A stretch of DNA of 49,944 nucleotides from Alphaproteobacteria bacterium. Lineage in GTDB: Bacteria > Pseudomonadota > Alphaproteobacteria > RF32 > CAG-239. Under the pieces are notes generated by a model. The model did not search any database. It saw only the letters and a program-made list of their open reading frames with translations, and was not told the DNA's origin. Positions 1 to 49,944 of this stretch are shown here, piece after piece. Within the stretch, counting starts at the first letter, position 1. Every line of letters begins with the position of its first letter. The stretch is from the NCBI GenBank assembly GCA_016288295.1, contig JAEEYV010000024.1, positions 1-49,944 of the forward strand, given 5' to 3'. A program made the translations under genes and the position numbers.

Positions 1-5
1 AAGAA

Positions 6-191
6 ATGGCAACACGAAAACATAAAACTTCAAAATCTCGTCGCAATATGCGCCGTTCTCACGATGCTTTAGGTGCAAACTCTTATCATGAGTGCCCTAA
101 CTGCGGTGAGTTAAAAAGACCTCACAACGTTTGCCCGTCTTGTGGTCAATACGACAAACGTGAAGTTGTTGCAAAAAAAGCAGCAGAATAA
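6..191 (+). CDS. rpmF: 50S ribosomal protein L32
   Basis: [22 protein letters not shown] and a CPNCGE...CPSCGQY zinc ribbon; followed by plsX-fabH as is usual. Confidence 0.97.
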
Positions 192-223
192 TTTGACTAA
201 CTTAACCGGTATGGAGCAAAACT

Positions 224-1279
224 TTGTCTGATAATCTGGTTATTTCGGTTGATGCTATGGGGGGAGATAATTCCCCTCGAGTCGTTATTGAGGGTATAAA
301 TATTGCAGCCAGGCGCAACCCCGATTTGCGCTTTTTGCTGTTTGGCGATGAGGGGCAAATTATGCCTCTCTTAGGCCAATATCCTAGGGTTGCAAAGGTT
401 TCTAAGGTTATTCATACGCCCGAGCGAGTTAAAAACGAAGACAAACCATCTCAAGTGATTCGCAATCGTAATACCAGTATGTACATGGCAATTGATGCTG
501 TTCGTTCCGGTCGTGCCCAGGCAATCGTTTCTGCCGGCAATACCGGTGCCCTTATGGCAATTTCTAAGATGCTTCTCAAAACTATTCATGGTATTCACCG
601 TCCGGCCATTTGTACAATAATGCCGCATCTTGATGGCAAATATGTCATGCTTGATTTGGGGGCTAATACCGAATGTAATGAGATAAATTTGGCCGAGTTT
701 GCAATTATGGGCAATATATTTGCCAAGCACGCACTCGGTATAGGTTCTCCGCGCGTAGCATTGCTCAATATTGGTGCTGAAGAAATGAAGGGCAAAGAAG
801 AAATTCACCATGCCCTTAAAATATTGAAGAATCCGCAATTAGAACTCAATTGTACCGGATATATAGAACCGCACGATATATCTAATGGTGTGGCTGATGT
901 TATTGTTGTTGATGGTTTTACTGGCAATGTCGCCTTAAAAACCATTGAAGGTACAGCTAGATTCGTCGTTAGAATGATTAAACGTGAGGTTAAAAAGTCT
1001 ATATTTGCCAAACTGGGTCTTCCGTTTATGATGGGAGTAGTCAGCAAAATCAAACGCACAATGGACCCTCGTGCCTACAATGGTGCAATGCTTGTCGGTC
1101 TAAACGGACTTACGGTAAAGAGCCATGGCGGTACTGATGCTTTCGGTTATTCCGTAGCTATCGACAATGCGGCCAAGCTTGTCCGCCAGAACTTTGTTGC
1201 TACCATCCGCCAAGAAATCGAAAAAGTTGACCTTGATGAACTCAATCAGGAAAGTATTTACGAAGGATATTATCTATGA
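224..1279 (+). CDS. plsX: phosphate acyltransferase PlsX (TTG start)
   Basis: ISVDAMGGDNSPRVVIEG, SAGNTGALMA, GNVALKTIEG motifs; rpmF-plsX-fabH synteny. Confidence 0.97.
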   Translation: MSDNLVISVDAMGGDNSPRVVIEGINIAARRNPDLRFLLFGDEGQIMPLLGQYPRVAKVSKVIHTPERVKNEDKPSQVIRNRNTSMYMAIDAVRSGRAQAIVSAGNTGALMAISKMLLKTIHGIHRPAICTIMPHLDGKYVMLDLGANTECNEINLAEFAIMGNIFAKHALGIGSPRVALLNIGAEEMKGKEEIHHALKILKNPQLELNCTGYIEPHDISNGVADVIVVDGFTGNVALKTIEGTARFVVRMIKREVKKSIFAKLGLPFMMGVVSKIKRTMDPRAYNGAMLVGLNGLTVKSHGGTDAFGYSVAIDNAAKLVRQNFVATIRQEIEKVDLDELNQESIYEGYYL

Positions 1280-2256
1280 GTCAGATCAGATCTCACATTG
1301 TTGGCACGGGATATAGTCTTCCTGCCAAGATCTTGACTAATGATGATCTATCAAAAATAGTTGAAACTAGCGATGAATGGATCAGTACTCGTACCGGCAT
1401 TCGCAGTCGTCATGTTGCTAATGACGGAGAATATACCTCTGATTTTTGCGTAAAAGCTGCCAAAATGGCATTGGCTAACGCCGGTCTGACTGTTGAAGAT
1501 ATAGATTTTGTTATTGTTGCAACAGTTACCCCAGACAATACTTTTCCTTCAACTGCAGCCAAAGTAGGCAAAATTCTGGGCATTCGTTCGGGAGTTGCAG
1601 CAATGGATGTTAATGCCGCTTGTTCAGGTTTTGTTTATGCTTCGCAAATTGCTGATAACATGATTCGTTTAGGGCAGATAAAAAATGCCCTGGTTATTGG
1701 AGCCGAAACTCTCTCCCGTATTGTTGATTGGACTGATCGCAATACCTGTGTTTTGTTTGGTGACGGTGCCGGAGCAGCAATTTTCCAAGCATCTGAAGAA
1801 CAGGGCAAAAATACAGATCGAGGTATTTTATCCATCAAAATTTTTGCAGATGCTTCGCACTACGAAACTCTATGCTCTGACAGCGGTGTTTCATTCAATC
1901 AAAAATCAGGTTTTGTTCATATGGACGGCAAAGAAGTTTTCAAGATGGCAATACCGAGTTTGGTTGAGGGCGTTGAGAGTAGTTTAAAACTTGCCGACCT
2001 TACACTTAAAGATATTGACTGGTACATTCCCCACCAAGCCAATGCACGAATTATCGATTCTGTTGCTAAAAAATTGGAAATAGATGATTCTAAAGTACTA
2101 GTTACGGTTGATCATCACGGTAATACTTCTGCTGCATCAATTCCACTAGCTTTGGCAGAGTCGATTGAAAGCGGCAAGATAAAAAAAGGAGACCTGGTTG
2201 TCATGAGTTCCATGGGAGCAGGTTTTACATGGGGAGGAATGGTTGTCAGAATTTAA
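1276..2256 (+). CDS. fabH: beta-ketoacyl-ACP synthase III
   Basis: TRTGIRSRH, NAACSGFVYA, WYIPHQANARI, HHGNTSAASIPLAL motifs; overlaps the plsX stop by 4 nt. Confidence 0.97.
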   Translation: MSQIRSHIVGTGYSLPAKILTNDDLSKIVETSDEWISTRTGIRSRHVANDGEYTSDFCVKAAKMALANAGLTVEDIDFVIVATVTPDNTFPSTAAKVGKILGIRSGVAAMDVNAACSGFVYASQIADNMIRLGQIKNALVIGAETLSRIVDWTDRNTCVLFGDGAGAAIFQASEEQGKNTDRGILSIKIFADASHYETLCSDSGVSFNQKSGFVHMDGKEVFKMAIPSLVEGVESSLKLADLTLKDIDWYIPHQANARIIDSVAKKLEIDDSKVLVTVDHHGNTSAASIPLALAESIESGKIKKGDLVVMSSMGAGFTWGGMVVRI

Positions 2257-2342
2257 ATTGTAGATAGTTATTAAAAAAACTGGCGACGAAAAAATTTATT
2301 GCTATATTATGAACACATTAAGAAATTAGAAGGACTAAGAAA

Positions 2343-2627
2343 ATGAAAACGATTACCAGAGCTGATATTGCTGAAATTTTATATCAAGAAGTTGGATTGT
2401 CTCGCAAAGATTCAGGTGAGATTCTAGATATGGTATTGGATGAAATTACATCAGAATTAGCAAAGGGCAACAGTGTCAAACTGTCATCTTTTGGTACCTT
2501 TACAGTTCGTAATAAAAATCCGCGTGTCGGTCGCAACCCCAAAACCGGTGTTGAGGCTGAAATTTGTTCTCGTCGCGTAATTTCATTCAAACCTTCACAG
2601 ACAATGCGCCTCTCAATCAACAAATAA
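2343..2627 (+). CDS. ihfA: integration host factor subunit alpha
   Basis: HU/IHF fold sequence with VKLSSFGTFTVRNKNPRVGRNPKTG. Confidence 0.93.
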   Translation: MKTITRADIAEILYQEVGLSRKDSGEILDMVLDEITSELAKGNSVKLSSFGTFTVRNKNPRVGRNPKTGVEAEICSRRVISFKPSQTMRLSINK

Positions 2628-2636
2628 GGTTGTGTC

Positions 2637-3056
2637 ATGGTTGTCAACAAGTCAAAGGCTGCATTTCGCACTATTGCTGAAGTCGCTGATAAATTAGGGG
2701 TCGGCACCCACGTTTTGCGCTTCTGGGAGACCAAGTTTTCGCAAATAAAACCGCTCAAAATGCAAGGTGGTCGTCGTTATTATCGCCCCGATGATGTCAA
2801 GCTTTTGGAGTGTATTCAAAATTTGTTGCACAATGAGCGTTATACTATAGAAGGCGTACAAAAGCTGTTTAAGGAAAAAGGCATTAAGTCTTTTGTGGGA
2901 GATACAATTCAAGATGACTTTTTTGCTCCGTCGGAAGAAATTGAAAATAATGATGAGCAAGCAGATAAAGACCCATCATTATCACCGGAATTAGTTTCCT
3001 CAATTATAAAAGAGTTGTCAGCAATACGTCAGGAATTACAGAATAATTTGAAATAA
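2637..3056 (+). CDS. MerR-family transcriptional regulator
   Basis: [22 protein letters not shown]...[17 protein letters not shown] MerR HTH, immediately after ihfA. Confidence 0.92.
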
Positions 3057-3081
3057 GCCGCATTTTAGCGGCTTATTTTTT
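3052..3081. terminator. Rho-independent terminator (aataagccgc-atttta-gcggcttatttttt)
   Basis: Perfect inverted repeat with a T-tract, between convergent genes. Confidence 0.85.
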
Positions 3082-3598
3082 GCAAATATTTTGGCGGTAT
3101 AATTCCACCGCTAACAACAATCAAGTAATAACGTACCCAAGCAAAACGCCGTCCAAGTTCATCATCGCAAACGCTCCAATCAACAGACGTGTAATCGATG
3201 TCTTCTATACTATTCAACTTCTGAAGTATTTCATCAGCACATTCTTCTTCTTTTATATTCGGAATGTCTAAAATTGATGGGCTGACATATAATGCTTCAA
3301 TTAAGCCATCTTTATCCATTGCAGTAATATCAATTTCAAATTGGTCAGCATTATCAATAAAATCTTTCAAGCAATGAATGCTTTTGTCAGTCCATTTGAT
3401 CGGTTCTGAAAAAGCTCTTATTGCTCGACTGCGGCCGATAAAACAACTTTCCATCCACTCACAAATTTCTTTATGAGTAGTCTTACCACCGGTACGTTTG
3501 AAATAATAATGCAAATCTGCATCAGGATTGTTTGCAAACGAAAGAATACCTTTTTCCATGGCATTATTTCCCTTAGCTATATAGTGGTATAGTTTCAT
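3065..3598 (-). CDS. hypothetical protein
   Basis: 177-aa ORF in the gap between convergent genes; no family recognised. Confidence 0.7.
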   Translation of the reverse strand: MKLYHYIAKGNNAMEKGILSFANNPDADLHYYFKRTGGKTTHKEICEWMESCFIGRSRAIRAFSEPIKWTDKSIHCLKDFIDNADQFEIDITAMDKDGLIEALYVSPSILDIPNIKEEECADEILQKLNSIEDIDYTSVDWSVCDDELGRRFAWVRYYLIVVSGGIIPPKYLQKISR

Positions 3599-3605
3599 CC
3601 TTTAT

Positions 3606-4784
3606 CTATTCCAAAATAGTTTTGGCGTGTTCTTTGAGTTTTTCCAACACATTGGATTTTGGAGTATATTTTTCTTCAAACGGTGAAATAGTTTCCCACT
3701 TCAACTCTTCCATTACAGCTTGAATTTTATTTACCACTCCAGGGCGCCAACCATAAGACCCGAAAGCAAAGCCTTTTTTGTTTTTGGGTGCCAGTCCTTT
3801 AAGATAAGTAACAAAAGCAGCTACTCTAGGAAAAATCTCATTGTTAAGAGTAGGGGTTCCGATTGCTACATATTTTGCCTCTAAAATATCTGCCATAACT
3901 TCAGAAATATGCTTGTTGGACAGGCAACGCTTAACTACCGGTACGCCAGCATCTTGAAATACTGCGGTAATAGTATCAGCAAGTTTAGCGGTTGCGCCCC
4001 ACATGGTATCATAAACTACCACTGCCGAACCATTGTTTTCGGCTGCAGCCCATTTTGCATAATGTTTGATAATCCAAGATACTTCTTCTTTACCATTCCA
4101 AATGCAGCCATGCGACGGAGCAATCATCTCAATGTCTAAATTAAGGTCGTTAGCAGTACTCAAAGCTTTTTGTGCCTGCATTCCGTAAGGGAACAAAATA
4201 TTGGCATAATAACTCTTTGCCTCCTCACAAACCATACCGAAATTAGCTTCTCCTGCCCAAATTGTATTGGTGCAATAATGCTGCCCGAAGCCGTCATTTG
4301 AAAACAAAATCTTTTCTTCGGGGCAATAACTCATCATTGAATCCGGCCAGTGCAACAACGGAGTAGTTACAAAAGTCAAAGAGCGTTTGCCGAGTTTTAG
4401 ACTATCGCCAGTCTTAATAATTTGAAAATTCCATCCCTCGGTATCAAAATGTGCCTCCAAAGCCATTTTTCCGGCAGAGTTGGTTACAATGGTAATTTGC
4501 GGTGCCAACTTCATTAATTTCGGAATATTGCCGGAGTGATCCTGCTCAACGTGGTTAACGACTAAATAATCAATTTTACTCAAATCAACTACATCGTTAA
4601 TGCGTTCAATTTGCTCAAGCGACAGATAGTGTTTTACACCATCGATCAGGGCAATTTTCTCATCTTTAATCAAATAAGAATTATAAGTTGAACCATAGGG
4701 AGTGTCATAACCATGAAACTCAGTTAAGTTCCAGTCTTTTACACCTACCCAATAGATATTTTCTTTAACTTTGACAGCTTTCAT
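3606..4784 (-). CDS. A-type flavoprotein / flavodiiron protein (FprA/ROO-like)
   Basis: Metallo-beta-lactamase diiron motif (VVNHVEQDHSGN, PSHGCIW) plus flavodoxin domain (VVYDTMWGATAKLAD, FGSYGWRPG). Confidence 0.95.
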   Translation of the reverse strand: MKAVKVKENIYWVGVKDWNLTEFHGYDTPYGSTYNSYLIKDEKIALIDGVKHYLSLEQIERINDVVDLSKIDYLVVNHVEQDHSGNIPKLMKLAPQITIVTNSAGKMALEAHFDTEGWNFQIIKTGDSLKLGKRSLTFVTTPLLHWPDSMMSYCPEEKILFSNDGFGQHYCTNTIWAGEANFGMVCEEAKSYYANILFPYGMQAQKALSTANDLNLDIEMIAPSHGCIWNGKEEVSWIIKHYAKWAAAENNGSAVVVYDTMWGATAKLADTITAVFQDAGVPVVKRCLSNKHISEVMADILEAKYVAIGTPTLNNEIFPRVAAFVTYLKGLAPKNKKGFAFGSYGWRPGVVNKIQAVMEELKWETISPFEEKYTPKSNVLEKLKEHAKTILE

Positions 4785-5233
4785 TATTTTTCCTCTTTAT
4801 TATTCTTAATTACCTCTTGCCACGGTTTGCCGTCAATCAACAAATCCTTGGCCAGCGGTTTAACTCCGCTACGGTATTTATATACGACCTCAAACACATG
4901 ATTTCCACGTCCGTTACGGAACATATCATCAAGTTGTTTTGCATATTGTTCCGGAATATAGAACCTGAACTGTCTGCCCCAAAAAGCTTTATTGGCATAA
5001 CTCTTAAATTCTTCCGCAGGGCAAATTTTATTTTCAAACTGAGTACAATCGGTTTTTGCCCAGTCAATAGTATATGCAATATAGTGTCCGGAGAGCAAAT
5101 CACGAGGATCATATCCGCTAATACGTACGGTAACTTCAGGAAGCGTCATGCTTTTTATGGTCAAAAAGATTACCCATAAACCCAACACCAAAATAGGGAA
5201 GGTTAAAGCCGCGATAATTTTAATTTTTTGCAT
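4784..5233 (-). CDS. GDYXXLXY-domain protein
   Basis: N-terminal TM segment then VRISGYDPRDLLSGHYIAY; adjacent to a DUF2157-like membrane protein, a common pair. Confidence 0.8.
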   Translation of the reverse strand: MQKIKIIAALTFPILVLGLWVIFLTIKSMTLPEVTVRISGYDPRDLLSGHYIAYTIDWAKTDCTQFENKICPAEEFKSYANKAFWGRQFRFYIPEQYAKQLDDMFRNGRGNHVFEVVYKYRSGVKPLAKDLLIDGKPWQEVIKNNKEEK

Positions 5234-5243
5234 GTCAGTTCTC

Positions 5244-6218
5244 CTATTTTATAGTTTTAAGTTTGCGAATAACACTACGGGTTACATACAGTCCGCCAAT
5301 CAAAACAAGACCGCTTACAATCATACCTAAACCGTTTTTAATCAGGCTTCCGAAAAGGTTGAAGTAGATGCACATAAAGTCGATATACAGCAATGAAATA
5401 TTAAAGTTGACCAACCGACGTCGCCCCAATTTTTCGCCGACAAAGGCCATCAACAACAAAAATGCGGTAATAACGGCATATACATCAAAGAAATGGAAGC
5501 TACGGAAAGATACCGCAAAAAACATAAATTCGATTACAGTGGCATACATGACAATGTAGGCATATATTTTAGCCACATTGAAAACCGGATATTCTTTTTT
5601 GGTCAATGTATCTGCCATCGCAAAAAATCCTGCCAGCAAACCGCTTATCGCTAAGATAAGGACCAGAATTGCCTCAGGGTTTTCTTCCCAGAACCACCAA
5701 TCAAAAATTCTTTCTAAAAGTTCAAGTACCGATTCAATGCTGAAGATGCTGGCAAACAATAGTGGTACCCAAAAGAAAGGTAACACTTTTCTTTTGGTAA
5801 TAACAATCATAGGCAGAGTCATAAACGACCATAACAGACCTGCAGAAGCAAAAGATCCGTTGAGTTGGAAGACTTGTCCGACCAATCCGATACTGGCTCC
5901 TGTTAGCATAAACAAAGCCAGCATTCCACCCTCAAACCAAATGTTCTTTTGAGCTTTCCATGCCCAAAATGTTCCATAAGCAACCGATGCCAAAATAACA
6001 AAGTCGGCTATCAGTTTGACCATATTCGGAATTCCATCCCAATTTGCGGCTACAACGCTGATAACTCCCAGTGCAATCAAAAACACGCCTAACAACAGCA
6101 AGGCATTAAAAAGTATCGGGTTCTTGTGAGCTTTTTCATAATCTAAAATTTTCTTTTTCTGGGTAGCGGTAATTACCTTATTTTTTTCCCAGACATCAAG
6201 TTTCTTTTCCAGTCTCAT
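5244..6218 (-). CDS. DUF2157-like multi-pass membrane protein
   Basis: RLEKKLDVWEKNKVITATQKKKILDYE head followed by multiple TM segments; paired with the GDYXXLXY protein. Confidence 0.8.
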   Translation of the reverse strand: MRLEKKLDVWEKNKVITATQKKKILDYEKAHKNPILFNALLLLGVFLIALGVISVVAANWDGIPNMVKLIADFVILASVAYGTFWAWKAQKNIWFEGGMLALFMLTGASIGLVGQVFQLNGSFASAGLLWSFMTLPMIVITKRKVLPFFWVPLLFASIFSIESVLELLERIFDWWFWEENPEAILVLILAISGLLAGFFAMADTLTKKEYPVFNVAKIYAYIVMYATVIEFMFFAVSFRSFHFFDVYAVITAFLLLMAFVGEKLGRRRLVNFNISLLYIDFMCIYFNLFGSLIKNGLGMIVSGLVLIGGLYVTRSVIRKLKTIK

Positions 6219-6259
6219 ATTTTCCTCCTTGCGAATTTTACAGATATTTTATTCTATTT

Positions 6260-6985
6260 TCAAATATCTGCAACAGCTTTTATTTCTTCCAACAACTCAT
6301 CTACAAACTTAGGAAAAGTTTCTCCGGCTTTACCGATAACATGGCGGTCAAACTCATAATTATTTGCGGTTGACTTCAGATTAAATTCAATTGTATCTGC
6401 ATTATAATATTTTGCTGTGCGTACAAAAGTGTTTGCGGGAAAAACCACGCCCGAAGTTCCGATAGAAACAAATAAATCACAACCACGGAGCAGGGCGTCG
6501 ACTTCATTCATACACAGCAAATTTTCACCAAAAAACACAATATTGGGCTTAAACATTCCCTGTACTTGGCATTGTTGGCAGTCGTCTTCGGTTTTTACAT
6601 CATCCCTAGTTTTAATAATAGTACCGCAGTTCATGCATACTGCCTGATTTATTTGTCCGTGAATATGATAAATATTTTCGTTTCCGGCTTTTTCATGAAG
6701 AGTGTCAACATTCTGCGTAACCACCGAAATTTTTGCCGGATAATTTTTTTGCAATTCGGTTATTGCCAAATGGGCGGCATTAGGTTCAACTTTTATCAAA
6801 TCTTTCTTCATCTCATTGTAGAAGTCGTGCACATATTCGGGGTTGCGGGCAAAGGCCTGGATTGTCGCCACATCTTCGACCCGGTGTTTGTTCCACATTC
6901 CTTCCTCATCACGAAAAGTAGCTAGCCCCGATTCTGCCGAAATTCCTGCACCTGTCAAAATCACAATATTATTATATCTCATCAT
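6260..6985 (-). CDS. cobB: NAD-dependent protein deacylase, Sir2 family
   Basis: LTGAGISAESGLATFRD, TQNVDTLHEKAG, C-x2-C ... C-x2-C zinc site, VSIGTSGVVFPA. Confidence 0.93.
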   Translation of the reverse strand: MMRYNNIVILTGAGISAESGLATFRDEEGMWNKHRVEDVATIQAFARNPEYVHDFYNEMKKDLIKVEPNAAHLAITELQKNYPAKISVVTQNVDTLHEKAGNENIYHIHGQINQAVCMNCGTIIKTRDDVKTEDDCQQCQVQGMFKPNIVFFGENLLCMNEVDALLRGCDLFVSIGTSGVVFPANTFVRTAKYYNADTIEFNLKSTANNYEFDRHVIGKAGETFPKFVDELLEEIKAVADI

Positions 6986-7089
6986 ATTTCACACCTCCCT
7001 TTCATACTAAAATAATTTAGTTAAAAGTAAATTGATAATTAAGATATTTTTCATATACTAAATGCAATTAAAATTTTAGGAGAACAAAT

Positions 7090-8157
7090 ATGACTACCCG
7101 TAAAGAAATCTCATCCGCTCTGCACGATATGAAAGATAATGCTGTTAAGCAATATGATGCTGAACAACGCCCACATAAAATAGAGTCCGTAAACAGTTTT
7201 TTTAGAGGTGGGGCAGCATCTCTGGCTTTTATTTTTAGTGAAAAAGAAAACATTTTATTTGCCCTATTACAACTTGTTTCAATAGCTCTGGGATATTTTA
7301 TATGGATACAGGTTCTTGACTGGATTCCTCAAAGTGTATGGGATAGTCTTAAAGATTCTGACGGAGATTCTCCAATTCTTAATTTAATAGTTTTTCTTTG
7401 GACATTTGTTTGCGTAGGGTTGACCGCATATCCTTTGGGGCTTTTGACAGCTTGTATGGGAGCATCTTATATGTTACGTTTTGAGGGAAAAAAATCGACC
7501 ATAGCCGAATGTCTGAAGATTGTGCTGAACAAATCTTGGACATTGTGGATTTTTAGCTGGATTGATGGTTGGTGGACCACACTTCGTATTATGGAGCGTT
7601 TGCCCAAGAAAAATGATCGTACGCCTTTGTCAGTAAAATTACGTAATGAAGCAATTTATCAAGCATGGAAAGCAGCATCATTAGGTTTTATGCCGGCAAC
7701 ACTCTGTGGACGCAGCCTGAAAGATACATGCAAAGATTCATTACTTCTGCTCAAAGACAGATTTGTACCTTTGCTCAAACTGCGCCTTGGCTACTCTTTT
7801 ATTTGTTGGATTTTGGGCATTGGTTGCTACATTGGTCTGATTTTTATAATGCCGTGGATTGCAAAATTTAATGTCGGTCATAATGAAATTTTTAGTTTTT
7901 ATTTCATTGCAGGTTTTCCGGCTTTGGTAGCATTAACTTTTATTATGATAATCTTTCGCCCTATATATATCATATCAGCTTGTCGTATATATGCTTTTTA
8001 TGCACGAGAAAAAAAGATTGATATCAATCTTCCGCAACAATCGTCCGGCATAGTCAGTTCTTTGGTTGCATTTATTGTATTACTGATTATTTTGGGTACA
8101 GTTATATTATATCGAGATCAGTTAGGATTATCAGAATTATTATCAACCCTTCATTAA
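7090..8157 (+). CDS. multi-pass integral membrane protein
   Basis: 355-aa ORF with several hydrophobic segments; good RBS (aggagaa) upstream. Confidence 0.7.
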   Translation: MTTRKEISSALHDMKDNAVKQYDAEQRPHKIESVNSFFRGGAASLAFIFSEKENILFALLQLVSIALGYFIWIQVLDWIPQSVWDSLKDSDGDSPILNLIVFLWTFVCVGLTAYPLGLLTACMGASYMLRFEGKKSTIAECLKIVLNKSWTLWIFSWIDGWWTTLRIMERLPKKNDRTPLSVKLRNEAIYQAWKAASLGFMPATLCGRSLKDTCKDSLLLLKDRFVPLLKLRLGYSFICWILGIGCYIGLIFIMPWIAKFNVGHNEIFSFYFIAGFPALVALTFIMIIFRPIYIISACRIYAFYAREKKIDINLPQQSSGIVSSLVAFIVLLIILGTVILYRDQLGLSELLSTLH

Positions 8158-8175
8158 TTTGCAAAGGATAAACAG

Positions 8176-8493
8176 ATGAAGCGAACTCTTTTACTATCGA
8201 TAGTTTTAGTTTTAAGTTGTTTTAGTATTTGTCAGGCCGGCAATATTGCATCAAACTGCACTTATAACGGCATTCCGCTTTATGGCAAAGTTAAGATAGT
8301 AGATAATTTTGAAGATATAAAAGTTAAAGTAGTAAATAATTTTGAAGACCTAAAGGTCAAGCCAGTGCAACAATTTGCCAACAGTTGCGGCCGGTGGCAA
8401 TTCGTTGAAAATTTCGAAGATTTCAAAGTTAAATTCGTTGACCATTTTGAAGATATCAGTATAAAATACGTTGATTATTTTGAAGGAATGTAA
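8176..8493 (+). CDS. exported short-repeat protein resembling the 7(1) septoil-knot domain family
   Basis: Signal-peptide-like N-terminus, then CTYNGIPLYGKVKIVDNFEDIKVKVVNNFEDLKVKPVQQFANSCGRWQFVENFEDFKVKFVDHFEDISIKYVDYFEG; the repeated (K)VK-V-x-x-F-x-D unit and SCGRWQFV spacer match my recollection of that family. Confidence 0.72.
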   Translation: MKRTLLLSIVLVLSCFSICQAGNIASNCTYNGIPLYGKVKIVDNFEDIKVKVVNNFEDLKVKPVQQFANSCGRWQFVENFEDFKVKFVDHFEDISIKYVDYFEGM

Positions 8494-8498
8494 CCGAC

Positions 8499-9143
8499 AT
8501 GAAGAAGATTTTGCCACCACCTCAAATTAATATCAACGTGGATAAAGGAATAAAAAAAGAGTTTCAACGCAAAGCCGTACACTTGAGCTCACTTTGGGTT
8601 CCTTCAGCTATATATTTCATACCAAAAGTCTTATTATTGCCGACATTATTTATTATTTTATGTGGTAACATTGCTTTAGAATATGCAAATTTTAAGCGTT
8701 ACCGCTGGGCTCGCCAATCTTTCGGTGCTATTTTTTTTCGCCTCTTACGTGAAAAAGAAACTGCACGGCAAAACTTTCAATTTACCGGTTCGGTATATGT
8801 CTTAACTTCGGCAATTTTGTGTATGTGCCTATTCAGCAAAGAAATTGCGGTTATAGCTATGACGGTTATGCTGATTTCGGATAGTGCCGCAGCACTAATC
8901 GGACGTACTTTTGGCAAACATAAAATCTATAAAAATAAAACCCTTGAAGGCACAATGGCATTTTTTGTTTCGGCGCTGGTTATCAACCTTTTGTTCATTC
9001 CGATTTATCCGTTCCGCTTGGCGAGCATTTTGGCCTGTGCTGTGGCGACGGCTGTTGAGGTTTATGAAGACAAAATCGGCATTGATGACAACCTCTCAAT
9101 ACCGCTTGCCTTTTCGGCTGTATTATCAATCATTCCTTGGTAG
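8499..9143 (+). CDS. diacylglycerol kinase / CTP-dependent phosphatidate or dolichol-kinase-like membrane protein (SEC59/DGK1/VTE5 type)
   Basis: EFQRKAVHLSSLWVP N-terminus, SDSAAALIGRTFGKHKIYKNKTLEGTMAFF signature. Confidence 0.82.
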   Translation: MKKILPPPQININVDKGIKKEFQRKAVHLSSLWVPSAIYFIPKVLLLPTLFIILCGNIALEYANFKRYRWARQSFGAIFFRLLREKETARQNFQFTGSVYVLTSAILCMCLFSKEIAVIAMTVMLISDSAAALIGRTFGKHKIYKNKTLEGTMAFFVSALVINLLFIPIYPFRLASILACAVATAVEVYEDKIGIDDNLSIPLAFSAVLSIIPW

Positions 9144-9156
9144 ATTTTACCTAACT

Positions 9157-9663
9157 TTACAAACACCGTGGGCAGTCGGTTATGTGTCCCGTGCATTGGC
9201 TAAAATCAGGATTACAACAATCGCCTTTATGCAATGGATATTTTTCTAATTGATACTTTCCACATTTTCTTTTTGCTCTGATGGTAACACAGTCATTTTC
9301 CTCATCATCTTTGCAACATTTTTTCACCGGAGAATACGGATATTCCTTAAATTCTCCCATTCCACAAAAAGCCTTATAGTGATTTATAAAACGACAATTG
9401 TTTTCGGTTTCATCTTTACAGCACTCTTTAGAAACGACAGGAATAGATTTATAATACTCACTCCATTGTCCCACTCCGCAATCCTCAATCTCATAGTTGA
9501 GAATAACACACTCATTTTCATCTGCATTTTTACAACATTTTTTCGTTACCGAAAAACCATCAGGACAAGTTTTACAATCTGAACCTATGCAGGCCAAAGC
9601 ATCAAAAGGCAATACAATCCCCATACACCAGCCAACAATACCCGGCAACAACGTTTTTTTCAT
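9157..9663 (-). CDS. cysteine-rich secreted repeat protein
   Basis: Signal peptide, then at least four CC-[KN]-x(3-5)-[EN]-x-C repeats. Confidence 0.72.
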   Translation of the reverse strand: MKKTLLPGIVGWCMGIVLPFDALACIGSDCKTCPDGFSVTKKCCKNADENECVILNYEIEDCGVGQWSEYYKSIPVVSKECCKDETENNCRFINHYKAFCGMGEFKEYPYSPVKKCCKDDEENDCVTIRAKRKCGKYQLEKYPLHKGDCCNPDFSQCTGHITDCPRCL

Positions 9664-9689
9664 CTTTAATCCTTTACAATGATTCGAAA

Positions 9690-10001
9690 CTATCTGCCTT
9701 CTTGAATTTTTTGTAAACCTAATTTAGCAATTTCAATTTTTTTACGCGTTTTCTTCTTACTACCTTTATATGGATTATAATCAATGATAGTTATTGATGT
9801 ATCTCCATTCATAATCATTTTTTCATCAGTTACTTCTTGATATAATGCAAGTAACTTTGATTTTATTTCTACATCTTTTTCATTATCAGAAAGATTAGCA
9901 ATTTTTTGTGTTATATTTTTATATTCTCCAATAACTTTATCCTTGCCGGTTATTCTGTTTTTTAAATCTCTAATTTTTAAACGCAATTCTTTAGCTCTCA
10001 T
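9690..10001 (-). CDS. hypothetical small charged protein
   Basis: 103-aa Lys-rich ORF; no family recognised. Confidence 0.5.
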   Translation of the reverse strand: MRAKELRLKIRDLKNRITGKDKVIGEYKNITQKIANLSDNEKDVEIKSKLLALYQEVTDEKMIMNGDTSITIIDYNPYKGSKKKTRKKIEIAKLGLQKIQEGR

Positions 10002-10169
10002 ATTAAAGGTTCCTATACAATTATTTCTTACTAAAACTCATACAGTATTTTTAGCATAAACAATACCCCAAACAAAATCTAATTGAGATAACTTAAAATT
10101 TAATTAAATTTCGTACATTGCAATAAATAATAAAAACAACAAATGCCTAATCACTCTGCAATTCGCAAA

Positions 10170-10346
10170 CTAATTCACATCACCTAGCACAACAGTTTCT
10201 TTAATGTTTTTAAGATTTCGTAGATAAGGAATGATCGCTTTAGGATAAAAATCAGACTCTTCCAACTTATTCAGTTCTATCCATTTTATCTTCTGTTCTC
10301 CGCTGTCTGGCTCACTTCCATTTTTAAGAGTTGAAAAGACTAACAT
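10170..10346 (-). pseudogene. truncated NUDIX hydrolase C-terminal remnant
   Basis: Reverse-strand translation MLVFSTLKNGSEPDSGEQKIKWIELNKLEESDFYPKAIIPYLRNLKNIKETVVLGDVN*, typical of a NUDIX C-terminus without a Nudix box; in-frame sequence FFRES continues up to the WYL stop codon. Confidence 0.6.
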
Positions 10347-10361
10347 TGATTCACGAAAAAA

Positions 10362-11312
10362 CTATGCACTCTGCATAACTCTTTTCTTAAAATCCTTGGG
10401 CTTAATCACTTTTACATGCTTGCCCCAGGTATAAAGGTGCCAACCCATCTCCAACACACCTCCTGCGCAAAACTTAACTGTCAGCGTACCGTCATCGTTC
10501 AAGTGCATTTCTTGCGTTGGGTGGAACACATATTTTGCGGCATCTGCGGCAACTTCCTTATCAAACAGCCACTCCACCTCAAAAGGCTCCTCCTGATACA
10601 CGCCGAACGATTGCTTGCTGAATTCCTCGAGAGAAAAATCAGGATCTCTCACAAAATATTCATCCGTTACATTGATTTTCTGAATATTGTTCAAATCAAA
10701 ATAACACATAGCTTTGCGCTGAGTGTGCCAAGCAATCAGATAATGTTTGTTGCCATACAGAAAACCATAAGGGTGAACGGTTCGCCAACCGTCTTTTGAC
10801 TTGGATTGGTATTTTATCTTAATAACTTTGCAGGCAATAACTGCATTACGTAGTGTCTGCATAAATTCTTTATTAACGACAATTCTCGGTCCCGGCCGCA
10901 AGGCATAGCCTTCGGCCTGTAACAATGCCTCGGCATCGGGTTCTATCCTCATGCGCGATTCGTTGCTCATAGAAGCCTTAATTTTATGCAAGATCATCTC
11001 AAGCGAATCAACATCTTGAGGATTTTTCTTTTTCATTAGTTTTACGGCATTTTGCAAGGCATTAACTTCGTTTAGTGAAAAGCCGACATAATTATTGAGC
11101 GCCCCTTGGGGAATAAACCAACGTTTGGTGTTATGTGCACCGCAAATTTCCCGCATTTGTGGAAATTGCTCTTTTATCATGTCTTTCATACGGATAGCCG
11201 TGCGCTTGGAAACGCCGAACTTTTGCATAATATCAGCAATTGATACGCCGGCATCGGCATTTTGCATCCACAATGACAACTCTAAGAGTTTTTGTGTCTT
11301 TTCATAAAACAT
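10362..11312 (-). CDS. WYL-domain transcriptional regulator (HTH + WYL + WCX)
   Basis: N-terminal HTH (VSIADIMQKFGVSKRTAIRMKDMI), WYL core (IKYQSKSKDGWRTVHPYGFLYGNKHYLIAWHTQRKAMCYFDLNNIQKINVTDEYF). Confidence 0.92.
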   Translation of the reverse strand: MFYEKTQKLLELSLWMQNADAGVSIADIMQKFGVSKRTAIRMKDMIKEQFPQMREICGAHNTKRWFIPQGALNNYVGFSLNEVNALQNAVKLMKKKNPQDVDSLEMILHKIKASMSNESRMRIEPDAEALLQAEGYALRPGPRIVVNKEFMQTLRNAVIACKVIKIKYQSKSKDGWRTVHPYGFLYGNKHYLIAWHTQRKAMCYFDLNNIQKINVTDEYFVRDPDFSLEEFSKQSFGVYQEEPFEVEWLFDKEVAADAAKYVFHPTQEMHLNDDGTLTVKFCAGGVLEMGWHLYTWGKHVKVIKPKDFKKRVMQSA

Positions 11313-11369
11313 TTTCCCCTCCGTTTTTTGCCATTATAAACCAACGATATTTAAAAAAAGTAAAGATGA

Positions 11370-11432
11370 TGTCAGATTATGGCAATACTAGAGTTTGGGC
11401 ATATTGACACTAATTTCCTGCTGTAGTAAGCT
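11370..11432 (+). promoter_or_regulatory. Predicted operator + promoter of the structured RNA: TGTCAGATTATGGCA (11370-11384), TTGACA (11404-11409), 17-nt spacer, TAAGCT (11427-11432)
   Basis: Aligns with 12061-12122 in operator sequence, operator-to--35 distance and -35/-10 spacing. Confidence 0.6.
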
Positions 11433-11438
11433 GTTGTT

Positions 11439-11990
11439 AACTTGAAGCTCAGGGGAGAGAGCATTCCTCGTTTGACCCTGACCAAGGGCGGTTTCAGATG
11501 CTTGGGATGTCTGCCCCAGTGTAATAGGGGAGAATTGGACTCCACCAGCACTGCGGTGGCGACATATCCGTTGCCGAGTTGTAGTTTTAACCTGGTCACC
11601 AACAGGTATGTTGTTGGAGATTTAGAGATTATCACAGGGACTGGTATAGTTCTGGACGTCCTCGCCAATGTGCGATGCTAAAGTGTCAGAATTTACGCCA
11701 GTCGCTGGATACCGCTGTTGCGTGAGATTGACTTGTCAACCTCGGAATCTCCTTAGGAGTTCGCAGCGGTATGTCCCTCCACCCCAAGCAATCGGAGCGA
11801 GGAAGGTCTGAGGGGTGCCATATGTCGGCAATTCATAGTATTCAAGGCTCCCAGCAGGTGGACATATCGCCTGGTCTGGAGTTCCGTTAAGAGGAGCGAG
11901 CAGCGGAAAGCTCAACCGCGGAGCCGGTGCTTATAGCATCGCGTGTTCTCGATGATGGAGCTGGGCGACCATCCGCTCCTCTTTTATTTA
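11439..11990 (+). ncRNA. Candidate large structured non-coding RNA (~550 nt)
   Basis: GC-richer than flanks, no convincing ORF; stems include ATACCGCTG/CAGCGGTAT (11709-11717/11764-11772), CACCCC/GGGGTG (11780-11785/11812-11817), GGCGAC/GTTGCC (11558-11563/11570-11575), TGCC/GGCA (11816-11819/11827-11830); ends with GAGGAGCG/CGCTCCTC (11891-11898/11974-11981) followed by TTTTATTTA. Confidence 0.72.
11891..11990 (+). terminator. 3' multibranched stem closed by GAGGAGCG/CGCTCCTC plus T-tract, likely end of the RNA
   Basis: 8-bp perfect closing stem followed by TTTTATTTA. Confidence 0.6.
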
Positions 11991-12060
11991 TGTCTTTACC
12001 TTTTACCTCAGTTTTTACAAATATATTTCCGTGTCGATTGATGCACCAAATATAAAGCGA

Positions 12061-12122
12061 TGTCAGAATCTGGCAAAACTAAATTTTCAGCCCTTGCACA
12101 ATAAAAATACAATCTATAAGAT
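12061..12122 (+). promoter_or_regulatory. Predicted operator + promoter: TGTCAGAATCTGGCA (12061-12075), TTGCAC (12094-12099), 17-nt spacer, TAAGAT (12117-12122)
   Basis: Near-palindromic 7-1-7 site and promoter boxes upstream of the 12148 ORF; matches 11370-11432. Confidence 0.6.
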
Positions 12123-12147
12123 ATAAAAAAACAAAGAGAGGTGTGCA

Positions 12148-12486
12148 ATGTCAAACGATTTGCGAGAAATAAACTGGCGAGCATTTATGCGTTGGGTAGG
12201 CTGGAAAATTATTCAAATTTTTTGTGTATTCCTTTGTTATTGGGTTTGTTACACCTTGTCAGGTGAACTCGGACTGGCAGGGGTGCAACGAGCCGTCTTT
12301 ACGACCTTTATAGGTTCCTGCGGTCTATGTTTTTTACAGTTGGCCGGAGTTTTGCCCAAAGACCTTTTAGAAAACAGAATACTTGATAAAATAATGCCAA
12401 AGTTTATGGATTTTATCATCTTCACCGGACTAATATTTTTTGCAATTTTGATACCGGTTATAAAATATTTGGAGACCCACCAATAA
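12148..12486 (+). CDS. small membrane protein, unknown function
   Basis: 112 aa with hydrophobic segments; RBS gagaggtg; immediately upstream of the DnaB-like ATPase. Confidence 0.75.
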   Translation: MSNDLREINWRAFMRWVGWKIIQIFCVFLCYWVCYTLSGELGLAGVQRAVFTTFIGSCGLCFLQLAGVLPKDLLENRILDKIMPKFMDFIIFTGLIFFAILIPVIKYLETHQ

Positions 12487-12534
12487 ATGAAAGAGGCTTT
12501 GCTAGTACGTGCGAGTAATTTGAAAGGGAGTAAA

Positions 12535-13536
12535 ATGGCTATAAAGTATAACGATGAGCAAAAGCAACAGAACAATAAAAGTTTTCATAACAACCATATT
12601 GCCCATATACTTCAAAATTATGATATAGATTTGGCATTCAAATACCAAAATCCTGATAAACTGCGTGGTATATCGACTGGTTTAACTGCTCTTGATGCCA
12701 AACTTGATGGTTTGTGTTCCGGCGATGTTGTGCTCATTGGTGGGCGTCCGGCAATGGGTAAAACTTCTCTTGCTATCAATATGGCTCGTAACATAGCAAC
12801 AGATTTTTCTGCTCAATATCAACAAAATCCCGATGATAATAAATGTGTGGTATATATAGGGCTCGAATATTCTTCCAAAAAGTTTGCAGAGCGTCTAGTC
12901 GGTATGGAAGCCTCAATACCTGCATATCAAATGCGAGGTTCTTACATACGCGAAAATTATGATCGCATTGTTACAACCGAATATACTTTGGAAAAATTGC
13001 CACTTTACTACTATGACAACATTTATAACATTGATGATATCGCAGACGAACTGCAAAATATCCGGCGGGAACATCAGATTGGAGCGTTATTTATTGATTA
13101 CTTACAACTAATTACCCCAAGTCTTGATGGACCTTGTGATGACGTTATGTGTCAGATTAAAGAACTGGCAGTTAGATTCGAAATTCCGATTATCGTTCTT
13201 GCCCAGCTGAACCGCAATCTTGAAAGTAGGGCAGATAAGCGCCCTATAATATTTGATATTCGAGGTTTTGAAAATCGCCCCCCCGTATCTGCTAATAAGA
13301 TACTGCTCATATATCGTGACAGTTATTACTTGATTAATAACGAACCTCGTCCACGACGCAATGAAAGCTCGGAGAAATTTGAAAAACGCTACGCAAGCTG
13401 GGAAAAACAGTACAAAGAAGCAAAAAACTTATGTGAGATTATAGTTGCCCAAAACAGTGACGGATATTCCGGAATAGTGAGAGTTTATTTTGACCCCAGC
13501 ACCGGAGTGTTTGAAAACTTGCACCATGAATACTAG
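12535..13536 (+). CDS. stand-alone DnaB C-terminal-like RecA-fold ATPase (start likely 12535 rather than 12487)
   Basis: GISTGLTALDAKLDGLCSGDVVLIGGRPAMGKTSLAINMA Walker A, ALFIDYLQLI Walker B, IIVLAQLNR; lacks the DnaB N-terminal domain; RBS aaaggga precedes ATG at 12535. Confidence 0.85.
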   Translation: MAIKYNDEQKQQNNKSFHNNHIAHILQNYDIDLAFKYQNPDKLRGISTGLTALDAKLDGLCSGDVVLIGGRPAMGKTSLAINMARNIATDFSAQYQQNPDDNKCVVYIGLEYSSKKFAERLVGMEASIPAYQMRGSYIRENYDRIVTTEYTLEKLPLYYYDNIYNIDDIADELQNIRREHQIGALFIDYLQLITPSLDGPCDDVMCQIKELAVRFEIPIIVLAQLNRNLESRADKRPIIFDIRGFENRPPVSANKILLIYRDSYYLINNEPRPRRNESSEKFEKRYASWEKQYKEAKNLCEIIVAQNSDGYSGIVRVYFDPSTGVFENLHHEY

Positions 13537-13606
13537 GTAGATTGTAACGATATTTTAATAATGGGTGCAGTAAAAAACAAATAAACACATTTAAAGTGAG
13601 GTATTT

Positions 13607-15664
13607 ATGAGAGCGATAGACGGAAATGTATTAAAAATTTTTAATGGCGAGAAACAATTTATTGTTCCTTTATATCAGCGTACGTACAGTTGGAAAGAAG
13701 AGCAGTGCCGAAGGTTGTGGAATGACATCGTTTTCTTAGAAAAAAACAGTAAAAACGGTCATTTCATCGGGTCTATTGTAAGCGTAATAGAGAGTGCACC
13801 AATTTCAGGAACATCAAAAAGTTTGGTTATTGATGGTCAACAACGCTTGACTACGCTGACAATATTGTTAATTGCCCTGCGTGATTACTTATCATCAAAA
13901 GGAATCAATACAGCTATAACGCGTAAATTTCTAAAAAACGACACTGACAAAGAAAGTGATCTATATAAACTTATTCTTACATACAGTGACAAAGATGTCC
14001 TGATAAAATTGATTGAAAATTCACCTACAGAAGATGTCAAAAATTCTCGTATCCTTGATGCATATCACTACTTCTTGACGCAAATAAGTTCATCTGGATT
14101 ATCACAAGATGAAATAGAACAGGCAATTGCAAAACTGCAAATTGTTGATGTAACATTAGACCCTTCTGTAGATGATCCTCAATCTATTTTTGAGAGCCTT
14201 AATTCTACCGGAATGGACTTATCCCAATCGGATTTAATTCGAAATTACATATTGATGGGATTAAGCAATCTTGAACAAACTGAATTGTATAAAAACGTGT
14301 GGTTGCCAACGGAAAGGCTGTTTAATTATAATAAGCAATCTGAATTAATGGACGGCTTTTTCAGAGATTACATTACAATGAAAATTTCTAGAATTCCGAA
14401 GGAGGAAAATGTTTATGATGAATTCAAAAAATACCACCAAGGTTTGAATACATCAAACCAAGAGCTTTGCACCGATATTTATAGCTATGCAAAATGCTAT
14501 ACAAACATTTTATTTTCAAAGTCGAATGATACAGAACTTAATGAAATTTTTTCTGACATCAGATTATTGCGTATGGAAGTAGCATATCCATTTTTAATGT
14601 ATATATACAATGACTACGAAAACAATAAGATAACTCGGGAAGAATTTATACAAATACTACGGCTGACGGAAAGTTACGTATTTAGAAGAGCTATTTGTGA
14701 AATTCCAACAAACTCGCTGAACAAAACATTTGCTGTCATGAAGAATAAAATCCGCCAAAATGACTACGTGAATTCAATATGTGCTAACTACACTTTACTT
14801 GATTCTTATAAAGAATTTCCTAAAGATGAGGAGTTTGCACAACGCTTTGTTGAAAAAGATATATACCATATGCGCATTCGCCAGTATATACTTGGTAAGC
14901 TTGAGAAGTATGACAACAAGGAAAAACTTGATCTCGGCTCATTTACAATTGAACACGTAATGCCTGAAAACGAAAATTTAAGGAATGGGTGGAAGGAAGC
15001 ACTGGGTGATGATTGGCAGACAATTCATACTCAATACTTACATACAATAGGTAATCTAACACTTACTGCCTACAACTCAGAAATGAGCGATAGACCATTT
15101 TCTGAAAAATTAAAAATGAAAGGTGGATTTACGGATACGGGGCTTAGATTAAATTTGTATATTCGCAATCAAACAGAGTGGAATAAAGACAAAATCATAG
15201 AAAGAGCCAAAATTTTATCTAATTATGCCCTTAAAATTTGGCAGTTTCCTACTGTAAGTAATGAAGTTATTCAAAAATATACAGAGGAGCCATCAAAAAA
15301 ACGAACACATTACACATTTGAGCATTATTCTGATAGCTTTTCAGATGAAACTTTGCGGATTTACGAGGAACTTGATAAAAAGATTATGAATCTCGATGCA
15401 TGTATTAAAAAGGAATTTAAGAAATTGTACATAGCGTATAAAGCAGAAACAAATTTTGTTGATGTTATTCCTCAAAAGTCTGCACTATTCTTAAATATAT
15501 CTTTAGATTATGATAAAATAAATGACCCAAAGGGACTATGTGAGAACATCGCAGACAAAGGTCGATGGGGAACTGGTACGACAGGTATTCATTTGACACC
15601 ACAGACGGAAATTGATGATGTTGTTGAAATCATCTCTCAAGCACTAGATTTTCAACTAAATTAA
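13607..15664 (+). CDS. DUF262 + DUF1524 (GmrSD-like) protein with DUF5655-like C-terminus
   Basis: FIVPLYQRTYSWKEEQCRRLWNDI...IDGQQRLTTLTILL (DUF262), FTIEHVMPEN...HTIGNLTLTAYN (DUF1524 HNH-like), C-terminal KKLYIAYKAETNFVDVIPQKSALFLNISLDYDKINDPKGLCENIADKGRWGTG. Confidence 0.9.
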   Translation: MRAIDGNVLKIFNGEKQFIVPLYQRTYSWKEEQCRRLWNDIVFLEKNSKNGHFIGSIVSVIESAPISGTSKSLVIDGQQRLTTLTILLIALRDYLSSKGINTAITRKFLKNDTDKESDLYKLILTYSDKDVLIKLIENSPTEDVKNSRILDAYHYFLTQISSSGLSQDEIEQAIAKLQIVDVTLDPSVDDPQSIFESLNSTGMDLSQSDLIRNYILMGLSNLEQTELYKNVWLPTERLFNYNKQSELMDGFFRDYITMKISRIPKEENVYDEFKKYHQGLNTSNQELCTDIYSYAKCYTNILFSKSNDTELNEIFSDIRLLRMEVAYPFLMYIYNDYENNKITREEFIQILRLTESYVFRRAICEIPTNSLNKTFAVMKNKIRQNDYVNSICANYTLLDSYKEFPKDEEFAQRFVEKDIYHMRIRQYILGKLEKYDNKEKLDLGSFTIEHVMPENENLRNGWKEALGDDWQTIHTQYLHTIGNLTLTAYNSEMSDRPFSEKLKMKGGFTDTGLRLNLYIRNQTEWNKDKIIERAKILSNYALKIWQFPTVSNEVIQKYTEEPSKKRTHYTFEHYSDSFSDETLRIYEELDKKIMNLDACIKKEFKKLYIAYKAETNFVDVIPQKSALFLNISLDYDKINDPKGLCENIADKGRWGTGTTGIHLTPQTEIDDVVEIISQALDFQLN

Positions 15665-15686
15665 ACATGATAATCTCGTATTAAAC

Positions 15687-15720
15687 ACAAAAAAAGTCCC
15701 GATAAACGGGACTTTTTTGT
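15687..15720. terminator. Bidirectional terminator (acaaaaaaagtcccg-ataaa-cgggacttttttgt)
   Basis: Perfect stem with flanking A/T tracts between the DUF262 gene and tRNA-Pro. Confidence 0.85.
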
Positions 15721-15721
15721 T

Positions 15722-15798
15722 TGGTCGGAGTGACTGGATTCGAACCAGCGACTTCTTGCACCCCATGCAAGCGCTCTACCAGGCTGAACTACACTCCG
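15722..15798 (-). tRNA. tRNA-Pro (anticodon GGG), CCA encoded
   Basis: Reverse complement CGGAGTGTAGTTCAGCCTGGTAGAGCGCTTGCATGGGGTGCAAG...GGTTCGAATCCAGTCACTCCGACCA forms a full cloverleaf; loop ATGGGGT. Confidence 0.95.
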
Positions 15799-15914
15799 AT
15801 AATCCTCTCTATATATCCGCCGACTGGAAAATGCAAGCAAAAAAATCAGGTTGCCTTTTATAAAAACATTTGCTACTATTTCAATAACGATACTAATCAT
15901 TTAAATATTATTTT

Positions 15915-16364
15915 ATGAAAGATTTAGAAACTTCAATTAGAGATAAGTACCAAAAACAATTTGGACACTCTGTGGACGAAGCAGGCTATACGATACTTCG
16001 TACTGAGGGATACCCTTATATAGCCATTTTAGGCTCAGATGAGGCATTGGATGCATGGGAAAAAGCCCAAGATTTGCGCGAAAAACTAAACATCTTCCAG
16101 ATTCTATTTTGGATTGTTTTTGGCGTATCATTTATAGTAGGACTATGCTGTGAAGTGCACTACTTTCGCATGATTGTGGCAGCTCATGCTCTATGCTATA
16201 GTATCGTATGGATGTTATTGTGTTACATTTTCTTCTGGAGAGTCTCCAAGCTCTACCACAGCCGGATTAATCCGCTTGAGAATGTTTACAAGGGAGAAAT
16301 ACTGTTTTACAACGGCAGAACCTTCACCGAAGACGAAACTTTTGCCGAACAGGAAAAACAGTAA
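15915..16364 (+). CDS. hypothetical membrane protein
   Basis: 149-aa ORF with two TM segments, followed by a terminator. Confidence 0.65.
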   Translation: MKDLETSIRDKYQKQFGHSVDEAGYTILRTEGYPYIAILGSDEALDAWEKAQDLREKLNIFQILFWIVFGVSFIVGLCCEVHYFRMIVAAHALCYSIVWMLLCYIFFWRVSKLYHSRINPLENVYKGEILFYNGRTFTEDETFAEQEKQ

Positions 16365-16373
16365 CTGTATTAC

Positions 16374-16418
16374 CAAAAACCTCGCCACCGATAGGTTGCG
16401 AGGTTTTTGGTTTTTTAT
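16374..16418. terminator. Rho-independent terminator (aaaaacctcgc...gcgaggttttt)
   Basis: Inverted repeat with T-tract between convergent ORFs. Confidence 0.8.
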
Positions 16419-16870
16419 TTTTCTCTGATATTCTTATAAAAACTTATAAAAAACAACGTCAAAGAGGTAAAGAAGAGTATAACACTGGCTACCGCGCCAC
16501 CGACACATAGCCACATTGGTGGATTGATATAAAAGATTGCATAAACTCCCAATATTACCGCTGCCACAAAAGGTATAACTAGCTGATTAGGTGAAATTTT
16601 TATCTTAAAACTTAATACAGCCATAATTGCATCAATTGCCAACAACCATAACACCTCTACAACAACAACCAAATAAGCGACTTTTCCGCTTTCATGCCAA
16701 GGTGACATCTCAAAATCAGCCGTGTATATAATAAATGTATTATAAATCAGCGTTAGCATTATCAAGTTTAGTGCAATATAAAACAGTTGATATAACCGCT
16801 TATTGTCAATCATAAAAATCGCGGCAATCAAAATTGTGCAAGCAATAATTAAAGGCATCTTAAACTCCAC
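16415..16870 (-). CDS. hypothetical multi-pass membrane protein
   Basis: 151-aa hydrophobic ORF. Confidence 0.65.
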   Translation of the reverse strand: MEFKMPLIIACTILIAAIFMIDNKRLYQLFYIALNLIMLTLIYNTFIIYTADFEMSPWHESGKVAYLVVVVEVLWLLAIDAIMAVLSFKIKISPNQLVIPFVAAVILGVYAIFYINPPMWLCVGGAVASVILFFTSLTLFFISFYKNIREK

Positions 16871-16887
16871 ATTTCAAAGATTATCAG

Positions 16888-17343
16888 TTATCCCTTTTGT
16901 TCCCACGCTCCATTAGGGTTTTGTTGCCAATAAAAAATTTCCGAACCGTTATTTTTCAGCTCTTTCCAAAAGGCTCTAGCTTTTTCCAAAGTTTCTTTTG
17001 AATTTCCATCAAAAATGTTAAAAACTCGTTCAAAGTTAGAAATTTCTTCTAACTCGGCACTTGCTCCATCAACCAAAAACAAAAACTCGGCATTATTTGG
17101 ATTATCAACTCCGGCTGTCAGCCAAATAGGTTGCTTGTCTGCAACGCCGTCTTTTTTGCTACCATGGGGTAAAAAAGACTGATCTTCATAACTCCATAGC
17201 CAGCTGTTCAAAAACTCCACGCGTTCCTCGTTTCCAACGCGAACAACAACTCGTTTTCCTGTACCATAAGCCTTTTCGAGTAGTTTAGGTAAAACGTCCT
17301 CGAGTTTTTTACTCTGCAGATGATAAAAGTCAACTCTACTCAT
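16888..17343 (-). CDS. holC: DNA polymerase III subunit chi
   Basis: VDFYHLQSKKLEDVLPKLLEKAYGTGKRVVVRVG...LNSWLWSYEDQSFLPHG. Confidence 0.93.
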   Translation of the reverse strand: MSRVDFYHLQSKKLEDVLPKLLEKAYGTGKRVVVRVGNEERVEFLNSWLWSYEDQSFLPHGSKKDGVADKQPIWLTAGVDNPNNAEFLFLVDGASAELEEISNFERVFNIFDGNSKETLEKARAFWKELKNNGSEIFYWQQNPNGAWEQKG

Positions 17344-18754
17344 GTTTTTTAAGCTTTACAGATACGGCCGAGATAGTTCCCTGGTCCTGATTTTGTAACA
17401 TCAACATAACCGGGCGGTTGTTTTCTTGATGAGCCTCTTTAATGTATCCTAATGCTGCCTCGGTAGTCATAACGTCCTTTTTATCAATTTTCAGAACAAC
17501 ATCACCTTTTTTAACACCTTGTGCAGCGGCATCCGAATTAGCTTCAACATTAGTAACAACCAGTCCCATTGTAACCGGAGACAGCCCGAAAGCTTTTAAC
17601 AATTCCGGTGTAATTTCCTCAAGCTTAATACCTATTTCATACAGTAAGCGGTCATTATCCTGCATTTGTGTCGGCATTGTCGGTTTACTGATATCGGGGG
17701 CTGCAGGCATTTCCTCAACTTTAACATCAATAGTCATTACTTCGCCGTTACGCCAAATTAAAAGAGATATATCTTTTCCTATTGGGCTCTCTGCTACCAT
17801 GCGCGAAAAATCTTTTGAGCGACTGATTTCAGTTTCACCCAAATTTAAAATTACATCTCCGACCGTAACTCCAGCTTTTGCCGCCGGGCTGTTTTCAGTA
17901 ACGGCCGACACAATCACCCCTTGTTTATCTTTCAAGTTCATTGATTCAGCCGTTTCATGATTATTCGCCTGAATTTTTATTCCAATCCAACCGCGCTTTA
18001 CCTTTCCGGTTTGCTCCAACTGACTGATAATCCAGCCTGCAGTATTAATTGGAATAGCGAACCCTACGCCCATACTGTTTCCTGTAGTAGAGAACAACGC
18101 GGTATTAATACCTATTACTTCCCCTTTCATATTAAACATTGGCCCCCCGGAACTTCCTTGGTTTATGGAAGCATCTGTTTGAATAAAGTTATCATAAGGA
18201 CCGGCGGCAATATCTCGTGATTTTGCCGAAACAATACCGGCACTGACACTTCCACCCAACCCGAAAGGATTGCCGATTGATAATACCCAGTCTCCAATCC
18301 TAAGCTCATCTGAATTTCCAAACACAGCCTTACTTAATTCAAATGGTGGTTCAATTTTTATTAGAGCCAGATCGGTTTTTTCATCTCCGCCGATGATATC
18401 TGCCTCAACTTCGGTGTTATCAAATAGCACGACGTTAATTGAACTGGCATTTTCAATCACGTGATAGTTGGTTATAATATACCCTTGCTCATCAATGATA
18501 AAGCCTGATCCCAACGCCTGCCTGAACTCGGTAGTACCGTTCTCATCAATCTGCGCAGCAGCTGTTTCTCCGTCTGCATCATCGGGTAGGGCGACATCAA
18601 TTTTTTCACTTTTTTGCAGTGTCGAAATATTGACTACTGTCGGTAACAGTCTTTCTGCCAAATCCGCAAAAGAAGGAAAACCGTTTTGCGCTCTGGCATT
18701 ATTTCCTGACACTAATAAAGCAATTCCTACAATATAACCAATTTTTTTGAGCAT
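17336..18754 (-). CDS. degP: Do/DegP-family periplasmic serine protease with two PDZ domains
   Basis: GSGFIIDEQGYIITNYHVIENA, GDEKTDLALIKIE, TDASINQGSSGGPMFN catalytic motifs; PDZ regions. Confidence 0.94.
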   Translation of the reverse strand: MLKKIGYIVGIALLVSGNNARAQNGFPSFADLAERLLPTVVNISTLQKSEKIDVALPDDADGETAAAQIDENGTTEFRQALGSGFIIDEQGYIITNYHVIENASSINVVLFDNTEVEADIIGGDEKTDLALIKIEPPFELSKAVFGNSDELRIGDWVLSIGNPFGLGGSVSAGIVSAKSRDIAAGPYDNFIQTDASINQGSSGGPMFNMKGEVIGINTALFSTTGNSMGVGFAIPINTAGWIISQLEQTGKVKRGWIGIKIQANNHETAESMNLKDKQGVIVSAVTENSPAAKAGVTVGDVILNLGETEISRSKDFSRMVAESPIGKDISLLIWRNGEVMTIDVKVEEMPAAPDISKPTMPTQMQDNDRLLYEIGIKLEEITPELLKAFGLSPVTMGLVVTNVEANSDAAAQGVKKGDVVLKIDKKDVMTTEAALGYIKEAHQENNRPVMLMLQNQDQGTISAVSVKLKKHE

Positions 18755-18755
18755 T

Positions 18756-19622
18756 TTACTTCATAGCCTTTCTAAAGAAATGAAAGAATTCACTATCCGG
18801 TGACAATACCATTGAAGACTTTCCATCGGTAAGTGAGTTTTTATACGCCTCAAGTGAACGATAGAAGTTAAAGAACTCAATATCTTTTCCTGCGGCATTG
18901 TTCCAGATTTCGATGGCTTTTTCATCGCCTTGACCACGGATAATCTGTGCCTGTTTTTCAGCATCAGCCAGAATAATTGTTTTTTCCTTATCAGCGCTGG
19001 CTTTGATTTTTTGAGCTTCTTGGCTACCTTGAGCGCGGAACTCCTTTGCTTCTCTTTCTCGTTCTGTTTTCATACGAGCATTGATTGCCTGCAAGACCTC
19101 TAATGGCAAATCGGCTCTTCTTATACGTACATCAGCCACACTAACTCCGATTTGAGTAGCATCGATTTTAACTGCACTACTAATATCGTTCATAATTTTA
19201 GTACGTTTTTCCGAAAGTAATTCTTGCAACGTAATACGTCCCAAAATTTTACGTACTGATGAATTAACAATTTCAGCTAACTTGCTTTGAGCCTGCTGTT
19301 CGGTACGTACGGTTTTATAAAACTTAATCGGATCGACAATCTGATAACGTGTAAAGCTATCAACATCCAAACGTTTTTTATCGTTCAACACTACTTCTTG
19401 TGCCGGAGGATCAAGGTTAAGCAATCTTTTATCATAAAAAATCACATTTTGAATAAACGGAATTTTCATCTTTAACCCCGGATCCTGTACCAAACGAACC
19501 GGACGCCCGAATTGCAGAACAATTGCCTGTTCAGCCTGATTGACGATATACACGCTGGTCCCAATCAAAAATACAACTATCAGTACAATACCGCCCCAGA
19601 AAATTTTCATTTTATCTTTCAT
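18756..19622 (-). CDS. hflC: FtsH protease modulator HflC
   Basis: SPFH/band-7 protein, QAEQAIVLQFGRPVR...DPGLKMKIPF; downstream of hflK. Confidence 0.95.
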   Translation of the reverse strand: MKDKMKIFWGGIVLIVVFLIGTSVYIVNQAEQAIVLQFGRPVRLVQDPGLKMKIPFIQNVIFYDKRLLNLDPPAQEVVLNDKKRLDVDSFTRYQIVDPIKFYKTVRTEQQAQSKLAEIVNSSVRKILGRITLQELLSEKRTKIMNDISSAVKIDATQIGVSVADVRIRRADLPLEVLQAINARMKTEREREAKEFRAQGSQEAQKIKASADKEKTIILADAEKQAQIIRGQGDEKAIEIWNNAAGKDIEFFNFYRSLEAYKNSLTDGKSSMVLSPDSEFFHFFRKAMK

Positions 19623-19633
19623 TATTTTATCTC

Positions 19634-20662
19634 CTATTTAACAGTGTTTAGCGGTAACACCGGCAATACATTAGATCCCTTGGCTGATGGATCGATGATA
19701 ATTCGGTCAGATTTTTTCAAAACTTCTTCCATAGTTTCAAGATACAACCTGCGTACAGTAACATCTTTTCCCTTTTGATAAGCCTTGTATACCGAATTAA
19801 AACGATCAGCCTCACCGGTAGCCTTGTTTACAACAGCCTGGTTATAAGCCTCGGCACTTTGCAAAATTTGCGAAGCCTGACCCCTGGCATTAGGTACAAC
19901 TTCGTTTCTATATGCTTCGGCCTCATTTTTGAAACGTTCTTTATCGGCTTTGGCGCGTTGCACTTCGTTGAAAGCATCAACCACCTGTTGTGGAGGATCA
20001 GCTTTTTGCAATTTTACACGCACAATCTCAACACCCGATCCAAAATCATCCAAGACTCTTTGCAGTTCAGCTTTGGTATCATCTTCAACTTTACCACGGT
20101 CGCCGGAAATAATCGGCATCATTTGTGATTGTCCTACAATTTCGCGCAAAACTGATTGTGCAGCAACCCGAACGGTCTGTTCTGGCTCACGCATATTGAA
20201 CAAAAAGTCCTTAGCATTTTTAATACGCCAAACGATTGTGAGGTTAATGTCGACAATATTTTCATCACCGGTCAGCATATGAGTTTCCGTAAATGCATTA
20301 TCGCGATAGTTACGGTTGTATGATCCGTCATTTACCCCCAAATTGATACTGCGTTCCTGGGTCATGCTGACCTTATAAACTTCCTCAATCGGGTAGGGCA
20401 GGTGATAATGCAAACCCGGCTCGGTGGTGTCGACGTATTTTCCAAAACGCAAAACCACGCCGTTTTCATTGGTTTGTACCTGATAAAATCCGGTTAGTGC
20501 CCACAAAACCACAACAATAATCACCCACATCATCGGGCTTATATTGATTTTTGGTGTTTTTGGTTTTGAGATTTTTTTGAATTTTATAACTTTTTCACCT
20601 TTATTGTCATTCCAAGGTGTTTCGGGATCATCATCGTCCCAAGGACTTTTGGTGTTTGCCAT
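19634..20662 (-). CDS. hflK: FtsH protease modulator HflK
   Basis: SPWDDDDPETPWN N-terminus, QTNENGVVLRFGKYVDTTEPGLHYHLPYPIE. Confidence 0.95.
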   Translation of the reverse strand: MANTKSPWDDDDPETPWNDNKGEKVIKFKKISKPKTPKINISPMMWVIIVVVLWALTGFYQVQTNENGVVLRFGKYVDTTEPGLHYHLPYPIEEVYKVSMTQERSINLGVNDGSYNRNYRDNAFTETHMLTGDENIVDINLTIVWRIKNAKDFLFNMREPEQTVRVAAQSVLREIVGQSQMMPIISGDRGKVEDDTKAELQRVLDDFGSGVEIVRVKLQKADPPQQVVDAFNEVQRAKADKERFKNEAEAYRNEVVPNARGQASQILQSAEAYNQAVVNKATGEADRFNSVYKAYQKGKDVTVRRLYLETMEEVLKKSDRIIIDPSAKGSNVLPVLPLNTVK

Positions 20663-20767
20663 ATTTTACCTCATTCACAGTTTATTTTGTTGCATTTACC
20701 CAAATATATAATATAAACATTCTAAAGACAATTTAAGGATTTCACATATCAACAGGAGAGCAAAAAT

Positions 20768-21757
20768 ATGGCGGAAACAGAGGAAATCAAATCTTTTGTA
20801 CTCAAATATTTTAGTCAGGAGAACATTGATAGTATAAATATTTTTAATGGTCGCGCCATTGTAACATTGGTTAATACCCCTGAAAATCAAGACAAAGCCA
20901 ATTCCCTAAAACAAGAGCTTCTTCAGCTGGAGGGGATTTCTAAAGCCTCAATTGTTTTTACCGCAATAAAAGATGATGAAAATGACCATCATTGGAAAAT
21001 ACGCGGTGTAAAGAAGATTATTGCCGTTGCCTCGGGTAAAGGCGGTGTCGGCAAATCGACAACAGCCGTCAATATTGCACTTGCACTCAAGCGGCTGGGG
21101 CAGAATGTTGCTCTGTTTGATGCCGATATTTACGGTCCGTCAGTTCCGACCATGCTCAATTATGAAGGATTAACGCCAATCTCCAAAGACGGCAAAACCT
21201 TTGAGCCTTTTGAAGTCATGGGCTTGCAGACCATGTCAATCGGCACATTGATAGACCGTAATACTCCGTTGATTTGGCGCGGTCCCAAAGCCTGCGGGGC
21301 TTTACAACAACTATTGTCTGATGTCAATTGGGACAATATTGATGTTATGGTTATTGATATGCCTCCCGGCACCGGTGACATTCAAATTACTTTGTCGCAG
21401 CAGGTTCATATCAACGGTGCGGTTATTATTTCTACTCCGCAGGACATAGCTCTTATTGATGCCGTCAAGGGGGTAAATATGTTCAAAGCGGTAAACGTTC
21501 CGATTTTGGGCATTGTTGAAAACATGAGCTATCACATCTGTGAAAAATGCGGTCATAAAGAATATATTTTCGGTGAACACGGAGCCGAGGACACAGCGGC
21601 TAAAATCGGCGTTGATTTCCTGGGGGCAGTTCCGCTCAATATCAAAATCCGCAGCCAAGCTGATGCCGGCACCCCGATTGTTGAAGCCGAACCCGATGGC
21701 GAGTTTGCCAGGGCATACCTTAGCATTGCTGCAAATATCATCAAAAAGCTTAATTAA
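20768..21757 (+). CDS. mrp: Mrp/NBP35-family Fe-S carrier ATPase
   Basis: ASGKGGVGKSTTAVNIA, DIYGPSVPTML, MPPGTGDIQIT, CEKCGHKEYIFG. Confidence 0.96.
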   Translation: MAETEEIKSFVLKYFSQENIDSINIFNGRAIVTLVNTPENQDKANSLKQELLQLEGISKASIVFTAIKDDENDHHWKIRGVKKIIAVASGKGGVGKSTTAVNIALALKRLGQNVALFDADIYGPSVPTMLNYEGLTPISKDGKTFEPFEVMGLQTMSIGTLIDRNTPLIWRGPKACGALQQLLSDVNWDNIDVMVIDMPPGTGDIQITLSQQVHINGAVIISTPQDIALIDAVKGVNMFKAVNVPILGIVENMSYHICEKCGHKEYIFGEHGAEDTAAKIGVDFLGAVPLNIKIRSQADAGTPIVEAEPDGEFARAYLSIAANIIKKLN

Positions 21758-21770
21758 TTTTTTAAAACGC

Positions 21771-21810
21771 AAATTCCGCCGAGCTCACACCCGACGGAAT
21801 TTGTTTTTTA
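21771..21810. terminator. Terminator, copy 1 (aaattccgccgagctcacacccgacggaattt)
   Basis: Stem-loop with T-tract; near-copy at 22571-22610. Confidence 0.8.
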
Positions 21811-21819
21811 AGTTCTTAA

Positions 21820-22314
21820 TTATAGCAATTTACTTAATTCTGAAAAGATATAGCCAAGAAGACAAAATGCAACTACCGTCCAAATAATGCCAGTGTAATC
21901 ACTATTATACTTAGCCACTTCTTCTTCCGCTACATTCCAAAGAAACCGGAGCACGAAGAAACCAAAAAACGATGCAAATATGATATTACCTATTATTGTC
22001 ATCGTTGATTGTGATATAGACACACTAGGTTGCAGCTCAGGCAAGGGCAATAACGGTAAACAAAGCCACACGACAACAGCCGTAACTGCCACAATAAGCC
22101 ATGTGTACAGATAAGTGCCTTTTCGCGAACCAACAGATCTTTCATCATCATTATGAATAAGCAAATCAATAAGAAGAATTGCCAATCCGATAACAACGGT
22201 GACGGCGCCAAGATGCAAGCATGACATAACAGAAAATGCCCTCCCGACAAGGATAATAATAATCCCCAGTAATGCCAACCAATGCTTTTTCAAAAATTTA
22301 ATACATTTCTTCAT
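21820..22314 (-). CDS. hypothetical membrane protein, paralog A
   Basis: KKHWLALLGIIIILVG...AVTVVIGLAILLIDLLIHNDDE shared with the 22632-22958 ORF. Confidence 0.75.
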   Translation of the reverse strand: MKKCIKFLKKHWLALLGIIIILVGRAFSVMSCLHLGAVTVVIGLAILLIDLLIHNDDERSVGSRKGTYLYTWLIVAVTAVVVWLCLPLLPLPELQPSVSISQSTMTIIGNIIFASFFGFFVLRFLWNVAEEEVAKYNSDYTGIIWTVVAFCLLGYIFSELSKLL

Positions 22315-22449
22315 AAAAATTCGATTTAATAATTGATTTTACAACACTATAGCACCTTTTTGACAAAAAGTCAAAGAAATTCTCAGCGTGAACAGTCGCC
22401 TCCAAAGATAAATCTTTGAGGCCAATCAATCTTCAATTTTTTCTAACAA

Positions 22450-22488
22450 GTCATCCCTCGTTTTCGCCAGAAAACGTCCAGGGATCTT
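22450..22488 (+). repeat. Palindromic interspersed repeat, copy 1 (GTCATCCCTCGTTTTCGCCAGAAAACGTCCAGGGATCTT)
   Basis: Internal arms GTTTTC/GAAAAC and ATCCCT/AGGGAT; matches copy at 23077-23115. Confidence 0.65.
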
Positions 22489-22512
22489 CAAATTTTTTTA
22501 AAAAAACACGGT

Positions 22513-22553
22513 AGATGCCCTGACGATTTTGGCGGGCAAAATCGAGGCATGAC
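22513..22553 (-). repeat. Palindromic interspersed repeat, copy 2, inverted (reverse complement GTCATGCCTCGATTTTGCCCGCCAAAATCGTCAGGGCATCT)
   Basis: Same architecture as copy 1 in opposite orientation; arms CGATTTTG/CAAAATCG. Confidence 0.6.
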
Positions 22554-22570
22554 AGTATATTTTAAAAACG

Positions 22571-22610
22571 CAAATTCCGCCGAGCCTACGCCCGACGGAA
22601 TTTATCGTTT
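22571..22610. terminator. Terminator, copy 2 (caaattccgccgagcctacgcccgacggaattt)
   Basis: Near-identical to 21771-21810. Confidence 0.75.
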
Positions 22611-22631
22611 AAGTTTCAATCGCACAGTTAT

Positions 22632-22958
22632 TTATTGCGTTAATGCTATTCTCATCAGTTCAACAAATGTGATAAGTACGTATATAGCAGCAATAACAAC
22701 TATAAGACCACGATAATAAGCACCCAAGTTAAGACCATCATCGCCACTGTCAAACGTATCATTCAGAGTTGATTGCGAAGTTGGAATTTTTACTTTATCA
22801 TCGTTATTAATCAGTAGATCAGCAAGAACCAATAACAGTCCCACTAAAGCGCAGACACCACCTTGACGCAGTGTTAACAAAAAAGAAACTACCAGGCTGA
22901 CAAGGATAACAATAATCCCCAGTAATGCCAACCAATGCTTTTTGATAAAAGTTATCAT
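22632..22958 (-). CDS. hypothetical membrane protein, paralog B
   Basis: KKHWLALLGIIVILVS...VCALVGLLLVLADLLINNDD, homologous to paralog A. Confidence 0.75.
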   Translation of the reverse strand: MITFIKKHWLALLGIIVILVSLVVSFLLTLRQGGVCALVGLLLVLADLLINNDDKVKIPTSQSTLNDTFDSGDDGLNLGAYYRGLIVVIAAIYVLITFVELMRIALTQ

Positions 22959-23076
22959 ACGAAATAATTTATAGTTAATAATTAATTTTATTGCATGCTA
23001 ATACTTTTTGACAAAAAGTCAACAAAAAATCCGATGAAGAACTACAGGTCATTCCTCATTTTTGCTCTTACTAATT

Positions 23077-23115
23077 GTCATTCCTCGTTTTTGCTAGAAA
23101 ACGTCCAGGGATTTT
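23077..23115 (+). repeat. Palindromic interspersed repeat, copy 3 (GTCATTCCTCGTTTTTGCTAGAAAACGTCCAGGGATTTT); partial copy at 23048-23065
   Basis: Close match to 22450-22488. Confidence 0.65.
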
Positions 23116-23187
23116 TAATTTAGATGTCTCGACTATTCCTAAAGAAACCGTGTTTGTTCCTTAAAATATCATCAAGCCACGTTTAAT

Positions 23188-24546
23188 TTATATTATCTTA
23201 TTCATCTCTTTTTCTTCGTCTTTAATACGCATCATCAAATCGTCCAATTTTAGGCGCAATGATGAAGAAGGATTAGATTTTAATGCTTGTTCAGCCTGCT
23301 GTTTGGCCAACTTTATGTCATGCATTTGCAAACTATACTCAGCGGCGGCATAGTTATACCCGGCGGCATTTTGTTGCAAACCATAAGCTCGCGACAGCAA
23401 AATCCATGCATAGCTGTCAGGGTTATATATCAAAACTTGATTTAACATATCAACAATTTGTTGCTGTTCCGCCGGATTTGGAGAGTTCTCCAGCATTGCT
23501 TGTGCCAAATTCAGCTTAAATAGTGCCGAATTAGGGCGCAGACTTAAAGCTTTTTGATAAATATTTACTGCTTCACGAACATTGCCGGTTTCCATTGCCA
23601 TTTGCCCTTTTAATTCGTAAAAATAAGGGTTTTGCGGCTCTTCTTGAATCAATCCGTCAACCAAAGCCGTAGCTTGAGGCATTTTCATCTGTTTAAAATA
23701 AGCTATTGTCCGCGCATACCTTGCGGGCAGAGAAACATCACTTTCCGGATATCTGATAAAAGTGTTTTTCGGCTCTTCAATATAAGCATAGATTTTTGCC
23801 TTAACTCTGGCAAAGGTGCTTTCTTCAGTCCCTCTTGTCGGTGCATTTGAATCTTTGGTTGCTTTTTCCAAAAAGGCGATTCTCTCTGATGTAACCGGGT
23901 GAGTGCGACAATAGCTGGTTTCCTCAATCCCTTGCAAAGTGTTGTTTCTCTGAATTTTTTTCATAAAGTTCAACATCCCGGCCGGAGATTGATTTATGCG
24001 CCTCAACAATTTTATTGCAGCTTCATCGGCACTGCGCTCTTCGCTGACTTGATAAGACAACATATTGCTCATTGCCGAACCTTGAGAACCTAAAATTGCC
24101 GCAATACTGATATCCGGCCTTCCCGCGGCAATTCCGGCCGCTCCGCCAAGCAACATTGAGGCCAGGCTCACTCTTTGTACTTCTCGCGCCTGAATTTTGT
24201 GGCGCAACAAATGTCCGCCCTCAATATGCCCTGTTTCGTGCGCCAGTACGCCACTGATTTCATTTTGGCTGTCAGCATTCATCAATGTTCCTACGGTTAC
24301 AAACATATTGTTTCCGTCAGCCACAAAAGCATTAAGCGCCTTGTCGTTTACAATATATATATTTCGAGGGTTAAAAGTGGTTCCCGAGGCCTGAAAAATC
24401 GGTTTTAAGGTCTGATGTAAAAAGACTTCGGTTTCCTCATCAGAAATCAAAGATAAAGCCCAAGCGGGCAGGGCGGCAAAACACATTGCCGCCGCCAGCG
24501 TTGATATTAAAAATCGGTTTATCCGTTTATGAGCTTTTTCCACCAA
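23188..24546 (-). CDS. M48-family periplasmic metalloprotease with TPR region (BepA-like)
   Basis: GVLAHETGHIEGGHLLRHKIQ (HExxH), C-terminal TPR-like repeats, signal peptide. Confidence 0.92.
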   Translation of the reverse strand: MVEKAHKRINRFLISTLAAAMCFAALPAWALSLISDEETEVFLHQTLKPIFQASGTTFNPRNIYIVNDKALNAFVADGNNMFVTVGTLMNADSQNEISGVLAHETGHIEGGHLLRHKIQAREVQRVSLASMLLGGAAGIAAGRPDISIAAILGSQGSAMSNMLSYQVSEERSADEAAIKLLRRINQSPAGMLNFMKKIQRNNTLQGIEETSYCRTHPVTSERIAFLEKATKDSNAPTRGTEESTFARVKAKIYAYIEEPKNTFIRYPESDVSLPARYARTIAYFKQMKMPQATALVDGLIQEEPQNPYFYELKGQMAMETGNVREAVNIYQKALSLRPNSALFKLNLAQAMLENSPNPAEQQQIVDMLNQVLIYNPDSYAWILLSRAYGLQQNAAGYNYAAAEYSLQMHDIKLAKQQAEQALKSNPSSSLRLKLDDLMMRIKDEEKEMNKII

Positions 24547-27044
24547 GCAACCTTTCTTGTTTCGGATTTTTCTTCAGTTTCCGGCGCGTTATTGTTATTC
24601 TCCGCAGGCATTTTTTCTTCTGCCTGTTGAGCATAATCATTTCTGCGATCACGGCGACGACGGCGATCAAAACGATTGCGTCTGCCATATCTTTCTCTGC
24701 GGCGACGATATTGAGGTTCGTCTGTTTCTTCTGCTTCGGTTATAGGATTTTCGATTTTTTCTTCCTCTTCTTCAACCGGTTCATCATAAGATTGTAACGG
24801 TGCCGGTTTAGGCTCTTCGGTCTTTACGGCTTTTACGCGTTCAATCCTATATTCGGCAATATTTTTGATGTTGTTATCGGCGCTGATAATCACAGCCATA
24901 TTGTAGCGTTGCTCAATGTCACAAATTGCCTGACGTTTCTGGTTGAGCAGATATACGGCATAATCCGCCGGCACAAATACATTTATGCTTGATGAACGAG
25001 CTTTGGTACCTTCTTCTTCAATTATGCGCAAAATCGACATCGCTCCAGACTCAACTGTACGGATAATGCCTCTGCCACGACAGAATGGGCAGGTTTGATA
25101 ATTGCTTTCCAAAAACGAAGAATGCATTCTCTGACGCGAAATTTCCAACAACCCGAAACAGCTCATTTTACTGATTTGAACACGAGCTCGGTCGTTTTTC
25201 ATCGCTTCTTTCATGCGCTTTTCAATTGCTTGATTGTTTTTTGGCTCGTCCATATCAATAAAGTCAATAACCACCAACCCGGCCAAATTTCTCATTCTCA
25301 ACTGTTTGGCAATTTCATCTGCAGCTTCCAAATTGGTTTTTAATGCAGTTTCTTCCAAATCACGTTCTTTAGTGGCACGACCGGAGTTAACATCTATTGA
25401 AACCAACGCCTCGGTCGGATTAATTACCAAATATCCGCCTGATTCCAACGGAACGTTCGGATCATGCAACTTATCAAGCTGACTCTCAACCTGAAAACGC
25501 TGGAACAACGGAACATCATCGGCTTTGCATGATTTCAGCTTTTTCATATTATGCGGTGACAAAATACGCATAAAACTGCGTGCAGTTTTATAAGCTTCAT
25601 CTCCGTCAACGATAATTTCCGATATCTCTTTGGTAAACATATCGCGGAGTGCGCGTTTTATTAAATTTCCTTCTTCATAGATTAATGTCGGAGCCTTATT
25701 TTTCAACGCATCAAGACGAATCTGATTCCATGTTCGGATCAGATAGTTATAGTCGCGGGTTATATCAGCCTTTGTCTTTTCTTCGCCGGCGGTGCGTACA
25801 ATCAGCGACATATCGTTTGACATCGGCAGTTCTCTGATAATACCTTTCAAACGTTTGCGATCTTGAGCATTGGTAATTTTTCTTGATACGCCGCCGCTTT
25901 TAATACGATTTGGCATCAAAACGCAATATCTGCCGGCCAATGACAAATAAGTTGTCAGCGCTGCACCTTTGTTGCCGCGTTCTTCTTTGACAACCTGAAC
26001 CAACAGAATTTGTCCTTCTTTCAAAACATCTTGAATGGTGCTGTTGTGGAACAATTTACGCATCAAAATCAATTTTCTCTGCGCTTCAAAGTCATATTCT
26101 CCGTCATCGTCATCATCATCTGGAATATCATCATCGGTAATATTGTTGTTATTTTCATTGGTTATTTCTTCTTTTTCATCAGAAACTTCAATAGCTTTTT
26201 CAACCGATTCTTCCTCAGAATTTTCAACAATTTCTTGTGAAATTTTTTCTTCTTCTATACCTTCTGCATCTGTTGATGTTCTAACCTTACGTCCGCGATA
26301 TTTTCTTTTTGCTTTTTGTTCATCGGGCTCATCAACAACTTCGGTTACTTCAATTTCGTTATTGCTTAATTCTGCAGTATTATCGATTGGTGCTTGTACA
26401 CTATTGCTTTGAGGTTGTTCTTCAGTATTTTCAATTTTTTCTACCTCGGCTTTTGGGCGACGTCCGCGACGAGGATTACGACCAACAACCTTTTCCTCTT
26501 CAGCTGCAACATTTTCCGTTACATTATCAATCTTATTTTCCTCTGATACAGGCCAATCAACAGAACTTACAACTTCTTGTTCTTTATTTTCAGCAACATT
26601 TGTAGCATCTTGTTGTATCTGAGCTTGCATTTCTGCTTCTTCGGCAGCTTTAGCAGCTTCTTCAGCAAGCCTTTGGGCGCGTTTGAGAGCTTTCTCCTCA
26701 CGAATTCTTGCTCTTTCGGCCTCACGCTCTTTAATCATTTGCTTTTTATTTTCGATTATTTCATCGACTTCTTTTTCGTATTGAGCCATCACTTCTGGAG
26801 AAACATTGTAGTAATCAGGGTGAATCTCACCAAAAGCCAAAAAACCATGTTTGTTACCGCCATAATCAACAAACGCGGCTTGTAAAGATGGTTCAATACG
26901 CATAATTTTTGCTAAATAGATGTTGCCCTTAATTTGACGTCTGAAAGTCGATTCAAATTCAACATCTTCAATTTTATTTCCGTTCACCACAACCACTCTG
27001 GTTTCTTCTGGCTGGGTATCATCAATTAACATTCTCTTTGTCAT
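24519..27044 (-). CDS. rne: ribonuclease E/G family protein (start probably MTKRMLID at 27044)
   Basis: MTKRMLIDDTQPEETRVVVV, IYLAKIMRIEPSLQAAFVDYGGNKHGFLAF, TEALVSIDVNSGRATKERDLEETALKTNLEAADEIAKQLRMRNLAGLVVIDFIDM, TCPFCRGRG. Confidence 0.95.
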   Translation of the reverse strand: MTKRMLIDDTQPEETRVVVVNGNKIEDVEFESTFRRQIKGNIYLAKIMRIEPSLQAAFVDYGGNKHGFLAFGEIHPDYYNVSPEVMAQYEKEVDEIIENKKQMIKEREAERARIREEKALKRAQRLAEEAAKAAEEAEMQAQIQQDATNVAENKEQEVVSSVDWPVSEENKIDNVTENVAAEEEKVVGRNPRRGRRPKAEVEKIENTEEQPQSNSVQAPIDNTAELSNNEIEVTEVVDEPDEQKAKRKYRGRKVRTSTDAEGIEEEKISQEIVENSEEESVEKAIEVSDEKEEITNENNNNITDDDIPDDDDDDGEYDFEAQRKLILMRKLFHNSTIQDVLKEGQILLVQVVKEERGNKGAALTTYLSLAGRYCVLMPNRIKSGGVSRKITNAQDRKRLKGIIRELPMSNDMSLIVRTAGEEKTKADITRDYNYLIRTWNQIRLDALKNKAPTLIYEEGNLIKRALRDMFTKEISEIIVDGDEAYKTARSFMRILSPHNMKKLKSCKADDVPLFQRFQVESQLDKLHDPNVPLESGGYLVINPTEALVSIDVNSGRATKERDLEETALKTNLEAADEIAKQLRMRNLAGLVVIDFIDMDEPKNNQAIEKRMKEAMKNDRARVQISKMSCFGLLEISRQRMHSSFLESNYQTCPFCRGRGIIRTVESGAMSILRIIEEEGTKARSSSINVFVPADYAVYLLNQKRQAICDIEQRYNMAVIISADNNIKNIAEYRIERVKAVKTEEPKPAPLQSYDEPVEEEEEKIENPITEAEETDEPQYRRRRERYGRRNRFDRRRRRDRRNDYAQQAEEKMPAENNNNAPETEEKSETRKVAWWKKLING

Positions 27045-27527
27045 AAAAACTCCATAATCAGCGCAACTCTTGCGCAAAACTCCACGGAAAGAAAATTGAA
27101 CTAGGATTTAAAGAGACGGATTCTCTTTCGTATTTTGAAAGGCAGGTACAAACACTGCACACACAATCTGACACCAATCGTGTCATATCAATTCAAATAC
27201 TATTCCTTTTTGAACACTATTATTGTTTGGTTATTTATTGTTCAAAAAAATCAAAAATTCTCTCCGAGGCAAAACCTCTCCACTATTAAGTCTGCCAAGC
27301 ACGACTTTCGCTATGAAAACGGCGGTGACCGGAACTCTGCATCATGTAATCCCATATATCTTTGTTCGGTGCAGAACCGATCAAAACAAACTCAACGACA
27401 ATAAAATATAACAAGCTTATAAAAATTACAACAGGTTTTTCACAATTAACAAAATAACATTTTGCAATGTTTTAATATCTTGGTAATAACTATTTGATAC
27501 AATACACAAAATCGAAACTGTGTACAA

Positions 27528-28742
27528 ATGAAAAAACTGATCTTAACATATTGTAAAATGGCTTTTTTTGCCATATTTAGTTGTGTTTGGGCCTTGCCGG
27601 CTTTTGCCGGCGAGATTGCCAACCTACGTATTGGGCAAGGGGTTGGTAGTGTCCGTGTAGTTTTTGATGCAACATCAGATTTTCATTATAATGTTTTTTT
27701 GCTGGACAATCCGAAAAGGCTTGTTGTTGATGTTGAAGGCATGAACGTTGCCCGTTCAATAGAAAAGGTCAAAGACAAGAGTAATTTAGTCGGAGGTGTT
27801 CGAGTCGGTTCAGTAGATAGCTCTAAAAAACGCATAGTTTTTGACCTCCAAAAGCCGGTTGTAATTAAAAAAGTTTTTATGCTCTCACCGCAGTCAAATT
27901 TTAATTGGCGTTTGGCAATAGACGTCAATGTTGCATCTGAACGTGACTTTGCCTCAAAAGTTGGTTTAAATCACGCTGTCAGCAATGGAGCAAAAACAAA
28001 AGCTTCTCAGGATAATACACCGATAAGAGCTAATAATAATTCCAGAGAGAGGAAAGTCATTGTTATTGATGCCGGTCATGGTGGACATGACCCCGGAGCA
28101 ATAGGATATTCCGGCGTTTACGAAAAAACAATCACTTTAGCGGCTGCCAAAGAGTTTAAGCGCCTTTTAGATAAAGAAAATAAATATGATGTATATTTGA
28201 CACGCAGTACTGATATTTTCATTCCTCTGCGTGATCGCTTCAAAATTGCTCGCAAACACAATGCAGATTTATTTATTTCATTGCATGCAGATAGCGCCCA
28301 AAACCGCAATGCCAAGGGACTATCGGTTTATACTCTTTCGGAAACAGCATCGGATAAAGAGGCCGAAGCCCTGGCCGAACGTGAAAACAAGGTCGATATA
28401 ATTGCCGGTGTCAATATGTTTGAACAGTCAAAAGAGGTTAATGATGTGCTGATTAGTCTTGCTCAACGTGAAACTCGCAATCGTTCGTCAGAATTTGCTC
28501 GTTGTATTGAGCTTGAAATGCGCAAATCTGTCCAGTTAATTAGTAATACACACAGATTCGCCGGCTTTGCCGTTCTCAAAGCTCCTGATGTGCCATCAGT
28601 CCTCTTAGAAATGGGATATCTATCAAATAAAAACGAAGAAAGATTGTTGCGCCAAGAAAATTATCGTCGCAAGCTTGCAACATCAGCAGTAAAAGCGGTT
28701 AATCGCTATTTTGAAGATATGAAACACAAGTCTTTGTTTTAA
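27528..28742 (+). CDS. amiC: N-acetylmuramoyl-L-alanine amidase with AMIN domain
   Basis: VIDAGHGGHDPGAIGYSGVYEKTITL, DLFISLHAD, PSVLLEMGYLSN. Confidence 0.94.
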   Translation: MKKLILTYCKMAFFAIFSCVWALPAFAGEIANLRIGQGVGSVRVVFDATSDFHYNVFLLDNPKRLVVDVEGMNVARSIEKVKDKSNLVGGVRVGSVDSSKKRIVFDLQKPVVIKKVFMLSPQSNFNWRLAIDVNVASERDFASKVGLNHAVSNGAKTKASQDNTPIRANNNSRERKVIVIDAGHGGHDPGAIGYSGVYEKTITLAAAKEFKRLLDKENKYDVYLTRSTDIFIPLRDRFKIARKHNADLFISLHADSAQNRNAKGLSVYTLSETASDKEAEALAERENKVDIIAGVNMFEQSKEVNDVLISLAQRETRNRSSEFARCIELEMRKSVQLISNTHRFAGFAVLKAPDVPSVLLEMGYLSNKNEERLLRQENYRRKLATSAVKAVNRYFEDMKHKSLF

Positions 28743-28817
28743 ACTTAAAAAAAATAGTTGTATGCAAAGTGAAAAACTGCTAATTTAATCAAGAATTTGT
28801 AATTAACGGACGAAAAA

Positions 28818-31256
28818 ATGCTTAGAACTTTATCATCATTGCTCAGTGCCTGCTTTTTCTTTGCGGTTGTTGGGCTGATTCTGCTTATGGTTGTGTTGTT
28901 GCGCATTAACCACAATTTACCTGATTATCACCAACTTGAGAAATATGAACCACCTGTAACTACCCGCCTTTTTGCCGGAGATGGTCAGTTAATGATGGAA
29001 TATGCAACAGAACAAAGGTTGTTTATGCCAATCGAAAAGATTCCCGACATGGTAAAAAACGCTTTTATTGCAGCTGAAGACAAAAACTTTTATAGCCACT
29101 CCGGCATTGACTATTTTGGTATTGTTCGTGCAGTTTTGGGCAATTTGAAAAACCTTGGTAGCGGTCGTCGTCCGGCCGGAGCATCTACCATTACTCAACA
29201 GGTTGCTAAAAACTTTCTGCTGAATTCGGAAGTATCATATGTTCGCAAACTTAAAGAAGCAATTATTTCTCGTCGCATTGAAAAGGCCTTTACCAAAGAT
29301 CATATTCTCGAACTTTATTTGAACGAAATTTATCTTGGTAATCGTTCTTATGGCGTTGCTGCCGCAGCCCTCAATTACTTTGGTAAACCACTTGATAAAC
29401 TTTCAATTGAAGAAATTGCTTATCTTGCAGCTCTTCCTAAAGGCCCGAATAATTACAATCCTCACCGTCATTATGACGCTGCTGTTGCCAGACGTAACTG
29501 GGTTCTTACTCGTATGAATGAAGAAAAATACATTGATGATATTACTTTGGCTGAAGCCCAGAGCCGTCCTTTGAAAGTTATTGAACGTTCGGACAATTAT
29601 GTAAGCAATGCAGAATATTTCAGTGAAGAAGTTCGCCGTGAAATTCAAAGCCGTTTTGGAGCTGAAGACTTAAACGAGGGAGGACTTATTGTTCGTACAA
29701 CTCTTGATCCTCGTTTGCAAAATATAGCAACCAAAGTATTTCGTGCTGAAATCGAAAATTATGATATTCGTCACGGATGGAGAGGTCCGATCAGCAATAT
29801 TAATCCTGACGATGCCAAAGCATTTGAAGAGATACAGCTTCCTACATATTTGAATAAAGGATGGCAAAAAGCCTTGGTGCTTGATGTTACCGACCAGGAA
29901 GCCACAATCAAAACATCAGATGGAACCAAAGGTGTTATTCCGATGGCATTGTTAAAATGGGCTCATAAGACTTTGCCAGATCAACGTATCGGAGATACTC
30001 CTACCAAAGCCGGTGAAGTTTTAAAAGTCGGCGATGTTATTATTGTCGAAGCTGTAAATGATGAAAAGATTACCAAACAAAAATTGCCGGAACATTCATA
30101 TTATTTGCGACAAGAACCTAATGTCGATGGTGGTCTTATAGCTATTGATCCGCATACAGGCAAGGTATTGGCCGTAGTTGGAGGTTATGCTTTTGGTCGC
30201 TCGCAGTTCAATCGTGCAACTCAAGCCAAGCGTCAAACCGGCTCTGCATTTAAGCCGTTTGTTTATTTAACTGCTTTAGAAAACGGCTATTCTCCGACAG
30301 ACTTAATTTTAGATGCTCCTTTTGTGCTTGACCAAGGTCCGGGACTTCCAAAATGGAAACCTGAAAACTATTCTAAAAAGTTTTATGGTTTAATGACATT
30401 GCGTGCAGGTATCGAAAAATCAAGAAACCTGATGACGGTTCGTCTTGCCCAGGATGTCGGTATGGATAAAGTCGCAGCTTTTGCTGCCAAAGTCGGCATC
30501 AATAAAAATTTACCAAAACTATTGTCAATGTCTTTAGGTGCAGGAGAAACTCAACTTGTTGATTTAGCCTCAGCATATGCAATCATTGTCAATGGTGGCA
30601 AAAAGGTCAGACCTTATTTTATCGAGCAAGTACAAGATAGGTACGGAAATACTATTCTGAAACACGATACTCGTAAGTGTGATGATTGTAACTATGATAA
30701 ATGGACATCACCTGATGTACCTCAACTTTCTGATCCGCGAGAACAAGTTATTGATAGCCTCTCGGCCTACCAAATGACATCAATTCTTGAAGGTGTAGCT
30801 ATTCGTGGAACAGGTGCCCGTTTACGAGGTTTAGGACGTCATCTTGCAGGTAAGACCGGTACTACTAATGATAACAAAGAAGGTTGGTTTGTAGGCTTTT
30901 CACCTGATTTGGTGGTCGGAACTTATGTCGGATTTGATGAGCCTCGCTCGCTTGGACGAGTTGAAACGGGAGCTAGCGTAGCACTTCCTATTTTCTACAA
31001 TTTTATGGAAGAAGCACTCAAAGGTCAACCGGACACAGCCTTTCGCATCCCTGCAGGTATAAAACTAGTCAGAGTTAATTATGAAACCGGTAATCCGGCA
31101 CAACCGAGCGATAAAGTTGTTATTATGGAAGCATTAAAACCTGAATTCAATTTCTCAAACGCGGCTCAACGTGTAATTGGTGGCAATTCTGATGATTCCG
31201 GTGGCTACAAAAATGGCATTGAACAGGAAAATTTCCAACTCGGCAGTCAATATTAA
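28818..31256 (+). CDS. mrcA: penicillin-binding protein 1A
   Basis: Glycosyltransferase motifs (AAEDKNFYSHSGID, GASTITQQVAKNFLL), transpeptidase motifs (KRQTGSAFKPF, GKTGTTND). Confidence 0.96.
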   Translation: MLRTLSSLLSACFFFAVVGLILLMVVLLRINHNLPDYHQLEKYEPPVTTRLFAGDGQLMMEYATEQRLFMPIEKIPDMVKNAFIAAEDKNFYSHSGIDYFGIVRAVLGNLKNLGSGRRPAGASTITQQVAKNFLLNSEVSYVRKLKEAIISRRIEKAFTKDHILELYLNEIYLGNRSYGVAAAALNYFGKPLDKLSIEEIAYLAALPKGPNNYNPHRHYDAAVARRNWVLTRMNEEKYIDDITLAEAQSRPLKVIERSDNYVSNAEYFSEEVRREIQSRFGAEDLNEGGLIVRTTLDPRLQNIATKVFRAEIENYDIRHGWRGPISNINPDDAKAFEEIQLPTYLNKGWQKALVLDVTDQEATIKTSDGTKGVIPMALLKWAHKTLPDQRIGDTPTKAGEVLKVGDVIIVEAVNDEKITKQKLPEHSYYLRQEPNVDGGLIAIDPHTGKVLAVVGGYAFGRSQFNRATQAKRQTGSAFKPFVYLTALENGYSPTDLILDAPFVLDQGPGLPKWKPENYSKKFYGLMTLRAGIEKSRNLMTVRLAQDVGMDKVAAFAAKVGINKNLPKLLSMSLGAGETQLVDLASAYAIIVNGGKKVRPYFIEQVQDRYGNTILKHDTRKCDDCNYDKWTSPDVPQLSDPREQVIDSLSAYQMTSILEGVAIRGTGARLRGLGRHLAGKTGTTNDNKEGWFVGFSPDLVVGTYVGFDEPRSLGRVETGASVALPIFYNFMEEALKGQPDTAFRIPAGIKLVRVNYETGNPAQPSDKVVIMEALKPEFNFSNAAQRVIGGNSDDSGGYKNGIEQENFQLGSQY

Positions 31257-31267
31257 GGGCAAATATA

Positions 31268-32369
31268 ATGCAAGCAGAAGTTTTCAATTTAAATGAACAA
31301 ATCAAGCAGTCTATCAGTCTGCTGAGGAGGTCTCTTTGACTATGATAACGCTGTTATACGACTTGATGAATTAAACGATCTGACTTCAGATTCCTCTCTT
31401 TGGAACGATGCAACTAAAGCGCAGAGTTTGCTTAGTGAAAAAAACAAACTTGAGGCGGATATCAACATTATCAATGATTTGGATAAATCGCGTTCAGATT
31501 TGGTTGAACTTTGCAAGCTTGCAGAGGCAGAAAATAATCAAGAACTTATTGCTGAAATAATTTCGCAAATGGAAACATTAAAAGCCAAAAGTCGTCGAGG
31601 AGAACTTGAGGCCTTGTTATGTGGTGAAGCCGATAGTAATAATGCTTTTTTAGAAGTTCATTCCGGAAGCGGAGGAACTGAAGCTCAAGATTGGGCTGAA
31701 ATGTTACTGCGTATGTACACTCGTTGGGCAGATGCACATCAATACAAAGTTGAATATATTGAAGAATCTGAAGGTGATGTTGCCGGTCTGAAATCGGCGA
31801 CAATTAAAATTATCGGTCACAATGCTTATGGTTGGCTCAAATCTGAGAGCGGGGTTCATCGTCTGGTTAGAATTTCTCCGTTTGATAGTAATGCTCGCCG
31901 TCATACAAGTTTTGCTTCTGTCGGAGTATACCCAGATATTGATGATAAAATTAATATTGAAATAAATGAATCTGATTGTCGTATAGATACCTACCGTTCT
32001 TCCGGTGCCGGTGGTCAACACATAAACAAAACAGATTCCGCTGTACGTATAACCCACTTACCAACAGGCATAGTTGTTCAATGTCAAAATCAGCGTTCAC
32101 AATTTCAAAATCGGGAAGCAGCATGGAATATGTTACGAGCACGTTTATATGAAATCGAAGTCAAAAAACGTGAAGATGCAGAAAAAGGCCAATGGGATGC
32201 TCAAGGTGATAATGGTTGGGGGTATCAAATCCGCTCCTATGTATTGCAACCATATAAAATGGTCAAAGATCTTCGTACAGAAGTTGAAACCTCTGATGTT
32301 AAATCGGTACTTGACGGTGATATAGATTTATTTTTGGAAGCAGCTTTGGCAGATAAGGTGGCAAAATAA
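31268..32369 (+). CDS. prfB: peptide chain release factor 2, programmed +1 frameshift at the in-frame TGA (31337-31339)
   Basis: Zero-frame MQAEVFNLNEQIKQSISLLRRSL-TGA, with AGGAGG-tct-CTTTGAC slippery site; +1 frame continues DYDNAVIRLDELNDL... into the 31428-32369 ORF (GSGGTEAQDWAEML, GAGGQHINKTDSAVRITH). Confidence 0.96.
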
Positions 32370-35300
32370 ATGAAAAAAGTTTCAAACAGGCTCTACCTTG
32401 CCCATAAGATTTTTAATTATACGATGCTGGCGTTGCTGGTTGTTTTCTTGCTGTTTTTATGGCAATTATACCGTGGTCCTATCTCAGCACCATTTTTAAA
32501 ACCATATATAATAGCAGCTCTCAGTCATAATTCTGAAACTACCGAAGTTTCACTTGAAGGGGTTAATATAGAACTTGTTCGTTCCGTCAAACCTATAAAA
32601 ATTATTGCTAACAAAGTTATTTACAAAAGCAAAGATGACTCAGTTAAATTTTCTGCTCCGCGAGTTGCGGTATCATTTAGCATCAAAGCTTTGTTGCAAG
32701 GTATTGTTGCTCCATCTTCAATTGAGCTTGAAAATCCTTCGGTATACATATTTACAACTTATGGCCTCAAAAAACAAGATAAGGCTTCTGACGTTACCGA
32801 GAAAAAACTTGACTATTATGTTACACTATTTGAAGACTTTTTAGAAAAATTCAACTCTAATGATAACACTTACCCCGAAAGTTATATAAACAATATTACG
32901 ATTTCTGGAGGAGAAGTCGAATTTCATGAGGTTGATCTTGGTCGCAAATGGGTGTTATCGGATTTGAATTACCGCCTAAATCGAGGTTTGAGTGATATAT
33001 CTACGGATGTCAGCGCATTGATTAATATAAATGATACTCCTATTTCGGCCGGGGTTGATGCCGGCTATCGTGCTACAGACAACAAACTTGCGGTTCAAGC
33101 TTACTTTAGTGATCTCGTCCCTTCTACTGTTATTGATAATTATGTTGATGAAGAAACCCGTGCAAAATTATATCAAATCAATGTTCCGGTCAGTGGTAAA
33201 ATTTCTACCGTCGTTGACTTTAACGAGTTTAAATCAGGTCGTGAGGACTTGATTCATGCCGTTGAGAAGGCTATTAAAGAGATTAACTTCCAATTTGAAG
33301 GAGGTCAGGGCAATATTATCTTTTCAGCCGAAGATAACCAGTCAAAATACAACATTTCATCTTTTATTTTAGATGGCAAAATTAATGGCGGACTTGATAA
33401 TATTGAAATTAAAGATGCAGACTTTAATCTCGGTGAACAAAAGGTCAAAATTGGTTTTACGGCAACAGGTTTAGGAAAAATGTTGCTCAAATCATCACTA
33501 AAAGCACTAAAGATGAAATTTACGGCAGATATCAAGGCCTTGAAATTAAACGACTTATATATATACTGGCCCCGTTATATTGCACCTGAAGCATGGGAGT
33601 GGTGCAAAGACAGCCTCTTTGGCGGAGATGCTAAGAATGCTCATTTTGAATTTGATTTCGGTTATAATTCTAAGAGTAAAAAAATTGATCTTACCAAATT
33701 AAGCGGTGGAGCATATATTGAAGATTCTAACGTCCGTTACATCAATACAATGCCTATGGTTACAAACGTATATGGTGATTTTAAGGTCGATTCCAATAGC
33801 ATTACAATAACTCTTGATAAAGCAAAGTCAGACGGTATATTACTTGATTCCGGTATGGTTAGAATTTATGATTTAGATAAATATAACAATTATATTACAA
33901 TAAAGTTACTGTCAAACTCCTCTATTGTTGATGCCTTGAAACTTATTGATCACCCCCCGCTTAATTTTACATCACAGCTTGGGCTCAAACCTGATACCAT
34001 GAAAGGTACTGCAGATACAGAGCTTTCACTTGATTTTGAACTCAAAAAAGACATTGGATATGACGATGTAAAGGTTACAGTTAACTCAACCCTCCATGAT
34101 GTTGAGATGTCTGGAATTGCGGACGATAAAATTGTTAAAGCTGACGAATTAAAGCTTTTTGTTAACAATAAAGAGCTAAAAGTTGATGGTGATGCGAATT
34201 TTGATAACATCCCAATCAACATATCGTGGAATGAAAAGTTTAATCCTGATAAAGAAAATACCAGCCGGTATCGTGCCAAATTTAGGGGAGATGAAGTCCT
34301 TCTTAAAAAGCTCGGTGTTGATGTAAGTATTTTAAGCAAACCTTATATAGACGGATATATAGATATAGAAGCAATAGCTCAACCTGTACAGAACGGATAT
34401 AATATTGATGTATCTGCAAACCTGCAACACGCGGCTTTGGACTACAGCTTTCTGGGTTTTGTAAAACCACAAGACCAGAAAGGAGAATTAAAAGCCAATT
34501 TGGCGGTCAGAAACAAAAAAGTATCATCCATAACATCATTTACCTTGAATAAACCTGATTTTGAGATTATCGGTCGTGCTGATTTTGATGGGCAAAATCG
34601 TCCTGTATTAATCAACATCAGCAAAATTCATGGTCCCAAAACCATGGCTCAGGCCAAAATAGACTTGTCCTATGGCAAAACTCCTAAATACATAATCAAT
34701 ATTTCAGGAAATAGTTACGATTTATCAGAGTTTTTTGAACGTCGCTCATCATCAAATAGCAACAAAGAACAATCTTCTCAAAGTAATTGGGAGGAAACTC
34801 CTAACATAGAACTCAACATTGCAGTTAATAGCCTGTGGAGCAATCCTGATGTGGCAGTTACCAATTTTGCTGGAACAGCAAAACTCGTACACGGCGTAGG
34901 CATTCATGAAGTTCATTTGATTGGTAATTATGATTACAATAAAAATATGATGCTTAAGGTTGATTATGAACCAAAACCCAATAAAGAATACTACCTTAGT
35001 ATCAATAGTAATTCTGCCGGAAATACCCTACGCTTTTTACGTATATATAACGATATGCATGGCGGCAATCTTAAGATTGAGGCCAAACGTGGTGTTGATA
35101 AAATGTTGATAGGGCACGCCAAGATACGTGATTTTAGTCTTCATAATACCCCGGTTCTTGCTAAACTTTTAACCGTTGCATCATTTACTGGCATGGTTGA
35201 TTTATTGACCGGTGAAGGTATGACTTTTTCACATTTTGATGCTCCGTTTAAATACAAAAATGACATATTATATGTAAACAAAGGGCACACTTATGGTAAT

Positions 35301-35588
35301 GTTTTGGGAATATCTTTTAGCGGAGCCTATAATATGTCGAGTGATGTTATAGATATCGACGGAGTTGTTGCTCCTGCATACGGACTTAATACTATGATTG
35401 GTAAAATTCCGTTGGTCGGCAATTTACTGGTCGGTCGTGATGGTACGGTTTTTGCTGCCAATTATACGATTTCCGGCACATCGGAGGAGCCCATTGTAGA
35501 TATCAATCCTTTGACAGCTTTAAGCCCAAACTCGCTTAAGGAGGTTGTTGCTTCATTGTTTGGACAAGATGAAGATGAGGAGTTTTAA
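32370..35588 (+). CDS. AsmA-like / DUF3971 (YhdP-type) large periplasmic protein
   Basis: 1072 aa, N-terminal TM, AsmA-like C-terminal region (LAKLLTVASFTGMVDLLTGEGMTFSHFDAPF...IPLVGNLLVGRDGTVFAANYTISGTSEEPIVDINPLTALSP). Confidence 0.88.
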   Translation: MKKVSNRLYLAHKIFNYTMLALLVVFLLFLWQLYRGPISAPFLKPYIIAALSHNSETTEVSLEGVNIELVRSVKPIKIIANKVIYKSKDDSVKFSAPRVAVSFSIKALLQGIVAPSSIELENPSVYIFTTYGLKKQDKASDVTEKKLDYYVTLFEDFLEKFNSNDNTYPESYINNITISGGEVEFHEVDLGRKWVLSDLNYRLNRGLSDISTDVSALININDTPISAGVDAGYRATDNKLAVQAYFSDLVPSTVIDNYVDEETRAKLYQINVPVSGKISTVVDFNEFKSGREDLIHAVEKAIKEINFQFEGGQGNIIFSAEDNQSKYNISSFILDGKINGGLDNIEIKDADFNLGEQKVKIGFTATGLGKMLLKSSLKALKMKFTADIKALKLNDLYIYWPRYIAPEAWEWCKDSLFGGDAKNAHFEFDFGYNSKSKKIDLTKLSGGAYIEDSNVRYINTMPMVTNVYGDFKVDSNSITITLDKAKSDGILLDSGMVRIYDLDKYNNYITIKLLSNSSIVDALKLIDHPPLNFTSQLGLKPDTMKGTADTELSLDFELKKDIGYDDVKVTVNSTLHDVEMSGIADDKIVKADELKLFVNNKELKVDGDANFDNIPINISWNEKFNPDKENTSRYRAKFRGDEVLLKKLGVDVSILSKPYIDGYIDIEAIAQPVQNGYNIDVSANLQHAALDYSFLGFVKPQDQKGELKANLAVRNKKVSSITSFTLNKPDFEIIGRADFDGQNRPVLINISKIHGPKTMAQAKIDLSYGKTPKYIINISGNSYDLSEFFERRSSSNSNKEQSSQSNWEETPNIELNIAVNSLWSNPDVAVTNFAGTAKLVHGVGIHEVHLIGNYDYNKNMMLKVDYEPKPNKEYYLSINSNSAGNTLRFLRIYNDMHGGNLKIEAKRGVDKMLIGHAKIRDFSLHNTPVLAKLLTVASFTGMVDLLTGEGMTFSHFDAPFKYKNDILYVNKGHTYGNVLGISFSGAYNMSSDVIDIDGVVAPAYGLNTMIGKIPLVGNLLVGRDGTVFAANYTISGTSEEPIVDINPLTALSPNSLKEVVASLFGQDEDEEF

Positions 35589-36060
35589 TTTGCGTATCGG
35601 TATAGATTTTCACGGTGTTATCACTTCAAATCCGACATTTTTCCGTAATTTTACGGCTCTTGCCATCAGTAAAGGACACGAGATTTTTATTGTTTCCGGC
35701 GGTCCATTCTTGGTTGAAAAAAAGTTTTTAGATGCGTGGCATATTCAATATACTCAAATTTTTTCCCTGTTGGATCATTTTGCCAGCTGCGGACAGGTAG
35801 AATACTTTGACAATGGTAATTTTAAGGTTCCGGATGAATTATGGAACAAAGCCAAAGCCCAATATTGTCAGGATAATAACATAGATATTCAGATTGATGA
35901 TACGGCTCACTATGGAACTGAATTTTCTACACCATTTTGCCTTTATAATCCTGAAACAGCATCTTGTACAATGCCTGACAGCACAAGTGTAAGCTTCAAC
36001 AAATCTCCTGCAACGACACTGTCAGAGATTGAAAAAATAGTTTTATCTGCTAAAAAGTAA
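35575..36060 (+). CDS. HAD-like phosphatase-family protein (start likely 35575)
   Basis: RIGIDFHGVITSNPTF (DxHG), FIVSGGP, QIDDTAHYG motifs. Confidence 0.65.
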   Translation: MRSFNLRIGIDFHGVITSNPTFFRNFTALAISKGHEIFIVSGGPFLVEKKFLDAWHIQYTQIFSLLDHFASCGQVEYFDNGNFKVPDELWNKAKAQYCQDNNIDIQIDDTAHYGTEFSTPFCLYNPETASCTMPDSTSVSFNKSPATTLSEIEKIVLSAKK

Positions 36061-37080
36061 TTATAAGAACGGTTCAGAAGTAATAAGTCCGCCGTTTTTG
36101 AGCAGATTATTTTTTCCGCGTTTAATTTTGAAACGAGATTTTTCTCCCAATACTTTTTCAAAAACCTCGCCATAATTTCCGCGTTCTTTCAGCATAATCT
36201 GGACCCAATTAGGCTCTAGCCTGAAACGATTCCATAACTTGTCATCAATACCAAGCAAGTTTCGTATTTCGGGATTATTTGAACTCAAGTTCATACTGTA
36301 ATTTTCTTGTGTTAATCCGACATCTTCGGCAAATTTCATAGCATTCATAATCCATTTAAGTACGATTCGTAAAGTTGTATTGCTTTTTAATGTAAACAAA
36401 TAAACTGGTCTTTCATCAATTGTTTCCGGCAACATCTCAACATTATCAAGACCACCTGGAGTATTAAGCAAAATATCTTGTAACAACATATAATTTCCGG
36501 TCAACAAACGACATCTTTTCAACAGAAAATTAGCCTTTGCGCTACTGGCAGTTTGAAACGGAGCTGGAACTAAATCCAATTTGTAGTGGTCGCTGTAAGC
36601 CATAAGTCTTTTCAAATCATCAGGATCTTTGACAATGCATACTTTTTCACCTTTGAAATCTTCCATGGACTTGGCTTTTCCGGTATCACGAGATAAGAAC
36701 ACCATTCTGTCATAATATATTATGTCAACCGGAGCCGCTTTGCTTGAAATTTCATGAGTTGCCGAATATGACATTCCGCCAATCATTACATCTATTTTAT
36801 TGGTTGCCAAAGCTTTTGAAACCAAAACTTCTGGAACCTGCACCATTTTTATACGGTCACTACGACCAAAAATTGCGGTTGAAATAATGCGGCACATTTC
36901 AACGCTAATACCTTGCCAAACTCCGTCATCATCTTTATAAGCAAAAATTTTGTTATCGTTGGGTGTACCGCAACGTACCATGCCTCTTGTATTAATATAA
37001 CGCAGTCCTGGATCTGCAGCCTCAACAATACCGGTCGTTAAAATCAATAAAAAGCTTAACAAACACAATTTTAGTTTCAT
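36061..37080 (-). CDS. amino-acid ABC transporter substrate-binding protein (AapJ-like)
   Basis: RGMVRCGTPNDNKIFAYKDDDGVWQGISVEMCRIISTAIFG...IDVMIGGMSYSATHE; signal peptide. Confidence 0.85.
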   Translation of the reverse strand: MKLKLCLLSFLLILTTGIVEAADPGLRYINTRGMVRCGTPNDNKIFAYKDDDGVWQGISVEMCRIISTAIFGRSDRIKMVQVPEVLVSKALATNKIDVMIGGMSYSATHEISSKAAPVDIIYYDRMVFLSRDTGKAKSMEDFKGEKVCIVKDPDDLKRLMAYSDHYKLDLVPAPFQTASSAKANFLLKRCRLLTGNYMLLQDILLNTPGGLDNVEMLPETIDERPVYLFTLKSNTTLRIVLKWIMNAMKFAEDVGLTQENYSMNLSSNNPEIRNLLGIDDKLWNRFRLEPNWVQIMLKERGNYGEVFEKVLGEKSRFKIKRGKNNLLKNGGLITSEPFL

Positions 37081-37137
37081 TTTTTATATTCTCTGCTATA
37101 ATGACAACATCATATTCAATATATAAGGTATTTTTTT

Positions 37138-37785
37138 ATGAAAAGTAACTGTTTTTTATATTTTATTCTATTTTGTGGACTATTACTGTTTTCTCCCCAA
37201 GTTCAAGCACAGAAACTCACAACTACGGAGGCCGAAGCTTTTGCCTTAGAGCAGGGTAATAATCTGTTATCTGCTTTTTCAGAAAAAGACTTAGCCACCA
37301 AATATCAAAAACTTGATAATCTTTTCATCAATTATATTGATTTAAACTACATTTCCAAATTTGTTGTCGGCAAATATTGGCGTGAGATGACTATGGAGCA
37401 GCAAAAAGAATATCAATCTCTTTTCAAACGCTATGCCATGAGTCTTTACAAAGGTTTTCCATTGCAATTTGATAATCGGATTTCTTTTACCATTACTGGC
37501 AGCCAGATTGATGGCAATGCGGTAGTTGTCAGTGCCAATATTAATTATAAAAAACCAGAAGGACAGACGGACAGCTATCTTGTAGAATTTAGAATGCATA
37601 AGACCGATGGGCATATTATGCTGACCGATATTAAAGTTGCCGAGAGCTCACTAATACTATCTTATCGCACTCGTTTTTACCAAATGATAAAAGAAAGCGA
37701 TGAAGATATGGGCTGGTTTTTGGAAGATTTTGAACTGATTACAAAATCTGCTGAAAAACATTATGCTTTACCGGAGAAAGAATAA
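37138..37785 (+). CDS. mlaC: MlaC/Ttg2D-family phospholipid-binding periplasmic protein
   Basis: FVVGKYWREMTMEQQKEYQSLFKRYAMSLYKG. Confidence 0.85.
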   Translation: MKSNCFLYFILFCGLLLFSPQVQAQKLTTTEAEAFALEQGNNLLSAFSEKDLATKYQKLDNLFINYIDLNYISKFVVGKYWREMTMEQQKEYQSLFKRYAMSLYKGFPLQFDNRISFTITGSQIDGNAVVVSANINYKKPEGQTDSYLVEFRMHKTDGHIMLTDIKVAESSLILSYRTRFYQMIKESDEDMGWFLEDFELITKSAEKHYALPEKE

Positions 37786-37786
37786 T

Positions 37787-39016
37787 CTACTCATAGCGCA
37801 AGGCATTTATCGGATTTAGTAAAGATGCCTTATAGGCAGGATAAAAACCAAACAAAACACCTACCAAACCCGAGAACACAAACGGTATAACCACATATGC
37901 CCATGCAATTCTGAGTGTAAATGTCGTAAACAGCTTCATAATCTCAACTCCAATCAATCCTGTAACTATTCCTACCAATCCACCAATCAATGATAATACG
38001 ATTGCTTCCATCAAAAATTGCCATCTGATATCCCAAGCCTTGGCACCGATTGCCATTCTTATACCGATTTCCCGGGTTCTTTCGGTTACTGATACCAACA
38101 TAATGTTCATAATACCTATACCTCCGACCAAAAGCGAAATTGAGGCGATTGAGCCGAGCAGGACAGTCAAAATCTGGGTTGAACTTTCCATCATTTCCTG
38201 CATTTGGGTCAGATTCATAATTACAAAATCGTTTTCTTTATTCGTTCCCAGATTATGCCGCTGTCGCAACAATTGGGCTATATCGTCTTGTGAAGAATAG
38301 GTTGCTTCTCCGTCAACGGCCTGCAACATAATCATACTTACTTGGTCAGGAAAAGTAATGCCGATAACTTTTTTCTGTGCGGTTGTAATAGGGATAAACA
38401 CGGCATCGTCTTGATCCATTCCCATACCGTTTTCGCCTCTTTTTTGCAGAACACCTATTACTGTAAAAGGCATTCCCTTTATGCGCACGGTTTTACCCAA
38501 CGGATCGACATCACCAAACAGCTCTGTAACTACGGTTTTTCCTAAAATGGTAACTTTGGCGGCATTTTTAATATCACTATCTGAAAAATTTCGCCCATAA
38601 TTCAAAGCCCAGTCCTTAATTTCAAAATAACGGTTATCGGTTCCGGTGGTAGATGTTGACCAGTTAGCATTACCATATACAATTTGTGAAACTTGTTCCA
38701 AAACCGGAGCTGCAAGTTTAACTTTTGCTATTTTTTCTTGAATAGCATCGCCATCGGCAGCTTTCATTGTAGGCAGAGAGCCTCTTCCTCCTCTGGCACC
38801 GCCGGAAGTTGAAGTTCCTGAGCGTACAATCATCAAATTTGATCCCATAGTCTGCATGTCTTCTTGGATTGAGATTTGCGCTCCATGTCCAATAGCTAAC
38901 ATCACAATAACGGCAGCAACACCTATAATAATGCCCAAGCTTGTCAAAGATGAGCGCATTTTGTTGGCACGTATTGCACGTATAGCAATTTTAGTAATTG
39001 TTTTCAGTTCAATCAT
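37787..39016 (-). CDS. MacB-type ABC transporter permease
   Basis: RANKMRSSLTSLGIIIGVAAVIVMLAIGHGAQ...GGIGIMNIMLVSVTERTREIGIRMAIGA. Confidence 0.94.
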   Translation of the reverse strand: MIELKTITKIAIRAIRANKMRSSLTSLGIIIGVAAVIVMLAIGHGAQISIQEDMQTMGSNLMIVRSGTSTSGGARGGRGSLPTMKAADGDAIQEKIAKVKLAAPVLEQVSQIVYGNANWSTSTTGTDNRYFEIKDWALNYGRNFSDSDIKNAAKVTILGKTVVTELFGDVDPLGKTVRIKGMPFTVIGVLQKRGENGMGMDQDDAVFIPITTAQKKVIGITFPDQVSMIMLQAVDGEATYSSQDDIAQLLRQRHNLGTNKENDFVIMNLTQMQEMMESSTQILTVLLGSIASISLLVGGIGIMNIMLVSVTERTREIGIRMAIGAKAWDIRWQFLMEAIVLSLIGGLVGIVTGLIGVEIMKLFTTFTLRIAWAYVVIPFVFSGLVGVLFGFYPAYKASLLNPINALRYE

Positions 39017-39702
39017 TTAGCGTTCCTTTCGTCACTTCTGATTTCACCATCAACAACCTTAATGATGCGATTGGCATACATTGCAATATCTTCCTCGTGA
39101 GTGACTAAAATAATTGTACGCCCTAATTCTTTATTGAAACGTGTAAACAAGTTCATTACCTCAACACTTGTTTTGGTATCAAGATTTCCTGTCGGCTCAT
39201 CGGCAAAAATAATCGGAGCCTCGGTAACTAATGCACGAGCAATCGCCACACGTTGCTGTTGTCCGCCGGATAGTTGATTAGGTTGATGATCCATACGTTG
39301 TTCAAGTCCAACACTTTTTAGTGCTTCAAGTGCTTTTTCATGCCGTTCGGCATCAGGAATTCCGGCATAAACCATCGGCAACTCAACGTTTTCAATCGCT
39401 GAAGTTCGCGACAGCAAATTAAATCCTTGGAATACAAAACCGATTTTTTGATTTCGGATTGTAGCCAGTTCATCACTGTCAAGATTTCCGACTTCTCTGC
39501 CGTCCAAAAAGTATTTTCCTGCTGTTGGCTTATCTAAACAACCTAGAATATTCATCAGAGTAGATTTTCCCGATCCTGAAGGTCCCATAATCGCTACAAA
39601 CTCTCCCTGATTGATTTCAAGCGAAATACCTTTCAAAATCTCAAGCATTCCGTCACCCAAAGGATAACTTTTTCTGATATTTTCCAACTTAATCAGTGAC
39701 AT
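39013..39702 (-). CDS. MacB/LolD-type ABC transporter ATPase
   Basis: GPSGSGKSTLMNILGCLDKPT, LSGGQQQRVAIARAL, IIFADEPTGNLD. Confidence 0.95.
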   Translation of the reverse strand: MSLIKLENIRKSYPLGDGMLEILKGISLEINQGEFVAIMGPSGSGKSTLMNILGCLDKPTAGKYFLDGREVGNLDSDELATIRNQKIGFVFQGFNLLSRTSAIENVELPMVYAGIPDAERHEKALEALKSVGLEQRMDHQPNQLSGGQQQRVAIARALVTEAPIIFADEPTGNLDTKTSVEVMNLFTRFNKELGRTIILVTHEEDIAMYANRIIKVVDGEIRSDERNAK

Positions 39703-40856
39703 TAACGTATCCTCATTGGCATATTATGTCCGCCTCGCTCTTTAGAATCAGAACTTTCGACAATAACTTCCATGCCCTCAAACAACTTATTTCCCTCAAT
39801 TTGGGTATTGTTATCATCATAAACGCCTGACTTTATTTCAATACGTGTCGGCTTTCCGTTTTCCATAACCCAAATACCTTTTTGAGCATACCTGGTGTCA
39901 TCTCCCATAGAAAATCTCAAAGCCTTGTTTGGAACAACAAATACACCTTTTTCGTTAGCAGTAATAATTTCAACATTTGCAGTCATTCCCGGTTTAAATT
40001 TCAATTCGCTGTTATCAACGGCAATAACTACCTGATAAGTAACGACATTAGAAGTTGTAACCGCCTCATTTCTAACTTGTGTAACAACACCTTCAAAAGT
40101 TTCATTTGGAAAACTATCAACATTAAATTGAACTTGCTGTCCTTCTTTTACTTTAGCAATATCAGCTTCTACCACCGAGGCCTCAATCTGCATTTTAGTT
40201 AAATCCTCGGCTACATTAAATAGGGTAGGGGTTTCAAAACTGGCTGCCACGGTTTGTCCCTCTTCGACATTTTTAGAAACGATAATTCCATCGACCGGTG
40301 AAACAATTTTGGTATATCCGAGCTGAATTTTATTATAGTCGAGAGCCGCCTGAGCCTGTTCAACCTGAGCCTTATATAAAGCTACATTTGCAACAGCCGT
40401 ATCATAGTTTTTCTGGGCCTCATCAAGTTCTTTGTCTGCAGAATAGTTCTGCTTGTTTAGTTTTGCAATGCGAGCCAAATGTTTTTTATAATAGTCGCGG
40501 CTTGCTTCTGCGCTCATAACCTGAGCCTTAGCCACGTCGAGATTGGCCTTTTCCCTGGCAACATTTGATTCAAAAGAGGAGGGATCTATTTCTGCCAACA
40601 GCTGGTCTTTTTTAACCAAAGAGTTATAATCAACATAAATTTTCTGAATTCGACCCGAAACCTGAGTACCGACATCAATGTTAGAAATCGGATTAATTGT
40701 ACCTGATGCCGAAACCATTTCGGTAATATCACCTTTTGACAGTTTATGGGTTATATATTTTTTGCTGGTTGGTCCTTTTTTTATCAAACTCAAACCAAAA
40801 ACAACTGCCACAATTACTGCCGCAATAACAATCGCTGATTTTCTCATTTTCTGCCT
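39702..40856 (-). CDS. macA: MacA-like periplasmic adaptor (start likely 40856)
   Basis: TEMVSASGTINPISNIDVGTQVSGRIQKIYVDYNSLVKKDQLLAEID; coiled coil; adjacent to MacB components. Confidence 0.92.
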   Translation of the reverse strand, partial: RQKMRKSAIVIAAVIVAVVFGLSLIKKGPTSKKYITHKLSKGDITEMVSASGTINPISNIDVGTQVSGRIQKIYVDYNSLVKKDQLLAEIDPSSFESNVAREKANLDVAKAQVMSAEASRDYYKKHLARIAKLNKQNYSADKELDEAQKNYDTAVANVALYKAQVEQAQAALDYNKIQLGYTKIVSPVDGIIVSKNVEEGQTVAASFETPTLFNVAEDLTKMQIEASVVEADIAKVKEGQQVQFNVDSFPNETFEGVVTQVRNEAVTTSNVVTYQVVIAVDNSELKFKPGMTANVEIITANEKGVFVVPNKALRFSMGDDTRYAQKGIWVMENGKPTRIEIKSGVYDDNNTQIEGNKLFEGMEVIVESSDSKERGGHNMPMRIR

Positions 40857-41009
40857 CATAAATAGCTCTTCATATATAACTTTAACGCCATAATAATCAT
40901 AAAAGTTCAAAAAATCTACATTTTTTATAAAAAAATACTTGCCTTTATTTGTTTTTTTGTCTATAATCACCTGACAATCTGAATTATTATTTTAATTTTT
41001 AACTAATTT

Positions 41010-41330
41010 ATGAATAAAAAAGATAAAGATCAAAAAGAAAAATCAGCCGCTAAACAGGCAATCAGTGCATTTAAAAAGTCGTTGCAAGAGATGGATGATC
41101 CCACGCTGGTGAAGACAATAAAATCCATCACCGAAGGTATGCTCAGGCGCGCTCCAAAGGACGAGATACGCCATCAAGCGGAAACCTTGTTGCGTTATTT
41201 ACGTGTAAATAGCGCAACTCGAGATGCCTACTTTGCATTAGCAGAAGCTATCGAGTCCCAAGCAATCGCTACGGGGAACTCGCCATTACTCAAGCTCGCA
41301 CGAACTGGTAAAAGACAATGTCAGGCATGA
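41010..41330 (+). CDS. hypothetical protein (cassette ORF 1)
   Basis: 106-aa ORF overlapping ORF 2; visibly higher GC than neighbours. Confidence 0.6.
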   Translation: MNKKDKDQKEKSAAKQAISAFKKSLQEMDDPTLVKTIKSITEGMLRRAPKDEIRHQAETLLRYLRVNSATRDAYFALAEAIESQAIATGNSPLLKLARTGKRQCQA

Positions 41331-41872
41331 TAGATGGTATTTACAGTGAGCACATTCACGATATCTACGAGGATAGTGCTCGGCGAAATCTCCGGCAAAG
41401 GCTCCTAGAAGATGAGCAACATCGTGCCTTTGGACGAATGCAAGGGTATGACCTGTGTCAAGGTGAACTTCCTGACTTCTTCAAACTTATGACCGATTTG
41501 GACGCCGACGTATATTGGCGTCACGAGTTTGAAGAACGAGCTATCTGGGCTCTAACTTCGACACAGGATGCAATTGTCGAGTTCATTGTGACTTATCTTC
41601 GTACAAGGGAACCGTCAGTTTCTCTGTTCTCTTCTTTGTGGAGCATGGGTATAGTGCCACTCAACGTGGTCACGAAAATCATGGCTACTCGTCAGATAGA
41701 TGGTACGTACGTCCTTCGAACGGGGTATGACAAAATCCTGCCCATAATCAAAGATGACATCAAACGTCAGAAGACGCAGGCGTATGAACACATGCACACA
41801 GAGACCACAATGGGATTCTGGAGCGAACGTTTCACAGCGGTATCCTGGTTACTTGCACAGTGCTCATCTTAA
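41318..41872 (+). CDS. hypothetical protein (cassette ORF 2)
   Basis: 184-aa ORF, overlaps ORF 1 by 13 nt, followed by a terminator. Confidence 0.6.
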   Translation: MSGMIDGIYSEHIHDIYEDSARRNLRQRLLEDEQHRAFGRMQGYDLCQGELPDFFKLMTDLDADVYWRHEFEERAIWALTSTQDAIVEFIVTYLRTREPSVSLFSSLWSMGIVPLNVVTKIMATRQIDGTYVLRTGYDKILPIIKDDIKRQKTQAYEHMHTETTMGFWSERFTAVSWLLAQCSS

Positions 41873-41875
41873 CAA

Positions 41876-41916
41876 AAAACGCTTCCCGCCGCAAGGCCGG
41901 AAGCGTTTTTGTTTGA
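41876..41916. terminator. Rho-independent terminator (aaaacgcttcc-cgccgcaaggcc-ggaagcgttttt)
   Basis: Strong stem plus T-tract. Confidence 0.85.
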
Positions 41917-41927
41917 AAAAAATAACT

Positions 41928-42371
41928 TTATTCTGATAAAATCTTGTAGATGTCTGCAGAATTTGTTGCTCTTCGTATTTTGGCACATTCGGTATCGCTC
42001 TTCATAATTTTTGATATCTCTGCCAACGCATTCAAATGATCGGCACCGCTGTCTTCAGGAGACAAAAGTAAAAATACCAAATCAACCTTTTTTTCATCAG
42101 CGGCATCAAATTCAACACCGCCTTTTATCTTTGCAAACAGGCCTTGTGTATGTTTTAATGCCGTAACACGTGCGTGAGGCAGGGCAATTCCCTTTCCCAT
42201 TGCAGTTGTTCCCAGATTTTCTCTTTCCAAAACTGCATCAAACAAAGTGCGTGCATCAACCTTTGCGGTTTTTGCTGCATGATCAGCCAGCCCCTGAATC
42301 AATTCTCGTTTAGAACTTACACCATCCAAAACAAGCACATCTCCGGCTTGCAATATATCAGAAATTTTCAT
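41928..42371 (-). CDS. ptsN: PTS IIA-like nitrogen regulatory protein
   Basis: ENLGTTAMGKGIALPHARV...KVDLVFLLLSPEDSGADHLNALAEISKI. Confidence 0.93.
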   Translation of the reverse strand: MKISDILQAGDVLVLDGVSSKRELIQGLADHAAKTAKVDARTLFDAVLERENLGTTAMGKGIALPHARVTALKHTQGLFAKIKGGVEFDAADEKKVDLVFLLLSPEDSGADHLNALAEISKIMKSDTECAKIRRATNSADIYKILSE

Positions 42372-42386
42372 AAATATTCCTTCAGA

Positions 42387-42953
42387 CTATTTATCAGCCT
42401 TTGGTTCTACCCATCCGATATTACCGTCCTTGCGACGATATACCATACTGATATGATTGTTATTGGCATTTCTGAACATTAAAGCGCATTCATTTGCCAA
42501 ATCCATATACATAACGGCTTCACTTACTGAGCATACAGGGATATTAGCGCCAGTTTCAGCGATGGTCAATGGAGCATTAACATCAATATCCATCTCTTCA
42601 TCGGTTTCAATAACCGGAAAAACGGCTTCACTGGCCAATTCAGACAAACTTGTTTTGCTTTTGTGGTCTTTTAAACGATTTTTGTGTTTGCTCAAGCGAA
42701 CAACAATATGAGAGTTTGCATTGTCAAAAGCAGTATAAGGATCACTGCCCAGACCGGTACCTTTCAACACAATGTTTTTTGCAGGATGCACGGTAACCTC
42801 GGCCGAAAAATCATCTCCTTCTTTTGAAAAAGCCACATTGCAACCGATGGGGTCGCTAAAATATTTTGTTACTGCATTCAAAACATTTTCTTCAATATGA
42901 GCGCGCAATCTGTCGCTGATATCAACCTGTTTACCTGTAAATGTAATCTTCAT
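42387..42953 (-). CDS. hpf: ribosome hibernation promoting factor, long form
   Basis: MKITFTGKQVDISDRLRAHIEENV plus C-terminal YMDLANECALMFRNANNNHISMVYRRKDGNIGWVEP. Confidence 0.94.
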   Translation of the reverse strand: MKITFTGKQVDISDRLRAHIEENVLNAVTKYFSDPIGCNVAFSKEGDDFSAEVTVHPAKNIVLKGTGLGSDPYTAFDNANSHIVVRLSKHKNRLKDHKSKTSLSELASEAVFPVIETDEEMDIDVNAPLTIAETGANIPVCSVSEAVMYMDLANECALMFRNANNNHISMVYRRKDGNIGWVEPKADK

Positions 42954-43060
42954 TAATTTTTCCTTGCAAAATATTATTATACCTTCTGAACTGCCAGTCT
43001 ACCACATTTTTAGCAAAATTCAAGCCCAAGTTTTAGAATATTTCAATAAAAAATCCTAAA

Positions 43061-43801
43061 TTACATTGAAAAATTATCGCCAAGATATACGCGCCGCACT
43101 TCTTCATTGGCAACAATTTCTTCTGGCGTGCCTTCCATTAAAACGCTTCCACCATGTAATATATATGCTCTATCAGTAATATCCAAGGTCTCACGCACAT
43201 TATGATCTGTAATCAATACGCCTAAACCACGATGCTTTAGCTGTGAAACCAAATTTCTGATTTCTCCTACGGCAATTGGGTCAATACCTGCTAGAGGCTC
43301 ATCGAGCAAAATAAACGTAGGCTGACTTGCCAAAGCTCGGGCAATTTCCAATCGACGACGTTCGCCACCGGACAGTGCCATTGCTGGAGATTTTCTCAAA
43401 TGTGCAATAGAAAATTCCGATAACAACTCTTCTAGCATATTTTCTCGTTTATCTTCGTTTTCAACCACAATTTCCAAAATAGCTTTAATATTATCTTCAA
43501 CGCTTAACGTGCGAAAAATAGATGCCTCCTGTGGCAAATATCCTATTCCCATTTTAGCACGGCGATACATCGGCAAATTTGTAATATCTTGTCCATCAAT
43601 ATGCACATCACCATAATCAGGAGTAATCAACCCTGTAATACAATAAAAACAAGTAGTCTTTCCGGCCCCGTTCGGTCCCAAAAGCCCGACAGCCTCGCCG
43701 CGTTTGACGTGCAAAGAAACATTGCGCAAAACTGGGCGGTTTTTATATTTTTTACCAATATTAAAAACTTCCAAAATCGATTCTTGTTTTTTATTCAACA
43801 T
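43061..43801 (-). CDS. lptB: LPS export ABC transporter ATP-binding protein
   Basis: [62 protein letters not shown]. Confidence 0.96.
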
Positions 43802-43817
43802 TTCTCCGCCCTCATAT

Positions 43818-45014
43818 TTATTTATTTTTATGTATTTTTAATCCGTCTTCATAAATAACACCGGAAATCCGTCCCTTACCGCTTGTACCGACTTTACTTA
43901 TACCGGTGTTTAAATTGGTTTCGGCTGTGTTCCCTCTCATGCTGTTGCCGTCTTTAATAATCACGACATCATCAAACAATTTGACATCACCGCTGTCAGG
44001 ATAGTAAACGCCTTTTTGAGCATGAACTTCTCCTTCGCTGTTTTTAGTCTTTACATTACCTGTCATTTCAATTCTGTCAATAGCCGAATTATTACCAGTA
44101 TTATCCTTAAAAAATGCTTTCAGATGATCGGCATACACTTTATTTTTACCATTATCAACAACTACGCTTCCGTCGCCGGAAAAATCTTTTAGGCCTGTCT
44201 TTCCGTCTTTACCTTTTGCAAATATAGCGGTCAAAACATCACCACTAACTTTCAAATTATCTTTAGTTACGACAGCATCTCCCATTGCTACCATTTTTTG
44301 TTGATTGCGATAAAACTCTACCCTTTTAGAAGCAAAAATATCTATCTTGCTACCAAAAACTTCATCAGAAGTATTAATTTTTGTTTTTCCCTTAAGCTGC
44401 AACAAATCCTTATTTGTAAAGTATTCAAAGGCCTGGGTGTCCAAATGTCCGAGTTTGCCATTTGCTCTTACTGGCTTATTGCCATATACTCTTGATTGAT
44501 CAACTTCATAATACATTTCTTTAGTTTGTGCCTTCATGCCATCACTATAAACAACTTCAACATTATCAACTAAAGAAAAAACTTTTTCTTTTTGATCATA
44601 AAAACCTGTCGGCGCATTAACATCAATCCATTGTTCATCAGAAGTTGGCATCTTTCCTTTAGGATTTTGCATTTTTACCAATTGTGATCCCGGAGCTGTC
44701 TCGTCGATACTTTCGGCTACAAAGTTGCTGACACGATTTGATTTATCTGTCACATAAAGTACCGAATTTTTTATATGCAACTTTTCAATTTCATTGCGCA
44801 TTGGTTTAGAAATTTTGATAGAAAAATCACTTCTGTCCTGTAAACTCGGCCAAACAGCTAACACTCCGACAAGAGCAGCAGCTATTGCAGGAAACGTTAT
44901 TTTTATCAGCCTTATTCTTTTCTTTTGACGTTGCAGAGAAGCCTCACCGGCGCTTGTTTGCTTTGTCAGGCGCTCGTCATTGAAGATATTATCCAGCTGT
45001 TTAATGTCTAACAC
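43818..45014 (-). CDS. LptC-like N-terminus fused to LptA/OstA-like C-terminus
   Basis: Single N-terminal TM with LptC-like ectodomain ([54 protein letters not shown]), then OstA-like repeats ([21 protein letters not shown]...[65 protein letters not shown]); next to lptB and kdsD. Confidence 0.83.
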
Positions 45015-45017
45015 GAA

Positions 45018-46034
45018 TTATGCCGCTTTATTTACGTTACTGTTATTGGTCGATTTTTTATCAATCGTAAAACCTGCCCGCAAACAATCATGCAAGTGAA
45101 TAACGCCAATTGGTTTTTTATCATCAACAACAAACAGCTGTGTAATACTCTTACTGTTCATAAAGTTTACGACCTCGGCCACCAAAACATCAGCAGTAGT
45201 AACTTTTGGATTTTTGGTCATTATGTCTTTAGCTGTTTTAGCAAACAAGTCATTGTCGGAAGAATTAACCATAGCACGACGCAAATCCCCATCGGTAACT
45301 ATTCCTGTCAGATTTCCGTCTGTATCAACAATTCCGACACATCCGAGCATCTTTGATGACATGGTAACAATAACATCACGCATACTGGCATTTTCACCAA
45401 TAAGAGGCATTTCATCCCCCTTATGCATAAGGTCAGAAACTTTTTGCAATATTGCCCCCAACTTTCCGCCTGGATGACGTTGTTTATAATTAGAGGTTGA
45501 AAACCCTTTTCTTTCCATCAATGCAACTGCTAAAATATCGCCCAAAACCAAGGTGGCAGTTGTTGACGATGTCGGAGCCAATCCTAAAGGACAAGCCTCA
45601 CCGTTATCAGGCAAACGCAACAAAATATCTCCGGCTTTTCCCAAGCTGCTTTCCGGATTTTTTGTGATAGCAATCAAAGAAATACCATATCTTTTGCAAT
45701 ACACCAAAATATCAGACAACTCTTTTGACTCACCACTGTTTGAAATTGCAATAACAACATCATCGGTTGTCAGCATTCCCAAATCACCGTGACTTGCCTC
45801 CGCCGGATGAACAAAAAACGATGGTGTTCCGGTTGAAGCCAAAGTTGCGGCAATTTTTCGCGCGATGTGTCCCGATTTTCCCATACCGGTAACAATAACG
45901 CGCCCTTTTGTAGCTTGCATCAAATCAAGAGCCTTAATCAACGATTCGTCCAATTGTGTTTTCATTACGTTGAGAGCCTCAATTTCTTTTTCAATAGTAT
46001 GATAAGCCGATATTAAATCCTTGTTTTCTGTCAT
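45018..46034 (-). CDS. kdsD: arabinose-5-phosphate isomerase KdsD/GutQ (SIS + CBS pair)
   Basis: GRVIVTGMGKSGHIARKIAATLASTGTPSFFVHPAEASHGDLGM plus two CBS domains. Confidence 0.95.
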   Translation of the reverse strand: MTENKDLISAYHTIEKEIEALNVMKTQLDESLIKALDLMQATKGRVIVTGMGKSGHIARKIAATLASTGTPSFFVHPAEASHGDLGMLTTDDVVIAISNSGESKELSDILVYCKRYGISLIAITKNPESSLGKAGDILLRLPDNGEACPLGLAPTSSTTATLVLGDILAVALMERKGFSTSNYKQRHPGGKLGAILQKVSDLMHKGDEMPLIGENASMRDVIVTMSSKMLGCVGIVDTDGNLTGIVTDGDLRRAMVNSSDNDLFAKTAKDIMTKNPKVTTADVLVAEVVNFMNSKSITQLFVVDDKKPIGVIHLHDCLRAGFTIDKKSTNNSNVNKAA

Positions 46035-46222
46035 AAGTTTTACCTCATTAAGTTAATAGCCTTTAGACTTCAAAACATCTAATGTTTTACCCGATGGCAA
46101 CCTGCATATCACATTTTCTATTAAAAGGCAAGTAATTTCCTAAATTTTTCAATCTTTACAATATATTTACCATACGGTGCTTAAACTAACACAGCAATTA
46201 ACAGATTCGGAGATTTTATGGC

Positions 46223-48124
46223 ATGAAAAAACGTTATTTTTATTTAACAACAATTCTAACTTTGTTCCCAGTTGTCACCAATGCTGGAGAAGATGCAACA
46301 ACGTTGCAGAATGGTCTTAATTTGTATGGCGGGGGATATGAAAAGGTTACAGTCTCTGAGGGAACTGACGGGTTTACGGTTAATTTTCCTGAAATAACTT
46401 ACACAAGGACTGAACAGGGCGATGACCAGGAAATGAAAACCATCAGTGAAACGATGCCCGGTTATGTTGCCAAAGCAGTGAAAGAAGGAACATTTTATGA
46501 CAAAGATGTTTTTAAAATTACTGCAGATTCTAACGATGCTCTTCGTTACAGCATATATCAAATGATTCCAGAAGAACCGCAAGAGGTGAGAGGCTTTATC
46601 GCGCCGGAGTTGAAAAACATTGTTGCCGACCGGTATGTGGTTGAAAACTATTTTGTACCGGATCTGAAACTTTTTAATGCCAAAAATCTTAAAATTAATC
46701 GTGTGGTATATGCCACAATAGATGAAGAAAACGGGTTAAAGCAGGAAATCGGCGTTGTTAATAGTATCGATTTTAAAACGACCTTGATTCCTAATGATGG
46801 TACAATTGAGCATAAAACGGAGAGCAATATGCAAGGTCTTGGCGTTCGTATTCCATCTCTGCTCAATTTTTCGATTCGTGAAGCTAATAACAATTATTCA
46901 GCAGTATATGGTATTGATGAGAATACTGATATCAGCGATTTGTTCTCAGGTTTATCCCAAATGAAAAAATCTGAGCATGTGTCAGAAATCAACAGTCTAT
47001 CACAACTAAAAAAGATTGATACCATATTAAAGCTCAAGAGTTTGCCGAAATTAATAAGAGCCGATAATACAGGAAAAATCAGAAATTTGTCATTAGAGAT
47101 TGCAATTTTAGGCATAAATTTTAATGCCGACATTGATAGCAATATGCACAGCGAAATTGATACAAACACACAAACAATACGTATAGACGGAGATTATGAG
47201 GTTTCAAACTTAAAAATCGATAGCATGTTTTACAGTCTTCCGTCCGGTAACGTAAAAACCAAATATTCAATTACGGGCATAGCTGTACAAGATTTAGTTG
47301 AAATTGCTGTTATGTCTGATAATGATACTTTCAAAAGAATCAAAGAGGCCGGAAAATCTTATCAATTAACTCCGGAAGATGAACAATTCATCAGAGATTT
47401 TATCTCTAAAATAGATATTGCCGTTAAAGATGTTAAAACCAATTTTGACGCAGATGCTGTAATCGACCAGTCCGAAATAGTTGCCGTAGGTGCTGCCGAA
47501 AGAAGTGGTAATTATTTTGTCGGCAATGCAGATGTAACTTTGTATAATTATGACAAACTCAGACCGGATAATTCAAAACAATGTGAAGAAGATCAAAAAA
47601 ATAATCCGAGTTCAGTGTCTTGGGCTTGCATGCAGGCTGACAAACCGGGGGCTTTTGATGAATATATTGACAAGTCCAAACGTACCATAGATGCCCAAGG
47701 TCGAACAGTAGATGTAATAAAGGTTGTTTTTGATGCAACCGGCGTTTATGTAAACGGTACCAAAACCGCCGATCCTATAGAAATAGATTTCAATAAAGAG
47801 TGCAATGATTATATTCAAAAATTGAAAAATAATTCAACTACCTCTACTACCTCAAATTCCAACGGGTGGGAAGTCTGCGACGAAGATGGAAACTGCCAGA
47901 AGCTGGATCAGGAAACAGTAGAGTTCAAAAACAAAAATGGTGATGAATATAGGATTGAAGTCAAAGATATTGATAGCTCTGACAATATTACTGAAGGAAA
48001 CACCCCGATTTCTGAAGATGTTGAAACTTCATCGGAAGAAGTAACATCATCTTCTGATGTTTTTGAAAATACTTCTCCGCAAGAAATAACGTCGACCACC
48101 GAAATTACGGACGAAGCTATTTAA
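46223..48124 (+). CDS. large exported protein of unknown function with Ser/Thr/Glu-rich C-terminus
   Basis: Signal peptide MKKRYFYLTTILTLFPVVTNAG; ends in low-complexity TTSTTSNS... and SSEEVTSSSDVFENTSPQEITSTTEITDEAI. Confidence 0.8.
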   Translation: MKKRYFYLTTILTLFPVVTNAGEDATTLQNGLNLYGGGYEKVTVSEGTDGFTVNFPEITYTRTEQGDDQEMKTISETMPGYVAKAVKEGTFYDKDVFKITADSNDALRYSIYQMIPEEPQEVRGFIAPELKNIVADRYVVENYFVPDLKLFNAKNLKINRVVYATIDEENGLKQEIGVVNSIDFKTTLIPNDGTIEHKTESNMQGLGVRIPSLLNFSIREANNNYSAVYGIDENTDISDLFSGLSQMKKSEHVSEINSLSQLKKIDTILKLKSLPKLIRADNTGKIRNLSLEIAILGINFNADIDSNMHSEIDTNTQTIRIDGDYEVSNLKIDSMFYSLPSGNVKTKYSITGIAVQDLVEIAVMSDNDTFKRIKEAGKSYQLTPEDEQFIRDFISKIDIAVKDVKTNFDADAVIDQSEIVAVGAAERSGNYFVGNADVTLYNYDKLRPDNSKQCEEDQKNNPSSVSWACMQADKPGAFDEYIDKSKRTIDAQGRTVDVIKVVFDATGVYVNGTKTADPIEIDFNKECNDYIQKLKNNSTTSTTSNSNGWEVCDEDGNCQKLDQETVEFKNKNGDEYRIEVKDIDSSDNITEGNTPISEDVETSSEEVTSSSDVFENTSPQEITSTTEITDEAI

Positions 48125-48142
48125 CGGAAATATAATATCCTA

Positions 48143-48176
48143 AAAAAATCCCCTTGCTCTTCGGAGTGAGGGGATT
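48143..48176. terminator. Rho-independent terminator (aatccccttgctcttcggagtgaggggatt)
   Basis: Stem-loop between convergent genes with A/T flanks. Confidence 0.75.
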
Positions 48177-48184
48177 TGGGTTAT

Positions 48185-49666
48185 TTATTTACCATACAGT
48201 AATTTGTTATATATTAGTGATTGTTTATCCAGCTCCTGATTAAGTCTTTTTATGCTTAATCCGTTTTCGAGCAGAGTTTTTTCTCCGGACATCAACGACA
48301 CACCCAATCCCAATTTGTGCCCGTCAATTTTATACCCCAATGTTTCCAATATTGTTGGCATGGTGTCAAGAGCTGTAAAACGACGATTTTTCATTAATTT
48401 TTCATCAATGCTGACATTAGAGTTTATATAAACGTTATAAATACTCCTATCCATATCATCATTAAAAATGGTATCTCCCATCGTTAAATGGTCACCGACA
48501 ATCACAATTTCAGTATTGTCATAAAAAGGTTGTTGTTTTACCCATTCTACAAATGCTGCAATTTTTTCATCAGAACATGACACAACATTTTTGAAATACT
48601 GCTCATCCAAAAAATCCTTGCTATGATATTTAATTTCACAATTTTGCTTATCAAAATGTTCCACTCCGAAGTGTGTGTCGAGTGTAGCCATAACAAAAGC
48701 AAAAGGCTTATTTTGAGATGCCAGTCTGCTTAATTCTACTTTTGCATAATTAAACAACGGCTCATCTCTGATCACTTTATTAAACAGAGGCTTATACTTA
48801 CCCTTTTGTTTTTTTATTTTATTAGCACGCAAATGGTCACGTTCTGAATAATAATTCCAATCAAAAATCCGCGGATTTCCGTGAGTATCTAAAAACTTAT
48901 TTAATCCATACGAATTTTTTGAAGTTCCCTGCATAAATGTTAAATCGTATCCGTCCTTTGCCAACACGTCAAAAAGACAGGTAGCTCCGGGCAAAAAGCC
49001 TCGCTGTGGATGAAATCTGGCAGCTTGAATAGGTAACCTCAATGGAATAGCGCACGATTGTGCCACAATGGCTGCCATAGTATATTTTGCCCCTTTTAGG
49101 TTTTGAAAACCACCTAATTTTGCAGTATGACTAAAATTGATATTTTCTTCTGCTAAACTAGTTAAACTAGGAATTATATTGTCGCCAAAATATTTGCTGT
49201 CAGCATAAGTACTCTCCATTGATTCGGCAAAAATCATGATCAGATTTTTCTTTTTACGTGGAGATTTTATGTTTACTTTTTTAGGCTCGATATAATTCTC
49301 TTCATAAAAATTTCCATAAATAGTTTGTTTATTACGCTCTTCAATCAATTCTTTAACATTAAGTTTATTGCAAGTCCAACCTAATGCGATAACGAAAAAC
49401 ACCAATGAAGTTAAGAAACAACGCTTTTTGCTGATTTTGCTGGTTGACACATAAAGCACTATTACCAAAATGACCGCGACCATCACTGTGTTTTGCAAAA
49501 AACTCATAACCAACCGGATATCTGTGTCTAATGGCATATTGGCATGAAACATAATTTGTTCATAAGTAAGTTTACCAAATTTCCTTACCAACCAACTTGC
49601 GGTCGAAGCACACATATAGCCGATAAAAATCAGCAACATAGAAAACCAACGCATAGCAGTCTCCAA
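48185..49666 (-). CDS. LTA synthase / sulfatase-family membrane phosphotransferase (OpgB-like)
   Basis: TM segments, then NLIMIFAESMESTYAD...FSHTAKLGGFQNLKGAKYTMAAIVAQSCAIPL...FAFVMATLDTHFG...EIVIVGDHLTMGD. Confidence 0.87.
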   Translation of the reverse strand: METAMRWFSMLLIFIGYMCASTASWLVRKFGKLTYEQIMFHANMPLDTDIRLVMSFLQNTVMVAVILVIVLYVSTSKISKKRCFLTSLVFFVIALGWTCNKLNVKELIEERNKQTIYGNFYEENYIEPKKVNIKSPRKKKNLIMIFAESMESTYADSKYFGDNIIPSLTSLAEENINFSHTAKLGGFQNLKGAKYTMAAIVAQSCAIPLRLPIQAARFHPQRGFLPGATCLFDVLAKDGYDLTFMQGTSKNSYGLNKFLDTHGNPRIFDWNYYSERDHLRANKIKKQKGKYKPLFNKVIRDEPLFNYAKVELSRLASQNKPFAFVMATLDTHFGVEHFDKQNCEIKYHSKDFLDEQYFKNVVSCSDEKIAAFVEWVKQQPFYDNTEIVIVGDHLTMGDTIFNDDMDRSIYNVYINSNVSIDEKLMKNRRFTALDTMPTILETLGYKIDGHKLGLGVSLMSGEKTLLENGLSIKRLNQELDKQSLIYNKLLYGK

Positions 49667-49944
49667 TTAAGTTTTTCGAGAAACTATAATTACATATCAG
49701 CAATATCAAGTCAAATCCTTGAGAGATACTATACTTGGGTTGATATTAATCAAGTTCAAACTATTTTTATTCACATTTTGCATACCAAAAACAAAATTAC
49801 ATATTTATTATTCGATTCGTTTTAAAAAACTGTTGACTCTCCATAACTTTAAACCTATTATGCGCTCAATTCTTGTGAGTCGTTTTGGCTCGGGAATATT
49901 GAAAAATAAGAGTTTTTCCCATGTTTTAAGTGATTCGTCCTTAG

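Follow-up and report, generated by a model that had tools for sequence, protein, structure and literature searches.

Organisation of the WYL locus

Within the window (the whole stretch of DNA that was analysed, 49,944 nucleotides long, from a gut alphaproteobacterium), a gene for a WYL/WCX-domain transcription regulator (10362-11312, minus strand; Pfam WYL 1.4e-11, WCX 2.9e-8) is divergent from an array of approximately eight RNA modules, strung together on the plus strand in the order A1-A2-A3-X1-B-M2-K-E. The array is preceded by a TTGACA-17-TAAGCT promoter (11404-11432, plus strand), in which the -35 element (11404-11409) is perfect and the -10 element weak, and, 19 bp upstream of the -35 element, by the palindromic operator TGTCAGATTATGGCA (11370-11384, plus strand), a probable WYL site. 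The centre of this palindrome lies about -63 from the inferred start, which is the geometry of a class I activator, and we infer that it is bound by the WYL protein.

A second operator, TGTCAGAATCTGGCA (12061-12075, plus strand), is found upstream of an ORF for a small membrane-like protein (12148-12486, plus strand), which would belong to the same putative regulon and yielded neither Pfam nor PADLOC matches. The next gene on this strand (12487-13536; PF03796, 2.1e-48) encodes only the C-terminal domain of the DnaB helicase; the same ATPase-only protein stands behind the small membrane ORF in three array genomes. It is followed by a neighbouring gene that is, by its domain content, an anti-phage gene for a GmrSD-type restriction protein (13607-15664, plus strand; GmrSD_N 1.1e-38, GmrSD_C 5.8e-24; best PADLOC model Orf5, 8e-170). 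Directly after the GmrSD gene lies a tRNA gene (15725-15798, minus strand), a possible integration point of the island.

The region 11439-11990 had drawn attention as a candidate large structured RNA in a GC-richer gap, lacking any believable ORF and unassignable to a known family by eye. Indeed, the GC content is 0.50-0.55 across 11400-11999 vs. 0.35-0.39 in the adjoining flanks, no convincing ORF was found in 11439-11990, and a covariance-model search of this region matched neither ROOL, GOLLD or OLE nor any other Rfam family (0 matches at the gathering threshold; two chance-level matches at E<=10, both outside the RNA). In the corresponding Rfam search of related loci, tRNAs were the sole matches. 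The plus strand of 11439-11990 folds at -206.5 kcal/mol with a z-score of -2.53 (0 of 100 shuffles as good), and the minus strand also folds well (z -3.46), so that folding energy alone cannot tell the strand; the RNA is assigned to the plus strand on account of its promoter, terminator and homologs.

The strong complementary segments named in the original prediction are all present in the sequence. The modules all lie on the plus strand. Module A1 (11439-11515) is 76% identical to a cassette antisense to a gene of another locus (L200), whose toxin is assigned, weakly, as PBECR2-like (E=0.033 to PBECR2). Module A2 (11516-11560) resembles the RNA that follows MuF_C in a 3358-aa ORF (L205/L214; 86% identity across 36 nt), and module A3 (11561-11641), 99% identical in the L013 array and 91% in L014, occurs in arrays only, among the loci found. 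Module X1 (11640-11708) has a relative in the L206 locus (75.5% over 49 nt). Module B (11709-11773; z -2.97) is closed by the predicted 9-bp stem, ATACCGCTG/CAGCGGTAT, and is 97% identical in the L015 array, with a 69% variant in L014. Module M2 (11775-11813) is a hairpin, CCAAGC-AATCGGA-GCGAGG, linked to MuF_C as its toxin; it shares 31 of 32 nt (11780-11811) with the RNA that follows MuF_C in L215. Module K (11806-11875; CM R2, 58.5 bits, E=1.6e-10) comprises two hairpins with kissing loops, ATATGTC (11820-11826) and GACATAT (11861-11867), the former within the predicted TGCC-ATATGTC-GGCA hairpin, located at 11816-11830. Finally, the predicted 3' domain corresponds to module E (11891-11985), closed by GAGGAGCG/CGCTCCTC (11891-11898 / 11974-11981) and followed by a T-tract, which together form the array terminator; it is 99% identical in L014 and 80% identical to a solitary intergenic cassette in L016.

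Links to toxin families within the window array thus cover A1, A2 and M2 of the approximately eight modules, and a DNA search with X1 plus B across the bacterial family returned 0 toxin-linked copies. The array region as a whole gave no blastn match in phages and plasmids, and scans of viral contigs returned nothing beyond chance matches for CGGATTTGTAGCCG and ordinary promoters for the promoter-spacer pattern. The idea of tRNA mimicry by the GGATTTGTA hairpin, which goes no further than a resemblance, was set aside.

Rearranged arrays, shared operators and covariation

Homologs of the region within the bacterial family break at fixed module borders. Modules of the window, along with others (H, T, R, M, S), are arranged in different orders in the arrays G012:C8 (L013), G002:C12 (L014, two arrays), G002:C17 (L015) and G199:C79 (L206), and the second WYL locus of the window's own genome (G000:C30, L017) carries three K modules in tandem. 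Given that modules are reshuffled while their borders stay fixed, 11439-11990 is not one fixed large RNA. A single monolithic non-coding RNA of the ROOL, GOLLD or OLE kind, which the continuous fold and the large length would favour, is therefore hardly credible, considering that the modules also stand alone and in other orders. The original prediction holds insofar as this is a real structured locus of ~550 nt without an Rfam family, with covarying helices and a long-range loop-loop pairing; however, what was taken for a single ornate molecule consists of a mosaic in which independent modules of 45-95 nt recombine freely. Several of these are also found as solitary cassettes, for the most part linked to phage nuclease-toxin domains.

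Most of the reshuffled arrays adjoin a WYL gene and its operator, with WYL genes found next to the L013, L014, L017 and L204 arrays. The operator pattern has 15 exact matches in 13 genomes of the genus (0 for a reversed control), and it lies 19 bp upstream of the -35 element in 13 of the 17 listed promoters (one of them a duplicate), which belong to WYL-linked arrays and neighbouring genes. WYL linkage was also considered as a general rule and rejected: among 28 WYL relatives, the upstream regions listed outside the genus hold ordinary genes and no such RNA, which makes WYL a local regulator of the arrays rather than their universal partner. The array operator also precedes small accessory genes (MORN-like, ankyrin, membrane) at L013 2804, L014 9757, L207 9608 and L210 8725 and 11263, which points to a WYL regulon made up of defence or accessory genes. 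At L013 5824-6594 (genome G012), the array is separated from the homolog of the 12148 gene by an insertion comprising a DUF6994 gene and a small ORF.

Covariation scores exceeded those of all 500 shuffles (0/500 as high) for the MuF_C-linked hairpin (16 sequences; 0.365 vs. 0.157 in shuffles), the T junction (0.550 vs. 0.150) and K with its kissing loop (7 sequences; 0.489 vs. 0.186), and all three also scored above every slid control. In addition, three helices of the T RNA in L264 are changed with compensation. The alignments are small and picked by eye and the shuffle control keeps relatedness, so these values provide strong support, short of a formal R-scape result, for RNA structure under selection.

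The suggested pairing of GACATAT with ATATGTC fares differently for the two copies of the heptamer. For the copy at 11861-11867, pairing with 11820-11826 is upheld by covariation in the 7 K sequences, where the kissing helix is 100% paired and one pair covaries. The copy at 11561-11567 is probably not a partner of ATATGTC, as it belongs to a different module, whose L014 version has TACATAT instead.

Solitary cassettes behind phage toxin domains

A family-wide search revealed solitary modules equipped with their own TTGACA-17-TATAAT-like promoter and terminator. At least three modules of the window (A1, A2 and M2), as well as the related T and H, occur singly elsewhere. Many of the solitary modules are antisense to polyvalent genes of phages and mobile elements, within them or at their end, where they occupy the 3' border of small RNase-like toxin domains of the BECR type (MuF_C, PBECR1, LPD3 and PBECR2-like). 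The A2 cassette is located within the uninterrupted 3358-aa ORF (ddrB-ParB, MuF_C, PBECR5), and the A1 cassette behind the PBECR2-like domain; a search for viral relatives of the A1-linked toxin found none.

The same association is obtained when starting from the toxin. Across 128 genomes of the family, each of the nine above-cutoff MuF_C domains (9/9) has an antisense promoter scoring 11/12 and a folded RNA immediately behind it, neither of which is present behind the single sub-threshold match, apparently a false one. In the eight non-redundant cases, promoter scores on the sense strand and on the 5' side do not exceed 9/12, and the antisense score is reached by 0 of 200 dinucleotide shuffles in six cases and by 2 and 3 of 200 in the other two; the folding z-scores of these cassettes range from -2.0 to -5.0. 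In most MuF_C cases of the bacterial family, the linked RNA is a rod ending in a stem-AATTGRA-stem hairpin, and A2 matches another, distinct type of MuF_C-linked RNA (L214). PBECR1 is accompanied by the T RNA, a three-way junction, in L201, in its viral relative L221 (toxin 89% identical), in L269 and in L264, where the toxin is divergent and its PBECR1 domain has a strong family match. LPD3 is accompanied by the H RNA in L251, with relatives carrying the loop ATTTAT in L253 and L259. K is found in two solitary cassettes (L279 and L280) with kissing loops of a further sequence, ATGTATC/GATACAT; no toxin was recognised beside these two.

Overall, module type tracks toxin type, each toxin-linked module family going with one toxin family, with exceptions. 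Antisense promoters are missing behind most LPD3 domains in very large proteins, where the exceptions fall in one group, and behind several PBECR1 and PBECR2 genes, so the toxin-RNA pairing is not universal.

The MuF_C-linked RNA extends beyond the bacterial family. The stem-AATTGRA-stem hairpin is present in other Pseudomonadota (L222-L224), in the E. coli phages PhiR12_3 and PhiR5_2, in an E. coli prophage, in a Pasteurella phage and on an Acinetobacter plasmid, with related forms on an Aeromonas and an Opitutaceae plasmid. In PhiR5_2, the MuF_C domain lies in the region 53988-54323 of PV340546.1. A tblastn search of phages and plasmids with the MuF_C of the family itself gave no match; MuF_C queries from other Pseudomonadota do match there. 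A 60-80% identical match to the E. coli MuF_C-linked region was found in 415 of 5426 complete E. coli genomes. The E. coli phage and prophage copies (L311 501-845, L312 501-836 and L317 501-848) are LPD5/LPD38 polyvalent genes with the MuF_C-linked antisense RNA and a terminator. On a 3.6-kb Aeromonas plasmid (L316 197-1076), a stand-alone MuF_C gene is directly followed by a promoter-like sequence (TTGACA/TATATT) in antisense orientation, together a candidate minimal toxin/RNA pair.

Proposed orphan antidote arrays, alternative readings and known systems

Three genomes that carry arrays appear to lack the toxins: a search for MuF_C, PBECR1, PBECR2 and LPD3 in G000 (completeness 90.6%), G002 and G012 gave no match. 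What is found in these genomes is thus a series of antidote-like units, related to toxin-linked cassettes, without the toxins. Taking together the modularity, the toxin linkage, the module-toxin specificity, the breadth of occurrence, the covariation, this orphan state and a regulon beside GmrSD, we consider it likely that the locus is an orphan RNA-antitoxin array conferring immunity to phage toxins and switched on by the WYL regulator; the architecture is observed directly, and the neutralisation of toxins is what we infer from it. As modules also occur singly and reversed in phage toxin genes, the most fitting interpretation of the array is as a prepared collection of RNA antidotes to phage toxins. 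Several observations count against the antitoxin reading: toxin links in the array are limited to A1 (weakly), A2 and M2, the toxin-RNA pairing has exceptions, A1, M2, K and A3 on their own fold no better than shuffles, and the antisense promoter in E. coli is weak by consensus.

Mechanistically, each module might act, once folded, as an aptamer or as a mimic of the substrate, binding its cognate RNase and inhibiting it, by analogy with type III RNA antitoxins. In a phage or mobile element, the antisense cassette would give rise to a small RNA restraining the adjoining RNase domain and protecting the producer. Bacteria would have gathered such cassettes into arrays under WYL control, and, once the regulator is triggered, the collected modules would be expressed in series and would counteract toxins that enter with injected phage DNA or are produced by invading elements. 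We also lean towards a wider proposition, according to which the linker that follows each RNase toxin domain in Pseudomonadota phages and plasmids encodes an RNA antitoxin in antisense, with one fold per toxin family, and bacteria collect these modules into regulated arrays as a modular, recombining immune memory against injected toxins.

The main rival to the antitoxin array is a cis-antisense, type I-like mechanism, in which the cassettes pair with the overlapped toxin mRNA to block its translation or stability and the arrays provide trans-acting copies. It accounts for the toxin-adjoining solitary cassettes being antisense to the toxin gene or its edge, and complementarity to the toxin mRNA is perfect in cis, by position. 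Nevertheless, we judge it unlikely, since both strands of the stems vary with loops and structure preserved, for which antisense pairing has no need, and the overlap involves the linker or the distant 3' edge rather than the start region. Furthermore, the array copies have diverged (merely 75-86% identity to several toxin-linked forms), structure rather than sequence being conserved, and the kissing loop is kept in arrays without a toxin. An improbable alternative is that the RNAs, rather than inhibiting the nucleases, serve as their guides or activators or else regulate phage genes, for example as host-RNA mimics used as substrates or cofactors; BECR domains act on RNA, the targets of PBECR are unknown (PMC5512222), and a target could be imitated by an apical loop such as AATTGGA. 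However, many such RNAs in one array would hardly be worth keeping for a bacterium that lacks the toxins. We regard as quite improbable that these are selfish palindromic elements residing in frame within genes, in the manner of the Rickettsia palindromic elements, with no role in immunity: their in-frame location in large ORFs (the 3358-aa ORF remains intact) and their mosaic, mobile look would fit, but their position behind toxin domains is fixed, module type follows toxin type, promoter and terminator are conserved, and the arrays are gathered in a regulated locus by a defence gene. That we are dealing merely with antisense intrinsic terminators and promoter-like sequence arising from a conserved protein linker (NNILQKSDVVN, LQLP), to whose conserved residues the promoter and the AATTGGA loop are antisense, is very doubtful, as promoter and RNA persist outside ORFs (L016, L209, L264 and the arrays), stems covary where the protein changes, and M2 has been retained in the window although no ORF is present there.

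The toxin partners of the proposed antitoxin arrays are themselves known as the MuF_C, PBECR and LPD domains of MuF and polyvalent proteins of phages and mobile elements, thought to be injected (PMC5576092, PMC5512222). Immunity to them has been proposed to come from small downstream ORFs or left open, and antisense or non-coding RNA partners are not mentioned (PMC5576092, PMC5512222). Such toxins occur in many phages, and the present model offers an answer to how the producer survives its own RNase domains and how hosts could resist injected ones; the MuF_C version in E. coli phages makes it directly testable in laboratory strains. No comparable RNA arrays were found in Rfam or in the searched literature, the coverage of which is thin for subscription papers and preprints, suggesting that RNA-array immunity against phage toxins has not previously been described, as far as searched.

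Among known systems, ROOL, GOLLD and OLE are alike in length and non-coding nature; the present RNAs differ in having no Rfam match and in being modular, shuffled and toxin-linked. The Rickettsia palindromic elements are likewise short folded elements in frame within ORFs of Alphaproteobacteria; the present modules differ from them in having a promoter and a position specific to the toxin, and in forming arrays outside ORFs. By analogy, the system may work like type III toxin-antitoxin systems (ToxIN, TenpIN, CptIN, AvcID), with which it shares a structured small RNA in genetic linkage with a protein toxin that is usually an RNase (here in 9/9 MuF_C cases of the family, in E. coli and other phages, and in PBECR1 and LPD3 cases), along with pseudoknot or loop-loop folds and a terminator-like stem. 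Type III RNAs are tandem repeats upstream of the toxin gene and co-transcribed with it, whereas the modules seen here are single and antisense, at the 3' border of the toxin domain, different toxin families are accompanied by RNAs of several unrelated folds, and arrays of mixed modules, such as that of the window, stand without a toxin; as the upstream, same-operon, tandem-repeat position is not seen, we have not filed the system as type III. Phage pseudo-ToxI RNA mimics, too, are reportedly RNA antitoxin repeats, with which a phage disarms a bacterial toxin. The other party's toxin is disarmed in both situations, but here the bacterium would disarm those of the phage, and with many different modules. 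The orphan immunity islands of polymorphic toxins likewise gather antidotes without toxins; the known ones encode immunity proteins, in contrast to the RNA modules described here. If the proposed reading is true, it would add a new arrangement of RNA antitoxins, a set of RNase-binding RNA folds and an RNA-based analogue of these orphan immunity islands.
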